Positions 1 to 64,000 of a stretch of 64,000 bases of DNA are shown here, in pieces. Every line of letters starts with the position of its first letter. Positions within the stretch are counted from its first letter, which is position 1. The DNA is from Thiorhodovibrio winogradskyi (GTDB taxonomy: Bacteria > Pseudomonadota > Gammaproteobacteria > Chromatiales > Chromatiaceae): NCBI RefSeq assembly GCF_036208045.1, contig NZ_CP121472.1, forward strand, positions 5,157,531 through 5,221,530, in the 5' to 3' direction. The notes under the pieces were generated by a model that did not search any database, was not told where the DNA came from, and was given only the letters and a program-made list of their open reading frames with translations. The translations under genes and the position numbers were made by a program.

Positions 1-693
1 CGCCATGAAGGGCGCGTCAATCAGGCTATCACCAACGCCAATGGTGAGGATGTCGCCGCATTCGCGCCTGAGTTGCTCAATCAGATGACGCACCGCGAAC
101 TCCTTGCCCAGATAGGCGGGAATCACGGCCAGATTGTTCTCGTTGCGGTGCAGCCTGTGCGCGCCAGCATGGGCCGCGACCCAGGGCGTGACCAGCTCGC
201 GCTGCAAGCGGTCAAGATCGGCCGCCCGGTCATCACGATACTTGGCGACCCAATACAGAGGCAGCCCGAAGTCCTCGATGATGCGCACGCGCAGGGCCAG
301 GCGCTCGCGCGCGATCAGTGCCTCGGCCTGGTCGAGCAGCTCGCCTAGCTGATTGATGCAGGCCCGCGCGCCCGCTGTCGTGCGCGCGATCCAGTCCGGC
401 TCCGGCTCCCCTTGGTGATCCAGGATGATTCCGCCATAGTCGAGAATGCGCCAGCTGGTGAATGGCAGGTCGACCCGCGCGAACGAGGCCTGATTCCGCG
501 CCGTTGTCGGGATCAGGGTCGCCTGCCCGGCCAGGAAATCCCAGAACGCGCGTTGCCGGGCCGTCATGAACGAATGTGCGCTGCCGTCGGCCAGATAGGC
601 CGCTGCTCGCGGGTTAGGCTCATGAGCGCATTTGCGCCGAGTTTGAAACAGCGTGTCATCGAGATCGACGAAGATGTACCGACGTGCCAGCAC
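1..693 (-). CDS. HAD-superfamily hydrolase of the Ter cluster, 3' end outside the window
   Basis: The frame is open from a GTG at 693 to the left edge (231 codons, C-terminus missing). Near the N-terminus is the HAD motif I, DLDDTLF (residues 10-16), with both catalytic aspartates. Near the edge GVGDSLIDAPF fits the acidic motif IV. HAD enzymes are phosphatases or phosphotransferases, and one of this kind is a regular member of the biosynthetic module of Ter gene clusters. The start is just downstream of the terB stop (TGA at 698-700), so translation is probably coupled; an in-frame TTG overlapping the end of terB is an alternative start. The substrate cannot be told from the sequence. Confidence 0.7.
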   Translation of the reverse strand, partial: MLARRYIFVDLDDTLFQTRRKCAHEPNPRAAAYLADGSAHSFMTARQRAFWDFLAGQATLIPTTARNQASFARVDLPFTSWRILDYGGIILDHQGEPEPDWIARTTAGARACINQLGELLDQAEALIARERLALRVRIIEDFGLPLYWVAKYRDDRAADLDRLQRELVTPWVAAHAGAHRLHRNENNLAVIPAYLGKEFAVRHLIEQLRRECGDILTIGVGDSLIDAPFMA

Positions 694-697
694 ATCC

Positions 698-1153
698 TCA
701 GCCAAGCTCGAACTCCGCTGGGTCGATGCCAAGCTCGGTGGCAATGCGACGGGCGACCTGCTTCTCGTCATTGTCGAAGTTTCCATCCGCGCCCGCGATG
801 GCGATGATGAGCCGCATGATCAGCCGGGACGCATCATCCTTGCCCTTCATCTTGCGAATGGCGTCATAGGCCTTTGCCTCGCCCAAGTCCTTGTCGAACT
901 CAATCTGGGTCATGATGTTCTGAAAGGACTCGATGATCTCCTTGCTGGAGAAGACCGACAGGGCTTCATAGTTCTCCATGAAGCGCATCATCTTCTGCTT
1001 TTCATCCGATGAGACGCTGCCATCGGCCATCGACATGAGCACCGAGCCGCTCACGGCGGCGTTCAGGAAGTCCTTGTTCTTGAACTTCATCACCTCGGTT
1101 TTTAGTTCGGATGCCTTGTGCTTCAGGTTGTTGAGTAGGTCTTGAAATGCCAT
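698..1153 (-). CDS. terB: TerB-family tellurite/stress-response protein
   Basis: 151 aa, all-helical, soluble. The TerB pattern is clear: two helical repeats, each with an acidic metal-binding-like stretch, MSMADGSVSSDEK (about 41-53) and AIAGADGNFDNDE (about 117-129). The usual family length is about 150 aa. A GAGG ribosome-binding site lies 6 bases before the ATG. TerB proteins sit at the inner membrane with TerC-type proteins and bind divalent metal; here the gene lies between a TerA-like gene and a HAD hydrolase on the same strand. No terC is in the window. The family call is secure; the exact role is not established. Confidence 0.85.
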   Translation of the reverse strand: MAFQDLLNNLKHKASELKTEVMKFKNKDFLNAAVSGSVLMSMADGSVSSDEKQKMMRFMENYEALSVFSSKEIIESFQNIMTQIEFDKDLGEAKAYDAIRKMKGKDDASRLIMRLIIAIAGADGNFDNDEKQVARRIATELGIDPAEFELG

Positions 1154-1218
1154 GCGATGCCTCGGTTATTGGTGGTGAATGCTGGGTGGTGAATGCTGGA
1201 TGATCAGCCGACCCGAAA

Positions 1219-2454
1219 TTAATTCTTGCTACCGCGAACCCAGTCCAGGCCCCAGTGGTGCGCCTGGTCCATATCCAGGTGTCCGCGATAATATTCGACC
1301 AGCTTGGTGATCTTGACCGCGCCGCTCTGATTCTCCAGTAGCGCGATGGCGCACATGGGCCGGTCGTTGCGATGGGAGTCGAGCCGCACTTCAATCTCGG
1401 GCTGGTTCGGTGTCTTGAGGCGGATCACGGCATCCGCCTCGGCCCAATTGGGAGCGCCTTCATAGATGAAGGCATAGATGAGCACGCGTCGGATCCGATC
1501 CCAATGCTGACCATTGACGCGCAGGTTCTCGCCCTCGCTGCTGGTGCCGGTGCGATCATCGGCGTCGAGCTTGATATACGGCGGCTGCTGATAGTTGCCA
1601 AGGGTGTTTCCGAGTGCCTGCACCGCGCCTTTCATGCCGTCGTTCAGTTCAAACAGGCAGCCGACATCCAGGTCTGTCTTGCCGCCGCCCATCAGGTTGC
1701 CAAAAAAGCCTTTCTTTGTGCCCGCCGCGACCGGTCGCCAGTTGAGATTGATCAGCATCTCGCCAAAGGCGGCGCTGTCCTGTTTCTCCAGCGAGACCGT
1801 GCTGCCGGATTTCTCCAGGGTGATCTTGCTGAGATTGACTGCCGGATTGGCGGGCGGCGTGCTCGGGGGCGGCGGGGGAGGTGGGGTTTGGGGTGATGGC
1901 GCATCCGCCGCCACGCTGCCACCGAAATGCTCGACCAGGGCCGCGAGTCCGCCATTGAAGCCCTGCCCCAGGGCACCGGCGCGCCAGATGCCATTCTTGC
2001 GGTAGAGCTCCAGTAGCATGAGCGCGCGCTCGGCGGCGAAATCCGACCCACTGAAGGCAAAGCGCGCCACATCCCGAGCCTCATCCATGAAGCGCACATG
2101 GCCATGGCCGATTCCGGACATGGAGCCGGCGCCATCAAGCGCCGCGGTGAGCGTCAGGCGCTCGATGCTTGCCGGCAGCCGGTCGAGGGCAATCGCGAAG
2201 CTGGCATTGTTGCCAGTCCCCGGAGCATTGGCCTGAGCGCCGGTCGCGTCCAGCGCCACGCCACCGCAGGGTGAGCTCGGCTGGTTGAAGAACACCATGT
2301 AGCGCTCATCGGCAAGCTTGCCCGCGGCATCTAGCCCGAAGCAGGCAAAGTCGATCACCATCCCCGGTGCCTCGATGGTGACACCCAGGGTGAAGCGCTG
2401 CCCGTTCGGGACTAGGTCGGTGATTTTGGCCCGTTGGCCCAGCTTCATGTCCAT
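1219..2454 (-). CDS. TerA-like protein: N-terminal TerD-type domain, Pro-rich linker, C-terminal TerA domain
   Basis: 411 aa. Residues about 1-180 form a divergent TerD-type beta-sandwich ending in GQGFNGGLAALVEHFGG, the same end signature as the TerD paralogues nearby. A proline-rich linker (about 185-205) leads to a second domain of about 200 aa with LEKSGSTVSLEK, a TDLDVGCLFEL calcium-site-like stretch and an acidic DADDRTGTSSEGE loop, as in TerA proteins. The gene starts 8 bases after the end of the upstream terD on the same strand. It probably belongs to the same calcium-binding surface complex. The name terA is by architecture, so it is left unassigned. Confidence 0.75.
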   Translation of the reverse strand: MDMKLGQRAKITDLVPNGQRFTLGVTIEAPGMVIDFACFGLDAAGKLADERYMVFFNQPSSPCGGVALDATGAQANAPGTGNNASFAIALDRLPASIERLTLTAALDGAGSMSGIGHGHVRFMDEARDVARFAFSGSDFAAERALMLLELYRKNGIWRAGALGQGFNGGLAALVEHFGGSVAADAPSPQTPPPPPPPSTPPANPAVNLSKITLEKSGSTVSLEKQDSAAFGEMLINLNWRPVAAGTKKGFFGNLMGGGKTDLDVGCLFELNDGMKGAVQALGNTLGNYQQPPYIKLDADDRTGTSSEGENLRVNGQHWDRIRRVLIYAFIYEGAPNWAEADAVIRLKTPNQPEIEVRLDSHRNDRPMCAIALLENQSGAVKITKLVEYYRGHLDMDQAHHWGLDWVRGSKN

Positions 2455-2462
2455 TGGCGAGA

Positions 2463-3041
2463 TCAGCCGACGTTGACGCCGTGCTGTCGCGCGAGCGCCG
2501 CCAGGCCACCGGCATAGCCCTGACCGACTGCCTTGAACTTCCAGTCGCCGCTGTGGCGGTAGATTTCACCGAAGACCATCGCGGTTTCAGTCGAGTAATC
2601 CTCGGACAGATCGAAACGCACCACTTCTTGGTTGTTATCCCGGTTGACCAGACGCACGAAGGCATTGCTGACTTGCCCGAAGCTCTGCCGGCGCGCCTCG
2701 GCGTCATGGATGGTCACCACGATGATGAGCCGCTGAATCTCGGGCGGTACCTTCGAGAGGGTGACATGCACGGACTCGTCATCTCCCTCGCCCGCGCCGG
2801 TGAGGTTGTCGCCGGTATGTTCCACCGAGCCATCGGGGGACTTTAACTGATTGTAAAAGATAAAGTAACTGTCACTGGATACCTTGCCGTCCTCTTTGAC
2901 CATGAAAATACTGGCATCCAGGTCAAAGTCCTGGCCATCGGTCGCGCGCGCATCCCAGCCCAGTCCGACCAGGACATTTTCCAGGTTGGGTGCCTCCTTG
3001 CTCAGGTTGACATTACCGCCTTTGTTCAAGCTAATCGCCAT
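2463..3041 (-). CDS. terD: TerD-family calcium-binding stress protein
   Basis: 192 aa, the normal TerD length. It has the N-terminal [12 protein letters not shown] strand, [10 protein letters not shown] (calcium-binding acidic pair), the [11 protein letters not shown] loop and the C-terminal [17 protein letters not shown]. The start has a strong GGAGG site 5 bases before the ATG. It is a close paralogue of the protein at 5895-6473: both are 192 aa and share long blocks such as RFDLSEDYS and [12 protein letters not shown]. TerD proteins bind calcium and act in tellurite, phage and oxidative stress tolerance. Confidence 0.92.
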
Positions 3042-3098
3042 GCAATCCTCCTTCTGTTCATGTCATCGTTCAACGAGGGTGGAGCCTCCCGCGCCCAA

Positions 3099-4286
3099 TC
3101 AGCCGTCCCCAGGCAGTCGGGACAGCGCCGCCGATGATGTCCGCGGCGAATCGGGATGCCGATAGGTCACGCAGGCTGGCCCTAAGTTATGCACCAGATC
3201 GCGGAGATCATCAACCGGGGTTTCATGACAAAGAATGATGCGGTCAAAAGTGGCTGGGTCGACATTGTAAAGATAGTTCGGAATGCCTTCGCCATAGTTG
3301 TCCTGAAATACTAGCCGACGCTGGATATCCGCACCTAGCCGGATTGGCGAGCGCGTGGTGGCCTGGACCAGGGTCTTGAGCCCCAGCGCTTCGAGTGCCA
3401 AGCCAACCCGGTAGGCCAGATGCATGTATTCCCCGGTGCCCAGCACCAGCACCCGTGCCTTTGGCGCCAGATCCCGCGCCAGATGCCGGATATCGGCCTC
3501 GGCTAGGGCCAGCGGGCGGTCAAGACCCAGGCGGCCGCTGCCATGCCCCGCGAGTTGCTCCGGCAGCCGGCGGTTATCTCCCACCGCGATGGGGAGTGGC
3601 AGGTTTGCCAGGCTGGCCGCGGGCGTGAATGCCAGTTCAGCCTCTAGCGCCGATAGGGTGCTGACCGGTAGGCTCAGCCTCCGTGACCAGTCCGAGGCGG
3701 CACGCGCGCCACTGAAATCAGTGATGGCGACAAAATGCACCCGTTCGAGATTGGGGTTGATGCGTTGATAGGCTAGCGCAAGATTGCACAGGGTCGCGCC
3801 GGTACTGATCTCATCGTCGATCAGTATTAACTCGCGCGCGGCGCGGAAGCGCGCTCGCAGATGCGGCTCCCGCGGCTCGTAAAGGCATTGCTCCGGGGCA
3901 TGGCAATGCGCTTCCTCGAACTCCAGGCGCGGCCAGCCTGGAAGAAAATAGCGGGTGGAATGCACAAACAACGCCTGAGCGCTCGGATCGCGCTCCAGTA
4001 GCGCCTCGAAAACACCCTGCCCCAGACCCGTCGCGGTTTCTGCCATCGCCATGCACAGCCAGGGTCCGGCGCCAAGTTCCAGGCGCCAGGCCAGATGGGC
4101 ATGTAGCTCGCGCATCCGGCCGGGCGTGACCGGCCAGTGCTTGCCCAGGACCTTGCTGACGAACAGAAACCCCCGCTTGGGATTGTCGCGCGCCGCGAAA
4201 CCACAGAGATCCTCGAGCGGATACCGGGCCTTGCGCACGCGCAGTCGCAGCACGCCAGTGTCCAGTTCAATGCGGTGCTCGGTCAT
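3099..4286 (-). CDS. Phosphoribosyltransferase-TRSP domain protein of the Ter biosynthetic module
   Basis: 395 aa, soluble. In the first half, LILIDDEISTGATL (about 152-165) is a classical PRPP-binding loop of a type-I phosphoribosyltransferase. The second half contains VLVLGTGEYMHLAYRVG and a C-terminal CHETPVDDLRD segment, matching the PRTase_2 plus TRSP pairing known from Ter clusters, where it is thought to help make a nucleoside-like metabolite. GAGG lies 5 bases before the ATG. It is flanked by terD genes on the same strand. The product it makes is unknown; the ATP-grasp and other partners of this module would lie left of the window if present. Confidence 0.8.
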   Translation of the reverse strand: MTEHRIELDTGVLRLRVRKARYPLEDLCGFAARDNPKRGFLFVSKVLGKHWPVTPGRMRELHAHLAWRLELGAGPWLCMAMAETATGLGQGVFEALLERDPSAQALFVHSTRYFLPGWPRLEFEEAHCHAPEQCLYEPREPHLRARFRAARELILIDDEISTGATLCNLALAYQRINPNLERVHFVAITDFSGARAASDWSRRLSLPVSTLSALEAELAFTPAASLANLPLPIAVGDNRRLPEQLAGHGSGRLGLDRPLALAEADIRHLARDLAPKARVLVLGTGEYMHLAYRVGLALEALGLKTLVQATTRSPIRLGADIQRRLVFQDNYGEGIPNYLYNVDPATFDRIILCHETPVDDLRDLVHNLGPACVTYRHPDSPRTSSAALSRLPGDG

Positions 4287-4330
4287 CCGACCTCAAGTTC
4301 CGTGGCGGAGGGCGCCGGCCTCGCCACGAC

Positions 4331-4927
4331 TCAGAGATGGGGTTTGATTTGCGGGAGGAGTTCCTCGAAGGTGCGACCCTGACCCGTTTCGCCAATGGCG
4401 TGCATTTTCCATTCATTGTTGTGGCGATACACCTTCGCCATGACCATGGCGTTATGCGAGCCTTGGCAGCTGAGATCGTAGCGGGCGATTTCACTGTTGT
4501 TGGCGCCATTGACGATTCGGCAGAAGGCGTTGGCGACCTGGGAGAAATCCTGTCCGGTGTAGTTATTGACGGTAAACACCAGGCTTTTGACATTGGCCGG
4601 AACCGCGGAAAGATCTACTTTGATCTGCTCGTCGTCGCCCTCGCCCTCGCCGGTACGATTGTCGCCGGTATGCTGGATGCTGCCATCGCGACTGCGCAGT
4701 TGACGAAACCAGACCGCATCGAGCTGATTGCCCTGTTCGTCGAACAGCAGGCAGGACGCATCTAGGTCGATACTGCTACCGCCACCGCCGCCGAAAAGTC
4801 CGCCAAGCATGCCGGATTTTTTCGCGGTCGCGGCGTCCCAGCCTAGCCCCATGACAATGCGGCTGAGTCCGCCGCCCGCTTCCTTGTCCAGCGAGATTTT
4901 TTGTCCTTTCTGCAAACTGATGCCCAT
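4331..4927 (-). CDS. terD: TerD-family protein with a glycine-rich insert
   Basis: 198 aa from the ATG at 4927, chosen because a GGAGG site lies 6 bases upstream and the protein then begins MGISLQKGQKISLDK as other TerD proteins do. A longer reading from 4978 has no such support. A Gly-rich insert (MLGGLFGGGGG) precedes the calcium-site DLDASCLLFD; this insert distinguishes it from the two 192-aa paralogues. The [14 protein letters not shown] loop and the C-terminal EWKMHAIGE region are typical. Soluble calcium-binding stress protein. Confidence 0.9.
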   Translation of the reverse strand: MGISLQKGQKISLDKEAGGGLSRIVMGLGWDAATAKKSGMLGGLFGGGGGSSIDLDASCLLFDEQGNQLDAVWFRQLRSRDGSIQHTGDNRTGEGEGDDEQIKVDLSAVPANVKSLVFTVNNYTGQDFSQVANAFCRIVNGANNSEIARYDLSCQGSHNAMVMAKVYRHNNEWKMHAIGETGQGRTFEELLPQIKPHL

Positions 4928-5054
4928 GGCGCCCTCCAAATTGCACGATAACCGTGCCTGATTGCTGTTGATGACCACCCCGTGTCAAAACGGGAGGCTT
5001 GATGGATGCCGCTCGTCCCAGTTACTAAAGCCGCCCCAGTCGGATCAGAGACTT

Positions 5055-5741
5055 CTATGATGACTGCCGCGGCCGAAACAGGTCGCGATTGCGCGAGCAG
5101 ATCACGACCTTGCCTTGTCCACGGAAGCGAATGACCAGCCCCTCCCCAGAAGTGACCGAGTTCACGATATTGCCAAAAAAACCCCCGCCGGTTCTTGGGG
5201 TGCCGACTTCGAAAGACAGCGTCGAGGACCAGGCCACCACATGACTGTTGTCGACTACCGTCTCACGCCCTGGGGTGACATCAAGCGTAAACACGGAACC
5301 AAAGCCAGAGACGGCCAGCTTTCCCTGCCCCCTGGCCTCCATGATGACAAAGCCGCCCGTTCCACCGAAAAAACCGCCACCTATGGTGTTCAGTCGAGGA
5401 TTGATCGCAACACTAGACTCAGCGGCAAGAAAGCTGCCGTCCGAGAGCACGAAATCCGCGCCGGGCGCGACATCGAGTAGCTCGACCCCGCCTGGCAGGG
5501 CGGGTGAGAGCAGACAGTCGCCATCACCGGACACCGCTTCGATTTCCTGTTGAAACAGCGACTCGTCATTGGCCAAACGGCGCACCAAGGCCCGCCCGAT
5601 TCCACCGCGCAGCTGTCCCTTGACCTGCAGCGGCTCCTCCATCATGACCATGGCATCGGATTCACAAAAAATTTTCTCCCCTTTTTGCAGGCTGACATGC
5701 AGAAAGGGATCGACGTCTCCGGTAATGGTGAAACTTGGCAT
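5055..5741 (-). CDS. AIM24 / TIGR00266-family protein
   Basis: 228 aa, soluble beta-rich protein. Near the start it has the family-typical VSLQKGEKIFCESDAMVMME (about 17-36). Two Gly-rich segments, GGGFFGGTGGF and GGGFFGNIVNS, are the usual AIM24 features, ending in IRFRGQGKVVICSRN. This family has a double-psi-like beta fold and is often found in Ter neighbourhoods and near TerD genes; its biochemical role is unknown. It lies between two terD genes on the same strand, with a spacer of 127 bases to the downstream terD start at 4927. Confidence 0.8.
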   Translation of the reverse strand: MPSFTITGDVDPFLHVSLQKGEKIFCESDAMVMMEEPLQVKGQLRGGIGRALVRRLANDESLFQQEIEAVSGDGDCLLSPALPGGVELLDVAPGADFVLSDGSFLAAESSVAINPRLNTIGGGFFGGTGGFVIMEARGQGKLAVSGFGSVFTLDVTPGRETVVDNSHVVAWSSTLSFEVGTPRTGGGFFGNIVNSVTSGEGLVIRFRGQGKVVICSRNRDLFRPRQSS

Positions 5742-5894
5742 CGCATAGCTCCCGGATCATTGGGGGATCATTGGTGGATCACTGAAAGATCATTGAGAGA
5801 TCAGCGGGGGATGATCGGATCCCCTGAATCGCCCGCCCTGCCGCGCATGGCGCCAGGGAGAGCGGAGCGGCCATCCGTCATCCGCCAGCAGGCA

Positions 5895-6473
5895 TCAGCC
5901 AAGGTTAACGCCATGATCCTTTGCCAGCGCGGCCAAGCCACCGGCGAAGCCTTGTCCAACGGCCTTGAATTTCCATTCGCCGGAATGTCGGTAAATCTCG
6001 CCGAAGACCATGGCCGTCTCGATGGAGTAATCTTCCGAGAGGTCAAAGCGTGCGATTTCGGTGTTGCTGTCTTTGTTGACCACCCGCATGAAGGCGTTGC
6101 GGACCATGCCAAAATTCTGGTTTCGGCTCTCTGCCTCATGAATGGTGACAGCAAAAACAATGCGGATCACATCCGGGCTGACCTTTGGCAACTCGATGGC
6201 GACCGACTCATCGTCGCCTTCGCCTTCTCCGGTCAGGTTATCCCCTGAGTGAACCACGGCGCCGTCCGGGGAGGTTTTCTGGTTGTAGAAGATAAAATGT
6301 GCGTCAGACAATACCTTGCCGGAATCGCCGGTCAAAAACACGCTGGCGTCGAGGTCGAAGGCTGTTCCATCGGTCGAGCGCGCATCCCAACCAAGACCAA
6401 TGGTGGCATTGGTCAATCCGGGATCGGTCTTGGTCAGGCTGACATTGCCGCCTTTCTGTAAGCTAATGGCCAT
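5895..6473 (-). CDS. terD: TerD-family calcium-binding stress protein
   Basis: 192 aa from the ATG at 6473, which has AGGAG 7 bases upstream; a longer frame from 6506 adds 11 residues without a good site. The [13 protein letters not shown] start, FDLDASVFL acidic site, [11 protein letters not shown] loop and [17 protein letters not shown] end are all canonical. It is the first gene of the minus-strand Ter arm, so a promoter should lie in the 6474-6590 stretch. It is a close paralogue of the protein at 2463-3041, suggesting a local duplication. Confidence 0.92.
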
Positions 6474-6587
6474 GGTTTCGCTCCTGAATCTTTTGTTGAA
6501 GTACAAAAAAACCTAGGTTATGAAGGAATCGCTTGTCCCGCGCCCTCCAGGTTGGGCATTGACCTCCGGGTTGCAACCTGTCGGAAT

Positions 6588-6650
6588 CGGTTCCGGTTCC
6601 GGTTCCGGTTCTGGTTCCAGTTCTGGTTTCAGTTCCGGTTTCTGTTCCGG
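6588..6650. repeat. Degenerate hexanucleotide tandem repeat (GGTTCC/GGTTCT)
   Basis: About ten copies of a 6-base unit, clean for the first four and then drifting (ctggtt, cagttc). It lies in the 640-base non-coding interval between the divergent terD and the P-type ATPase gene. A short frame through it would give a Gly-Thr repeat but has no ribosome-binding site or other coding sign. Possible roles are a slippage-prone promoter spacer or none. Confidence 0.8.
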
Positions 6651-6992
6651 AGCCGGATTGTAAGCCAGTCACTGCCAGATTCGCACCCCCGGTGAGACTC
6701 ATTGAGCCAGTCGCTCTCAACCCGCGCCAGGGCGTTGCTGCCTAATGCCCTGCCTGGCTGGTTTTGGACGCGTTGCGATACCACTTAATGTTCGCGCTCG
6801 CCCGCCACTAAAGATTACGCTGGACAGGCTCCGGTGACAAAGATTTAACGCCCATCCCAAGGATTTTCGTTCGCGCGCTGGTTGGAGCCTTGAGCCCTGG
6901 AGACAAGACCTCGGGGTCGGCCGCGGTCGGGATGGCAAGGATAAAGGGAATGGCTTAGGCTTCGGATTATTCTGAAATCATGGGGAGACCAC

Positions 6993-7081
6993 CTGGCAGA
7001 CCGACCCCTGGCTGCCAGCTTCCCAAGCATTTGGCACAACATCGCCTCCCGGACCGAAAGGTGAATCACCCGTGCTCGGTC
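6993..7081 (+). promoter_or_regulatory. Structured 5' leader of the P-type ATPase gene (two hairpins)
   Basis: CTGGCAG (6993-6999) pairs with CTGCCAG (7012-7018). Further on GACCGA (7052-7057) pairs with TCGGTC (7076-7081), enclosing GGTG/CACC (7060-7063 and 7067-7070). Both lie within 120 bases of the ATG at 7112. A metal-sensing leader would make sense before a cation pump, but I do not recognise a known riboswitch class. The rest of the 6474-7111 interval shows no gene. Confidence 0.35.
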
Positions 7082-7111
7082 ACTCAAGGGGCGCTTTAGA
7101 GGAATTAGGTC

Positions 7112-9802
7112 ATGAAATTCAATTATTCCGGACTGTCGGATGCCGAGGCGGAACGCGCGCGTCGCGAACACGGGTCAAACGCCGTTGCTAGCCAGGAGTC
7201 GGAAACCTTTTGGGACAAGCTGGTTGGAAACCTTAAGGACCCTATCATCATTATTTTGATCGTCGCCCTGCTGGTGACCGTTGTCCTGACCATCTTCGGC
7301 TACGCCGAGTGGTATGAAAGCGTCGGCATCGCCTTCGCGGTGGTCATCGCCACCTTTGTCGCCACCTGGTCGGAATACAGTAACGAACAGTCCTTCCAGC
7401 GCCTGCTGGAGGAAGCCTCGCTGATCCGGGTGAAGACCTTCCGCAATGGCCATCTGACCGAAATTCCCATCAACGATCTGGTCGTCGGCGATCATGTCCT
7501 GCTCCAGCCGGGCGACACCGTGCCGACCGATGGCCTGGTGGTCGCCGGTCATGCCGAGGTCGATGAAGCGGCCCTGACCGGCGAGTCCGAGCCGATCAAG
7601 AAAACCGCCCTGCCAGACGGGGCCGAGACCAGCGACGCCGAGGTCGCCGAGGAATATCGCCTAGCGCGCGCCGGGCTGCTGGTCGATGGCGAGTGCGTGA
7701 TGCGCGCCACCGCCGTGGGCGACAAGACCCGCTACGGGCAGACCATGAAGGAGCTGCTCAGCGCCGAGGATCGGCTCTCGCCCTTGCAGCATAAGCTCAG
7801 CGTGCTTGGCGGCCATATCTCGACCTTCGGCTATGTCGGCGCGAGCCTGATTTTCGTCGCCTTCATGTTCAACACCGTGTTTCTGCAAGGCGGGGGCATG
7901 GAGGCTTACATGGCGGCACACAGCGGCGGCGACATCGTCAAGGACGTGGTCACCGCCATGATTCTTGCCATTATCGTGATTGTGGTCGCGGTGCCCGAGG
8001 GCTTGCCGATGATGATCGCCATGGTGCTCGCCATCAACATGAAGAAGCTCCTGGCCGAGAAGGTGCTGGTGCGCAAGCTGCTCGGTATCGAGACCGCCGG
8101 CAGTCTCAACATGCTGTTCAGCGACAAGACCGGCACCCTGACCCAGGGCAAGCTTCAGGTCGGCGCCGTGGTCTCCGGCGGTGGCGAGCGCTTCGACCAG
8201 CTTGATGCCATCCCCATGCCGCTGCGCGACAGCCTGGGCTTCGCGCTCTGTCATAACACCAGCGCGGTGATCGACGCGAGCAATCCAAAGGATCCCAAGC
8301 TGGTCGGCGCCGATCGCACCGAGCAGGCCCTGCTGCGCTTCGTCACGCCCTACCTGGCAGCGGCCGGGGAGGTCGAGATCCTCGATCTGATCCCCTTCAA
8401 CAGCACGCGCAAGTTCTCGGCCTCCCAGGTCTCGGGTAAGCGCGATGTCACCCTGGTCAAGGGCGCGCCCGAGGTCATCCTCGCCAATTGCGACCACTGG
8501 CTCGACGCCAATGGCCAGGCCCAGCCACTGTCCGACCGTGGCGCCCTGGACCAGGCACTGAGCGAGCTGTCCGGGCGCGCCATGCGCCTGCTCGCCGTCG
8601 CCCAGACCGACACGCCCATCGACGGCTCCACCGAGCTGCCCCAGTCCCTGACCCTGATCGGGGTGTTCGGCATGCGCGACGAGCTGCGCCCGACCAGCCA
8701 TGCCTCGGTGAAGACCGCGCGCGAGGCCGGCATTCACGTGGTCATGATCACCGGGGACGCCAAGGACACGGCTCAGGCCATCGCCAAGGATGTCGGCCTG
8801 CTCGAGGACGACCCCAAGGCCCTGGTGCTGACCTCCGCTGAACTGAGCGCCATGAGCGATGCCGAGGTCAAACAGGCCCTGCCCCACCTCTACGTGGTGG
8901 CGCGCGCCTTCCCCACCGACAAGAGCCGTCTGGTCAAGCTCGCCAAGGAAGAGGGTCTGGTGATTGGCATGACCGGCGATGGCGTGAACGATGCCCCGGC
9001 GGTCAAGAACTCAGACGTCGGCTTCGCCATGGGCAGCGGCACCGAAATGACCAAGGAATCGGGCGACATCGTCATCCTTGATGATAACTTCTCCTCCCTG
9101 ACCAAGGCGGTGCTCTATGGGCGCACTTTGTTCAAGTCCATCCGCAAGTTCCTGGTGTTCCAGCTCACGGTGAATGTCTCCGCCATCCTGGTGGTTTTCG
9201 TCGGGCAGTTCTTCGGCTTCGACCTGCCGCTAACCATGACCCAGCTGCTGTGGCTGAACATCATCATGGATACCCTGGCGGGCCTGGCCTTTGCTGGCGA
9301 GGCGGCGCTCGCGCGCTACATGCGGGAGAAACCACTGCGCCGCGACGAGCCGCTGATCAATGCCGATATGTGGTCGTCCATCCTGATCAACGGCGGTTTC
9401 ATCGCGGCACTCAGCATGGTCTTCCTGACCAGCTCGGTGACCCAGGGTTGGTTCTCCGGCGGCTTTGACATCGGCAGCCCCGAGGCCGAGGCCAAGTTCC
9501 TGACCGCCTTCTTTGCGTTCTTTGTCTTCGCGCAGGTGTTCAACACCTTCAATGCCCGTACCCAGGGTCTGAACCTCACCGAGCATCTGCTCGATAATCG
9601 GCTGTTTAGCCTGATCATCCCGGGCATCATGATTATCCAGGTGTTCTTCATCAGCTTCGGCGGTGAGATCCTGCGCACCGTTGGCCTGTCCTTCACCGAA
9701 TGGCTGCTGGTGCTCACGCTCGCGGCGATCATTATCCCGGTGGACCTGCTGCGCAAGGTGATGCGCAACCGGCTGTTCGGCGACCCCGTCAAAGTCAGCT
9801 AA
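7112..9802 (+). CDS. Calcium-type (P2) cation-transporting P-type ATPase
   Basis: 896 aa inner-membrane pump. The N-terminal cation-ATPase domain is followed by the A domain with DEAALTGESEP (TGES loop, about 150-160), the ion-site helix VPEGLPMMIAMVLAI, the phosphorylated aspartate in SDKTGTLTQG (D338), MITGDAKDT and the hinge MTGDGVNDAPAVK. There are about ten membrane segments, and the length matches PMCA/SERCA-like bacterial pumps. The ATG follows GAGGAA by 8 bases. Such pumps recur beside calcium-binding TerD genes, so calcium export or homeostasis tied to the Ter response is likely, but the ion is inferred. It is divergent from the left Ter arm and followed by a hairpin and a REP-like palindrome. 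Confidence 0.9.
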   Translation: MKFNYSGLSDAEAERARREHGSNAVASQESETFWDKLVGNLKDPIIIILIVALLVTVVLTIFGYAEWYESVGIAFAVVIATFVATWSEYSNEQSFQRLLEEASLIRVKTFRNGHLTEIPINDLVVGDHVLLQPGDTVPTDGLVVAGHAEVDEAALTGESEPIKKTALPDGAETSDAEVAEEYRLARAGLLVDGECVMRATAVGDKTRYGQTMKELLSAEDRLSPLQHKLSVLGGHISTFGYVGASLIFVAFMFNTVFLQGGGMEAYMAAHSGGDIVKDVVTAMILAIIVIVVAVPEGLPMMIAMVLAINMKKLLAEKVLVRKLLGIETAGSLNMLFSDKTGTLTQGKLQVGAVVSGGGERFDQLDAIPMPLRDSLGFALCHNTSAVIDASNPKDPKLVGADRTEQALLRFVTPYLAAAGEVEILDLIPFNSTRKFSASQVSGKRDVTLVKGAPEVILANCDHWLDANGQAQPLSDRGALDQALSELSGRAMRLLAVAQTDTPIDGSTELPQSLTLIGVFGMRDELRPTSHASVKTAREAGIHVVMITGDAKDTAQAIAKDVGLLEDDPKALVLTSAELSAMSDAEVKQALPHLYVVARAFPTDKSRLVKLAKEEGLVIGMTGDGVNDAPAVKNSDVGFAMGSGTEMTKESGDIVILDDNFSSLTKAVLYGRTLFKSIRKFLVFQLTVNVSAILVVFVGQFFGFDLPLTMTQLLWLNIIMDTLAGLAFAGEAALARYMREKPLRRDEPLINADMWSSILINGGFIAALSMVFLTSSVTQGWFSGGFDIGSPEAEAKFLTAFFAFFVFAQVFNTFNARTQGLNLTEHLLDNRLFSLIIPGIMIIQVFFISFGGEILRTVGLSFTEWLLVLTLAAIIIPVDLLRKVMRNRLFGDPVKVS

Positions 9803-9814
9803 CAGCCGCACCCA

Positions 9815-9830
9815 ACCCGCGTCAGCGGGT
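9815..9830 (+). terminator. Short hairpin after the P-type ATPase gene
   Basis: ACCCGC-gtca-GCGGGT, six GC-rich base pairs with a four-base loop, 12 bases after the stop codon. There is no run of T behind it, so it may not terminate well without Rho or the following REP element. Confidence 0.4.
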
Positions 9831-9838
9831 AAAGGCAA

Positions 9839-9882
9839 GCGTGGGAGCGACCTGCGCCGCGGCGCAAGCGCCGCTCCCACGC
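9839..9882. repeat. REP-like palindrome
   Basis: GCGTGGGAGCG (9839-9849) and CGCTCCCACGC (9872-9882) are perfect inverted arms of 11 bases. Inside them is the 12-base palindrome GCGCCGCGGCGC (9854-9865). The GTGGGAGCGACC start resembles the short extragenic palindromes of pseudomonads and related bacteria. It lies between the P-type ATPase and the TerB-like gene. Confidence 0.75.
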
Positions 9883-10004
9883 ATCTCCAGCCGAACGAGA
9901 GACCCAAGAACTGAGTTGTCCCATTTTGAATAGCATCGACCAAGACCGCTGGTCGTGGCGGTTTGGTCCAAGCAGACCGGTCCAAGCAAAAGGAGACCAA
10001 ACAG

Positions 10005-10706
10005 ATGGCAAACCAATGGCAACAGCGGGGCGAAGGCTTTATCAATGCCGGCATGGACTTCGTCGCCGGCGCCGGCACGGCATTCAAGGGACTGGGCGGA
10101 CGCATCAAACGCGGGAGATACAAGAACTTCATTGAGGCCTTCTGCGCCGTCGCCGGCGACGTGGCCTCGCGCAATGGGCGCTTCCTGCCCGATGAGATCG
10201 CCGGACTCAAGCGCTTCCTGATCGAGAATCACGACGATCCCGTCTTCAGCAGCTACAGCTCGGCGGAGCTGCTCGAAAAGATCAAGGACTATGCCATTGC
10301 CGCCTTTCTCGGCGATGACGAGAAAACCCTTCGCGCCTTGCGCGGCATCGAATCCGGCAGCGATGAGGCCAAGATGGTCATCTTTGGCGCCCTGGCCATC
10401 GCCTTCAGCGACGGCGAATGCGACCGCAACGAAGCCTCGGCCATTTTGGATTATTCCCACCGTCTCGGCGTCGATCCGCACCAGCTCACCGCCGAGCATG
10501 GTCTGCAACTGCCAGCCTTGGAGCTGAAACAAGTCTCCCCGCCGGCGCTGCCATCCCAGACGCCATCCGCGCCCGCCGCGCATGCAACCCAATCATCCGG
10601 CCAATCATCCGGCCAGCCGCTATGTAAACGCTGCTATGCCTTCCTCCAAGCTGGCAACGCCCAATGCGACTGCGGTCGGGTGTTCGGCGATGATTACGCA
10701 GTCTAA
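10005..10706 (+). CDS. TerB-like protein with C-terminal zinc ribbon
   Basis: 233 aa from the ATG at 10005, which has AGGAG 10 bases upstream; the frame opens earlier (9963) without a site. Residues about 35-165 are helical and TerB-like, with FCAVAGDVASRNGRFLPDE and AIAFSDGECDRNEA as the two acidic repeats. A Pro/Ala/Ser linker leads to CKRCYAFLQAGNAQCDCG, a four-cysteine ribbon in the last 25 residues. It starts the plus-strand Ter arm and precedes the VWA genes. Ribbon-tailed members of this cluster (see 13101 and 15877) may share a partner or RNA/protein target. Confidence 0.7.
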   Translation: MANQWQQRGEGFINAGMDFVAGAGTAFKGLGGRIKRGRYKNFIEAFCAVAGDVASRNGRFLPDEIAGLKRFLIENHDDPVFSSYSSAELLEKIKDYAIAAFLGDDEKTLRALRGIESGSDEAKMVIFGALAIAFSDGECDRNEASAILDYSHRLGVDPHQLTAEHGLQLPALELKQVSPPALPSQTPSAPAAHATQSSGQSSGQPLCKRCYAFLQAGNAQCDCGRVFGDDYAV

Positions 10707-10911
10707 CAATTGAACCCAAGGTGCAAACAGCGACCCACGCAAAGCCAGTCATTGATCGATATCCCGGCTAAGACCTACGACCTGGCAGGACAGCGCTATC
10801 ATCTCAATGTGATGGTCTGCGACAATCCAGCCTGCCACTGACGCGAGATTCGTGTGCGTCTATCACCGGAAACCGGCGACACGGATCCGAGGATCATGGG
10901 AGCGAATTGAC

Positions 10912-11550
10912 ATGAGAAGACTTCCCGTCTACCTGCTGCTCGACACCTCCGGCTCCATGAGCGGCGAGCCGATTGAAGCGGTCAAAAACGGCGTGCAACT
11001 GTTGGTTTCGACGCTGCGCCAAGACCCCTACGCGCTGGAAACCGCCTATCTGTCGGTGCTGACCTTCGACAGCTCGGCGCGTCAGGCGGTCCCCCTGACC
11101 GAGCTGGTCAGTTTTCAGCCGCCCGTGCTCAAGGCCAGCGGCACCACCGCGCTCGGCGAGGTATTGGCGCTGCTCGCCGACTGCATCGAGCGCGAAGTCG
11201 CCCGCACCACGGCGGAGACCAAGGGCGACTGGAAGCCACTGGTGTTCATCATGACCGATGGCGCGCCGACCGACGACTGGCGCCAGGGACTCGATCGGCT
11301 CAAACAGGCGCGCGTCGGCATTCTGGTCGCCTGCGCCGCCGGTCAGGGCGCCGACACCGAGATCCTCAAGCAGATCACCGAGACCGTGGTCCGACTCGAC
11401 ACCGCCGATGCCAGCACCATCGCCGCCTTCTTCAAATGGGTCTCGGCCTCGGTGGCAACCGGCAGCCAGAAGGTCGATCAGGGCCAGAAGGAGGTTGACG
11501 GTCTCGCCGATCTACCACCGCCGCCGCCCGAGGTGAATCTGGTGTTGTAA
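10912..11550 (+). CDS. VWA-domain protein, TerY type
   Basis: 212 aa from the ATG at 10912 (GGGAG 11 bases upstream); the frame reaches back to 10852 but the protein is expected to start MRRLPVYLLLDTSGSM. It is a single von Willebrand A domain: the MIDAS motif DTSGSMS, the distal Thr/Asp of FIIMTDGAPTDDW, and the end FFKWVSASV shared with the other two VWA proteins here. TerY proteins pair with a PP2C phosphatase and a kinase, both encoded downstream. The C-terminus has a poly-Pro PPPPPEVNLVL tail also seen in the protein at 12266. Metal-dependent protein-binding subunit, cytosolic. Confidence 0.85.
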   Translation: MRRLPVYLLLDTSGSMSGEPIEAVKNGVQLLVSTLRQDPYALETAYLSVLTFDSSARQAVPLTELVSFQPPVLKASGTTALGEVLALLADCIEREVARTTAETKGDWKPLVFIMTDGAPTDDWRQGLDRLKQARVGILVACAAGQGADTEILKQITETVVRLDTADASTIAAFFKWVSASVATGSQKVDQGQKEVDGLADLPPPPPEVNLVL

Positions 11551-11593
11551 ACACAAAGCATCCTTCAGCCGCATCTTTCAGGAGACCTCGCCC

Positions 11594-12241
11594 ATGGGCG
11601 TCAGACTCGAAAAAGGTCAGGGTGTCAGCCTGGAAAAGAGCCACCACGACCTGTCCCAGGTGACCATCGGCTTGGGTTGGGATGTCAACCCCAACACCGG
11701 CCTGCTCGCCAAGCGCGGCGGGGCGAGCTCCACGGACTATGATCTGGACGTGATCGCTTTCCTGTGCGGCGCGGATGGCAAGGTGAAGGATCTCGGCTGG
11801 GACAAAGCAGGCAAGGCCACCCTGGTCAACAGCGACGTGGTGCACTTTAATAACATGAAACACCGCAGCGGTTGCGTTTGGATGACCGGGGATGATCGCA
11901 CTGGAGCCGGCGGCGGGGACGGGGACGACGAACAAATCATCGTGCGGCTCAATGACCTGCCCGCCGCGTTCGCGAAACTGGTCTTCGTGGTGCAGATCTA
12001 CAAGGGCCGTGAGCACGGGCAGACCTTCGGCGAAGTGCGCAATGCCTATATCCGCGCCAGCGATGCCCGCGGCCAGGAGATGGCGCGCTTCGATCTCTCG
12101 GGCGGAGAGGCTTATCAGGATTGCCGCTCCCTGCTGTTCGCCGAACTCGAATGCAATCCCGGCGGCGGCTGGACCTTCCGCGCCATTGGCACGCCCTCGC
12201 CCTCGGATAACTTCGTGGACTGGCTCAAGCAATACCTTTAA
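11594..12241 (+). CDS. TerD-family protein
   Basis: 215 aa. It has the MGVRLEKGQGVSLEK start, DYDLDVIAFL acidic site, DDRTGAGGGDGDDEQ loop and MARFDLSGGEAYQDC towards the end. It is divergent from the left-arm TerD proteins, with an insert near residue 40 and a longer C-terminus. A GGAGA site lies 8 bases before the ATG. It sits between two VWA genes, so it is probably the TerD partner of the TerY-phosphatase-kinase module. Confidence 0.9.
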   Translation: MGVRLEKGQGVSLEKSHHDLSQVTIGLGWDVNPNTGLLAKRGGASSTDYDLDVIAFLCGADGKVKDLGWDKAGKATLVNSDVVHFNNMKHRSGCVWMTGDDRTGAGGGDGDDEQIIVRLNDLPAAFAKLVFVVQIYKGREHGQTFGEVRNAYIRASDARGQEMARFDLSGGEAYQDCRSLLFAELECNPGGGWTFRAIGTPSPSDNFVDWLKQYL

Positions 12242-12265
12242 ACGGCGCATCCAAGGGAGACCCGC

Positions 12266-12907
12266 ATGAGCGTGAGACGACTGCCTGTTTACATCCTGCT
12301 CGACACCTCCGGGTCCATGCGCGGCGAGCCCATTCATTCGGTCAATGTCGGGCTGCAAGCCATGCTCGCCGCGCTGCGCCAGGATCCTTACGCGCTGGAG
12401 ACCGTGCATCTGTCGATCATCACCTTCGATATCGAGGCGCGTGAGTATCTGCCCCTCACGCCACTTGACGAGGTGCGTCTTGGCGAAATCCAGACACCTC
12501 AATCGGGCGCGACCTTTCTCGGCGCCGCGCTGGAACTGCTGGTCAAACTGGTTGATCGCGACCTGCGCAAAAGCACCGACGAGGCCAAGGGCGACTGGCG
12601 CCCGCTGTTGTTCGTGATGACCGACGGCAGCCCCTCGGACCTGCTCGCCTACCGCGAGGCCATCGCCAAGGTCAAACGCCGCCCCTTCGGCTCCATCGTC
12701 GCCTGCGCCGCTGGCCCCAAGGCCAAGACCGAGCTGCTGCGCGAACTGACCGACCGCGTGGTGCTGCTTGAAACCCTGGACGCCGCCGCCTTCTCCGGCT
12801 TCTTCAAATGGGTGTCGGCCAGCGTCGCGGTTGGCTCCAGCAGCGCCGGCCTGGAGCAGTCCGTCACCCTGCCGCCACCGCCCGCCGAGGTGCAACTGGT
12901 GCTCTAG
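12266..12907 (+). CDS. VWA-domain protein, TerY type
   Basis: 213 aa, a close paralogue of the protein at 10912. MIDAS DTSGSMRGEP is near the start, FVMTDGSPSD in the middle, and SGFFKWVSASVAVG followed by PPPPAEVQLVL at the end. GGGAGA lies upstream of the ATG, and 24 bases separate it from the upstream terD. Two near-copies flanking a terD gene suggest a tandem duplication of a VWA-TerD unit. Confidence 0.85.
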   Translation: MSVRRLPVYILLDTSGSMRGEPIHSVNVGLQAMLAALRQDPYALETVHLSIITFDIEAREYLPLTPLDEVRLGEIQTPQSGATFLGAALELLVKLVDRDLRKSTDEAKGDWRPLLFVMTDGSPSDLLAYREAIAKVKRRPFGSIVACAAGPKAKTELLRELTDRVVLLETLDAAAFSGFFKWVSASVAVGSSSAGLEQSVTLPPPPAEVQLVL

Positions 12908-12996
12908 ACAGATGACAAGGAACAAACAAAATTCCAGGCCACTCTGACCTTTGGTGGAAGCTTACCGCTTGCATTTTTTGGTTTGCTGGTTATTCC

Positions 12997-13070
12997 TAGG
13001 GTGGATAAGCACAGCGCATCCGGCATGACCGGCGTTTTGGTGGATGCGCCCTTCGGGCTTATCCACCCTA
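12997..13070. repeat. Palindromic intergenic element (REP/cruciform type)
   Basis: TAGGGTGGATAAGC (12997-13010) is the exact reverse complement of 13057-13070, and an inner pair GCGCATCC (13014-13021)/GGATGCGC (13042-13049) nests inside. Similar GGTGGATAAGC...GCGCATCCACC units are common extragenic palindromes in gammaproteobacteria. It lies in the 193-base gap before the third VWA gene and could act as a transcript processing or attenuation hairpin. Confidence 0.8.
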
Positions 13071-13100
13071 CCCACTACCCACTCCAACGAGGTCACCGCC

Positions 13101-14150
13101 ATGCGCCGACTCCCCGTCTTCTTCGTGCTCGACTGCTCGGAATCCATGGTGGGCGAGAATCTGCGCAAGATGGAACAGGGGCTGCAATCCATCGTGACCG
13201 CGCTGCGCGGAGATCCCCATGCGCTGGAAACCGTCTATCTCTCGGTGATCGCCTTCGCCGGCGTGGCGCGCACCATTGTGCCCTTGATCGAGCTGATGGA
13301 TTTCTACCCGCCGCGCTTGCCGCTCGGCGGCGGCACCAGCCTCGGCGCCGCGCTCGACACCCTGATGCACGAAATCGACCGCCAGGTGGTGCGCACCACG
13401 GCGGACGCCAAGGGCGACTGGAAACCCATTGTGTTTCTCATGACCGACGGCCACCCGACCGATGATCCCCAAGCAGCCATCGACCGCTGGCGCCAGACCC
13501 ATGCCCGCGCCGCGCAACTGGTCGCGGTCGGCATGGGGAGCCAGACTGATTTCAGTGCGCTGGCGCGTCTGACCGACCAGGTGCTGCTGTTCGAGGACTC
13601 ACGCCCCGGCGACTTCAAACGTCTGATCGACTGGGTCAGCGCCTCGGTAGTGGCGCGCAGCCAGCGCCTGGGCGAACCAAATGAACTCAGCCTGACGAAA
13701 TCCTTCGATGAGCGCGTGCTCAGCCTGGTCAAGGATGCACCGACAACGCACGCGGACGACAACTGCGTGGTGCTGGTCGGGCGCTGCCAAAAGCACCGCC
13801 GTCCCTACCTGATTAAATACGAGCGCGAAGAGCGCGCCCTGAGCACGGTTGAATTCAACCTGCCGCTGTCCAGCTACCAGCTCGCCGGTTGCTACCCGCT
13901 CGATGAGAGCTATTTCGACTGGTCGGACCCGCGCACCAGCAGCCTGAAAGTCAACACCGCCGAACTCATGGGCGCCCCCGGCTGCCCGCACTGCGGCAAC
14001 GCCACCGCCTTCGCTGTCTGCGGCTGCGGCAAGCTGCTGTGCCTGAACGGACCGGGCGAGGCCATCTGCCCCTGGTGTGAAAAAACCGTCGCCTTCGCGC
14101 CCGGCGCCAGCGACGCGGGCGGCTTTGATGTCGGGCGGAGTCAGGGATGA
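13101..14150 (+). CDS. TerY-type VWA protein with C-terminal zinc-ribbon domain
   Basis: 349 aa from the ATG at 13101 (GAGG 10 bases upstream), which gives MRRLPVFFVLDCSESM. In the MIDAS motif Cys replaces Thr (DCSES); FLMTDGHPTDD follows. Beyond the VWA domain (about 1-200) a unique C-terminal region contains CPHCGNATAFAVCGCGK and CPWCEKTV, two Cys pairs each, as in TerY-C ribbons. The stop overlaps the PP2C gene start by four bases (ATGA), so VWA-ribbon protein and phosphatase are translationally coupled. Confidence 0.87.
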   Translation: MRRLPVFFVLDCSESMVGENLRKMEQGLQSIVTALRGDPHALETVYLSVIAFAGVARTIVPLIELMDFYPPRLPLGGGTSLGAALDTLMHEIDRQVVRTTADAKGDWKPIVFLMTDGHPTDDPQAAIDRWRQTHARAAQLVAVGMGSQTDFSALARLTDQVLLFEDSRPGDFKRLIDWVSASVVARSQRLGEPNELSLTKSFDERVLSLVKDAPTTHADDNCVVLVGRCQKHRRPYLIKYEREERALSTVEFNLPLSSYQLAGCYPLDESYFDWSDPRTSSLKVNTAELMGAPGCPHCGNATAFAVCGCGKLLCLNGPGEAICPWCEKTVAFAPGASDAGGFDVGRSQG

Positions 14151-15862
14151 CTGAGCGCCGCGCGCCGATCAAGGTCGATTCGGTCAAGGTCAATCCGGTC
14201 AAGGTCGATCCGGGGCGGCGTAAGCGCCTTGAGGTCGATGTCGAGCGACTGGTGAAGGGTCTGTTCCAGGGCGAGCGCGTCCCCCTGTTCGACCGTGGCG
14301 AGATTCGCCGCGAGGAAATCGAAGCCTTCGCCCGCGGCGACGATGTGTTCGATGCCTGCTTTCGTTTCGTGCGCGCGATGGACGATGCCTGGCAGGCGCG
14401 ACATCCCGGTCAAAGCCTGTGGGTATCAAAAGCGGCCCGCGCCGGCACGCAAGCAACCCGCCCCGCGCCAAACGAATCCGCATCAACCGAACCTGCACCA
14501 ACCGAACCCAAGACCATGATGGCTGAACCCAATCCCATGGAATCCGTGCCTGACAGCGAGCCCCAGGCCGCGCCGACGCCGCCATCCGCTCCCGTGCCTG
14601 GACCTGAACCCGAGCCGCCGATCCAGCCACCATCTCAACCAGCAGCTCGCCAGACGCCCAAGCAACCCCCAGGGCAACAGCAACCAGCGCACGCCACCTT
14701 TTTCCTGCCCAACGCCAAAGTCGGTGTAGCCTATGCCGCCGCGATTGAAGGTCAGGACATCAAGGGTGAGCCGGTTGAGATTCGCGACCTGCGCCTGCCC
14801 GACGAACTGGGTCTGACATTCGATGCCCAGACCAGCGAGATCCGGGGAACGCCACGCACCGCCGGCGACCATCGCCTGGCAGTCTCCTGGGGCAGAGTCG
14901 CGGGTACCAGCTATTCGGGAGACTGCCTGCTGATCGTCAATCCCGACCCCAAAAGCCTGTGGAAAATCATCGAGCCGCCCACCGATGCCCTCTATCCCAA
15001 GCCGCACACCGACTGCCAGCGCATCGAGAGCGCCAGCGGCGTCCAGCTCATCGCCGCCAGTCGCCGCGGGCGCTCTCACGAACACCAGGGCAGCTTCCGC
15101 GACGATGACGCCTTCATTCAGGCCGACATCGGCGCCGGCTGGCAGGTGCTGATGGTTGCCGATGGCGCCGGCAGCGCCAAATTCTCGCGCGAAGGCTCCC
15201 GGCTCGCCTGCACCGCCATGGCCGAAACGCTTGCCGATGCCCTCGCTGGCGATCAAGGCGCCCAGCTCGCCGGGGAAGTTGCCGCCTGGTCGGCTGACGC
15301 GCGGACAGCCACCCAGTCCCTGGGTACCGCCTTCCACTATTTGTTCCATCAGGCCGCTACATCGGCGGTGCAGGCCATCGCGCACGAAGCCGAGCGCCAG
15401 GGCGCCCGAGCGCGGGACTACGCCACCACATTGCTCGCCGCCGTTGCCAAACCCCAGGACGATGGCCTGTTCCTGACTTCCTTCTGGATGGGCGATGGCG
15501 CCATTGCTGTCTATGGCCCGACTGGCAAGCTGCGCCTGATGGGCAAGCCGGATAGTGGCGAATTCGCCGGCCAAACGCGCTTTCTCGACAATGCCGCCCT
15601 GACCGACAGCGGTTTCGCCAAGCGCATCGGCATCGGCTACTTTCAGGAGATCGGGGCCGTACTGCTGATGACCGACGGCGTCTCCGATCCGCGCTTCGAG
15701 ACTGATAATGGTCTGGAAGACCCGACACGCTGGGACGCCCTGTGGCGGGAACTCAGCCCCATCCTTGAGTCCGAGGCTCCCGAGCGCGGGCTGCTCGACT
15801 GGCTCGGCTTCTTCTCCCCCGGTCATCACGATGACCGCAGCATCGCGATCCTGCGCGCCTGA
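14147..15862 (+). CDS. PP2C-type Ser/Thr protein phosphatase of the TerY-P triad
   Basis: 571 aa. The N-terminus has a short VDSVK/VNPVK repeat (15-base DNA unit at 14171-14211), then a helical region, a long Pro/Glu/Gln-rich linker (about 105-185), an Ig-like He_PIG domain (FFLPNAKVGVAYAAAIEG to RGTPRTAGDHRLAV, about 188-250) and the PP2C domain (about 290-571). PP2C metal motifs are visible: MVADGAGSAKF, FWMGDGAIA and LLMTDGVSDP. It overlaps the VWA gene upstream by 4 bases and is followed after 14 bases by the kinase gene. It probably reverses phosphorylation by that kinase. Confidence 0.88.
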   Translation: MTERRAPIKVDSVKVNPVKVDPGRRKRLEVDVERLVKGLFQGERVPLFDRGEIRREEIEAFARGDDVFDACFRFVRAMDDAWQARHPGQSLWVSKAARAGTQATRPAPNESASTEPAPTEPKTMMAEPNPMESVPDSEPQAAPTPPSAPVPGPEPEPPIQPPSQPAARQTPKQPPGQQQPAHATFFLPNAKVGVAYAAAIEGQDIKGEPVEIRDLRLPDELGLTFDAQTSEIRGTPRTAGDHRLAVSWGRVAGTSYSGDCLLIVNPDPKSLWKIIEPPTDALYPKPHTDCQRIESASGVQLIAASRRGRSHEHQGSFRDDDAFIQADIGAGWQVLMVADGAGSAKFSREGSRLACTAMAETLADALAGDQGAQLAGEVAAWSADARTATQSLGTAFHYLFHQAATSAVQAIAHEAERQGARARDYATTLLAAVAKPQDDGLFLTSFWMGDGAIAVYGPTGKLRLMGKPDSGEFAGQTRFLDNAALTDSGFAKRIGIGYFQEIGAVLLMTDGVSDPRFETDNGLEDPTRWDALWRELSPILESEAPERGLLDWLGFFSPGHHDDRSIAILRA

Positions 15863-15876
15863 CACGGAGAGCACCC

Positions 15877-17376
15877 ATGCCCCAGGTCATCACCAGCACC
15901 ACTCTCGACGGACAACCGGTCGAATTCGTCGATGACATCATCGGCTCGGGCGCCATGAAAGAGGTCTATTTCGCGCCGGATCGCTCCTACGTCGTCGCCT
16001 TTTACAAAACCGCGCAGGACTTCCAGGCGCGTGATCGCCTGCGCATGATCACCGGCAGTTACCGCGAGAGCATTTTCGAGCAAATCGGCGGCGACTACTG
16101 GCGCGAGCTGTTCTGCTGGCCGAGCGCCATGCTCGAACATGACGGGCGCCTAGGCATCGTCGCACCGACTTACCCGAGCCATTTTTTCTTCGAGCATGGG
16201 TCCAAGAACAACGACATGCTCAAGATCAAAGGCCGCGAGAAGGAGGGCAAGTGGTTCGCCGCCGCCGGCCTGCGCCAGCGCTTCATGGATCCGCGCGAAC
16301 TCGGCGACTGGCTCGGCCATCTGAAGGTGTGTCTAATGCTCGCGCGCGCCGTGCGCCGCCTGCACATGGCCGGTCTCGCCCACTCCGACCTGTCCTACAA
16401 AAATGTCCTGGTCGATCCCTCGCGCGGACTGGCCTGCATCATCGATGTCGATGGCCTGGTAGTGCCCGGAAAATACCCACCGGATGTGGTCGGCACGCCC
16501 GACTTCATCGCTCCCGAGGTGGTCGCCACCAGCCATCTGCCCAAGGACGATCCCAGTCGCCAACTGCCGCGGCGCGAGACCGACCAGCACGCGCTCGCCG
16601 TGCTCATTTATATGTATCTGCTCTACCGCCACCCGCTGCGCGGCAGAAAGGTGCACGATCCCAACGACGAACAGCGCGACGAGACCCTCTCCATGGGCGA
16701 GCGCGCCCTGTTCATCGAACACCCAAGCGACTACAGCAATCGCATTCGCATCGACAACGTCAAACCCAGCGACCTGCCCTGGGCCGACACCGAACAACGC
16801 CCCTACAGCCTCTGCGGCCCCTATCTCAGCCCGCTGTTCGAGCGCGCCTTCATCGACGGTCTGCACGCACCCGCCGCGCGCCCCTCGGCCAACGACTGGG
16901 AAACCGCCCTGGTCAAGACCGTCGATCTCATCCAGCCATGCCAGAATCCCGACTGCGAGCAACAGTGGTATGTGTTCGACAACAGCACCAAACCCCGCTG
17001 CCCCTTCTGCGGCACGCCCTTTCGCGGCCAACTACCAGTGCTCAACCTCTACTCCGCCCGCCATGAAGGCCGATTCCGTCCCGACAACCACCGCCTGATG
17101 GTCTGGACCGGCCAATCCCTGTTCCCCTGGCACGCCAACAACCGCATCGCCCCCAACGAGCGCCTGAGCGAGGAGCAAAAACGCCGCGTCGGCTACTTTG
17201 TTCTCCACCAAGAGCGCTGGTGGCTGGTCAACGAAAGTCTGCCCGATCTCATGGACGCCACCACCAAGACCCCCATCCCCAGCGGCAGCCAGCTTGAGAT
17301 CAAGGACGGTCAGCAGATTCTGCTCGCGCGCGAGGACGGCGGTCGGCTCGCCGTGGTGCAGATGGTTGCGGGCTGA
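15877..17376 (+). CDS. Ser/Thr protein kinase of the TerY-P triad with C-terminal zinc ribbon
   Basis: 499 aa. The kinase domain is divergent: Gly-rich loop GSGAMKEVYF (about 24-33), HSDLSYKNVL (catalytic Asp; HSD instead of HRD), IIDVDGLVV (DVDG for DFG) and GTPDFIAPEVV (APE). After about residue 350 a ribbon CQNPDCEQQWYVF...CPFCGTPFRG precedes a C-terminal beta domain of about 120 aa that resembles an FHA-like or other small fold without a clear match. With the VWA and PP2C genes just upstream it completes the known Ter kinase-phosphatase-VWA triad. No membrane segment. Confidence 0.88.
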   Translation: MPQVITSTTLDGQPVEFVDDIIGSGAMKEVYFAPDRSYVVAFYKTAQDFQARDRLRMITGSYRESIFEQIGGDYWRELFCWPSAMLEHDGRLGIVAPTYPSHFFFEHGSKNNDMLKIKGREKEGKWFAAAGLRQRFMDPRELGDWLGHLKVCLMLARAVRRLHMAGLAHSDLSYKNVLVDPSRGLACIIDVDGLVVPGKYPPDVVGTPDFIAPEVVATSHLPKDDPSRQLPRRETDQHALAVLIYMYLLYRHPLRGRKVHDPNDEQRDETLSMGERALFIEHPSDYSNRIRIDNVKPSDLPWADTEQRPYSLCGPYLSPLFERAFIDGLHAPAARPSANDWETALVKTVDLIQPCQNPDCEQQWYVFDNSTKPRCPFCGTPFRGQLPVLNLYSARHEGRFRPDNHRLMVWTGQSLFPWHANNRIAPNERLSEEQKRRVGYFVLHQERWWLVNESLPDLMDATTKTPIPSGSQLEIKDGQQILLAREDGGRLAVVQMVAG

Positions 17377-17409
17377 TGCCTTGGAGCCTTGCCAGGCGCG
17401 TTGCCCAAC

Positions 17410-17542
17410 CAGCAATTCCAAATTTGGGTGTTTCATCTGGAGTAGAAGCGGCTTCCAGCCGCTTCATGACGCGCCAAGATGGCACGTCTACTGATAAACG
17501 GGCCAACAATCGGGCGCTGGATAACGAAATTTGGAATTGCTG
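17410..17542. mobile_element. MITE-like element, copy 1 (133 bp)
   Basis: It begins CAGCAATTCCAAATTT and ends AAATTTGGAATTGCTG, perfect terminal inverted repeats of 16 bases. Two hairpins lie inside (GAAGCGGCTTCC.. and GACGCGCCAAGATGGC..). A near-identical copy lies in inverse orientation at 25319-25451 and a partial one at 22890. The flanks TTGCCCAAC and CCGCCCAAC match at 7 of 9 positions, a decayed 9-bp target duplication. It encodes no protein; a transposase acting in trans is expected. Confidence 0.85.
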
Positions 17543-17630
17543 CCGCCCAACCTGGCCTTGATCATTTAGCTGTGGTGTGGAGTCGGATAGATGAGCGAAA
17601 GCGAAATCCACAGCAGGTCGCGCTGGCGCT

Positions 17631-17646
17631 GGTGGACTAGTCCACC
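17631..17646. promoter_or_regulatory. Perfect 16-base palindrome upstream of the metal efflux genes
   Basis: GGTGGACTAGTCCACC, 112 bases before the cusB-like start. It could be an operator for a metal-responsive regulator or a transcript hairpin; no regulator gene is adjacent. The rest of 17377-17757 holds the MITE and no gene. Confidence 0.35.
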
Positions 17647-17757
17647 GCCTGGAGGAAAAGGAAAACCCCTCTAATAAGTCAGCGTCGGTGTCCCCATGTC
17701 CATGGATTAGGGCCTGATAACAGTCATGAAACAACTCCGGTGACGAGGATCCTTCCC

Positions 17758-19104
17758 ATGTCCAACCCTCCGCGCGTGGTGAGAGACAGCCGCCGCCCAT
17801 CCGGTCTGATTCTGGCTAGGGTCTCCCAGTTTGGCCTGTGTGTCCTGTTTGCCCTCGGAAGCTGGGGTATCGCTGATGTCGCCTGGGCGCAGACGCCTGG
17901 CCAAAGGGACCCCGTGCCAAGCGAGCCTCTGGCCGAAGCAGCGGACGACCATCTGATCGAACATGCGAAAAAGCATCTCGATCCCAAGTATGTCTGTCCG
18001 ATGCACCCGCGGATCATTAGGGACGAGCCCGGCACCTGCCCGATCTGCGGCATGGATCTGGTGGAGAAATGGCTTGATCCCATGACCAGCCCGAATCGAA
18101 GCAAGCACCCAGAGGTCAGCCTGGCCTCGGCGGTGGTGCAGACGCTCGGCGTGCGCACGGCGCCAGCCGAACGCGGCACCCTATGGCGCTATATCCGCAC
18201 CCTCGGGCGGGTCAGCCACGACGAAACCCGCCTGGCCCATATCCACCCGCGCACGCCGGGCTGGATCGAGGCGCTTGATCTGCGCGCCGAGGGCGAGCCA
18301 GTGAAGAAAGGGCAAACGCTGGCCGAGCTCTACGCACCGGAGATTCTCTCGGCTCAGGTCGATTTCCTGCTCTCGCGCGATGGCGGCGGCGAGCGGCGCG
18401 TCAGCGCCGACAAGGCACGCAACCTGCTGCGCCTGCTGGCGGTGCCGGATGACATCATCGCCGTCATCGAGCGCGAGGGCGCGCCGCGCAATCGGGTGCC
18501 GATTCGCGCGCCCATGGACGGCATCGTCACCCAGATCGCCGCGCGCGAGGGCATGTATGTGACCGAGGCGACCGAGATGTTCAGCATCGCCGACCTCAGC
18601 CGCGTCTGGGTGCTGGTGGATATCTACGAGCACCAGATCGACTGGCTCAAGCCCGGCGCGGCGGCGGAGATGCGGGTACCGGCGCGACCGGGGCGCTCCT
18701 GGGAGGGCAAGGTCGATTATCTCTATCCCGAGCTTGACCCGACGACTCGTACTCTGCGCGTGCGGCTGGTGTTCGACAATCCCGACCTCAGCCTCAAGCC
18801 CAATATGTTCGCCGATATCGAGATCTTCGGCGGGCCGAAACGGGATGTGCTGAAGATTCCCGCCGAGGCGCTGATCCTGACCGGCGAGCGCGAGGCCGTG
18901 GTGCTGGCGCTCGGCGACGGGCGCTTTCAGCCGGTTGATGTGGTCACCGGCATGCAGCGCGCCGGCGAGGTGGAGATCCTCTCTGGACTGGAGGCGGGTG
19001 ATCGTGTGGTCACCTCCGGGCAGTTCTTGATCGACTCCGAGTCCAACCTGCAGGCGAGCTTTCAGCGCTTGGCTGAACCCGAGCCCGAACCCAAGACCGA
19101 GTAA
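17758..19104 (+). CDS. CusB/CzcB-type periplasmic adaptor of a heavy-metal RND efflux pump
   Basis: 448 aa from the ATG at 17758, which has GAGGA upstream; a GTG at 17740 is possible. An N-terminal membrane/signal segment (about 15-45) is followed by a heavy-metal-binding domain, YVCPMHPRIIRDEPGTCPIC (about 74-93), then adaptor lipoyl and barrel regions (GWIEALDLRAEGEPVKKGQ, PMDGIVTQI) and the membrane-proximal domain with QFLIDSESNLQASF. This is the CusB layout for Cu(I)/Ag(I). It feeds the RND pump at 19732. No outer-membrane channel or CusF gene is seen in the window. Confidence 0.88.
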   Translation: MSNPPRVVRDSRRPSGLILARVSQFGLCVLFALGSWGIADVAWAQTPGQRDPVPSEPLAEAADDHLIEHAKKHLDPKYVCPMHPRIIRDEPGTCPICGMDLVEKWLDPMTSPNRSKHPEVSLASAVVQTLGVRTAPAERGTLWRYIRTLGRVSHDETRLAHIHPRTPGWIEALDLRAEGEPVKKGQTLAELYAPEILSAQVDFLLSRDGGGERRVSADKARNLLRLLAVPDDIIAVIEREGAPRNRVPIRAPMDGIVTQIAAREGMYVTEATEMFSIADLSRVWVLVDIYEHQIDWLKPGAAAEMRVPARPGRSWEGKVDYLYPELDPTTRTLRVRLVFDNPDLSLKPNMFADIEIFGGPKRDVLKIPAEALILTGEREAVVLALGDGRFQPVDVVTGMQRAGEVEILSGLEAGDRVVTSGQFLIDSESNLQASFQRLAEPEPEPKTE

Positions 19105-19150
19105 CAGGTCGATTCCAAGCCACGAAAACCGCATCGCTTACGAGGAGCCT

Positions 19151-19621
19151 TCAAGCGGTCTCCGGGTAATAATTCTCGTCGAGGATTTGCGCGCTGCTGT
19201 ATGGGCAGCTGTCAGGGAAGGTCGACTTGGGCAGGCCGGTTTCCTTGCGGGCAAGCCGCACGGCGGCTGGATAGGCCTCGGCGATGGACTCTTCAACAGC
19301 GGAGTTCAGCCCCGGCGACTGGCGCAGCAAGCCTTCAAGTTGCGCGCGTTGCTCGACGATGGTCGAGCGCCAGCTACGGCCATCGAATTCGCGCCAGCGA
19401 TCATTGAGTTGCGGATATTGAAACTGCCATTTCAGCAGATGAGCCAGCAGCACCAGCAGACGGCTATGCAGTTCGCGGCGGTCACTCTTGCTCATGTCGC
19501 TGAGTTCCTCCAGCAGATGCTCGATATCCAGCTCCTCGAAGCGACCCGCGCGCAACAAGTCCGCGTTACGTTGGGCCCAGACGGCGTAGTTGGTTTTATA
19601 AAGCGATGCAAGAGTGGTCAT
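19151..19621 (-). CDS. DUF29-family protein
   Basis: 156 aa from the ATG at 19621, which has a GGACGGGA site; the frame opens at 19687. MTTLASLYKTNYAVWAQRNADLLRAG, then ELDIEHLLEELSDMSKSDRRELHSRL and LLAHLLKWQFQP-like helices are hallmarks of DUF29, a helical family of unknown function common in cyanobacteria and purple bacteria. It lies antisense between cusB- and cusA-like genes, breaking what is usually one operon. Confidence 0.85.
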   Translation of the reverse strand: MTTLASLYKTNYAVWAQRNADLLRAGRFEELDIEHLLEELSDMSKSDRRELHSRLLVLLAHLLKWQFQYPQLNDRWREFDGRSWRSTIVEQRAQLEGLLRQSPGLNSAVEESIAEAYPAAVRLARKETGLPKSTFPDSCPYSSAQILDENYYPETA

Positions 19622-19731
19622 GGCGCGTCCCGTCCAAATAGAAACGAACTGGTGCGAATACTCAATGCCGCTGCCCGGCGGTGGCATTGATAGGGAAGAT
19701 TTTATACCAACGAAACAGAGGCTAAGCCCCC

Positions 19732-22700
19732 ATGAAAGCCATCATCGCCTGGTCTCTCAACAACCGCTTTCTAGTGCTGCTCGCCGCCTTGGCGTTGACC
19801 GCCTGGGGCCTGGTTTCCCTGGCGCGCACGCCGCTCGATGCCATCCCAGATCTGTCCGACGTGCAGGTGATCGTCAAGACCAGCTTTCCGGGGCAGGCGC
19901 CGCGCGTCGTGGAGGAGCAGGTCACCTATCCCATCACCACCACCATGCTGTCGGTGCCGGGCGCCAAGGCGGTGCGCGGCTATAGCTTTTTTGGCGACAG
20001 CTACGTCTATGTGATCTTCGAGGACGGGACTGATCTCTATTGGGCGCGCGCCCGGGTGCTGGAGTATCTCAACCAGGCCGCCGCTGATCTGCCTGATGGG
20101 GTGCAGCCGCGCCTCGGACCGGATGCGACCGGGGTGGGCTGGGTTTTTAGCTACGCCTTGGTCGATCGCAGCGGCCAGCATGATCTCGCCGAGCTGACCA
20201 GCCTGCAGAACTGGTTTTTGAAGTTCGAGTTGCAATCCCTGCCGGGCGTGGCCGAGGTCGCCACCGTAGGCGGCATGGTGCGCCAGTACCAAATTGTCGT
20301 CGATCCCGAGAAACTACGCGCTTTCGGTATCCCATTGGCGCAGGTGATAAACGCGGTCAAAAACGCCAACCGCGATGTCGGCGGCTCGGTGCTGGAGTTG
20401 GCCGAGGCCGAATACATGGTGCGCACCCGGGGCTATCTGCGCTCGCTCGAAGACATCGAATTGATACCGGTGAAAACCACCCCCGAGGGCACCCCCATCC
20501 TGCTGCGCGACCTTGCCCGGGTTCAGATCGGCCCGGAAATGCGCCGGGTGGTGGCGGATCTCGACGGCGAGGGCGAAATCACCGGCGGCATCATAGTAAT
20601 GCGCTCGGGCGAGAATGCGCTGGCCACCATCGAGGCGGTCAAGGCACGCCTGGAGACCCTGCGCGCCAGCCTGCCGGAAGGTGTGGAGATCCTCACCACC
20701 TACGACCGCTCCACCCTGATTTTGGACGCGGTCGACAACCTCAAGACCAAGCTGATCGAGGAATTCATTGTCGTCGCCCTGGTGTGCCTGGCCTTCCTGT
20801 TCCACCTGCGCTCGTCGCTGGTGATTATTTTGAGCCTGCCGCTCGGCATCCTGATGGCCTTCATCGTCATGCAGCAGCAGGGCATCAATGCCAACATTAT
20901 GTCCCTGGGCGGCATCGCCATCGCCATCGGTGCCATGGTGGATGCCTCCATCGTCATGGTGGAGAACGCGCACAAGCATCTGGAGCGCTGGGAGGCCAAG
21001 CATGGCGAGCGACCCCGGGGCGAGGACCACTGGCGAGTGATCGAGGAGGCGGCGGTCGAGGTCGGCCCGGCGCTGTTTTTCAGCCTGCTGATCATTACGC
21101 TCAGCTTCCTGCCGGTCTTTACCCTGCAAGCCCAGGAAGGCCGGCTGTTCAGCCCGCTCGCCTTCACCAAAACTTATGCCATGGCCGCCGCCGCCGGTCT
21201 GGCGGTTACCCTGGTGCCGGTGCTCATGGGCTATCTGGTGCGCGGGCGCATCCCGCACGAGCATAGCAATCCGCTTAACCGTGGGCTGATCTGGCTCTAT
21301 CGCCCCGGCCTGCGCGCGGTGCTGCGCTGGCCGAAGCTCACCATCGTCATCGCCCTGCTGGTGATGCTGAGCGCCCTTTGGCCGCTCAAGCAGCTCGGCA
21401 GCGAGTTCATGCCCGATCTCTACGAGGGGGACCTGATGTACATGCCGACCACCCTGCCCGGCATTTCCATCGGCAAGGCCCAGCAACTCTTGCAGCAGAC
21501 CGACCGGCTGATCGCCAGCCTGCCCGAGGTCGAGCGCGTCTTCGGCAAAATCGGCCGCGCCGATACCGCCACCGACCCGGCGCCCCTGACCATGATCGAG
21601 ACCTTGATCCAGCTCAAGCCCCTGTCCGAATGGCGCGAAGGCATGACCCTGGACAAGCTGATCGATGAACTGGACGCGATCGTCGATCTACCGGGAGTCA
21701 CCAACGCCTGGGTAATGCCGATCAAAACCCGGATCGACATGCTGGCCACTGGCATCAAGACCCCGGTGGGCATCAAGATCGCCGGCCCCGATCTCGCCAA
21801 GATTGAGCGCATCGGTACCCAAGTCGAGCGCGCGGTGATGCAAGTGGACGGCACCGCCTCGGCCTTCTCCGAGCGAGTCGCCGGCGGGCGCTATATCGAG
21901 ATCCGCCCGGACCGACTCGCCGCCGCGCGGGTGGGGCTGAATGTCAGCGACATCAATGACCTGGTCGCCGCCGCCATCGGCGGCATCAATGTCAGCCGCA
22001 CGGTGGAGGGACTGGAGCGCTACCCGATCAACATCCGTTTCCCGCGCGAGCAACGCGATGATCTGCAAAAGCTGCGCGAGTTGCCCATGGTGACACCGAG
22101 CGGCGCCCAGATACCACTCGCGCAAATCGCCGAGGTGGTCATCACCGACGGCGCACCCATGCTGAAAAGCGAAAACGCACGCCTGAACGGCTGGACCTTC
22201 GTCGACATCCGCGGACGCGATCTCGGCCGCTGGATCGCCGAGGCCAAGCAGGTGGTGGCCGAGCAGGTCGACCTGCCACCCGGCTATTCGCTCAGCTGGT
22301 CCGGCCAGTACGAGTACATGCAGCGCGCCCAGGAACGTCTGACCCTGGTGGTGCCGCTGACGCTCCTGATCATCTTCGTGCTGCTGTATCTGACCTTCAC
22401 CCGCGCCACCGAGGCGCTGCTGGTGATGCTCTCCTTGCCCTTTGCTTTGGTCGGCGGCCTGTGGCTGATTGATCTGCTCGGCTACAACCTGTCCATCGCC
22501 GTGGCCGTGGGTTTCATCGCCCTGGCCGGCGTGGCGGTGGAGTTCGGCGTCATCATGCTGGTCTATCTGGACAACGCCCTAGCCGACGCGCGCCGTGATG
22601 GGCACTTGGCGAACGAACAGGATCTGAAAGCCGCCATCGAGGAAGGCGCGGTGCTGCGCATCCGGCCCAAGGCGATGACAGTGGCAACCATCTTTGCGGG

Positions 22701-22866
22701 ACTTCTCCCCATCATGCTGCAGGGCGGTGTCAGCTCCGAGGTCATGCGACCCATCGCCGCGCCCATGGTCGGCGGCATGATCACCGCGCCGCTGCTGAGC
22801 CTATTCGTGCTGCCGGCGATTTATTTGCTATGGCGGCGGGGAGCGTCACATCAAGGAATACGATGA
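19732..22866 (+). CDS. CusA/CzcA-family heavy-metal RND efflux pump
   Basis: 1044 aa inner-membrane proton antiporter with twelve membrane segments. It has the N-terminal helix, [16 protein letters not shown], two large periplasmic loops, and [20 protein letters not shown] in TM4 with the proton-relay Asp and the Glu of VEN. The C-terminal half repeats the fold ([20 protein letters not shown]). The Cus-like adaptor upstream suggests Cu(I)/Ag(I); Zn/Co/Cd cannot be excluded by eye. The start codon lies 110 bases after the divergent DUF29 start, so it needs its own promoter or readthrough from the adaptor gene. Confidence 0.92.
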
Positions 22867-22889
22867 CAGCCAAATGATAGGCAAATGGG

Positions 22890-22945
22890 CAGCAATTCCA
22901 AATTTCTTTTTCCAGCGCCCGGCTATTGGCCCGGTTATCTACACC
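22890..22945. mobile_element. MITE-like element, partial copy 3
   Basis: It begins CAGCAATTCCAAATTT and keeps about 55 bases of similarity to the 25319 copy (TCCAGCGCCCG..TTGGCCCG..TTATC), then diverges. No second terminal repeat is found. The remaining part of 22867-23101 is AT-richer and shows no gene. Confidence 0.7.
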
Positions 22946-23101
22946 GAATAAGACGAGCAGGCGGTGGTTGGTCATGATCAAAAGCACTTTGCAATATGAC
23001 TATTCTTCTGAAATCTTGCCTAAATCATTGCAATGTATGGAATTTCAGCCACATGAGACTCGTCTTGGCAGTTGTTTCTGCCTTCTTCCAATGTGGGACA
23101 A

Positions 23102-24034
23102 CTAGAAGCGACAGTGGCTCTCGCCGCCCTGCTCAATCCAACCGTGGATCATCTTTTTGGTGGTCGTGGCGCTGGCGCAGCGGCCTTGGTAATCGATGCA
23201 GATCAGGCCACCGCGACCCCCGACCTTGCGGCGGAAATGCTCCAGCGCGAACGCGACCGCGCCCTTGGCGTCGAGACCACGGTATTCGATTAAATCCGCG
23301 ACCATTTTTGCCAGCGCGGTGCGAATAAAGTCCTCGCCATAGCCGGTGGTTGAAATGGCGCCATTGGCATTGTCGGCATAGACCCCGGCGCCGATGATGC
23401 AGGAGTCACCAATGCGCCCAAGGCGTTTGTTCACGATACCGCCGGTGGAGGTGGCCGCGGCCAGATTGCCCTCCAGATCCCTCGCCACCGCGCCGATGGT
23501 GCCGTATTTCTGTGCCTCGCCAGAGTCGTCATGGTCGAGCATGATGGACCGCCGCTCTCGCGCCTGGGCAAGCTGGGCTATCCGCTCCGGCGTGCGAAAA
23601 TAGTCGTCATCCGCCAGGGGCACGCCGCAATGCTCGGCATAGCGCAGCGCTCCGGCGCCCGAGAGCAGCACATGCTCGCTGCCGTCCATGATCAGGCGCG
23701 CGAGCTGCACCGGATTGGCGATGCGGCTGACCCCGGCCACGGCACCGGCGGCCAGGTCGCGCCCGTCCATGATGCCGGCGTCCATCTCGACCTGGCCATC
23801 CTCGTTCAGCACCGAGCCGCAGCCGGCGTTGAACAGCGGATTGTCTTCAAGCTCCGAGGCGCAGCTCTCCACCGCCTCCACCGCGGTGCCGCCGCGCGCG
23901 AGGATCTCGCGGCCAAATTCCAGAATCGTCCGCATGCTTTCGAGGTAACGCACCGCCGTGGCCTGATCGCGCACATTATCAAGCGCACCCGCGCCACCAT
24001 GGATCATGAGGGAATAGTTGGAACTGGATAACAT
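23102..24034 (-). CDS. Isoaspartyl peptidase / L-asparaginase (Ntn-hydrolase)
   Basis: 310 aa from the ATG at 24034, giving MLSSSNYSLMIHGGAGAL, the usual N-terminus of the family. A TTG at 24166 would add 44 residues and place the start just behind the ATP-grasp stop. The autoproteolysis and nucleophile motif is KYGTIGAVARD (Thr179); NPLFNAGCGSVLNEDG and RIGDSCIIGAGVYADN also match. The enzyme cleaves beta-aspartyl (isoaspartyl) dipeptides and asparagine after self-cleavage into two subunits. It follows an ATP-grasp ligase gene on the same strand, suggesting a pair that makes and breaks an acyl-amide or peptide bond. Confidence 0.88.
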   Translation of the reverse strand: MLSSSNYSLMIHGGAGALDNVRDQATAVRYLESMRTILEFGREILARGGTAVEAVESCASELEDNPLFNAGCGSVLNEDGQVEMDAGIMDGRDLAAGAVAGVSRIANPVQLARLIMDGSEHVLLSGAGALRYAEHCGVPLADDDYFRTPERIAQLAQARERRSIMLDHDDSGEAQKYGTIGAVARDLEGNLAAATSTGGIVNKRLGRIGDSCIIGAGVYADNANGAISTTGYGEDFIRTALAKMVADLIEYRGLDAKGAVAFALEHFRRKVGGRGGLICIDYQGRCASATTTKKMIHGWIEQGGESHCRF

Positions 24035-24175
24035 CTTCAGCAGCCTTGAGGCGCGCGGCGCGGCGCCGCAAGCAATGAATAGCAAAGAAACTTGAGGATC
24101 AGCCGGCCGCTCTTCGAGATCGAGGATCTCGGCAAGGTCGATTTCGACCTCTTCAAACGGCGGCAAACGCGGCTG

Positions 24176-25258
24176 TCACAATCGCCCTTGCAAGGCAATT
24201 GCCAGTGCTTGCTGTTGCTCGCGCTCGCCAGCCAGCAGTGCGAGAAATTTCCCGACTTGGATCGGCCCCCAGTTGACCAACACCACGCCAGTGCCAGTAG
24301 CGGGATTGTACTCCAGGCCACTGAGATCCAGATCAATCAGGCGCCGGTGCCGGGTGCCGAAGGCCAGCGCCAACCAGTCGGTAATGCCAAGCTTCTCGGC
24401 GATGAGTGTGGGATAGGAGGCCCCATTGAAGCGCGGATTGCACTCGATGGCCAGATAATCGTCGCCGTCCGGTTCCTCGACAACGGCCAAATCAAAGGCA
24501 AAGACGCCGCGCATGCCGATCTCGCCCAGCCAGTCAGCCAGCGGGTCGACCAGCTCCCAGGGCGCGTGCGCCGCTGGGTGGCGGTTGCCCTGATGCACAT
24601 AGCCATCGAGCACCTGCTCGGTCGCCGCCAGGCGCTCAGCGCAACCGTTATCACTTTGATATTGCAAGTTCAGAAAGGTCTCGGCGCGCACCTCTTGCTG
24701 GATTTGCACCGCCGTGCCGGGGGCGAATTCGTCACAGGCCCGGCGCAACGCGTCCGCATCCGCGCAGCGGAAAATACCCACGCCAGAGACCGACACCGCC
24801 GCCTTTAGATAACAGGGAAACTGGGTCTCGGCAATGGCCGGTTCTCCGATGGCCCGCACATCGGCGAAACACCGCGTCAGAGGCACCGGCACCCCCAGGC
24901 GTTCGGCATGGGTCATGAAGGCATTCTTGCAGTTCATGCTCTCCACCGCGCTATGCCAGGCAGGATCGGGGCGCACCTGGTGCTCCTCGGGACCGAAGAA
25001 GAACAGCGACGGCTGATGGTCAGCAAAGTCGTTCAGGCGCCCGAGATCGACATCCCACACCACCTGCCGGCTGTGGTCGAGCCCGATCCGCTCATAATGG
25101 GCGCACAGGGCATACCAGTCGGTTTGCAGCTGTGGATGCAGCATCAGAACATCGTCCGGAGCACTGATACCCACCGCTCGTCCAGAATACAGGTGATTGC
25201 CCAGCACGCCCTCAGCGGTGCAGTTCATGATGTCGTGATTAAGGATTCTGCATCCCAT
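24176..25258 (-). CDS. ATP-grasp domain ligase of unknown substrate
   Basis: 360 aa from the ATG at 25258 (TGGAG 9 bases upstream). A longer frame from a TTG at 25330 would start inside the MITE and is unlikely. The ATP-grasp core is visible: CYLKAAVSVSGVGIF (ATP-binding Lys/Gly loop), AVQIQQEVRA, then FAFDLAVVEE and YLAIECNPRFNGASYPTL with the Mg-binding Glu and Asn. The N-terminal 140 residues contain PSLFFFGPEEH and are not recognisable. The family forms amide bonds through an acyl phosphate. It is followed by the isoaspartyl peptidase gene (see there). No peptide substrate gene is seen. Confidence 0.75.
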   Translation of the reverse strand: MGCRILNHDIMNCTAEGVLGNHLYSGRAVGISAPDDVLMLHPQLQTDWYALCAHYERIGLDHSRQVVWDVDLGRLNDFADHQPSLFFFGPEEHQVRPDPAWHSAVESMNCKNAFMTHAERLGVPVPLTRCFADVRAIGEPAIAETQFPCYLKAAVSVSGVGIFRCADADALRRACDEFAPGTAVQIQQEVRAETFLNLQYQSDNGCAERLAATEQVLDGYVHQGNRHPAAHAPWELVDPLADWLGEIGMRGVFAFDLAVVEEPDGDDYLAIECNPRFNGASYPTLIAEKLGITDWLALAFGTRHRRLIDLDLSGLEYNPATGTGVVLVNWGPIQVGKFLALLAGEREQQQALAIALQGRL

Positions 25259-25318
25259 CGCCGGCGCTCCAGCTAACTGACCTGTCAGGAAAGAAGCACA
25301 AATCACGCCAGTCTTAGA

Positions 25319-25451
25319 CAGCAATTCCAAATTTCGTTATCCAGCGCCCGATTGTTGGCCCGTTTATCAGTAGACGCGCCATCTTGGCGCGTCATGAAGC
25401 GGCTGGAAGCCGCTTCTACACCAGATGAAACACCCAAATTTGGAATTGCTG
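25319..25451. mobile_element. MITE-like element, copy 2 (133 bp) with 9-bp target duplication
   Basis: Same length, ends and internal hairpins as copy 1, in opposite orientation. It is flanked on both sides by the exact 9-mer AGTCTTAGA (25310-25318 and 25452-25460), a target-site duplication showing recent insertion. It lies just upstream of the ATP-grasp gene and may have displaced or supplied its promoter. Confidence 0.92.
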
Positions 25452-25460
25452 AGTCTTAGA

Positions 25461-25940
25461 TGGACCTAGCAAGGCAAACAAGGCTGGCCCCGAGCCGGAT
25501 CATAGTCGCCGCACATGGCTCCCGAATGGTGCGAAAGGGCTGCAACCGCGCACCATGTCGGCGCAGGCACGGCAGCCCAGATTACAGCCAGAATCCAGGA
25601 CGCCGGCAATTGATTGCTGTCTCGAGACCCAACCCTTCCGCCACCACTGAACCTTGGATGTTGGACCACCATTGATCGAATCCCGCTTGAAATTCCGGGA
25701 TGTTTTCGCGACTATCCATAACAGTGGATGACAAATTTACTAGGTCTTTTCTGGCCAATGGTAGTTGCAACCTGCGTCCAGCCAGACCAACGAGGGCTGT
25801 CATCCACCAATGCATAGATTATAAAAACCAAGCCAGCGACGGATGGCACTGCCATCACGCCCGCGGCACTTCAAGGGCTGACCCACCGAGCCCTGGCCAT
25901 CACCTGGCCATCACCTGACCATCAAATAGAGGAGTTCAGC
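25461..25940. other. Intergenic region without a recognisable gene
   Basis: About 480 bases between the MITE and the DUF2189 gene. Short frames on both strands lack ribosome-binding sites and family features. Near the end there is a small direct repeat (CCATCACCTGG, three copies at about 25890-25923) just before the AGAGGAG site of the next gene. Confidence 0.6.
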
Positions 25941-26771
25941 ATGGATAATCCAACCATCGATCAGGGCAAGCTGTTCGATCAAAGCGTGGTGCCAACCGCA
26001 ACCACGGACGACGGCATCCGCGTCAATCGCATCACCCTTGCCCAGCCCTGGGAGTGGCTCGGAAAAGGCTGGCGGGACATCCAGCAGGCGCGCCGCTACA
26101 GCCTGACCTATGGGTCAGTGGTGGTGCTGGTCAGCGCCATCATGACCTGGGCTCTGGTGTCAGAGGGCTATGTGTTCATCGTGCCCTTTCTTGCCGCGGG
26201 CTTTTATCTGCTCGCGCCGGTGGTCGGGTTGGGGCTCTATCAGATGAGCGCCCACCTCGAGCGCGGGGAGCCCTTGCAGTTTTGCAACGCGCTCGAGGCC
26301 TGGAAGCGTAATCAGGGGCAACTCAGCATTATCACCGCTGGGCTGACCATCATCATGCAGTTCTGGATGCTGGCGAATTTCGTGCTCTTCGCGCTGCTTT
26401 ATACCAATCTGCATCCGCCGCTGGAGAGCTTCTTCAGCGTGGTATTTCTGTCCGGCGAGAATAATGTTTTTGTCTTCGCCAGCGTGCTGGTCGGCTTTGT
26501 CCTGGCAGGTCTGGCCTATGCCATCAGCGCTATCTCGGTGCCCATGCTGGTGGATCGGAAAATCGACGGCTTCACGGCCATTCGCACCAGCGTTAAGGCG
26601 GTGACCACCAATTGGCTGCCGATGGGGTTGTGGGCAATTATGATTGTGATGGTCATCGGACTGGGCTTCTTGACCTTGTATGTCGGGCTGGTGATTGCCA
26701 TGCCGCTGCTCGGGCACGCCACCTGGCACGCCTATCGGGATCTGGTGCCTCGGGAATCGGATTCCGTCTGA
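25941..26771 (+). CDS. DUF2189-family membrane protein
   Basis: 276 aa inner-membrane protein with five or six hydrophobic segments. A soluble start of about 45 residues precedes WEWLGKGWRDIQQARRYSLTYG, the signature entry of DUF2189, then VVLVSAIMTWAL, FYLLAPVVGLGLY and the C-terminal ISVPMLVDRKIDGFTAIRTS and GHATWHAYRDLV. Function unknown; the family is common in proteobacteria, sometimes near cytochrome oxidase genes. GAGGAG lies 8 bases before the ATG. It is a single gene between unrelated neighbours. Confidence 0.85.
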   Translation: MDNPTIDQGKLFDQSVVPTATTDDGIRVNRITLAQPWEWLGKGWRDIQQARRYSLTYGSVVVLVSAIMTWALVSEGYVFIVPFLAAGFYLLAPVVGLGLYQMSAHLERGEPLQFCNALEAWKRNQGQLSIITAGLTIIMQFWMLANFVLFALLYTNLHPPLESFFSVVFLSGENNVFVFASVLVGFVLAGLAYAISAISVPMLVDRKIDGFTAIRTSVKAVTTNWLPMGLWAIMIVMVIGLGFLTLYVGLVIAMPLLGHATWHAYRDLVPRESDSV

Positions 26772-26860
26772 GCGGCGCGGCCGCTCGCGCCTCGGCAAAG
26801 ATCCCATCTCGCAGGGCGCGCAGCCGTTCACTCGGACCAGACTCGGGCTAGAATAGCGCT

Positions 26861-27637
26861 ATGTTGCTCTCGCCCGGCCATGGTTTTCTGTTCGTTCATA
26901 TCGCCAAGACTGGCGGCACCAGCGTGCGCGCGGCGCTTAGCCGCGAGCGTTGGCGCGACCCCTGGTACTGGCCGATCTTTCTCTGTGCGCGCTTTAGTCA
27001 TCTTAGCGGGCATCGCCTGGCGCTCAAATTGCCGCGTCATGCCCGCATCATCGCCGCCAAGGAGCTACTGCCGCACGAGGTCTTCGCGGGATTGTTTAAG
27101 TTTGCCTTCGTGCGCAACCCCTGGGATCTGCAGGTCAGCTCCTATCATCACATCCGCCGCGAGCGCCCACAGTATCTGGGCGGCCATGACAACTTCAGTG
27201 ACTTTTTGCGCTGGAAGCTCGATCCGACGCGGCCCTATCAATATCATGTCGATACCTCCATCGAACGCCAGAGCAATTATCTGATTGACCTCGATGGCCT
27301 GCCTTGCGTGGATTTTATTGGCCGTTATGAGCAACTCCATGACGACTTCCAGCACATCTGTCGCCATCTTGGGCTGAAATGCCGGCCCTTGCCCCACCGT
27401 CGGCGCGCACCGGAGCGCAAAGGCGATTATCGTCACTATTACACGGACGAAACGGCTGAGTGGATCGCCCGCTACTTCGCGCGGGATATTGCATGGTTTG
27501 GCTACCATTTCGACCCACAACTGACACCGCATCCATCCGCCGAGACCCGCGCACTCTTCACCCCGCCGCCACCCAGAAGCCCGGGCCACCGGGCAAGCCA
27601 AACTTCCGAGCCCACCGAACCAGACCCTCAGGCTTGA
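26861..27637 (+). CDS. Sulfotransferase family protein
   Basis: 258 aa. GFLFVHIAKTGGTSVRAAL (about 7-25) is the PAPS 5'-phosphosulfate loop of the sulfotransferase_2 family, and FKFAFVRNPWDLQVSSYHH (about 84-102) is the 3'-phosphate site (RNPxD-type; here RNPWD). The last 30 residues are a Pro/Ser-rich tail. Likely acts on a carbohydrate or lipid acceptor; none is suggested by neighbours. A TAGAAT -10-like hexamer lies just upstream. Its last 10 bases overlap gltX, which converges on it. Confidence 0.85.
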   Translation: MLLSPGHGFLFVHIAKTGGTSVRAALSRERWRDPWYWPIFLCARFSHLSGHRLALKLPRHARIIAAKELLPHEVFAGLFKFAFVRNPWDLQVSSYHHIRRERPQYLGGHDNFSDFLRWKLDPTRPYQYHVDTSIERQSNYLIDLDGLPCVDFIGRYEQLHDDFQHICRHLGLKCRPLPHRRRAPERKGDYRHYYTDETAEWIARYFARDIAWFGYHFDPQLTPHPSAETRALFTPPPPRSPGHRASQTSEPTEPDPQA

Positions 27638-29046
27638 GCCGAGCGCGCATCTATATAGGCCAGCGCGCGGTCGATGCGGCGTAGCACCGCGTCCTTGCCA
27701 ATCAGATGCAGGGTCACATCGATACCGGGCGAGGCGGCGCGCCCAACCACGGCCACCCGCAGCGGCTGGGCCACCTTGCCCATGGCCAGATCCAGCTCGG
27801 CGGCGACCTGATCGACCTGATGATGCAAGATGTCCGGTCGCCAGTCCTCCAGCGCCAGCATCTCCAAGGCCGCGCGCATGCGCACAAGCGGCTCGCGCGC
27901 CACCGGGCGCAGGTGCTTCTTGGCCGAGGCGGCATCGTAGTCGTCGAAGTCCTGATAAATAAAGGCACTGATATTGGCCAGTTCGCCCAGCGTCTTGGCG
28001 CGGGGTGCCTGGGCCTCGACCACCGCCGCCAACTCAGGCCCAGTACTCGGGTCTATGCCCAGATGACCAAGATGGGGACTGAGCAAGTGGGCGATGCGCT
28101 TGGCATCCCCATGCTGGAGATAGTGCTGATTGACCCAGGCGAGCTTGTCATAATCGAACGATGACGCCGCTTTGTTGACAGACTCCAACTCAAAGAGCGC
28201 GATCATCTCATCAATGGAGAAAATTTCCTGATCGCCGTGCGACCAGCCCAGGCGTACCAAGTAATTGAGCAGTGCCTCGGGCAGATAGCCCTGATCGCGA
28301 AAGGCAATGACACTGACCGCGCCATGGCGTTTGGACAGCCGGCCGCCATCCTCGCCGAGAATCATCGGCAGATGGGCATAGCGCGGTGGCTCCTTGCCCC
28401 AAGCCCTAAGGATATTAATTTGGCGCGCGGTATTGCCAAGATGATCATCACCGCGAATCACATCGGTAATGCCCATCTCGGCATCATCGACCACCACCGT
28501 CAGGTTATAGGTGGGACTGCCATCGCTGCGGCGAATGATTAAATCGTCGAGTTCGTTGTTATTGAAAGGCACCTTGCCGCGCACCCGGTCATCGACCACC
28601 ACCAACCCCTCGACCGGATTGGAAAAACGCACCACATGGGGCTGGTTCGGGTCGATGGTCTTGCCGCGACAATGGCCGTCATAACGCGGCTTGATCTTGG
28701 CAGCCATTTGGCGCTCGCGCAGCTTCTCCAGGCGTTCCTTGGGACAGTCGCAGCGATAGGCCAGCCCTTTGTCCAGCAGCTCATCGATCACGGCATGGTA
28801 GCGGTCGAAACGCTGGGTCTGATAAAAAGGCCCTTCATCATAATCCAGCCCCAGCCAGGTCATGCCCTCGAGAATGGCATTGACCGACTCAGGGGTGGAG
28901 CGCTCCAGATCGGTATCCTCGATACGCAGAATGAACTGGCCGCCATGCTTGCGCGCGAAGAGATAGGAAAACAAGGCGGTACGGGCGCCGCCGACATGCA
29001 AAAAGCCGGTCGGCGAGGGGGCGAAACGGGTGCGGACGGTGGTCAT
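27628..29046 (-). CDS. gltX: Glutamyl-tRNA synthetase
   Basis: 472 aa, full length. The HIGH motif is in FAPSPTGFLHVGGARTALF (about 7-25), the Zn-type knuckle in YRCDCPKER, and the KMSKS equivalent in RLSKRHGAVSV. The C-terminal anticodon-binding domain is complete. It is read from the ATG at 29046. Cytosolic; charges tRNA-Glu, which also feeds tetrapyrrole synthesis. It stands alone between a convergent sulfotransferase gene and a VOC gene. Confidence 0.97.
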   Translation of the reverse strand: MTTVRTRFAPSPTGFLHVGGARTALFSYLFARKHGGQFILRIEDTDLERSTPESVNAILEGMTWLGLDYDEGPFYQTQRFDRYHAVIDELLDKGLAYRCDCPKERLEKLRERQMAAKIKPRYDGHCRGKTIDPNQPHVVRFSNPVEGLVVVDDRVRGKVPFNNNELDDLIIRRSDGSPTYNLTVVVDDAEMGITDVIRGDDHLGNTARQINILRAWGKEPPRYAHLPMILGEDGGRLSKRHGAVSVIAFRDQGYLPEALLNYLVRLGWSHGDQEIFSIDEMIALFELESVNKAASSFDYDKLAWVNQHYLQHGDAKRIAHLLSPHLGHLGIDPSTGPELAAVVEAQAPRAKTLGELANISAFIYQDFDDYDAASAKKHLRPVAREPLVRMRAALEMLALEDWRPDILHHQVDQVAAELDLAMGKVAQPLRVAVVGRAASPGIDVTLHLIGKDAVLRRIDRALAYIDARSAQA

Positions 29047-29226
29047 GGGATAGCAGTAACCTCGGGCTGGGCGTTAAGCGCGCCTTGGGAGTCGGGAGCC
29101 GGGAGCAGGGAGCCGGTGCGAGCCCGCGGTCTCCATCGTCAAGACGCGGCGGCATTCTAGCAGAGGCGGGCGCCAGGGTTAGCGCGCGCTGGTTGCGCGG
29201 TTGCGGGACCGAGGTCCAGACCGAGA

Positions 29227-29604
29227 TTAGGCATCCTCGATCAACTCCAGTGCATTACCATCCGGATCGCGGCAAAAAATCGCCCGCCGCCCGGACTTGC
29301 TTCGGGTAAAGCCGACCCCGGCTGCCTGCAAGCGCTCGGCCATGGCGTCCAGCGCGGCGACCCGCACCGCAAGATGACGGTCGCGCCCACCATGCTCCGG
29401 GCGCCCGGTCAGGGGATCTGGATTTGGCAGCTCCAGCAAATGGATCTGCGCCTCCCCTAGCCGCAGCCAGGCACCCGGAAAGCCAAGATCCGGGCGGCTC
29501 GGCTCAAGCGGCAAACCGAGCAGCTCGTGATAAAACGCCAGTGAGCGCCGGGTATCGGCGACAATCAGACTGACATGGTGAATGGTAAGAATCATCGAGT
29601 TCAT
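29227..29604 (-). CDS. VOC (glyoxalase/bleomycin-resistance fold) protein
   Basis: 125 aa from the ATG at 29604; a second ATG three codons later (29595) is equally possible, and the frame opens at 29658. ILTIHHVSLIVADTRRSLAFYHELLGL gives the first metal-binding His of a VOC module, HLAVRVAALDAMAERL and the end IFCRDPDGNALELIE the others. Single-domain metal-dependent VOC enzymes include glyoxalases, dioxygenases and epimerases; the substrate is unknown. It lies upstream of gltX on the same strand, 180 bases away, with no shared role apparent. Confidence 0.8.
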   Translation of the reverse strand: MNSMILTIHHVSLIVADTRRSLAFYHELLGLPLEPSRPDLGFPGAWLRLGEAQIHLLELPNPDPLTGRPEHGGRDRHLAVRVAALDAMAERLQAAGVGFTRSKSGRRAIFCRDPDGNALELIEDA

Positions 29605-29896
29605 TCGGTTTGTCCAAGTGCGCGCGCAAGCTGAAAGACCGGGGATCAGAACAAGCATCCAACCTTACTTGGGCTATAGCGTTGACAGGTGCCAAATCGA
29701 GGCTAGCGGACTTCCAATTGGTGCTCAAACATCAAGTTTTTCGGCTCAAGTCAACAGGAGAATTTGACTTGTGCTCATCCCTCACTCACCATCTAACGCC
29801 AACCTTCAGAGGATCAGGGATTCTGATACCCAAAGTATTGATCCCTGTCGTGATCCTTCGCCGCCATTGACCCCATGATTAGCCTCCAGGTTCCGG

Positions 29897-31099
29897 ATGA
29901 ACCCCGCACTCAGCCAACTCAAGCCCTACCCCTTTGAACGCCTCGCCGCCCTCAAGCAGGAGGTGACGCCGCCGGCCGAACTCAAGCCGATCATGCTCTC
30001 CATCGGCGAGCCCAAGCACCCCACGCCGGCCATCATCAGCGATGCGCTTATCACGCATCTGCATCATTTGGCAACCTACCCCAGCACCCGCGGCCTGCCC
30101 GAGCTGCGCGCGGCCATCGCCACCTGGCTGGGTTGGCGCTTTCAGCTTGACCGCGACGGCATCGACCCCGAGACACAAATACTGCCCGTCAGTGGCACCC
30201 GCGAGGCACTGTTCGCGATTGCCCAGGCATTGATCGATCCGGCGGATCGACCGCTGGTGATGATGCCCAATCCTTTTTATCAGATTTACGAAGGCGCCGC
30301 CCTGCTCGCGGGCGCCCAACCCTTCTACCTGCCTTGCACCGCCAGCAAGGGCTTCCTGCCCGATTTCGATCTGATCGACGAGGCGACCTGGCGCCGCTGC
30401 CAGCTTTTGTATTTGTGCTCGCCCGGCAACCCCACCGGCGCGGTCATGGACCAGGCCAGTCTGCAACGCCTGATAGCACTGGCCGAGCAGCACGATTTCA
30501 TCATCGCCGCCGATGAATGCTATTCCGAACTCTACCCGGACGAACAGCGCCCGCCGGTCGGCCTGCTCCAAGCCGCCGCCGCCATGGGTCTGGAGGATTA
30601 TCGTCGTTGCCTGGTCTTCCACAGCCTGTCGAAGCGCTCCAATGCGCCCGGCCTGCGCTCCGGCTTCGTCGCTGGCGACGCGCGGCTGATCGCGAGATTT
30701 TTCGCCTACCGCACCTACCATGGCTGCGCCATGCCGCTGCAGCACCAACACGCTAGCCTGGCCGCCTGGCAGGACGAGAGCCATGTGCGCGAAAACCGCG
30801 CGCGTTATCGCGAGAAATTCAAAGCCGTGCTGGAAATCCTTGATGGCGTGCTCGACTGCCATCAGCCCGAAGGCGGCTTCTACCTCTGGGCGCGCACCCC
30901 GGAAGCGGACGAGACCAGCTTCGTGCGCGAACTCTTCGCCAGGGAGCACCTGACTCTGCTGCCGGGCCGTTTCCTGTCCCGGCCCGCCATCGACGGCCAG
31001 GATCCAGGTCGTGGCTATGTGCGCATCGCCCTGGTGCCGGAACTGGCCGACTGCGTCGAGGCGGCTCTGCGGATCCGTCGCTTCTTCGCCTCTCGATAA
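29897..31099 (+). CDS. dapC: Succinyldiaminopimelate transaminase
   Basis: 400 aa class-I PLP aminotransferase. FHSLSKRSNAPGLRSG carries the PLP lysine (K246), with CSPGNPTGAVM and ADECYSELY before it. The MNPALSQLKPYPFERLAAL start and the dapD and dapE genes downstream fix it as the DapC of the succinylase lysine/diaminopimelate pathway. In related genomes dapC and dapD are close; here about 2 kb of unrelated sequence separates them. Confidence 0.93.
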   Translation: MNPALSQLKPYPFERLAALKQEVTPPAELKPIMLSIGEPKHPTPAIISDALITHLHHLATYPSTRGLPELRAAIATWLGWRFQLDRDGIDPETQILPVSGTREALFAIAQALIDPADRPLVMMPNPFYQIYEGAALLAGAQPFYLPCTASKGFLPDFDLIDEATWRRCQLLYLCSPGNPTGAVMDQASLQRLIALAEQHDFIIAADECYSELYPDEQRPPVGLLQAAAAMGLEDYRRCLVFHSLSKRSNAPGLRSGFVAGDARLIARFFAYRTYHGCAMPLQHQHASLAAWQDESHVRENRARYREKFKAVLEILDGVLDCHQPEGGFYLWARTPEADETSFVRELFAREHLTLLPGRFLSRPAIDGQDPGRGYVRIALVPELADCVEAALRIRRFFASR

Positions 31100-31157
31100 C
31101 ACCCAAAGGCTCACCAATCGCCCGCCTCATCAAGCCACTTGGGAACAGAATCCGTGC

Positions 31158-32021
31158 ATGACACTCGCTGAGCATCGCGACCGACTCTATGCCTGGCTAC
31201 GCCAATGCCTGATCGGCGAGGGGGAGGCGCTGATCGGGATCAAACCCCTTGATCGTTATCAGACGGGAATTCTCTTCCCCATCCTGCGCGGGGAATTCGG
31301 CATCGATCCGGCGCGGGATGAGAGCGACGCGGGGGATCACATCGACGAGGGAGACGGTGATGCAGGGGAAGCTGCACATCAGGTGCTGGGGATAAGTCCG
31401 CGAAAACAGCGCTTCGTCCCTCCGTCTTCGGTAGGATTTTCTTTTTTCGTCGTTGGCGAGAAGATTCGCTTGCAGCTTGTCCCGCGAGCGAGGCGTTATT
31501 TTCTCACTGGCGCCTCTGACGAGCATGGAATAACCAGGGATCAGCAAGGGCGGTTCGCGAATAACTGGGAAAGCGATGACCTTGGTGGGGACGAATCGGT
31601 TGCCTATGAATTTGTGGCGCCCGATGATCGACGCTTCCTCAGAACCTCCTTCGATGTGTTCAGCGATGGGAACAATGCGCTTGCTGAACTCCTGCTCATC
31701 TGGCGTCCCCTTGCGCGAGGCTGGCTCGTGACTGCATCCTTGAGCAACACTCAGCTGTTAATGCCTAGCAATCAGGGCGAGAAGGAATCCCGCGAACGCA
31801 ACACAATGGCTCTGTTCGATGTTGGCCTTGAGTGCATCATTGATGCAGGAGTTGTCGGCCCCTACCCTGGCGTGTCCTTCGACCAGCTCAGCGACGAAGA
31901 TCAGGAACTGGAACTCAGGTATCGCAACCATCGGGTCTACGCCATCGGTCATGGCGCTGCTGTCGATCGCATTGCATGCTCAAATCGACGACATTGCGCG
32001 TCGAACTGTGGAGCTGACTGA
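31158..32021 (+). pseudogene. N-terminal fragment of a DrmA-like (DISARM) helicase
   Basis: 287 codons from the ATG at 31158. It shows the DrmA N-terminal pattern: LIGEGEALIGIKPLDRYQTG, an acidic low-complexity spacer, RKQRFVPPSSVGFSFFV, and at the end LELRYRNHRVYAIGHGAAVD. In intact DrmA this point is followed by several hundred residues of SF2 helicase; here the frame runs out about 20 residues later in DNA that encodes a different helicase in another frame. The junction is at about 31955-31990. I read it as a decayed defence gene; an active short protein is not excluded. Confidence 0.65.
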
Positions 32022-32976
32022 CGATCAGATGCGCCTTGTTGACGTTATTGAAGTTAACAATAGAGTCATTTGCAAAGGCGGCGCAGGCACCGGCAAGACC
32101 TTTCTTGCGCTCGAGCTGGCTCGGCGTTGGTCCGGCGCTGGGCTCATGGTCTTGGTTGTCTGCCGATCTCCTTGGCTGCGGCATTGGCTCGAAAGCCGCT
32201 TTACAATCCCCAGGGTAGCCGTTGCGCTACCTGAATCCGCCAAGCGCGCGGCACAGCGCTGCAATATTGAACAATTCGATGCCCTGATCGTCGACGAGGG
32301 CCAGGACTTGCTCGACCTGCACGCCATCGGCCAGATGAATGTGATGCTCGCTGGTGGTCTCGGCGCGGGAACCTGGTGTTTTTTTCACGATGTCAACAAT
32401 CAATCCGGCATCTTAAGTCCTGCCGATCCGCATGCCTTGGCACTCTTGCACAGTTTCAACCCGATCTCGGTGCCGCTAAGAACCAATTGCCGCAACACAA
32501 GACAGATACTCAATCAGGTGCAGTCAAGACTCAAGGCCGACATGGGTATCAAAGGGACAGGCAACGGCCCCGACATCCGCATCCGTCAAGCGGAATCTCA
32601 ACAGGGGCTCGCCCAAGCCCTTGCCGAGGAGCTTGACTACTTGGTCGATCAGGGCGGGCTGTATCCGGGCAGCATTAGCATTCTGTCTCCCTTTCCATTC
32701 CCAGACTCAAGGGTCGCGCATCTACCGCGTCGGCTGAGCTCTAGGATTCAGGTGCTTGATGAATACGCGATGCGCACTTTCCCACCGGCACAAATCAGCT
32801 TCGCAACCATCGCTGAATTTAAGGGACTGGAGAATCAAGCCGTGATTCTGGTTGACCTACCCGAGGACATTTCAAGGCCAGAATCCATTGCCGCCAGCTA
32901 CGTCGCCATGAGCAGACCCCGCGCGATCTTAACCCTCATTCAGCGCAAGGCATCCACTCAAGACAGACTCCAATGA
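31951..32976 (+). CDS. Short superfamily-1 (UvrD/NERD-type) helicase core, N-terminus lost
   Basis: 341 aa from the ATG at 31951. CKGGAGTGKTFLALELARRW is Walker A, DALIVDEGQDLLDLH is motif II, FKGLENQAVILVDLP and YVAMSRPRAILTLI resemble motifs V and VI. Relatives normally carry a NERD or similar nuclease domain of about 200 aa before LTDDQ; here only about 15 residues precede it. The gene overlaps the DrmA-like frame by 71 bases. Codon and base use is less GC-rich than the flanking dap genes, as expected for transferred DNA. Function uncertain; probably a defence-island remnant. Confidence 0.6.
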   Translation: MALLSIALHAQIDDIARRTVELTDDQMRLVDVIEVNNRVICKGGAGTGKTFLALELARRWSGAGLMVLVVCRSPWLRHWLESRFTIPRVAVALPESAKRAAQRCNIEQFDALIVDEGQDLLDLHAIGQMNVMLAGGLGAGTWCFFHDVNNQSGILSPADPHALALLHSFNPISVPLRTNCRNTRQILNQVQSRLKADMGIKGTGNGPDIRIRQAESQQGLAQALAEELDYLVDQGGLYPGSISILSPFPFPDSRVAHLPRRLSSRIQVLDEYAMRTFPPAQISFATIAEFKGLENQAVILVDLPEDISRPESIAASYVAMSRPRAILTLIQRKASTQDRLQ

Positions 32977-33048
32977 AGTCTCGCCAGTCCACCAAGCCCC
33001 TAGATTGAACGGCAGGGATCCGGCGCGTCCGACAGTGAGCGCCTCGGG

Positions 33049-33054
33049 TATAAT
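33049..33054 (+). promoter_or_regulatory. Probable -10 box for dapD
   Basis: TATAAT, 39 bases before the dapD start. No clear -35 is seen at the right distance. It would let dapD be expressed despite the insertion that separates it from dapC. Confidence 0.45.
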
Positions 33055-33092
33055 GCGGGCCAATTTCATTACTCACCTTCCGGAGCCCGACC

Positions 33093-33914
33093 TTGAACGA
33101 GCAGCAACAGATTATTGACCAAGCCTTTGAACGCCGTGCCGAGATTACCCCGCGCAATGTGGAAACCCTGGTGCGTGATGCGGTGCAGGACACCATTGAA
33201 CGACTCGATCGCGGCGAGTTGCGGGTCGCCGAGAAGCGCGACGGCCAGTGGCAGGTGAACGACTGGGTCAAGAAAGCCGTGCTGCTGTCCTTTCGCATCG
33301 AGGACAATGCTTTTATCAAGGGCGGCTTCACCAATTATTACGACAAGGTGCCATCGAAGTATCAGGACAGCAATTCCCGTGAGTTCCGCGTGGGCGGAGT
33401 GCGGGTGGTGCCGCCGGCGACCGCGCGTCGGGGTTCTTACATCGCGCCCAGCTGCGTGCTGATGCCAAGCTATGTGAACATTGGCGCTTATGTGGATTCT
33501 GGCACCATGGTGGACACCTGGGCGACTGTCGGATCCTGCGCTCAAATCGGCAAGAATGTCCATCTCTCTGGCGGTGTCGGCATCGGCGGCGTGCTGGAGC
33601 CGGTGCAGGCGGCGCCGACCATTATCGAGGACAACTGCTTCATTGGCGCGCGCTCGGAGATTGTCGAAGGCGTTATCGTTGGTGAGGGCGCGGTCATCTC
33701 CATGGGCGTTTACATTGGCCAAAGCACCAAGATTTATAACCGCACCACGGGCGAGACCCTGTTCGGTCATGTGCCAGCTGGAGCCGTGGTCGTGCCGGGC
33801 AATCTACCGGCAAAAGACGGCACCCATAGTCTCTACTGCGCGGTCATCATCAAGCAGGTGGACGAGAAAACCCGCGGCAAGGTGGGCATCAACGAACTAC
33901 TGCGCGACATCTGA
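33093..33914 (+). CDS. dapD: Tetrahydrodipicolinate N-succinyltransferase
   Basis: 273 aa, full length. It begins with TTG at 33093 behind a CGGAG site. The N-terminal helical domain is followed by left-handed beta-helix hexapeptide repeats ([39 protein letters not shown]) and the end [20 protein letters not shown]. It succinylates tetrahydrodipicolinate with succinyl-CoA, the step before DapC. dapE follows after 11 bases. Confidence 0.96.
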
Positions 33915-33925
33915 GCCGCGCGCCC

Positions 33926-35077
33926 GTGTCTCCCGTCCTGGAACTGGCCCGGGCCCTCATCGCCCGGCCATCACTCACCCCGGATGATGCCGGCTGCCAG
34001 GCGCTGCTTGGCGAGCGGCTGTCACGGCTCGGCTTTCGGCTTGAAACACTCCGCTTTGGCAAAGTCACCAATCTCTGGGCGCGTTTTGGCGATCAATCAC
34101 CCCTGCTTTGTCTGGCCGGGCATACGGATGTGGTCCCAACCGGCCCGCTCGATCTATGGGACAGCGACCCCTTCGCACCCGAGATTCGCGATGGTCTGCT
34201 CTATGGTCGCGGCGCGGCGGACATGAAAAGTTCCTTGGCGGCCATGGTGGTCGCCTGCGAGCAGTTCCTCGCCCGCCACCCGGCCCCCCTGGGCTCCATC
34301 GCCCTGCTGATCACCAGCGACGAGGAAGGCCCGGCTGTCGATGGCACCCGTCGGGTGATGGAAACTCTGCAAGCCCGTGGCGAGCATATCGACTACTGCC
34401 TGGTGGGTGAGCCATCGAGCCAGGGCAGGCTCGGGGATCAAATCCGCAACGGACGCCGCGGCAGTCTGAATGCAGCTGTGCGGCTGATTGGGCGGCAGGG
34501 CCATGTGGCTTACCCGGAGTTGGCGCTGAACCCCATCCATCGTCTGAGCCATGCGCTTGGCCCGCTGTGCGCGGAGGTTTGGGACAGGGGTAATGCCTAC
34601 TTTCCGCCGACCAGCTTTCAGCTATCGAACATCCACGCCGGCACGGGCGCCGAGAATGTGATTCCGGGCGAGCTTGAGCTCTTATGCAATTGGCGTTTCT
34701 CCACTGAGTTGACGCCGGAGCGAATTCAGCAGCGTTTTACCGAGTTATTGCAGCAAACCGAGCTTGAGTACCAGATTGACTGGCGCTTGTCGGGCCAGCC
34801 CTTCCTGACCCCCGTGGGAAAGCTCACAGAGGCAACAGCGGCCGCGATTAAAGCCGTCACGGGCATCGACACCCGGCTGTCGACCAGCGGGGGCACCTCG
34901 GATGGACGCTTTATCGCACCGAGCGGCGCTCAGGTGGTGGAGCTTGGTCCGCTGAACGCGACCATCCACAAGATCAACGAATGCGTGCCGGTGACTGAAC
35001 TGGAGCCCCTCGCGGCCATTTATGCCGGCATTATCGAAAGGTTGCTCGCCAGCGGGGATGATATGGCGACGACCTAA
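33926..35077 (+). CDS. dapE: Succinyl-diaminopimelate desuccinylase
   Basis: 383 aa M20 metallopeptidase, GTG start 11 bases after dapD. Di-zinc motifs are visible: [27 protein letters not shown] and [12 protein letters not shown] (catalytic Glu), with the late [20 protein letters not shown]. It releases succinate to give LL-diaminopimelate. It forms a tight operon with dapD and converges on minE. Confidence 0.96.
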
Positions 35078-35141
35078 GCGCAACATGGGGTGAACCAATT
35101 CGTCCCTAGTGACCACCAGGACATTGATTCAGGAAAAACTC

Positions 35142-35408
35142 TCAGCGCCCAGGCTGGTCCGGCAGCACGATATTGAGTTCGAGAATCTCCTGATCGTCCT
35201 CTTGCTCGTAGCTGACGGAGACTGCATTAAGGTCAACATCGACGTACTTCCTGATCACGTCAAGAATTTCACGCTCAAGCTTGGGCAGGTAGGACGGGCG
35301 ATCACGCGCCAGTCGATCATGCGCGACCAGAATCTGCAGGCGCTCTTTCGCGACAGAGGCAGACCCCTTGCCCTGACCCGTACTGCGGAAATAGTCGAGT
35401 AAGCCCAT
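35142..35408 (-). CDS. minE: Cell-division topological specificity factor MinE
   Basis: 88 aa. MGLLDYFRSTGQGKGSASVAKERLQILVAHDR is the MinD-binding anti-MinCD helix, and ILDVIRKYVDVDLNAVSVSYEQ the dimer domain. It follows minD by 3 bases. It displaces MinC from MinD and drives pole-to-pole oscillation. Confidence 0.96.
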   Translation of the reverse strand: MGLLDYFRSTGQGKGSASVAKERLQILVAHDRLARDRPSYLPKLEREILDVIRKYVDVDLNAVSVSYEQEDDQEILELNIVLPDQPGR

Positions 35409-35411
35409 CGG

Positions 35412-36221
35412 CTAGCCTCCGAAAAAGCGCCCGAGGAATCCCCGCTTATCGGCGGACAGAAAACGCAGCGGAACCTCATGGCCGAGGTAGCGCATGACCA
35501 TATCCTGGTACGCTTGGCCAGCGTTGGAATTGGTATCGAGAATCACCGGGATGCCAGCGTTGGATGCATTGAGCACCGCCTGGGATTCCGGAATCACACC
35601 AAGGAGTTTGAGTGACAGGATTTCCTGCACATCGGCCACGCTGAGCATCTCGCCGCGTTCAACCCGCTCGGGCGAGTAGCGTGTCAGCAACAGGTGCTCC
35701 GCAATCGGCTCGAGATTCTCCTCGGAACGTCGTGACTTGCTGGAGAGGATGCCAAGCATGCGGTCGGAATCCCGCACCGAGGACACCTCCGGATTGGTGA
35801 CCACCACCGCATCGTCGGCGAAGTACATGGCCATCAGGGCGCCATGCTCAATGCCAGCCGGCGAGTCGCAAATAATGTACTCATAATCCTTTGCCAGATC
35901 CTCCAGCACCTGTCCGACCCCGTCGCGACCCAGCGCGTCCTTGTCGCGGGTTTGCGAGGCCGGCAGAATTGACAGTTTGTCGCAGCGCTTGTCGCGGATC
36001 AATGCCTGGTTGAGCTTCGCCTCGCCATTGATCACGTTGACAAAGTCATACACCACACGCCGCTCGCATCCGAGCACAAGGTCCAGGTTGCGCAAACCAA
36101 CATCGAAATCGATCACGACGGTTCGATGCCCCTTCTGCGCCAGACCCATGGCCATGGCAGCAGCGGTCGTCGTTTTGCCGACACCCCCTTTGCCCGAGGT
36201 GATCACGATAACTCTAGCCAA
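35412..36221 (-). CDS. minD: Septum-site-determining ATPase MinD
   Basis: 269 aa. The deviant Walker A GKGGVGKTTTAAA (about 10-22), VIDFDVGLRNLDLVLG and CDSPAGIEHGALMAM are typical. The C-terminus FLSADKRGFLGRFFGG is the amphipathic membrane-targeting helix. Sits between minC and minE. Confidence 0.97.
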   Translation of the reverse strand: MARVIVITSGKGGVGKTTTAAAMAMGLAQKGHRTVVIDFDVGLRNLDLVLGCERRVVYDFVNVINGEAKLNQALIRDKRCDKLSILPASQTRDKDALGRDGVGQVLEDLAKDYEYIICDSPAGIEHGALMAMYFADDAVVVTNPEVSSVRDSDRMLGILSSKSRRSEENLEPIAEHLLLTRYSPERVERGEMLSVADVQEILSLKLLGVIPESQAVLNASNAGIPVILDTNSNAGQAYQDMVMRYLGHEVPLRFLSADKRGFLGRFFGG

Positions 36222-36382
36222 GGATTGATCCTCCTGCTAAAACGGAGGCCGCTAAAACAGTGGCCGCTAAAAAGGGGCAGCTAAGATGAAGAGACTGCTC
36301 GTTGGCAAACACTTGAGTGTATCTTGCCGAAAATGACCCCGCGTTGGCAACAGTCAACAAAGGCTCATACAAACTTAATTTA

Positions 36383-36422
36383 CTCAAAACGGGTTTGCTC
36401 AAAACGGGTTTGTTCAAAACGG
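36383..36422. repeat. 15-base tandem repeat at the 3' end of minC
   Basis: CTCAAAACGGGTTTG twice (36383-36397, 36398-36412) and a third partial copy that includes the minC stop codon. It looks like a duplication of the last codons of minC into the minC-minD spacer. A second short repeat (GCTAAAACGG-like) lies near the minD start at 36236-36275. Confidence 0.75.
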
Positions 36423-37241
36423 TTCAATGCGGAGACTGTCCTTATCGAGATAGATCTGGACTCTGGCATTCTTCAGATTGGCCGGAATATTCTCGCTAAC
36501 ACGGTAGTGGCCAGCGATCGCCACCAATTCCGCTTGCAAATCCTGACAAAAGATCCGCGCCCGGACGTTGCCGTTGATGCCAGCAAACACGCGACCACGC
36601 AAAGGCCCGTAGATGTGAATATTGCCATCGGCCATCAGTTCGGCGCCGGAGTTAACTGCCGCGGTAATTGTCAGATCGCCACCAGCCGCATAAACCTTTT
36701 GGCCGGAGCGCACGGGCCGATCAATCAGGGTGGAGCCAACCTCGATACCGAGGCCGTGATCCCCCGCATCGCCCCGGGAGGGCTTGCCGCCAGTTTGCAC
36801 GCTTTCAGCCGGTGATTGCGCGTCTTCTCCTTGCCCGTTGTCATGGGTCGTCTCGTACATGCGGCGACGCCCCCCGTCGCTCATCAGCACGAGTTCCATG
36901 GCACGAGCCGCGTCTTGCTGTTCCAAGCCCCCCCCGCGCAGCCCGACCGGCAGCATGCCATAACCGCGCAGAAGCCCCACCAGGCGCGGAAAATTAATCT
37001 CGGCCACAGGATCATTGAGACCACCCAGATCAATGACCACCGGAGCGTTTCGAAAAAAATCAGGCGCCTGCTCAACCTTGGCCCTGATCTCATCGGCAAA
37101 TTCTTCCATGTCCACCCGCAACAGACGAATAACGGGCAGAGTAAAGGACGCTGCTTTGATTTCAAGCACGCCATGCGTGCCGTTCTGCACGGATTCTATC
37201 TCCACGGTCTCGTCTCCGCCAGCCACTAACCCGGTGGCCAC
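36414..37241 (-). CDS. minC: Septum-site inhibitor MinC
   Basis: 275 aa with a GTG start at 37241 that overlaps the HIT gene by 16 bases. The N-terminal FtsZ-inhibiting domain (EIKAASFTLPVIRLL..) is joined by a variable Gln/Gly-rich linker to the C-terminal beta-helix: GSTLIDRPVRSGQKVYAAGGDLTITA, GAELMADGNIHIYGPLRGR, ARIFCQDLQAELVAIAGHYRV. The spacer to minD (about 190 bases) is longer than usual and carries short repeats. Confidence 0.95.
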   Translation of the reverse strand: MATGLVAGGDETVEIESVQNGTHGVLEIKAASFTLPVIRLLRVDMEEFADEIRAKVEQAPDFFRNAPVVIDLGGLNDPVAEINFPRLVGLLRGYGMLPVGLRGGGLEQQDAARAMELVLMSDGGRRRMYETTHDNGQGEDAQSPAESVQTGGKPSRGDAGDHGLGIEVGSTLIDRPVRSGQKVYAAGGDLTITAAVNSGAELMADGNIHIYGPLRGRVFAGINGNVRARIFCQDLQAELVAIAGHYRVSENIPANLKNARVQIYLDKDSLRIEPF

Positions 37242-37570
37242 TGTAGCGCGCGTCCGCCAAGCAGATGAACATGCAAGTGATAAACAGTCTGTCCTGCCTG
37301 GGCATTACAGTTGATCACCGTGCGATAGCCCTGGTCGGCGATCCCTTCCTCGGCCGCCAACCGCGAGGCAACCTGAAACAGGCGCCCGACGAGCGCGGCA
37401 TCCTCTGGCGTGACATCGTTCAGGGTCGCAATAGGCTTGCGCGGGATAATTAAAATGTGCACGGGAGCCTGAGGATTCAGATCGCGAAAAGCGACGATCT
37501 CCGCGTCCTGATAGACAATATCGGCGTCCATCTCCCCGCGGGCGATTTTACCGAACACAGTATCTGACAT
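37226..37570 (-). CDS. HIT-family nucleotide hydrolase (HinT type)
   Basis: 114 aa from the ATG at 37570, which has AGGAG upstream. MSDTVFGKIARGEMDADIVYQD, HILIIPRKPIATLND and the histidine triad VYHLHVHLLGG are those of HinT, a purine nucleoside phosphoramidase. The 3' end overlaps the start of minC. Confidence 0.93.
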   Translation of the reverse strand: MSDTVFGKIARGEMDADIVYQDAEIVAFRDLNPQAPVHILIIPRKPIATLNDVTPEDAALVGRLFQVASRLAAEEGIADQGYRTVINCNAQAGQTVYHLHVHLLGGRALQWPPG

Positions 37571-37636
37571 AGCTTCTCGGTCTCCTGTTGCCGCGGTTGC
37601 CCATTCTGCCATCTCGCGGCGATGCTCGGAAAAAAC

Positions 37637-38233
37637 TTAAACCGGCAGGCGCCCGCTGAAGGCATGCGCGAGGGTGCCACCGTCGACGTATTCGAGTTCG
37701 CCTCCCAAAGGCACGCCGTGGGCGATGCGAGTGACAGGTACCTGCGCTAAAGCGGCCATCTCGGCGATATAGTGCGAGGTGGCACTCCCCTCGATCGTGG
37801 GGCTAATGGCCAAGATAAGCTCACGCACACCACCTCCGGCCAGTCGTTGCCGCAGCCGTCCCAGCTCAAGCTCCTCGGGACCTATGCCATCGAGCGGCGA
37901 CAGACGCCCACCAAGCACGAAGTATCCTCCGGAAAACTCCGTTGCCTGTTCGATTGCCGCCACGTCAGACGGACCTTCCACCACGCAGACCAAACCCTGA
38001 TCACGCTTGGGATTCATACAGATACTGCACAGCGGCGCTTCCGTCAAGGTGCGACAGGACTCGCAGCGTCCAATTCGGTCCATGGATGCCGCCATGACGG
38101 ACGCCAAATGACGACCGGCATCGCGATCCCGCTCGAGCAGATAAAACGCCATGCGCTGCGCCGATTTGGGCCCAACTCCCGGCAAGCAGCGCAGGGCGTC
38201 GATCAATTCCGGCAATAGGGTTGATTCAGACAC
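37637..38233 (-). CDS. recR: Recombination protein RecR
   Basis: 198 aa. Helix-hairpin-helix [16 protein letters not shown], four-Cys zinc finger [16 protein letters not shown], and Toprim domain [15 protein letters not shown]. Works with RecF/RecO in loading RecA at gaps. It forms the usual dnaX-ybaB-recR order on this strand. Confidence 0.96.
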
Positions 38234-38323
38234 AATTTATCAGGACCATCAGACACGGATAAGTAGCCGGCACCTTGCTTCGGTCAGGTTTCTCTCTCAT
38301 GGTCCTGTTCTCCATGCGAATAG

Positions 38324-38647
38324 TTAGAACGGGAGCTTAAACCCAGGCGGCAGGGGCAGACCCGCGGTCAAATTTGCCATGCTGTCCTTTTGCTTTTCGG
38401 CGACACGATGCACGGCATCATTGGTCGCAGCGACAATCAAATCTTCAAGCATCTCTTTATCATCAGTGAGTAATGAGGGATCAAGGTCCACCTTGCGCAC
38501 CTCATATCTTCCCGTCATGGTGATTTTGACCATACCGCCACCGGACTCGCCGATGACTTCCTCCTGTGCTAGGCGCTCTTGCGATTCCTGCATCTCCTGC
38601 TGCATTCTCTGCGCCTGCTTCAGCATGTTCCCGATTCCGCCTTTCAT
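38324..38647 (-). CDS. ybaB: YbaB/EbfC nucleoid-associated protein
   Basis: 107 aa. [28 protein letters not shown] and [21 protein letters not shown] are standard for the family, a homodimer that binds DNA. It lies between dnaX and recR as in most proteobacteria. Confidence 0.95.
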
Positions 38648-38682
38648 GCGTGACCCTCTGTCATTGTCAATCGAATACTTTC

Positions 38683-38716
38683 ATCCCAGCAAGGCATCCC
38701 AGCAAGGCATCCCAGC
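38683..38716. repeat. 13-base tandem repeat between ybaB and dnaX
   Basis: ATCCCAGCAAGGC twice plus a partial third unit, just upstream of ybaB on its coding strand. No gene; possible slippage product. Confidence 0.7.
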
Positions 38717-38776
38717 TCAGGCCGATTGTTCGGCATTGCGATTCGGCAACTGGGAACCCGGGCATGGACGGAGAGA

Positions 38777-40624
38777 CTACCCTGTTGCCTGAATACTGCC
38801 CGGCACCCACTCAGCATTGAGTCGCGAGACCAAACCCAGGGCGATGGGGTCTTGATGCATCAACGCCTCGGCCTCGCGCTGACGTCTCTGCGCGACCCGC
38901 GCGCGCGCCCGCGCCGGAGTATCATTGACCGACCGCCGCGCCGCGATCCGCAGCCGAACCGGCTGGCCGAGAACCTCCCGCAGAGATTGTGCAAGCCGCT
39001 GCTCAGCCGAGTCGGCCTTGATCAGATGTTCACAATCAGGCTCGAGTTGCAGATGCAGCTCACCACCCCGCCAGGACTGAAAAGCGCAGTGGGAAGCCAA
39101 CTGCCGCCCAAGACCGTTCACCGGCAGCTGCTCCACCAGCTGATGCCAATCCTGGTCGTTTGCCAGGCCCGGCGTCAGCGCCTTACCCTGCACCGCCCCA
39201 GCAGTTACTAAAGAAGGCGCAACCCCATGGTCCCACTGCACGGGGACCGACTGAGTGATCCCTGGCTGGATGGCTTGGAGCGCAACGGATTGGGGCGCAA
39301 CAGCTCGAGGCTCAGTGTCTTGGGCAGCAACGACTTGGGCAGCAACGACTTGGGGTTCAGCCACCGCGGCAGCCCTGGCCGGTTCTCCTGCGGCCAGTGT
39401 CCCCGACCCTGACTGTCCCTTGGCCGATGGCCCGGATGTCTCCGACGCACCCGAGGCCGGTCCAGCACTCTGGCGGGCAGCAGGGCGCGATGCGCCAGCG
39501 CTATCAGGGCGGAAGGCGAGCGCGCGCAGAAACACCATTTCGAGCCCAGCGCGGGCATCCGGTGCCAAGGGGAGATCTTGCTGCCCCATGACCGCCACCT
39601 GATAGTACAGCTGCAGGTCTTCCGGCGCGACACGCTCGGCCAGGGTTTTAAGACGTGTGTAGTCCGGATCGGCGCTGTCCAGGGTGGTCGGCACTTGCTG
39701 CGCCAGCGCCAGACGATGAAGCAGCTCGATCACGGATTTGAGCACACCAGCAAAGTCTGGCGTCAACTCGGCAACCCGACCAATTTCCGCAAGCAGCCGG
39801 GGGCCATCGTGATCACAGAGCGCCTCAACCAGCGCCAGAGTGAGATCATGATCGAGCGCGCCAAGCATGGCGCGCACCTCGGTCACCCGCAACTGGCCAC
39901 CACCAAATGCAATTCCTTGATCGAGCAGGCTCAAGCCATCGCGCATGCTGCCCTCGGCGGCGCGCGCGAGCAAGGCGAGTGCTTGCTCTTCGAATGCGAT
40001 CCCCTCGGTCTCGAGGACGTGACGAAACCTGCCCCCAATTTGCTCCGGGAGCAGGTGCTTGAGATTGAACTGCAAACAGCGCGACAGCACCGTGGGTGGG
40101 AGCTTTTGCGGGTCGGTCGTGGCCAGCACGAATTTGACATGCGGCGGCGGTTCTTCGAGCGTTTTCAGCAATGCATTGAAGCTATGACCAGAAAACATGT
40201 GCACCTCGTCTATCAGGTACACCTTGTATCGGCCACGCACAGGCGCGAAGGGGACATTCTCAAGCAACTCGCGGGTTTGTTCGACCTTTGTCCGCGATGC
40301 CGCGTCGATCTCCTGCAGATCGATAAAGCGCCCTTCATGAATCTCTCGGCAGCTTGCGCAAATGCCGCATGGCAAGGCGCTGACGCCCTGTTCACAGTTC
40401 AGCGATTTGGCCAAAATGCGCGCCAGCGTGGTCTTGCCAACTCCACGGGTCCCAGTAAACAAATAGGCATGATGGAGTTGGCCGCGATCAAGCGCATTGG
40501 TCAGTGCCTGGACGACATGCTCCTGCCCTACAAGATCGGCAAAGGTCCGCGGACGCCATTTGCGCGCCAGCACCTGATAAGCCGTGGTGGCATTCTCGGC
40601 CGGGTCGGAATCGCTGAGTAACAT
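38777..40624 (-). CDS. dnaX: DNA polymerase III subunits gamma/tau
   Basis: 615 aa from the ATG at 40624, which gives MLLSDSDPAENATTAYQVLARKWRP; an upstream frame extension to 40822 runs through the SRP RNA and is not coding. Walker A GTRGVGKTTLARILAK, zinc cysteines CGICASCREI and DEVHMFSGHSFNALLKTLEEPP are the clamp-loader ATPase. A Ser/Gly/Ala/Gln-rich low-complexity linker with a repeated VVAAQ unit (about 420-500) precedes the tau C-terminal domain. The gene is full length for tau; I see no sure frameshift site for gamma. Confidence 0.95.
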   Translation of the reverse strand: MLLSDSDPAENATTAYQVLARKWRPRTFADLVGQEHVVQALTNALDRGQLHHAYLFTGTRGVGKTTLARILAKSLNCEQGVSALPCGICASCREIHEGRFIDLQEIDAASRTKVEQTRELLENVPFAPVRGRYKVYLIDEVHMFSGHSFNALLKTLEEPPPHVKFVLATTDPQKLPPTVLSRCLQFNLKHLLPEQIGGRFRHVLETEGIAFEEQALALLARAAEGSMRDGLSLLDQGIAFGGGQLRVTEVRAMLGALDHDLTLALVEALCDHDGPRLLAEIGRVAELTPDFAGVLKSVIELLHRLALAQQVPTTLDSADPDYTRLKTLAERVAPEDLQLYYQVAVMGQQDLPLAPDARAGLEMVFLRALAFRPDSAGASRPAARQSAGPASGASETSGPSAKGQSGSGTLAAGEPARAAAVAEPQVVAAQVVAAQDTEPRAVAPQSVALQAIQPGITQSVPVQWDHGVAPSLVTAGAVQGKALTPGLANDQDWHQLVEQLPVNGLGRQLASHCAFQSWRGGELHLQLEPDCEHLIKADSAEQRLAQSLREVLGQPVRLRIAARRSVNDTPARARARVAQRRQREAEALMHQDPIALGLVSRLNAEWVPGSIQATG

Positions 40625-40687
40625 GCAATGAATCGGGCGCGCCGCTGGCGGGACAGGTGGGAACACAGGCGGATCGGATGGCAGGGT

Positions 40688-40799
40688 GGTGGACAATGCC
40701 AGCCACACCACGGCACAGACGTCCATCGCTGCGGCTGCTCCCTTCCGGGCCTGACCGGGTTCACGACTTAGCCTTGCGCGGGGACCGACACCGCCCACC
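40688..40799 (-). ncRNA. ffs: 4.5S signal recognition particle RNA
   Basis: On the minus strand the bacterial SRP core is clear: GGTCAGGCCCGGAAGGGAGCAG (in two parts, GGTCAGGCCC and GGAAGGGAGCAG) with the GGAA loop and Ffh-binding internal loops. The ends GGTGGGCGGTGTC and GGCATTGTCCACC pair over 13 bases, which sets the limits at about 40688-40799 (112 nt). It lies just before dnaX, a common location in gammaproteobacteria. With Ffh it targets membrane proteins. Confidence 0.93.
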
Positions 40800-40902
40800 G
40801 AAACAAAAACGCCGCGCATCATCCGCAGCGTCAGCGCGCAAATTAGCAGAGTGCCGCCGGAGATACAAGCAAGGACGCGCCAAGCGGCACGGCAAATCCG
40901 TT

Positions 40903-41631
40903 CTAACCAACAGGCGCGACACGGGCAGCGCGGGGCATTGAGTTTGCCGTCATGCCCAGATAATCGAAGACACGGCGGACTTTGCGCGCGAGCTTCTCGA
41001 TGGTGGCTGCCACGGAATCCTTGGATTTCGTTTTGATCAGACCGGCGGCAAACCGGCGCAGTCGGGTGATGTTTTCTGGTCCATGGCCGGTGCGGATGGT
41101 GCAGCGATCCTCATCCCAGTTCCAGTCGAGGATCCAGTGATGGGCTTCAATGCCCCAATGCCCACGGTTGAAGGCGAGCAGGCGCTTAGGGCTTGCACTC
41201 TCAGGGGTATGATCCGTGACGCCGAAGACTGTCTCGACGGAGGTCTTGTCGGTTTTTTTCTCAGTGGTGGTGCGCTCAATGGCGAAGACCTGCCCGACAT
41301 GGGGGAAATCGAGATAGTTGTTCAGCGCCGTGGAGGTCCAAATCGCGCGGCTTTCGATACGCCCATGCGCAAGGTCCGATGACTCGCGAAAATCCGGCTC
41401 GCCCCGCGCCTGGAAAAGCAGGCGGATGTCGGCAACCAGCGTGGGCTGATTCTCTTTGGCGATAAAGACGTAATGCGCGCCCCGTTCGATGAGATACTCA
41501 GCGAGCGAGCGCTGGGTGAGCAGGGCGTCGGCGGTGAGGGTCTTGTCAGTGAGGTCGAGGGAGTCGAGCACCGGGATGGCCATCCCGATCTCGTTGGTTT
41601 GCTTCAGTTCATCACTGCCATTGACAGGCAA
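40903..41631 (-). CDS. Transposase part B: ISAs1 catalytic C-terminus (-1 frame)
   Basis: The true reading probably enters from part A at the A-AAA-AAG run, giving ..HTQKKVGALPVNGSDELKQ... It carries the second Asp (LTADALLTQRS) and the Glu (HWGIEAHHWILDWNWDED) of the DDE triad. The C-terminus LGMTANS.. is complete for ISAs1. With part A all three catalytic residues are present, so the element may still be active if frameshifting occurs. Confidence 0.75.
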   Translation of the reverse strand: MPVNGSDELKQTNEIGMAIPVLDSLDLTDKTLTADALLTQRSLAEYLIERGAHYVFIAKENQPTLVADIRLLFQARGEPDFRESSDLAHGRIESRAIWTSTALNNYLDFPHVGQVFAIERTTTEKKTDKTSVETVFGVTDHTPESASPKRLLAFNRGHWGIEAHHWILDWNWDEDRCTIRTGHGPENITRLRRFAAGLIKTKSKDSVAATIEKLARKVRRVFDYLGMTANSMPRAARVAPVG

Positions 41632-42683
41632 AGCACCGACTTTTTTTGGGTGTGACAGACCTTGGAGTCATGTCCAACGACACCGAGGATGTGGGTCTGG
41701 CGTCCCTCGGCGTCGATGGCATTGCACATCGTCTTGCCATCAATGGCCAGGCCCTCGTCCTCGGCGCCCATCTGCGCATTCCAGCCCTGCAGCGCCCCAT
41801 CAAGGGCGTCGGGATCGACCCGGGTGAGGACATCGCGGATGCGCGTGCGGCTGGGCACCTCATAGCGACCGTTGCGATAACGGCAACCAAAGCGCGCCCG
41901 GGCCGCCTGGCTGAGATCCTTCGCCCAAGCGGCGATGGCCTTATAGCCACGCGCCCCGCACAGCACCGCCGCGGCGGAGATCGCAAGAACCACCGGCAAG
42001 GGATGACGCCGGCCTTGGCCGCGACGCGGATCAGGGACATCGACAAAGAACGCAGGAAGCGAACGCATCTGTTGTGCGGAGATCATGAGTTTTGGGGCTC
42101 CATAGCGATACTGGGAATCGAGTCTTGGGTCGGACAAGCGTGCTTGGACCTGCCCGATCAAGGGGCGGACAAACACCCGCTTGGCGCCATCGGGCTGCTG
42201 GCTGTAGCCGGCGCGCGTGCGGCGGTACCCGCGCGTCTGCCCGACCTCCAGCCAGTTGGCCGCGCGATAGCAGGTGCCGGTAAAGCGGCGCGGATCGACG
42301 AAGGTCTCCAGCAACCACAGCGGATAACCGAAGCGGGTCTGCCAATCAGTGCTGACCTGGCGCTCGCACAGCGACAGCACCTTGGAGGCGAGATTGGGCA
42401 CATGCCACTGGGGCAGAATGAGAAAGCGGGCGTTGTTGGCGATCAGATGCAGGCGGTCGAACTGGTAGCGGCGATCCCAGCCGATCCACTGATCGCGCGC
42501 CGCGCACTTCCAGGCCGCGGCGCTCAGCACCAGCAACGCCAACCACTGATCCCGCCAGATGGCGACATACCAGAGGGTGTGACCGATTTTTGCCGCCGCG
42601 CCCAGGTAGTGATACGCCTCGAGCAATGCTTTGAAGCGCGCCTCTTCATCTGGGGCGACCGCACGCAGGGTGATGTCGTGCAA
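41604..42683 (-). CDS. Transposase part A: DUF4338 (DruA-like) domain fused to ISAs1 N-terminus
   Basis: 359 aa, TTG start. Residues about 1-165 are DUF4338: YHYLGAAAKIGHTLWYV, IGWDRRYQFDRLHLIANNARFLI and FVDPRRFTGTCYRAANW. About 195-345 is the ISAs1 part, with VDVPDPRRGQGRRHPLPVVL and the first catalytic Asp in LAIDGKTM. It ends by frameshift shortly after VVGHDSKVCHTQKK. DUF4338 is the domain of DruA, a protein of Druantia anti-phage systems, but it is also widely carried by transposons, as here. Confidence 0.8.
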   Translation of the reverse strand: MHDITLRAVAPDEEARFKALLEAYHYLGAAAKIGHTLWYVAIWRDQWLALLVLSAAAWKCAARDQWIGWDRRYQFDRLHLIANNARFLILPQWHVPNLASKVLSLCERQVSTDWQTRFGYPLWLLETFVDPRRFTGTCYRAANWLEVGQTRGYRRTRAGYSQQPDGAKRVFVRPLIGQVQARLSDPRLDSQYRYGAPKLMISAQQMRSLPAFFVDVPDPRRGQGRRHPLPVVLAISAAAVLCGARGYKAIAAWAKDLSQAARARFGCRYRNGRYEVPSRTRIRDVLTRVDPDALDGALQGWNAQMGAEDEGLAIDGKTMCNAIDAEGRQTHILGVVGHDSKVCHTQKKSVLCLSMAVMN

Positions 42684-42936
42684 GTTCAGGGGGCTGCCTC
42701 GTCAATCAACATAGGCAGGCAGTTTGAACGAGTCGGACGGAAATGTCCAGAATCGAGGGTAAATACTTCTACGGCTTGTCAATTAGGGCTAGCACGGTTT
42801 CGCCCTGCGCCAAGCGGTCAAGCCTTAACCGGCCCCTGGCCAGACCCTAACCAGACCCCCTAGCCAAACCAGTTGGCTCAGTCCGGCTGCCTGAATCATC
42901 CCTGGGCATTTCCGAGAACCGAGCCGGGCAGGCTCA

Positions 42937-43215
42937 TCAGGCATCGCTGACAGGCTCAACTTCAGCGAGTACCACCCCAGTCGCCAATTCCAGATCGCGG
43001 GTCAGTTGCAGGCAATGGCCACTGCTGCCTTCGACCAGGTAGAGATGAAATCCCATCGCCCTGCGCACCGGAGTCTGCTCACCCAGGTCGTCGTTCATGC
43101 AGTGGGTGAAATGCAGATCAGGCAGAGCTGCGCGCAAGGCGCTCAGGGTTTGGGCGTTTAGACCAGCGCGCTCGAGGATGGTAACGATCTGATCGATGCG
43201 TTCGGGGGTGATCAT
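42937..43215 (-). CDS. DUF6129-family nif-associated protein
   Basis: 92 aa, MITPERIDQIVTILERAGLNAQTLSALRAALPDLHFTHCMNDDL... Small proteins of this type follow nafY/nifY in nif clusters of gammaproteobacteria. It overlaps nafY by four bases. Function unknown; a nitrogenase maturation accessory is likely. It is the last nif gene before the insertion sequence. The 42684-42936 gap holds no gene. Confidence 0.75.
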   Translation of the reverse strand: MITPERIDQIVTILERAGLNAQTLSALRAALPDLHFTHCMNDDLGEQTPVRRAMGFHLYLVEGSSGHCLQLTRDLELATGVVLAEVEPVSDA

Positions 43216-43931
43216 TCTTCCAGCGCTCGCGCCTTGAAGCGCACCCTGGACTCAGCCGGCTGGCCCATGATTTTAGCAAGCCAGGGTGGAGTCTTGGCGC
43301 CAATGATCTGTTGCAGTTCGCCAATCAAGGCCGGCGCCGCGCCGCCATCCGGGATCTTGATCGGATGGATGTCGCGTTTGACCACCTTGGCCGCGGCCGG
43401 TCCACCGATAGAGACCACATAGAGCAACTGGCAATCGGCGATCAGGCCGGCACGATAACTGTTTTTGTCATCCTCGGCTTGGCGGTCATCGATCTCGCGA
43501 CAGTCAATCAGTCGGAATTGATCAGCGCTGACTTGATACACTAAAAATCGCTCGCAGGAGCCGAAGTGGCCGTCGAGCAAATCGCCATTATTCGAGGCGA
43601 TGGCGACGCGAATCGTACCTTCGGGATCACTACCCGAGGCGTTGATCAGCGGGCTTTGAGGGACCGGGGGCGGCATGCTTTCCGTGCTGGCGGTGCCATT
43701 CAGGTAGGCCAGGGCGGTTTTCAGTACCGAGTGATCGCAATCGGCGAGTTCACCACTGGCGCCGCTGCGCAACTGTTTGATGCTCAGGGTATCGAGCTTT
43801 TCGGCGTTCGGCGGCAGACCAATGCAGTCAGCCAGCACCGCCAGCAGGCGCGCCGGTGAGGTATCGGGCAGCGCACGCGCGGCCAGGCCGATGCGCAGCG
43901 CCATGTCGTCGGTGAGTGCGGTGGAGGTCAT
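43212..43931 (-). CDS. nafY: NafY/NifY-type FeMo-cofactor-binding protein
   Basis: 239 aa. The helical N-terminal domain (about 8-75, IGLAARALPDTSPARLLAVL) is that of NafY, which binds apo-dinitrogenase. The C-terminal domain (about 105-225) is the NifX/NifB FeMo-co-binding fold: IRVAIASNNGDLLDGHFGSCERFLVYQV, with VVSIGGPAAAKVVKRDIHP. It chaperones cofactor insertion into NifDK. It follows the ferredoxin gene and overlaps the DUF6129 gene. Confidence 0.88.
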   Translation of the reverse strand: MTSTALTDDMALRIGLAARALPDTSPARLLAVLADCIGLPPNAEKLDTLSIKQLRSGASGELADCDHSVLKTALAYLNGTASTESMPPPVPQSPLINASGSDPEGTIRVAIASNNGDLLDGHFGSCERFLVYQVSADQFRLIDCREIDDRQAEDDKNSYRAGLIADCQLLYVVSIGGPAAAKVVKRDIHPIKIPDGGAAPALIGELQQIIGAKTPPWLAKIMGQPAESRVRFKARALEE

Positions 43932-44027
43932 GGTCTTTGGGGTGGTACTAACCGATGTTGAACAAAGGGCGAATGAAGTCTCCGCCCCATTATGGCGGGG
44001 CGAAAAAGCTCGAACACAACAGCGGTG

Positions 44028-44222
44028 TCAAATCGGCACAATGCAGCCATCTTCCATGCAGGCATCGATGCACTGGGGCATGTCGGACTCGCCGTCGCAT
44101 TCATTGCAGGTGTCGGTATTAATCGCATAAACGCCTTTTGCTGGGCCGATTGAGCCGGTCGGACAGGCCGGTTCGCAGTCGCCACAGGCGGTGCAGAGGT
44201 CTTTCATGATCTGGTAAGCCAT
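44028..44222 (-). CDS. 2[4Fe-4S] ferredoxin of the nif cluster
   Basis: 64 aa. CTACGDCEPACPTGSI supplies one cluster and CNECDGESDMPQCIDACMED the other, with a longer loop in the second motif as in Alvin-type/FdxN-like ferredoxins of purple bacteria. A GGAGG site lies before the ATG. Likely an electron carrier for nitrogenase or cofactor assembly. Confidence 0.9.
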   Translation of the reverse strand: MAYQIMKDLCTACGDCEPACPTGSIGPAKGVYAINTDTCNECDGESDMPQCIDACMEDGCIVPI

Positions 44223-44251
44223 GGGAGGGTTCTCCTGTCAGGCAGGCGCCT

Positions 44252-44467
44252 TTATTCGGCGCGCTTGAATCTCAGGGTTGTCGGAAAGGCGGGCGGAGGG
44301 CTGATCGGGTCAATGTACCAGCGCGACCCGTCAGTCAGGGCCACTTCCCCGCCCCAAGCCTCCGCCGTATCGGTCTCAACGCTGGCGATGGTCTCTTCCA
44401 TATCCTTTTTTGCCACATAGAACAGCAAGGCGCCATCGTCGTTTTTTCGAATCATCACATTGGGCAT
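44252..44467 (-). CDS. nifT: NifT/FixU protein
   Basis: 71 aa, MPNVMIRKNDDGALLFYVAKKDMEETI.. and GGEVALTDGSRWYIDPI, the NifT family. Regularly found after nifK; dispensable in tested species, role unclear. Confidence 0.93.
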   Translation of the reverse strand: MPNVMIRKNDDGALLFYVAKKDMEETIASVETDTAEAWGGEVALTDGSRWYIDPISPPPAFPTTLRFKRAE

Positions 44468-44532
44468 TCAGGCATCCTCATGATTCGTAAACGGCCGGCG
44501 CCACCACAAGGTGACAGCGCCAGGCGCTTACA

Positions 44533-46104
44533 TTAACGAATCAGGTCGTAGTTGAAGTCGGTCTTGCCCATCTCGCGCGTTTCCTCATCGAGACGCTCGA
44601 GCACCGCGTTGACCAGGGTGGTGAGAATGTACATGGCACCTTCATAGCCCAGGGTGGTCATCCGATGCAGATGATGGCGGTCGAAGATCGGGAAGCCGAT
44701 ACGAATCAATGGCACCTCGAATTCCTTGCCCTTGTGCAGGGTATCGCGCTGAATAAATTTGCCGTAGCTGTTACCAATCAGAAAATCTGGCTTATCGGTA
44801 AAGCACAGTGAGCGTAGGTGCCACAGATCCTTGCTCATATAGACTGTTGCCTGCTGGCCATAGGGCGAGGCGGCGAGCATTTTTTCCACTGCCTTTTTCC
44901 AGCGCTTATTGGCATGGTGGCACAGAACATGGGTAGGCTCGGCACCGAGTTCGAGCAGAAAGTTGGTCATGCCCATGACAAAATCAGCATCGCCGTAAAG
45001 GGCGAACTTCTTGCCATGCAGCCAGGCGTGGCTGTCGGTCATCATGTCAACCAAACGCCCGCGCTCCTTGGCCAGGCTGTCGGGGATGGCTTTGCCGGTC
45101 AGTTCAGAGACTTTCATCAGAAAGTTATCCGTCCATTCCAGCCCCATCGGGATATCGATGTGATTGCACGGCTGCTTCCAAATGGTCTCGACGTACTTTT
45201 TGGTCTTGGACAATTGCCAGGGCTGCAGTAGCAGCGTATCGATGGCGTTGGGCGCGTCCTTGATTTCATCAATGGTGGTGCCACCGGCGTACATGCGGTA
45301 TTCGCCATCGGCCGGCGTATCGAGCACTTCAGTCGGGTCGCACAACAGGCTGTAGTCGACGCCCATTTCTTTCATCATACGATGCATCACACGATAATTG
45401 CCGAGATAGGTTTCAAAGCCTGGCACCAGGTTGATTTTGCCATTGCTGCCGACTGTTTTGTCCTCCATGGCGTTGACAGTGAAGTAACGCTGCACCCCCT
45501 CGAACATATTGTCCCAGCCAGTGGTATGGCTACCAACAAAGCTGGGGGTATGAGCAAAAGGCGTGGGGAATTCCGGTGGAATATGGCCTTCTTTCTTGGC
45601 ATTGCCGATGAAGGCATTCAAATCATCACCAATGACCTCAGCCATGCAGGTGGTGGAAACAGCGATCATCTCCGGCTTGTAGAGTGCTTTGGCGTTCTCG
45701 AGACCCTCATACATGTTCTTATGGCCACCAAAGACGGCCGCGTCCTCGGTCATGGAGTCCGACACACAGGCAATCGGCTCTTTGAAATGGCGATTGAAAT
45801 AAGTGCGGAAATACGCCACGCAGCCCTGAGAGCCATGCACATAGGGCAGGGTCTTCTCAAAGCCCAGGGCGCAAAGCACCGCGCCAAGTGGCTGACAGGC
45901 CTTGGCCGGGTCGATGGTCAAGGCTTCACGGGCAAAGTTCTTCTCCTGATACTCTTGGGTGGTGGTCCACTGAAAGACTTCCTCGACCTTATCAATTGGA
46001 TGAGCTTCCTCGAATTGCTCGCGCTTGGTCTTGAAGCTGTCCTGATAGTCCTGATCACAGAATAAGGGATAACAGGGTTTGATTTTTTCGACAGTCTGGC
46101 TCAT
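44533..46104 (-). CDS. nifK: Nitrogenase MoFe protein beta chain
   Basis: 523 aa from the ATG at 46104 with a GGAG site upstream; the frame reaches 46191. P-cluster cysteines are in ACQPLGAVLCALGFE and VHGSQGCVAYFRTYF, with the conserved SDSMTEDAAVFGG. The C-terminus TLVNAVLERLDEETREMGKTDFNYDLIR is complete. Forms the alpha2beta2 dinitrogenase with NifD. The 158-base spacer to nifD is unremarkable. Confidence 0.98.
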   Translation of the reverse strand: MSQTVEKIKPCYPLFCDQDYQDSFKTKREQFEEAHPIDKVEEVFQWTTTQEYQEKNFAREALTIDPAKACQPLGAVLCALGFEKTLPYVHGSQGCVAYFRTYFNRHFKEPIACVSDSMTEDAAVFGGHKNMYEGLENAKALYKPEMIAVSTTCMAEVIGDDLNAFIGNAKKEGHIPPEFPTPFAHTPSFVGSHTTGWDNMFEGVQRYFTVNAMEDKTVGSNGKINLVPGFETYLGNYRVMHRMMKEMGVDYSLLCDPTEVLDTPADGEYRMYAGGTTIDEIKDAPNAIDTLLLQPWQLSKTKKYVETIWKQPCNHIDIPMGLEWTDNFLMKVSELTGKAIPDSLAKERGRLVDMMTDSHAWLHGKKFALYGDADFVMGMTNFLLELGAEPTHVLCHHANKRWKKAVEKMLAASPYGQQATVYMSKDLWHLRSLCFTDKPDFLIGNSYGKFIQRDTLHKGKEFEVPLIRIGFPIFDRHHLHRMTTLGYEGAMYILTTLVNAVLERLDEETREMGKTDFNYDLIR

Positions 46105-46262
46105 GGGTGTACTCCAGCCCCGCCGCCAATTCGCGGACAAAGGGCAATAAGAGGCTGTATTCGCCGCCCCATGGGGACGGCGCCAATGCATTCTTTGGGA
46201 AATGCGAGGCTAGTCTTTTTCCAGCCCCGCGGTCGCGACCTGCCTAAACCAGGCGTTGGGCA

Positions 46263-47753
46263 TCAGGCGGCGGCCTGTTGCGCCGATGACTCGGCCGTTT
46301 GAGAGCCTGATTCCAACCAAGGTGCCTGCATGCGATTCCAGCAGGGATTATTCACCGTCATATCCATGTCGCGGGCAAAGATGGCGAAGCCGTCATAGCC
46401 GTGATAAGGGCCGGAGTAATCCCAGGAGTGCATCTGCCGGAAAGGAACGCCCATTTTCTGGAAGATATATTTTTCTTTGATGCCAGAACCGATTAAATCC
46501 GGCTTCAGGCGCTTGACGAATTCTTCCAACTCATAGCCAGTGACATCGTCATATAGCAGGGTGGCATTGCCCATGTCCTTGAGCGTGCGGTCGTAGTCGT
46601 CGTTATGGGCGAACTCATAACCGGTGCCAATGACTTCCATGCCCAAGTCTTCATAGGCGCCGATGATATGGCGCGGGCGCAAGCCCCCGACATAGAGCAT
46701 CACCTTCTTGCCTTCCAAGCGCGGTTTGTATTTGGCCACCACGGCTTCATATTCGGCCTGATACTTGGCAATGACCTTCTCGGCATTGGCCTGAATGGTC
46801 TCGTCAAAGCGCGCGGCAATGGCGCGCAGGGAGTCGGCGATTTTCGTCGGCCCAAACAGGTTGTATTCCATCCAGGGAATGCCGTACTTTTCTTCCATGT
46901 GCCGGGTGATGTAGTTAATCGAGCGATAACAATGCACCAGATTGAGCTTGACCTTGGATGTCAGCTCCATTTCTGGCAGCGTGCCGTCACCCGACCACAT
47001 GGCCACCACGCGCAGCCCCATTTCCTCAAGCAGAATGCGTGAGGACCAGGCATCACCACCAATGTTGTAATCACCCAGAATAGCAACATCGTAAGGCGTG
47101 GTCTCAAAGCTGTTATCGCCGTCGCGATTCGACAGCACCCAATCGCGCAGTGAGTCGTTGGCAATGTGATGGCCAAGGGACTGTGACACCCCGCGGAAGC
47201 CCTCGCAGCGCACCGGAATCACCGGCTTTCCGAGATCCTTTGTCTTTTTCTTCGATACCGCTTCAATATCGTCACCAATCAGGCCAACCGGGCATTCAGA
47301 CTGCACGGAAATCCCTTTGACTAGTGGGAACAGCTCATTGATCTCATCAATCAACTTATCGAGCTTTTTATCGCCGCCGAAAACGATATCTTTCTCCTGG
47401 AAATCGGAGGTGAAATTCATGGTGCCGAAGGTATCCACACCGGTATGACCAACGTAATAATTGCGCCGCCCGGCTCGGGAATACTGGCCGCAACCGATCG
47501 GCCCGTGCGAAATATGCACCATGTCCTTCACCGGACCCCAGACCACGCCGCGCGAACCGGCGTAGGCACAGCCGCGCACGGTCATGACACCGGGCTGTGA
47601 TTTGCGGTTGGAGGTAATGCACTTTTTGGGTTGTTCCAGGCTCGGGTCATTGACGGCCAAGTGCTTGGCGCGATCTTTCTTGGCCTTCTCGGGATACACC
47701 TCCAGGACCTCCTGAATTAGGGCCTGGGTCTCTTCTTGGGTCATCTTTGCCAT
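46263..47753 (-). CDS. nifD: Nitrogenase MoFe protein alpha chain
   Basis: 496 aa. [19 protein letters not shown] and [13 protein letters not shown] carry P-cluster cysteines, [11 protein letters not shown] the substrate-side region, and [16 protein letters not shown] the FeMo-co histidine. Full length. It begins 97 bases after nifH. Confidence 0.98.
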
Positions 47754-47850
47754 CTGGGCGATCCTCTAAACGGCGCTGCCGCTCATTCGCGGACAGGCGC
47801 GCGGTCAGACAGGGACTAGGGGTTTTGTGTGCGATCCTGAACCGGACAGC

Positions 47851-48846
<996 letters not shown>

Positions 48847-48912
48847 TCAGTGGAGCAGGCAGTCAAACCTGAAGCTGACAGCCCGTCGCAGAGCCGACAA
48901 AGCCGCAGCAGC

Positions 48913-48928
48913 TGTGCGGATAACGACA
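48913..48928. promoter_or_regulatory. NifA upstream activator site
   Basis: TGT-N10-ACA (TGTGCGGATAACGACA), about 100 bases upstream of the -24 element, the usual distance for NifA enhancer sites. Confidence 0.8.
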
Positions 48929-49148
48929 TCTCACGAATGCACGAGCGATGCCTGCTTGGTTAAACCTAAATTCTTGCGATCGCGGCGTCCGTCACCAGGT
49001 TAAAGATCAGCGCGGCATCGAACACCGCAGTGTTCGTCGCCTTGGCGTCAACCTCTCAGTTTGTTACTTAAAGTATGCTCATATTAGGCTTCGAGGCGAA
49101 CACTCGCCTTTGTCCTCCCGTGACACTTCACCATCGGCATCCAGTACC

Positions 49149-49826
49149 ATGACCCTGACTCTCGACAACCTCACCAAGGCCTTCGACCCGACGCTCTGGC
49201 ATCCGTTGTTCCGCAACGCCTGCCTGCGGCTGGAGCCGGGGCAGTCGGTGGCCATTGTTGGCGAGTCGGGCGTAGGCAAATCGACGCTGCTGAATTGCAT
49301 CGCTGGGCTGGAGCGGGTCGACAGCGGCATGATCCGCCTCGGCGAGCATGAACTAACAGTACTCGATGAGGACAGCTTCGCGGACCTGCGCAAGCGCCAC
49401 TTTGGCTTTGTGTTCCAAGCCTTTCATTTGCTGCCACATCTCACTTTGCAGCAGAATGTTGCCCTTCCGCTGTGGCTGCTCAGTCACAAGGACCGCGTCG
49501 CGCGCGAACGCGCGCAAGCCATGCTAGAGCGCGTCGGACTGGGAGACCGGGCACAAGACTGGCCACGCCACCTTTCGGGCGGTGAGATGCAGCGAGTCGC
49601 CATTGCCCGCGCACTGGTGCATGAACCAGCCGTGGTGTTGTGCGATGAGCCGACCGGCAATCTCGACCCTGAGCGTGCCGAAGGGGTGCTGGAGTTGTTG
49701 TTTGAGCGCACCCGTGACGCCGGCGCCATCACCCTGATGGTCACCCACTCTCAGGTCGCGGCAGCCAAGGCGCAACGCACCTTGCGGCTAACGGTCAATG
49801 GCTTGGTTGAAGCTAGTGGTGGCTGA
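49149..49826 (+). CDS. ABC transporter ATP-binding protein (LolD/MacB-like), without a permease gene
   Basis: 225 aa from the ATG at 49149; the frame is open back to 48948, which would cross the nif control region and is not favoured. Walker A VGESGVGKSTLLN, Q-loop FVFQAFHLLPHLT, signature LSGGEMQRVAIARAL, Walker B VVLCDEPTGNLD and a late THSQ switch are all intact. It is of the FtsE/LolD/MacB class. No membrane partner lies next to it: the sbtAB genes downstream point the other way. It is divergent from nifH. Confidence 0.88.
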   Translation: MTLTLDNLTKAFDPTLWHPLFRNACLRLEPGQSVAIVGESGVGKSTLLNCIAGLERVDSGMIRLGEHELTVLDEDSFADLRKRHFGFVFQAFHLLPHLTLQQNVALPLWLLSHKDRVARERAQAMLERVGLGDRAQDWPRHLSGGEMQRVAIARALVHEPAVVLCDEPTGNLDPERAEGVLELLFERTRDAGAITLMVTHSQVAAAKAQRTLRLTVNGLVEASGG

Positions 49827-49989
49827 TCGCTCCGGGTCAACGCCCCTGGCAGCCGAGGCAAAGGCCAAGCTGCCAAGTTGTCGCCAATAAACCCACACCT
49901 AATCCCGACAGGAAACTTGCGCACTTGCGACTATCAGCGGCCCGAAACGCCTAAGTCATGCGTCATGGATCATGGGGCATGGCATGGTC

Positions 49990-50304
49990 TTAAAGCCAAT
50001 GCGCCCGCAGTACCTCAACTTGATCGCGGTAAATGATGCCGGAGAAGTTCTCGAAGAACTTCTCGCCGATCTCATTGGCAATACGCTCGGACATCTCGGG
50101 CTCGGTCGTGATCACCTCGATACGCACATTGGCATAAGTGTCCGAGACCATGGGGTCACCGGAGGAGCGCAGGTTTTTGCTGCCCTTGCCGCTAGCCGGC
50201 GTGACTGTATAACCGCTGGCGCCAGCTGCTTCAATCACGCGGATAATCTCCTTCAGCAACAGGCGTTCGGTCACAATGGTGAGCTTGATGGCTTGTCTGA
50301 TCAT
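49990..50304 (-). CDS. sbtB: PII-like protein SbtB
   Basis: 104 aa. AIKLTIVTERLLLKEIIRVIEAAGASGYTVTPASGKGSKN fits the SbtB branch of PII proteins, with the T-loop at about 40-55. The C-terminus stops at VEVLRAHWL and lacks the CGPxGC redox R-loop known from cyanobacterial SbtB. It binds cAMP/AMP or related nucleotides to control SbtA, encoded 57 bases upstream. Not a GlnB/GlnK: the uridylylation Tyr51 region is absent. Confidence 0.88.
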   Translation of the reverse strand: MIRQAIKLTIVTERLLLKEIIRVIEAAGASGYTVTPASGKGSKNLRSSGDPMVSDTYANVRIEVITTEPEMSERIANEIGEKFFENFSGIIYRDQVEVLRAHWL

Positions 50305-50361
50305 GGGCTGTCACCTTCTTAATGATGATTTTTTTGTGAATACTGGAGGAACGGGATGAGC

Positions 50362-51372
50362 TCAGGCGCTGGCGAAGACTACTTGCGCCAGGCCAATGAA
50401 CAACGGAATGCCAATAGCAATGGCCACCGGGGTTCCGAGGGCGGTCGAGGCGCCGATATAAGCCGAGGGATTGGCGGACGGAATACCCGCGCGCAGCGTC
50501 GGTGGTCCTGAAATATCGGAACTCGACGCGGCCAGCACCGAGAGCAGCACCACGCCACCTGGACTAAAGCCGGTGGTGACGTGCGCGATATAGCCGAGCC
50601 CAAAGGCAATCAATCCATGCACCAGGGGCGCCACGGCGCCATACACGGCATACCAGTGAGCGACTTTGCGCAACTCGTTAACGCGCGCATAAGCCTCCAT
50701 ACCCATCACCAGCATCAGCACCGATAGCAGACCGCGAAACAGCGGCTCGTAGAAGGAGTCATAGACAAAGTCTGGCCTTGTCAGCAAACCGAGCGCTATG
50801 CCAAGCAGTAGAGCAGAGAGCGCCGAACCGCGCAGGCTATCGGTGACGATGGGCCAGATTTTCACCCGCGTCCCAGCATCGCCCTTGCGCTTGGTCAGAT
50901 AGACGTTGGCCATGACGATGGCCAGCACCAGTGCCGGGATATCCATGAAGGGATAAAGCGCTGGCGCCCATGCCTCGTAGGTGAGGCCCTCGGCATCCAT
51001 CACCGCCATGGCCGCGGCCAGGGTCGAGCCACTCACGGCGCCGAACAGGCCCGCCGTGGCGATCCCCTCCTCGGTCCGGATTTTCGGCAAGATAGCCAGG
51101 GTGTAACGCCCCAGCAGCACAATGATGACGCCAATCAGCACGGCGAACAACGCGGGTAGCAGCATGTCGCCTAAATCCGCCTCGCGGATCTTCATTCCAC
51201 CTTTCAGGCCGATCTTCATCAGCAGCATGAAGACAATGAACTTGTAAATGGCGTCTGGCACCTCCAGACGGCTGCCAAGCGCGGCAAGTACCGCTCCCCC
51301 GATCAAAAACCCCAGGGTGGGCGATTGCAGCTGCGTGGCGAAACGGGTCAGAAAATCCAGTATGAACTCCAT
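50362..51372 (-). CDS. sbtA: Sodium-dependent bicarbonate transporter SbtA
   Basis: 336 aa from the ATG at 51372, with AGGAG 8 bases upstream; the frame reaches 51462. About ten membrane segments; GLFGAVSGSTLAAAMAVMD and VLLSVLAASSSDISGPPTLRAG are the two inverted substrate-site motifs of SbtA. It imports bicarbonate for CO2 fixation. It forms an operon with sbtB. Confidence 0.93.
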   Translation of the reverse strand: MEFILDFLTRFATQLQSPTLGFLIGGAVLAALGSRLEVPDAIYKFIVFMLLMKIGLKGGMKIREADLGDMLLPALFAVLIGVIIVLLGRYTLAILPKIRTEEGIATAGLFGAVSGSTLAAAMAVMDAEGLTYEAWAPALYPFMDIPALVLAIVMANVYLTKRKGDAGTRVKIWPIVTDSLRGSALSALLLGIALGLLTRPDFVYDSFYEPLFRGLLSVLMLVMGMEAYARVNELRKVAHWYAVYGAVAPLVHGLIAFGLGYIAHVTTGFSPGGVVLLSVLAASSSDISGPPTLRAGIPSANPSAYIGASTALGTPVAIAIGIPLFIGLAQVVFASA

Positions 51373-51729
51373 CGATGCGCTCCTCTTTCGGGTAATGGCA
51401 CTCGCGTGCGCGACTCGGTGCCGCGCGCCCCGCGACCTCCCCGCCCGGAACCCAGCCCCCAATGCGACCCTTTCACCTATGCGTGGAACCTCCGAGCGGT
51501 TACCAAGATGATATGTGGCGCAATCAGATAGATTAAAACTAATATTTTTTATGCAATAGATCGATTAATACTGATACAAAACTCGCGATAGAAGTCACAC
51601 ACAGTCAGGAGAACAGGCCTCTGGACGTCAGCCTAGGCCACAAACCTCATCATCTGAAGGACAAGGGCAGCGAAGATGCCTTTCCATCCTTGATGCTAAT
51701 CACCGATAGCGAGCGCATCTCCGCGCCCG
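51373..51729. promoter_or_regulatory. AT-rich control region upstream of sbtA
   Basis: No gene. A strongly AT-rich block at 51526-51570 (in a GC-rich genome) contains TTAAT and ATTAAT runs that could serve as a LysR-type (CbbR/CmpR-like) site and promoter for sbtA; I cannot fix -35/-10 boxes. The rest separates sbtA from the end of the sigma-54 activator gene, which is read in the same direction and converges on this block from the right. Confidence 0.35.
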
Positions 51730-53217
51730 CTAGGTCTGAAAACTCCCGATATGCTTCTTGACCGTGCGCCGGTCCAGCTGGGTGACGGCGGCGACTGCCT
51801 CGTAGGTGCCGAGGCGGTCATAAAGCCGCCGGCAATAGCCGGCAAGCAAGGCGGCGGCGTCTAGGGTGCCGGCGCGCGTGGCGGCGAGCCAGGGATCCTG
51901 CTGGTCGGGCACGGCGACGGATCCTGGCAAGGCATCGGGGACATAGCGACCGTTGAGGATGATGCGCCGCAGTGCCTGCTCCAACTCGCGAACATTGCCG
52001 GGCCAAGGGTAGTCGGCGGGCAGCTCGGCCAGGGCCTCCATGATGCGTCGGTGTTCGACGCGGGCGGACTCGCCAAGCATGCGCCCGAGCAGGGCACCGG
52101 CCAGTTCACCAAGCTCGTCCGGGCAGTCGGCCAGGCGTTCACGCAGGCTCGGCATCTGGATGATATTCCCGGACAAGCGGTAGAAAAAATCGCGACGAAA
52201 CCCCTGGCCAGCTGTGAGCTCGGCAAGCGGACGATTGGTCGCCGCCACCACCCGACCAGCGAAGCGCTTGGCTTGATGACTGCCAACGGGCGCGAAAGTG
52301 CGCTCTTGCAGCACCCGCAAGAGTTTGGTCTGCACCGGCAGGGAGACATCGCCGATTTCATCGAGAAACAGGGTACCCCAGGCATCGCAGCGTGCGAACA
52401 GACCATCATGATGGTCCACCGCGCCGGTGAAGGCGCCCTTGCGATGGCCGAAGAGTTCGGATTCGATCAGGCCCTCGGAGAGTTCCGAGAGATTGGTCGC
52501 GATGAACGTCCGGTCAAGGCCATGGGTGAAGCCGCGCTCGTCGCTGGTCATGGGAATGGCTCCCGAGCGGCCGATCGCCGCGGCGGCCGAGCCCTTGCCG
52601 GTGCCGGTCTCGCCGAGCAGCAGGGTGGAGAAATCCTGCATGCGTTCCCACAACAGCAGGGTGTAGCGGCGCAAGTCGCTGGTGAACACGCTATTCCACA
52701 ATGCGCGCCTGAGCCGGCGCATGGGCGCGCCGCGGCCGATCATGGCGCGCTCGATAAAAAAATAGGCGCGGCGCAGTTGATAGTAAAGCGCCACCCAGCG
52801 ACGGGCCTCGTCGCGCTCAAAACCATCGGCTTGCAAGTTTTCAAGCAGTCGCGGCAACCAGCGCGGATCGGATGCGCTGCCATCGGCCCTGGATTGCTGC
52901 TCTATAAGTTGGTCAAACAACTCCAGGTGGCGTTGATATCTCGCGAACAGCAAAACCTGCCGCATTAGCTCCTGGTGTTCGCCGGCAAACTGGTCGATGC
53001 GTGCGAGTCCACGCCTGCGTAACACCGCGAGCTGGGCATCAAGCGCCGGCATCAGCTCGCCATAGAGGTCAGCCTGGGAAATGGGATCGACTGGCAGTTC
53101 CCGACCGAGCAGCTGCCCAAGGCGCGCCGGATCGCTGCCAAAGGGATTGGAATAGACGGTTTCGGTCAGCAGGGCGAAGTAATCACGCTCGGCCGGGGTG
53201 AGGTGGGATCTTGGCAT
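51730..53217 (-). CDS. Sigma-54-dependent transcriptional activator with an unusual N-terminal domain
   Basis: 495 aa. Residues 1-180 are helical, with no response-regulator receiver, GAF or ACT pattern that I can recognise. The AAA+ domain has Walker A GETGTGKG (202-209), the sigma-54-contact loop GAFTGA (261-266), Walker B TLFLDEIGDVSLPVQTK, and PWPGNVRELEQALRRI. The C-terminal helix-turn-helix (EAVAAVTQLDRRTVKKHI) is Fis-like. The Psp-like operon with a sigma-54-type promoter lies about 4 kb upstream on the same strand and is a candidate target. Confidence 0.88.
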   Translation of the reverse strand: MPRSHLTPAERDYFALLTETVYSNPFGSDPARLGQLLGRELPVDPISQADLYGELMPALDAQLAVLRRRGLARIDQFAGEHQELMRQVLLFARYQRHLELFDQLIEQQSRADGSASDPRWLPRLLENLQADGFERDEARRWVALYYQLRRAYFFIERAMIGRGAPMRRLRRALWNSVFTSDLRRYTLLLWERMQDFSTLLLGETGTGKGSAAAAIGRSGAIPMTSDERGFTHGLDRTFIATNLSELSEGLIESELFGHRKGAFTGAVDHHDGLFARCDAWGTLFLDEIGDVSLPVQTKLLRVLQERTFAPVGSHQAKRFAGRVVAATNRPLAELTAGQGFRRDFFYRLSGNIIQMPSLRERLADCPDELGELAGALLGRMLGESARVEHRRIMEALAELPADYPWPGNVRELEQALRRIILNGRYVPDALPGSVAVPDQQDPWLAATRAGTLDAAALLAGYCRRLYDRLGTYEAVAAVTQLDRRTVKKHIGSFQT

Positions 53218-53724
53218 TGTTGCTGGCTGCCCTGAAAGAAAAAAATTCAGATTCCATGGTTACAAACAGCAAGGCTAGCTCGATAAAAACCATTCGATCC
53301 AGGTAGCTTTCGCCCACCTTTCGCCCAGCAATCGACGCGTTCAAGCATAGCTTGAACGTCATCCGCGGCGTTCTCAAACTGACTGACCAATACCAATGAC
53401 TGTGCCAGCTTGCGATTAATCAGCGCGGCAATGATGGCTTCTTTGTGGGTAAATGAAGTGACAGATGCGCCCAGCTCTCATGCCAGCGGCCTTGGAGATA
53501 GTTGCGATGATGGTGCCGTGAACACTTTCCCGCGCAAAACAGCCTATTTCGGCATCAAGGGTAACTGGCACAGGCTCGGTAACTGGCATCGTGGGGCGGA
53601 CATGAGAAATTGAGAAGTTACCATCTGAGCAGGCGTGACCGTCCAGTCCGCCAACATGCGCTGCGTCGCTTCGGAGTAGATTGGTCGGTCGATCCGCGCA
53701 TCACATTCAGCCATGGCGTCCAGA
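53218..53724. other. Intergenic region, possibly with gene debris
   Basis: On the minus strand about 60 codons (around 53300-53470) read FTHKEAIIAALINRKLAQSL and further, but lack a start codon and match nothing I recognise. It may be a remnant. A GGTAACTGGCA repeat occurs at about 53562-53590. Otherwise no gene is seen. Confidence 0.4.
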
Positions 53725-54158
53725 TTAGGCTTGCACAGTCGCCAACGAAGTACCGCCCGCGCTCACCTGCCCGGTCTGCTGCCGGAACGGATCGTTGTCG
53801 TCACCCTCCCCGATACGTGCAGCGGTCTGGGCACCTGCTCCGGATGAAGCCGCGTCCAGTTTGCGCGGATCGAAATTTTCGCCCGCTTGGGCTGCAAGTG
53901 CCCGAGAATAGAGGAGTTCGGTCGTCGCAAGTATCCCCTCCAACACGCGATCAGACTGGAAAAAAGGCACCATCTGTCGCTGCTGAACATACGCGGCGAA
54001 GGTATCGGTAAATATCGGTTCCAGCGCCTCCCCTTGTCCCATACCCTCTCCGCCGACTGATCGGTATCTGCGGCAAACCTGTCAACAAGTTTGACTCCGG
54101 CAATGAGAGCGCCGGACAAAACCAGAACCACCACCGTGATGGTGACGATGCGCTGCAT
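53725..54158 (-). pseudogene. Small membrane-anchored protein, frameshifted
   Basis: Frame 1 starts at the ATG at 54158: MQRIVTITVVVLVLSGALIAGVKLVD (membrane anchor) to about ..SAERV. The rest continues in frame 2 from about 54042: GQGEALEPIFTDTFAAYVQQRQMVPFFQ and on to 53725. A one-base indel near 54040 joins them into about 144 residues. It follows the lemA-like gene and probably belongs to the same operon. Family not recognised. Either a real mutation or a sequence error. Confidence 0.55.
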
Positions 54159-54238
54159 ATCACTCTCTCTCTCGCGTGCGACAAACTGGTTTCGGGAAAC
54201 ATTGAAAACTCAATCATTCCAGCAGGACAGGATACCCA

Positions 54239-55056
54239 TCAATCAGCGTACTCCGAGTAATGGATCCGAACCTGAACAGCCTGCTCGTCGCCTGCGTCGG
54301 CAGTAAAGTATGCTTTTCGCTGTAAGTTGCCAATCCCGGCCACTAGGGATCCGGGCAGGCGACGAATAGCGCCATTGAAATCCTCTACCACATCGTTGAA
54401 GCGCATTCGTGCCACATTGACCCGGTTCTCGGTGCCTTCAAGTTCGGCCTGGAGAGCTAGGAACTGATCAGCCGAACGGAGATCGGGATAGGCCTCAAGC
54501 GTGGCCAGCACTCCCCGGAGACTCTTCAGCAAAGCCGACTGGCTCGCCGCTAGCGCGGCGACACCTTGCTCGCTGTCGGATCATGTTCCATATAGCCGCG
54601 AACAACATGAACCAGGTTTGGCACCAGGTCGGCGCGCCGTTTGTAGGTGCTTTCCACATCGGCCCAGGCGTTATAAACGGCCTCCTGCCGACCGACGATC
54701 CCGTTAAAGAGCCAAACGAAATAGAGGAGTCCTAAAATGATCGGCAAGGCAAAAAGGCCAACACCGATAGCGCTGGATGCAAAACGATTCATGGCGCCGA
54801 CTCCCTCAATGGTATTGATTGTTTGACGAGCGTCCTGAATTGTTCCAAGCGGAACATCACCCCGGCCGTCGAACAGAAATAGTAGGGCCAACAGGCCAGC
54901 CGCAGCGAGAATCCCCGCGACCGGCGCCAAGCCCACCCTCGGATGGGAAGATCGTCTTACCGAGCCGGCAAGCCGATCCTCCTGGCCTATGTCAGCCTGA
55001 CCGGGCGGCGGTGCGCCGGCCAGCGAGATGCGGGCGACCTGATCCTCGGAACTCAT
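54239..55056 (-). pseudogene. LemA-family membrane protein, frameshifted
   Basis: The ATG at 55056 (GGGAG upstream) opens a protein with two membrane segments, AGILAAAGLLALLFLF and GLFALPIILGLLYFVWLF, then the LemA signature YNAWADVESTYKRRADLVPNL. At about 54565-54580 the frame meets a stop; a one-base shift continues as ..GVAALAASQSALLKSL and LEAYPDLRSADQFLALQAELEGTENRV, the LemA core, down to 54239. LemA proteins are envelope proteins of unclear function. It follows the polytopic membrane gene of the Psp-like operon. Confidence 0.8.
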
Positions 55057-55209
55057 TAGATGCGCTCCCTGATGATGTACAGGCATTCTGCAAGCAAGAT
55101 TGACGAATCCGTGTGATCCCCCGATCAGGCGAGGATGAGGTTCTATCAGGCCCTGGGCAATGAAAAGCCGGAGACAAGCACGGCGACTCGGGAACCGGCT
55201 CACCAAGAC

Positions 55210-56643
55210 TCAAATGGCGTGTGAGAAATGCGCGCGCCATTCAGTCAAGCCGGTTTTCAGCCGCTCGCCATGCCGCTCAAGCGCGGAGCCTAGGATGATT
55301 ATGCCAATGCCGAGCAGCACCAAGGCGCTCCAGCCGCCGAGGCTGAAGTGCGCCAGGGCCTCGGTTGCCAAAGTGATGAGTGCCGAGAGCGCGGTGATCA
55401 AGCCGGTGGCGAAGAGCAAGCGCGCGCGGATGGCGTAGCCGAAGACCATGGCCGCCAGGCCGACGATGAGCGCGATCAGGGCCAGGGCAAAGCCGCCGAA
55501 CAAGGCGAGGTCGAGCAGCAGGCTCAGGCTGAGCAGCAGTGCGGCGGTGCTCTGGTAGCCACGGCGGCGACGCGCGCTCAGCCGCGACAGATCGACCAGC
55601 ATGGCGCCCAAGATGACCGCGGCCAGCGGAAGATGCACGGCATCGGCGATCAGCCAGGCCGGCAGCAGGGCGCCGCTAGCCAGGATGGTGGTTAGCAGAG
55701 CCATGGCGACGGCCAGGGTTTCGACCAGTCCGCGCCACTGGCTTGTGTGCGACATGGTGGCCAGGGTGAAGCGCAGCGCCAGATATCCCAACAAGCTCAG
55801 GGTCGTCACAAAGAGCGCATCTGGTGCGTAAAGCCACAGGCTGCGGCCCGCCAAAATCAGCAAGGGCAGCATCGGCAGGGCGCGCGCGAGGCGACCTTCG
55901 GCGGTTGCCAGTGTGGGGTCGCGGCGGCGCAGACGCAGGCTCGACAGGCCGATGATCAGCGTTAGCCCGACCAGCAGGACGGACACGGCCAGCTCGGCAC
56001 GGGTTGGCAGCAACAAGGCGGCATTGGCCAGCAGATAGAGTCCGCTGAGCGCCGCGACCGACTGTCTGGCCATGATCCGCAGCCCAAGCCAGACCGAGAG
56101 CGCCAGCACCAGCAGGCTGGCGGCACTGAACAGCAGCGCCGGCGCCATGCTCAGGCGCCCCTGGGATTGGGTCCAGACCGAGGCGGCGGCACTCAGGCTA
56201 CCGGGGGCATCCCAGCTTAGGAAGGGATAGATCAAGCCGCCCAGGAAGGCGACATTGACCGGCACCGCCGCCAGCGCCAGCGCGATGAACAGCCGTGCGC
56301 CCTTGTTCTCATGCAGCCAGTGACCGCTGGCCAGACCGGCCAGCGTGAGTGCCAAGGTATGGCCGATGAGCAAGAGTCCGCGACTGAGATCATCACTCTC
56401 GCGCCAGCCCTCGAACAGGAAGAGCACAAAGGCCGCGATAATGACCAGCCCGCCAAAGCCGCGCAGCAGCAGGGACAGGCTGATGGGAAAAGCTTGGGCG
56501 GCGGCGGCCTGATCGCGCCCGGCTGATCGGCTTGGGCGCGTTGGAGCCTGCCTGGGTGCGTGGTTTTCGGCCTGCGCCGGGAAGTCCAAGGCATCCGGGT
56601 CCAGGCTGAGGTCTTGATTGGTGGTGGCGGTCAGTGCGCTCAT
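55210..56643 (-). CDS. Polytopic membrane protein of the Psp-like operon
   Basis: 477 aa. A soluble Ala/Pro-rich start of about 55 residues is followed by about twelve to fourteen hydrophobic helices in regular spacing (for example GFGGLVIIAAFVLFLFEGW, LLIGHTLALTLAGLASG, GWSALVLLGIGIIILGSAL). I do not recognise a named family with certainty; the layout resembles DUF2157/DUF4401-type proteins. It overlaps the PspA-like gene by four bases (ATGA), so the two are co-translated. Confidence 0.75.
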   Translation of the reverse strand: MSALTATTNQDLSLDPDALDFPAQAENHAPRQAPTRPSRSAGRDQAAAAQAFPISLSLLLRGFGGLVIIAAFVLFLFEGWRESDDLSRGLLLIGHTLALTLAGLASGHWLHENKGARLFIALALAAVPVNVAFLGGLIYPFLSWDAPGSLSAAASVWTQSQGRLSMAPALLFSAASLLVLALSVWLGLRIMARQSVAALSGLYLLANAALLLPTRAELAVSVLLVGLTLIIGLSSLRLRRRDPTLATAEGRLARALPMLPLLILAGRSLWLYAPDALFVTTLSLLGYLALRFTLATMSHTSQWRGLVETLAVAMALLTTILASGALLPAWLIADAVHLPLAAVILGAMLVDLSRLSARRRRGYQSTAALLLSLSLLLDLALFGGFALALIALIVGLAAMVFGYAIRARLLFATGLITALSALITLATEALAHFSLGGWSALVLLGIGIIILGSALERHGERLKTGLTEWRAHFSHAI

Positions 56644-57326
56644 TGTCCTGCTCCCAGGCCGGCGCCGGCCGTTTGTTGTTGCTGCCCGCGACGCAAGGCT
56701 TGCAGCTCGGCCTGCAACGCACAGCGTTCCTCGGCGGCGAGGAATTCTTCTTCAAAAGGGTCAGCATCCATGGCGCTGTCGGCGGTCATTTCGGCTTCCG
56801 TCAGGCGAATCTCCCAGCGCTCGAAGGTATCGTCCAGATCGAGCGCCGGATCGCGGTCGATCTCGCGCAGGCGCAGTGCGACACTGGCGGTCGCCTCGCG
56901 GCTGCGCATCAGCGAGCGGCGATGCTCGAGTTGCACGACCCGCTCGCGCAGACTGTCGATCTCGGCGGCCAGGCGGCGTTCGACACTCTGATGCTGGTTC
57001 CAAGTCTGCTCCAGGGATGCCGTCTGACGCGCGGCTTGGCGCGCGCGCCTGAGACATTGCAGCGCCTTGTCCTCACCGGCAGCGTTTTGCTCGCAAGCCA
57101 GGGCACGTTCGCGCCAGTTGTGCTCATCCTCGCGCAGGCTCTCAAGCCGCTTCCTTAATGCCTCGCCATCGCGACCTAGATGCTGATGACGAACTTTTGC
57201 CTGGGCAAAAAGCCGCCGGCTATCACGGATACCGACCTCGACCACGGCATCGTGGTTCTCGATATCGCCCACCAGGCGATCAAGCCGGGTCGAGACGGCG
57301 ACTGTGAAACGTTTGAACAGTGACAT
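56640..57326 (-). CDS. PspA/IM30-family membrane stress protein
   Basis: 228 aa from the ATG at 57326 (AAGGAG 8 bases upstream); the frame reaches 57383. MSLFKRFTVAVSTRLDRLVGDIENHDAVV is the amphipathic membrane-binding start of PspA homologues, followed by a long coiled coil (about 40-170, Arg/Glu/Gln-rich). The protein binds stressed inner membrane as a scaffold. It is the first gene of an operon with a sigma-54-type promoter, as for pspA of enterobacteria. Confidence 0.8.
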   Translation of the reverse strand: MSLFKRFTVAVSTRLDRLVGDIENHDAVVEVGIRDSRRLFAQAKVRHQHLGRDGEALRKRLESLREDEHNWRERALACEQNAAGEDKALQCLRRARQAARQTASLEQTWNQHQSVERRLAAEIDSLRERVVQLEHRRSLMRSREATASVALRLREIDRDPALDLDDTFERWEIRLTEAEMTADSAMDADPFEEEFLAAEERCALQAELQALRRGQQQQTAGAGLGAGQ

Positions 57327-57366
57327 GGGATGCTCCTTGAGGGTTAGTGAATGGCATCCCTTGCAT

Positions 57367-57383
57367 ATCAACTCCCGTGCCAA
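57367..57383 (-). promoter_or_regulatory. Sigma-54-type promoter of the Psp-like operon
   Basis: On the minus strand TTGGCACGGGAGTTGAT gives TGGCAC-N5-TTGA, one base off the consensus -12 (TTGC). Transcription would start near 57357, 30 bases before the pspA-like ATG. An AT-rich block upstream (57400-57425), with AATCAATAGTTGT nearby, is a possible IHF bend. Confidence 0.7.
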
Positions 57384-57527
57384 CCGAGGAAATCAATAGT
57401 TGTATCTGTTTTTTAAAACTTTACTGATAATCCTCTGACAGCAGACAAGCCCGAGTGCTGGTTGTGGTATACATTCTTTGCTTATCCTGATACAAAATTT
57501 GCGCTAGAGTTTGCGCTAGGGATGGCT

Positions 57528-58357
57528 TTAAGCCGCACAAGGCAGCTCCAGCCAAAATTCGACGCCCGGATCGCGTTCCATGACCTCGACCCGGCCGTGC
57601 ATTGCCAGTGTTAGGCGTTGCACCAGAGCAAGCCCAATGCCGGTGCCAGAGATGGCCGCTTGGCGTGCCAGGTCGCCACCGTGCTGGCAAGGGCGTGGCC
57701 CAGCCGTGACTCGGCGCGAAAACTGCGCAGCAGCTCACCGCGATAGACCACACTGAGATGGGTGCTGTGCGCGAGCACGGTCGCGGCCAGGGGCTCGGCA
57801 ATGAGCGCCTGCAAAAAAGGCTCCAGTGCAATGAGGGCGCCCTGGATAAAGATCTCTCCGCCACGCTGGACGCTGCGAAACAGCAGCAGATGACCGGAGT
57901 CGAGCAGACCGACCTCGACTGGAGCAATGGCGCGGTGGAACAACTGTACCGCCGGGGATTCCGTGACTGGCGCGGGTTCCGCCACGGGCGCGGCAGCTGG
58001 CAGTGGCGCCAGCACGGGCGCGGCGGCCGGTTTTGCCTTGTCTGGCAGCCCAGAGAGGTTGGCCAGCGGGGAGCGGTTCCAGACTCCCAGGTTGCCAACG
58101 GGCGGCTCGCGCAGGAAGCCATAGTCCCCGATCGGGCGAGCATCCTCGCGGCGCACCAGAGCCGTCAGCCGGGTGTCGATGCGCGCGGCCAATTCCTCCG
58201 CCACCAGTTGCTGGGCGCGAAAGGACTCCCATTTCATCTAATCGTAGGCTTTAAAGACCAGCAGGGCGCTGGGAATGGTCAGCGCCAGCACGAACAGACT
58301 GATGCCGAGCTGTAACCGGCGCCTGGCGCGGCGGTCATCGAATGCTTGTAAGGACAT
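57528..58357 (-). pseudogene. Sensor histidine kinase, broken by a stop codon and an internal deletion
   Basis: It starts at the ATG at 58357: MSLQAFDDRRARRRLQLGISLF... with one membrane helix, then TAG at 58238-58240, where relatives read on (..FKAYD-stop-MKWESFRAQQ). The sensor region continues to about 57665 (STVATWHAK). There it joins, in another frame, the last ATP-binding box: SGTGIGLALVQRLTLAMHGRV to WLELPCAA and TAA at 57528. The second membrane helix, the phospho-His domain and most of the ATPase domain (about 300 residues) are missing. It follows an intact response-regulator gene. Confidence 0.85.
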
Positions 58358-58390
58358 GGTTGCGAGCAGACCAGGCGCGGCACGGCCCAT

Positions 58391-59104
58391 TCAGGGCGCG
58401 AGCCGCAGTCGGTAACCCAGGCCGCGCACGGTTTGCAGCCACCGCGGATGAGCGGGGTCGGGCTCGATCTTGCGCCTGAGCTTGGCGATATGGATATCGA
58501 CCGTGCGCTTCTCGATGTCGCAGTCGCGCGCATAGCCCCAGACTTTGTGCAGCAGCTCCTCGCGGCTGACCGGGCGGGCGTCCCGAGCGGCGAGATAGCT
58601 TAAGATTTCCGCCTCGCGCCGGTTGAAGGGAATTTCCTCCGCGCCACGTTGGCCGCTCAGGTTGCCAAGATCGAGGGTCAGATCACCGAGCCGCAGGGGC
58701 CGGGCCTTGGCAGCGGCATCGGCATCGGCAGCGCGACTGCGACGCAGCACCGCCTGCACCCGCAGCACCAGTTCGGTCACGGAAAAGGGCTTGGCGACAT
58801 AGTCATCCGCTCCCAGGCGCAGACCCTGAATGATGTCCTCATCGGCTGTGCGCGCGGTCAGCATGATGATGGGTTGGTCTCTGTCCACCGCCCGTACCTG
58901 GTCGCAGATGGCAAAGCCGTCGAGTCCCGGCAGCATGATGTCAAGCACAATGAGAGCAAACTTGCCGCTGAGCGCCTTGGCCAGTCCGCCGGGTCCGTCG
59001 GCGGCGCTCTCGACCGCATAGCCGTGAAAGACAAAGAGATCCTCAAGCCCGACACGAATGGGCTCCTCGTCCTCAATGATCAGCAGGCGGGGCTTGTTGG
59101 GCAT
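58391..59104 (-). CDS. OmpR/PhoB-family response regulator
   Basis: 237 aa. Receiver: LLIIEDEEPIRVGL (acidic pair), phospho-acceptor Asp in LIVLDIMLPGLDGF, DDYVAKPFS (Lys). The C-terminal winged helix ends in DIHIAKLRRKIEP and WLQTVRGLGYRLRL. All key residues are present. Its own kinase (58357 downstream) is a pseudogene, so it is an orphan unless another kinase serves it. Confidence 0.93.
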   Translation of the reverse strand: MPNKPRLLIIEDEEPIRVGLEDLFVFHGYAVESAADGPGGLAKALSGKFALIVLDIMLPGLDGFAICDQVRAVDRDQPIIMLTARTADEDIIQGLRLGADDYVAKPFSVTELVLRVQAVLRRSRAADADAAAKARPLRLGDLTLDLGNLSGQRGAEEIPFNRREAEILSYLAARDARPVSREELLHKVWGYARDCDIEKRTVDIHIAKLRRKIEPDPAHPRWLQTVRGLGYRLRLAP

Positions 59105-59343
59105 GGTGTCATGTTCGCATCCGAGACATCCGCATCGAGGCGTGAGGTGGGGTGTTCAATTCCAGAAAAATACTCGCACTGGGCTTTTTTTCAAGGGAAT
59201 TTGGGATTCTTCGCTCAGGGAGTGATCCGGGCCCGTCTCGCCGGCGCCCCGATGCGGGTTTTACCCCCAATGATGCTTGCCCGGGCAGAGGGCGCGCGGC
59301 TGGGGTAGAATCGTGGGCTGAATTGCAACCAGAGTCGTTACCG

Positions 59344-60093
59344 ATGTCGGATCAGGATCAGACCCATTTTGGCTATCAACAGGTGCCCGTCGCCGAGAAA
59401 CAAGAGCGCGTGCGCGCGGTTTTCGACTCGGTCGCCGACCGCTACGATTTGATGAACGACCTGATGTCGTTCGGGATTCATCGGCTGTGGAAACGGAGGC
59501 TGATCGAACTCGCCGGCGTGCGACGCGGCCAGCGGGTGCTTGATTTGGCGGCCGGGACCGGCGATTTGAGCGCGCGCTTTGCCGGCATTGTCGGCGCCAG
59601 CGGACAGGTGGTGATGTCGGACATCAACGCCGCCATGCTTGAGCGCGGTCGCGAGCGCATGGACGATGCCGCCGTGATTGGCAACATTGACTACGCACTG
59701 GCCAATGCCGAGGCCCTGCCCTTTGCCTCCAACAGTTTCGACTGTGTCACCATCGGCTTTGGCCTGCGCAACGTCACCCACAAGGAGCGCGCGCTGGCCG
59801 AGATGCAGCGTATTCTCAGGCCCGGTGGTCGCGGCTTGGTGCTCGAGTTTTCCCATCCCACCCAGGTGCCGCTGCAAAAAGCCTATGATGCCTACTCTTT
59901 TTCAGTGCTGCCCTTGCTCGGGCGCCTGGTGGCGAAAGATCCCGACAGCTACAAGTATCTGGCTGAGTCCATCCGCATGCATCCCGATCAGGAAAGCCTG
60001 CGCGACATGATGGAACAGGCTGGATTCGAGCGCTGTGAGTTTTTCAACCTGACCGGCGGCGTGGTCGCTATCCATCGGGGTGTCAAGTTATGA
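59344..60093 (+). CDS. ubiE: Ubiquinone/menaquinone C-methyltransferase UbiE
   Basis: 249 aa from the ATG at 59344; the frame opens at 59152 but homologues begin near [17 protein letters not shown]-binding motif [32 protein letters not shown] and [11 protein letters not shown] are typical. First gene of ubiE-ubiJ-ubiB; ubiJ overlaps by four bases. Confidence 0.96.
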
Positions 60094-60863
60094 ACGGTCA
60101 TGAGAACGAGAACGAGAACGGGAAGGATACTGGGGGCATCCAGATTCCGGACGCGCTGGTTTTGTCCCTGCAGGAAAGCGCCAATCGTTTTCTGGCGCTC
60201 GACCCCGAGGGCGCCGAGCGCTTGGCCGATGTGCAGGGGCAGGTGCTGCTGATTGAGCTCGAGGGCTTCGGCACACGATTGTTCGTGGTGCCTGGTCATC
60301 ATACGCTGGGACTCTACGCCAGTTACGATGCCGAGCCCGACTGTCGGGTGCGCGGCACACCGGCCGCGCTGCTGCGGCTGTCGCTGGCGGATCATCGCGA
60401 GGATGAGATCTTCTCGGGCGCCATTGAGATCACCGGCGACAATCAGGTCGCGCAGCGCATCGGCGATGTGTTTCGCAATCTCGATATCGACTGGGAGGAA
60501 CAACTCGCGCGCTTGTTTGGCGATTCGGTGGCGCGACGCATCGGAAAGCAGGCGCGCAGCGCCCGGGAATGGACCGAGCGCGGGGGGGACACCCTGGCGC
60601 AAAACCTGCGCGAGTTCCTGCAGCAGGAAAGCCGTCTGCTGCCGAGCGACCTTGAGCAGCGGCAGTTTCTTAACGGTGTGGATATTTTCCGCGACGATGT
60701 GGAGCGCCTGGCCGCGCGTGTTGACCGGCTTGCGGCCAAGGGGCCAGCGGCCAGTGCGCCGAGGCATCCGCGAACACCCCCATCAACCCCACCTTCAGCC
60801 CCACCGCCAGCCCCGCCTTCAGCCCCCCCATCGCCCCCCCCATCAGAGCAACCCGACGCATGA
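60090..60863 (+). CDS. ubiJ: Ubiquinone biosynthesis accessory factor UbiJ (SCP2 domain)
   Basis: 257 aa. The SCP2-like lipid-binding domain spans about 20-125 ([13 protein letters not shown].., [17 protein letters not shown]), followed by a helical C-terminus. The last 28 residues are a Pro/Ser/Ala repeat tail ([15 protein letters not shown]) not general in the family. An ENENENG repeat is near the start. It helps organise the Ubi complex; here it overlaps both ubiE and ubiB. Confidence 0.9.
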
Positions 60864-62521
60864 TAGTTCCAATCAGCCAGACCCTGCGGCTGATTCATAT
60901 CAACCTGGTTCTGCTGCGCCACGGTCTCGATGAACTTATCTTCGCGACCCACCTGTTCCGACCCCTGCGTTTTTTGTTGTGGTTCTCGCCGCTGTATTGG
61001 TGGCGCAAGCGCAAGCGCATGACGCCTTACCCGGCACGGGTGCGTGAGGCGCTTGAGGATCTGGGGCCAATTTTCATTAAATTCGGCCAGTTGCTCTCCA
61101 CCCGACGGGATTTGCTGCCGGATGACTGGGCCGAGGAACTCGCGCGTCTGCAGGACCGGGTGCCGCCCTTCCCGAGCGAGATCGCGCGGGGGCTGATCGA
61201 AAAGGCCTGGGGCCAACCCATCGACAGCGTTCTTGATGACTTCTCCGATATCCCGCTAGCCTCGGCTTCCATTGCTCAGGTGCATACCGGGCGATTGAAA
61301 GATGGTCGTTCGGTCATTGTCAAGGTGTTGCGCCCGGGCATCGCGCGCATCATCGACCGCGATATCGCGCTGATGTATACATTCGCTCGGCTGGTCCATC
61401 GCTATTCCAAGGAAGCGCGGCGGCTGCGCCCCATCGAGGTGGTGGCCGAGTACGAAAAAACCATCTATGGCGAGCTGGACTTGCAGCGCGAGGCGGCCAA
61501 TGCCTCGCAGTTACGACGCAACTGGATGCACAGCTCCGCGCTCTACATTCCTGATGTGTATTGGGACTGGACGCGCCCAACGGTCATGGTGATGGAGCGC
61601 ATTTATGGCACGCCGGTCAGCGATGTTGGCACCCTCAAGCAGCAGGGCATCAGCATGCGGCTGCTAGGCGAGCGTGGGGTGGAGATTTTCTTCACCCAGG
61701 TGTTCCGGGACAATTTCTTCCATGCCGACATGCACCCCGGCAACATTTTTGTTGAGTCCAACGGGCGCTACATCTCGGTCGACTTCGGCATCGTTGGCAG
61801 CCTGACCGAGGAGGACCAGCGCTATCTGGCCGAGAATCTGCTGGCCTTTTTCGAGCGCAATTATCGCCGCGTGGCCGAGCTGCATGTCGAGTCCGGCTGG
61901 GTGCCGCGGGGGACCCGGGTGGATGAATTCGAGGCCGCCATCCGCACCGTCAGCGAGCCGATTTTTGAAAAACCCCTGGCGGAAATTTCCTTTGGGCATT
62001 TCCTGGTGCGGCTGTTCCAGACCGCGCGGCGCTTCAATATGGAAATTCAGCCCCAATTGGTGCTGTTGGAAAAAACCCTGCTCAACATCGAGGGACTGGG
62101 CCGCCAGCTCTATCCCGAGCTGGATCTCTGGACCACCGCCAAGCCTTTCATGGAGCGCTGGATGAAGGAGCGCATCGGCCCGCGCGCCCTGTTGCGTCGG
62201 GTGCGGTCCAACTTCGGTCCCTTCGCCGAGCATCTGCCGGACCTACCCATGCTGGCGTATCGGGTGCTCGAGAACATGGAAAGCGCCCAGCAGGAGGCGC
62301 GCGCCATGCGCGAGGAACAGGCCCGGCTGCAGCGTGAGCTGCGCGAGCGACGCACCCTGGTTGGCGCCATCGGCGGCGCGGTCTTGATCATCTGCGCCAC
62401 GCTGCTGCTGTTGCTGGGGCCCGGTGCGCTGGTGGAGCCTTTGATCGCTCAAATTCTCGCGGCAACGGCCTTTGTGATTGGTGCGTTCTTGCTTGCGCAA
62501 CAGTGGCGCGCGGCGGGCTAA
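60860..62521 (+). CDS. ubiB: Ubiquinone biosynthesis kinase-like protein UbiB
   Basis: 553 aa. The UbiB motif [18 protein letters not shown] (KxGQ), Ala-rich loop [32 protein letters not shown] and [14 protein letters not shown] are all seen. Two C-terminal membrane helices ([18 protein letters not shown] and [15 protein letters not shown]) anchor it. An atypical kinase/ATPase needed for coenzyme Q synthesis. Converges on xthA. Confidence 0.96.
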
Positions 62522-62528
62522 TGCCCCT

Positions 62529-63344
62529 CTAGTCGATCTCAATCCACACCGGGCAGTGATCCGAAGGTTTTTCGAGCGCACGGATGTCGTAGTCAATGCC
62601 AGCGCCGCGCAGGCGCTCGCGCACCGGTGCGCTGACCAGCAGCAGGTCGATGCGCAGGCCGCGTTTTGGACTGTCTTCAAAGCCGCGCGAGCGGTAGTCG
62701 AACCAGCTAAAGCGATCATTCACATCCGGGTGCAGGGTGCGAAAGCTGTCGTACAGGCCCCAAGCGGTGAGTGCCGCGAACCATTCCCGTTCCTCGGGTA
62801 AAAAGCTGCATTTGCCTGAACGCAGCCAGCGTTTGGCGTTGTGCTCCCCGATGCCGATATCCAGATCGACTGGCGCGACATTCATGTCGCCCATGATCAC
62901 GATTTGCTGATTCGGGCTGAAATCGCGCTGCAGGAACTCAAGCAGATTGGCGTAGAAGCGCCGCTTGTAGGGAAATTTCACCGGGTGTGCGCGGCTTTCA
63001 CCTTGCGGAAAATAGCCGTTGATGACATGCAGTTCGCTGCCGTCATGCAATTCGAACACCCCTGTGATGGCGCGGCGCTGAGCATCGGGATCCTCGCCCG
63101 GGAAGCCCTTGTACAGTCGTTTTGGCGCCTCTTTGCTCAGAAGCGCGACGCCATAGTGGCCCTTCTGACCATGGTAGGCAGGCAGGTATCCGAGCGCCTC
63201 AATGGCCTCGCGCGGAAATTGCTCGTCGGCAACCTTGGATTCTTGCAGACCAATGATGTCGGGCGCCAGCCGCTCCTTGATTGCCTGCAGTTGGTGCGGA
63301 CGAGCGCGGATGCCATTGATATTAAAGGATGTTAAAACCGTCAT
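62529..63344 (-). CDS. xthA: Exodeoxyribonuclease III
   Basis: 271 aa. [18 protein letters not shown] (metal-binding Asn), IIGLQESKV (Glu), [16 protein letters not shown] (Asp/Asn) and the end [14 protein letters not shown] (Asp/His) form the endonuclease/exonuclease/phosphatase active site. It repairs abasic sites. Confidence 0.95.
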
Positions 63345-63367
63345 CGCGGGTGCTGGAGAAGGGCAAC

Positions 63368-64000
63368 CTAAGTGCCGGTGGCATGACGCAAGGCGTCGAT
63401 TAGCAACTCGCGGTTGCGGTAGCGGACATCGTCGCCGCGGATGACGTAAACGGCCTGCTCGGCAATATTGGCGCCATGGTTACCAAGGCGTTTGAGTGAA
63501 TGCGGAATGGTCAGCAATTCAGCCAGTGCCCGCGGCTGTTGGGCGTAAGGGGAATCAAGAATCTCCTCGCGTGTTGAACGCGCTTGCTGGTAGAAGGCGG
63601 TTTCGCGCTCAAAAACATCGATCGCCGGCTTGAGATCGGCCTGCGTCAGCGCGGTGACGCCCTGTTCGAGCATCTTGCAACCGGCGGCGAACAGTTGCTC
63701 AAGGGATTGTGAGAGCGGCGCCGATGGTGGTTGATGGCCAGACTCATGCAGGCGGATGGCGCTGCGCGCCATGCTCGCCGCGTGATCACCGCCGCGTTCA
63801 AGGTCGTTGATGACTTTGGAGATGGCCATCACCAGACGCAGGTCAACGGCGGTTGGCTGGCGCTTGGCAATCACAATGAAGATTTCTTCATCGGCCTCAA
63901 GGGTGAGGGTGTCAATACCTGGCTCGCGATCGAGTACCACATGCGCGGCATTGAGGTCGGGCTGGAGTAGACTGGTGAGTGCTGCGCGGGTTTGCTTAAG
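63368..64000 (-). CDS. phoU: Phosphate transport/regulation protein PhoU, 5' end outside the window
   Basis: The last 210 codons are seen, and the frame is open to the right edge. [39 protein letters not shown] is the first metal-binding repeat of Pho[25 protein letters not shown] is the second (E/D-R/H-xxD; Asn replaces Asp in GNHG). It links the Pst transporter to PhoR. Confidence 0.93.

Follow-up and report, generated by a model that had tools for sequence, protein, structure and literature searches.

We found that two short reading frames lying between dapC and dapD in Thiorhodovibrio winogradskyi are very probably the two ends of a DISARM-related operon of five genes, its first and its last, joined to each other by one internal deletion. 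The operon would have been acquired horizontally, would have come to sit in the dapC-dapD spacer and would later, apparently recently, have lost its middle and with it its defence function. Defence operons are often gained and broken. The scar is ordinary, yet it is a clean and apparently recent case in which the intact parent operon, the two break points and the empty site are all identifiable. The main interest of the remnant, which is most likely dead, is the little-described DISARM-like operon that relatives carry intact. All coordinates are positions in the window, the whole 64,000-nucleotide stretch that was analysed, which lies inside a one-contig genome of 5.48 Mb that is 99.6% complete.

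Two gene pieces between dapC and dapD

In the ORF listing, two frames occupy the interval from the stop of dapC (31099) to the start of dapD (33093); the aminotransferase gene on the left is one that we take to be dapC. The first frame runs from an ATG at 31158 to a stop at 32021 (287 codons) and the second from an ATG at 31951 to a stop at 32976 (341 codons), with an overlap of exactly 71 bases in the +1 frame. A preliminary description of the sequence had placed both frames and their overlap at these positions, and had taken them for a DrmA fragment and an SF1 helicase core without its NERD domain, meeting straight after the motif YAIGHGAAVD. The ORF listing, the profile searches and the comparison with homologues given below bear out each of these points (Table 1).

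Table 1. Features of the dapC-dapD interval, in window coordinates
Feature	Position	Strand	Basis or remark
dapC-like aminotransferase gene, intact left neighbour	29897..31099	+	ORF; 86% identical orthologue in G001
drmA remnant, codons 1-271 of a drmA of ~1,080 codons	31158..31970	+	ends after YAIGHGAAVD
Out-of-frame tail of the drmA frame past the junction, 16 foreign residues then stop	31971..32021	+	ORF
Helicase remnant, SF1 core of a NERD-helicase from about codon 200 of 528-535	31951..32976	+	without NERD nuclease domain
Probable deletion junction	31964..31975	+	read by eye against homologues, proteins 60-66% identical
Spacer segment with TATAAT (33049-33054), adjoining dapD	33039..33092	+	conserved in G001, G002 and, with one changed base in the hexamer, G006
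dapD, intact right neighbour	33093..33914	+	97% identical protein in G001

DrmA was the sole PADLOC match of the drmA piece (E 1.1e-6, residues 20-268 on profile positions 20-244 of 1282). The NCBIfam profile DISARM_DrmAS was matched at E 4.1e-8 (residues 7-278 on 2-280 of 1165), with a score of 31.6 bits that lies below the DrmA equivalog cut-off of 950, and a Pfam search gave no match. Among PDB sequences only DrmA 7s9v was found (E 0.016); this weak alignment covers two stretches within residues 227-404 of Serratia DrmA, before the motor. According to passages of PMC9142583, the RecA motor of DrmA in DISARM (Serratia residues 600-1150) is borne by an N-terminal chassis that contacts DrmB. 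The first motor motif, GGGKT, is at codon 442 in the DrmA of the congener G001; the window piece ends at codon 271 and is without RecA1, RecA2 and the helicase motifs.

The NERD half is absent from the helicase piece: its best PADLOC match, RTasNERD-Hel (E 2e-29), is covered only at profile positions 196-514 of 519. The piece keeps GGAGTGKT, DEGQD, NCRNTR, FKGLE and SRPRA, the Walker A, Walker B and C-terminal motifs of an SF1 helicase. Full-length homologues in seven other genomes, 39-60% identical to the drmA piece and 42-66% to the helicase piece, argue that neither is a chance frame.

The intact operon and the probable joining of its ends

We searched 112 genomes (own included) with the two halves. 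The same five other genomes gave strong matches to each half (G001, G017, G023, G024 and G048), and three further genomes gave weak helicase matches only. When 369 genomes sampled from the whole class (own included, overlapping partly with the first set) were searched, G409 and G115 were added for both halves, and a distant helicase was found in G208. In all seven other genomes the halves lie in full-length genes, of 1,079-1,221 residues for drmA and 528-583 for the helicase; the G409 helicase match includes one TGA, apparently since the match overruns the gene end, and the ORF itself is clean at 528 residues. The halves being different genes in all seven, a frameshift in one fused gene was rejected. 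The operon runs in the order drmA, drmB, an SF1 helicase of ~395 residues, a fourth gene of ~540 residues (gene 4) and the NERD/SF1 helicase. This order was found on one contig in six genomes (G001, G017, G023, G024, G409 and G115), and the operon of G048, which is split across two short contigs, is consistent with it.

A contig scan of named genomes, with at least 134 relatives listed, left 80 loci. Among the matches listed, both drmA and the NERD-helicase were present in 67 of the 80, and the other 13, several of them at contig ends, had no drmA match. The drmA-to-helicase order was seen in 43 of the 67, 41 of them with all five genes, and the other order in 24. Only one locus among the matches listed, L150, has less than 3 kb between drmA and the NERD-helicase; there a contig end cuts drmA, and drmB sits between drmA and the helicase.

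The DrmA of G001 scores 832.7 bits, below the NCBIfam cut-off of 950, its DrmB passes the DrmB_fam cut-off (338.8 against 240 bits), and its last gene has the NERD domain PF08378 (42.3 bits, cut-off 22.1) plus an SF1 core. In G001 no methyltransferase, DrmC or PLD profile matched any gene of the operon, and no methylase was found among 13 ORFs that flank it at eight intact drmA-first loci; in this order the operon thus seems self-contained. In the 24 loci of the other order among the matches listed (L122-L145, from actinobacteria and others), the NERD-helicase comes first, followed by drmA and drmB; the SF1 gene was matched in 23 of them and gene 4 in none. A C-5 DNA methylase gene was found in the fetched flank of both other-order loci tested, L122 and L124, so this branch may be closer to classical DISARM.

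Measured on intact operons, the DNA missing from the window amounts to 7,755 (G001), 8,873 (G023), 7,705 (G024) and 7,781 bases (G409). We infer a single deletion event of ~7.8 kb, which would have taken everything from drmA codon 272 through about codon 200 of the NERD-helicase gene; removal of genes 2-4 and of two gene ends would have joined the ends of the operon out of frame. At the junction, GTCGAT agrees with drmA (AVD), and from ATCGCATTGCAT on the sequence agrees with the helicase gene. By eye, the joining point is uncertain by about 4-6 bases, so that any microhomology would be short, a few bases at most. The parent junction was reconstructed by comparison with intact operons that share no more than 60-66% protein identity with the window pieces, and the course may alternatively have had two steps, deletion and then trimming.

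Maximum-likelihood trees were built from 23 and 22 chosen rows, among them G409. In each of the two, the window copy has G409 as its sister, with support of 100/99; in earlier trees without G409 the window branch had looked isolated. The same sister in both trees argues that both pieces derive from one operon. The genome carries a single copy of each piece. Searched against it, G001 drmA found only the kept piece and four weak helicase matches (E 0.001-0.08). The NERD-helicase of G409 found the window copy (residues 199-526) and one match at E 0.019, with its residues 1-198 unmatched at E 0.1; G409 gene 4 likewise found nothing at E 0.1, which is weak evidence taken alone. As these searches with drmA, gene 4 and the NERD-helicase found none of the missing part, its relocation within the genome was rejected. 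G001 drmB matched only a 117-residue stretch elsewhere, at ~1.64 Mb, and nothing at the window locus. The genome thus has another DISARM-type remnant, a 143-residue frame at L157:7716-8147 (G000:C1, ~1,643,700) that matches DrmB at its C-terminal end alone (PADLOC E 3e-41, 45% to G001); by eye, no further DISARM gene was seen among the ORFs listed around it.

The preliminary description had instead proposed recombination between two helicase genes. Both pieces are indeed helicase genes and are joined to each other, but that two separately acquired genes were recombined is barely credible: both halves share the G409 sister, in which they belong to one operon on one contig, and the joined sites are alike over a few bases at most. 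A deletion within one operon, with drmA first and the NERD-helicase last, takes the place of that proposal. An assembly error would mean that the operon is complete in the strain and that the deletion, or the frame where the two ends meet, is artefactual; in its favour is that there is one assembly alone. Set against the one-contig, 99.6% complete genome, the NERD part and gene 4 unmatched elsewhere in it, and relatives in which no repeat that could collapse is seen by eye at the two ends, we hold such an error to be extremely unlikely.

Age of the probable deletion and the insertion site

The deletion is apparently recent, because neither piece contains a stop codon and conserved columns are kept. 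Of 5,445 possible single-base changes, 167 would create a stop, and the absence of any stop across 1,815 sites caps neutral change after the deletion, by arithmetic, at about 5% per site. Columns conserved in at least 95% of the other rows (51 for the helicase, 41 for drmA) are unaltered in the window at 59 of 59 and 31 of 32 positions, respectively, which would tighten this cap to roughly 2-3% if the pieces evolved without selection. The other rows also keep these columns (0-2 and 0-3 deviations), and selection on the pieces would preserve them too.

The nearest clade was compared over 10 and 9 rows, with L087 outside the set. For the helicase half, 120 columns are the same in all nine other clade rows, and the window departs from them at 8, those rows themselves doing so at 1-6 of 113-118 columns; the corresponding figure for the drmA half is 2 of 63. 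The helicase half has evolved faster than G409 (31-41 against 11-19 unique changes, p 0.0005-0.022, eight outgroups), and the drmA half not clearly so (p 0.049-1, seven outgroups). A common date of decay should speed up both halves alike, and the clear acceleration of the helicase half alone counts against it. We read these results as a recent deletion with at most the start of decay in the helicase half, and with selection on the core as a possibility. Pairwise dN/dS was uninformative, being near saturation (pS 0.52-0.81).

The deletion would have left part of the DrmA chassis without motor, DrmB or NERD nuclease. With the DrmA motor, DrmB and the NERD domain gone, the original defence function is almost certainly lost. 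Translation of the helicase core may continue, and with its SF1 motifs the product could be an ATPase. The two frames might form a working overlapping pair, or the NERD-less core might be an SF1 ATPase that works alone, its translation coupled to that of the drmA frame. The open frames, the intact helicase motifs and the kept conserved columns would suit this, as would a second bare NERD-less core of 311 residues that stands alone in the MAG GSL.Bin27 (L087:9953-10888). Recency alone, however, explains the open frames, and we take the second core, with none of the other four operon genes matched in the ~10 kb on each side, to be a second, independent remnant. No ribosome-binding site is visible before the ATG at 31951, no promoter-like site was predicted upstream of 31158, and the helicase half has changed at the 8 of 120 columns kept by the other clade rows (L087 outside the set). 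The promoter and terminator scan gave one weak promoter-like site inside the helicase piece, with 0.8 expected. The preliminary description had preferred a scar to a functional overlapping pair, and had named conservation of the pair in several species as evidence to the contrary; the same pair occurs in none of the seven other genomes and in none of the 67 loci with both genes (of 80 kept, among the matches listed). We therefore consider a working pair very unlikely, and keep to a broken operon.

The site itself was compared in relatives. Of 55 genomes (own included), 47 gave a match to dapD, and 16 of the relatives were fetched. DapC and DapD are neighbours in 15 of the 16, with 27-312 bases between match ends, against a stop-to-start distance of 1,993 bases in the window; in the remaining one, G006, the contig gave no dapC match. 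The spacers of the congeners G001 and G002 (211 and 312 bases) contain nothing of the operon. With the spacer empty in 15 relatives, the earlier proposal that defence-type DNA was inserted between dapC and dapD stands. Similarity to G001 resumes at 33039, just before the segment CCTCGGGTATAATG, which places the right-hand boundary of the insert at that position or immediately before it. This segment is common to both congeners, and G006 has one change in the hexamer. It is probably the dapD promoter; a consensus promoter scan misses the TATAAT motif. Relatives keep the promoter-like motif next to dapD and the insert lies upstream of it, so dapD need not be disturbed. The insert had been described as lying inside the dap operon, which is right by position, but it lies upstream of the conserved promoter-like motif of dapD. 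In G002 (L056) the dapC-dapD spacer is longer, with a palindrome-like GC-rich stretch, and on that account the spacer seems to tolerate insertions.

G001 has an intact operon of its own elsewhere in its genome, which groups with those of Thiorhodococcus and Halochromatium and not with the window copy, pointing to separate acquisitions. The GC content of the insert is 56.6% against 60.7% for the window, the 22nd lowest of 311 stretches and only mild support for a foreign origin. The longest word shared by the flanks is 7 bases, and no repeat explains the insertion. Gene 4 had no match in 72,556 plasmid records (E 1e-10) or in 50,697 phage records (E 1e-5). Viral contigs gave only four distant helicase relatives (26-38% identity). 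Insertion by an identifiable mobile element was rejected on these grounds: no flank repeat above 7 bases, no gene 4 match in those plasmid and phage records, and only distant helicases in viral contigs.

The flanks were examined in ten ORFs of at least 250 residues between 17.7 and 46.2 kb, a selection of the ORFs there. Nine had no PADLOC match and a dnaX-type protein had two (E 7e-4 and 9e-4). Most of the ten proteins are of housekeeping or transport types and none is convincing as a defence protein, and the term defence island, used in the preliminary description, is not borne out by them; the DruA-domain protein among the neighbours carries a transposase-associated domain. Encoded at 41607-42683 (-), it combines the DruA domain (PF14236, E 4e-29) with a DDE_Tnp_1-associated domain and is a transposase-like protein.

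Gene 4 and kinship with known systems

Gene 4 lies outside the window (L074:7728-9398, in Thiorhodococcus mannitoliphagus; also L071, L073, L086, L167 and others). Among the matches listed, it was matched at 41 of the 80 loci, those with the complete set of genes in drmA-first order. The G001 copy had no PADLOC, Pfam or NCBIfam match and the L074 copy no PHROG match; the best hit of a gene 4 profile against the PDB had an E of 0.12, and a BFVD fold search gave nothing below E 0.001. A structure model built from 36 aligned sequences has a mean pLDDT of 90.1. In this model, residues 26-186 resemble DarT (Foldseek E 3e-4, prob 1.00; Z 11.4, rmsd 3.4, 152 aligned), with D64 and E91 conserved at 80% or more. 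Residues 205-441 resemble ARH3 (Z 14.7, rmsd 3.8, 214 aligned), a score that helical domains can reach without kinship; by Foldseek the ARH match is weak (E at least 0.08, prob at most 0.72), and in this part a single Glu (E359) and not one Asp is conserved at the 80% level. Gene 4 is accordingly best described as a predicted DarT fold followed by a predicted helical domain whose best match is to ARH hydrolases, weakly by Foldseek. It differs from DarT/DarTG and from the ARH hydrolases in having both predicted folds in one chain.

Ofir et al. reportedly described DISARM in 2018 as a system with a drmA/drmB core. The intact relatives resemble it in having DrmA- and DrmB-family proteins encoded by separate neighbouring genes, and in passages of PMC12458937 only DISARM is said to split the helicase and the DUF1998 part consistently into two genes. 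They differ from DISARM in that the G001 operon lacks a methyltransferase (DrmMI/DrmMII) and a DrmC/PLD profile, and in adding an SF1 helicase, gene 4 and the NERD-helicase; the window has fragments only, and the DrmA motor and the DrmB partner are absent at its locus. The last gene of the intact operon shares its NERD plus SF1 core architecture with the NERD-UvrD helicases (PADLOC RTasNERD-Hel, C3a187), whereas the window copy lacks the NERD domain and none of the five G001 genes gave a reverse-transcriptase match. ARMADA, BRIGADE and TALON have a YprA-family helicase core, in TALON with a NERD-type nuclease, but other partner genes (passages of PMC12458937). The five-gene order found here is not described in the abstract, sections 3 and 8 and further passages of that paper, and we found no description of the operon in our searches of the open-licence PMC literature, which covered parts of PMC12458937, PMC9142583, PMC11090510 and PMC10952713.

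The conserved five-gene DrmA-DrmB operon, in which gene 4 has a predicted DarT fold, offers a testable link between DISARM-type helicases and ADP-ribosylation. Tentatively, the scar could be the footprint of a widespread, so far undescribed DISARM-related class, a stand-alone operon with DrmA and DrmB but no methylase or DrmC of its own, a DarT/ARH-like fusion and two SF1 helicases. The weakness of the ARH match and the methylase genes close to loci of the other order count against this reading. In such a class, the fusion of a DarT fold with an ARH-like domain in gene 4 would be a sensor or writer of ADP-ribose marks on DNA, and together with the two SF1 helicases, one with a NERD nuclease, it would supply recognition and cleavage. 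If so, breakage to a bare helicase core, here and at L087, would reflect cost or phage counter-selection. Beside the intact operon of the congener G001, and tail to tail with it, lie genes for an SNF2 helicase (L019:1683-5204, +) that matches PADLOC DpdE at E 3e-194 and for a 542-residue protein without a PADLOC match (L019:58-1683, +).
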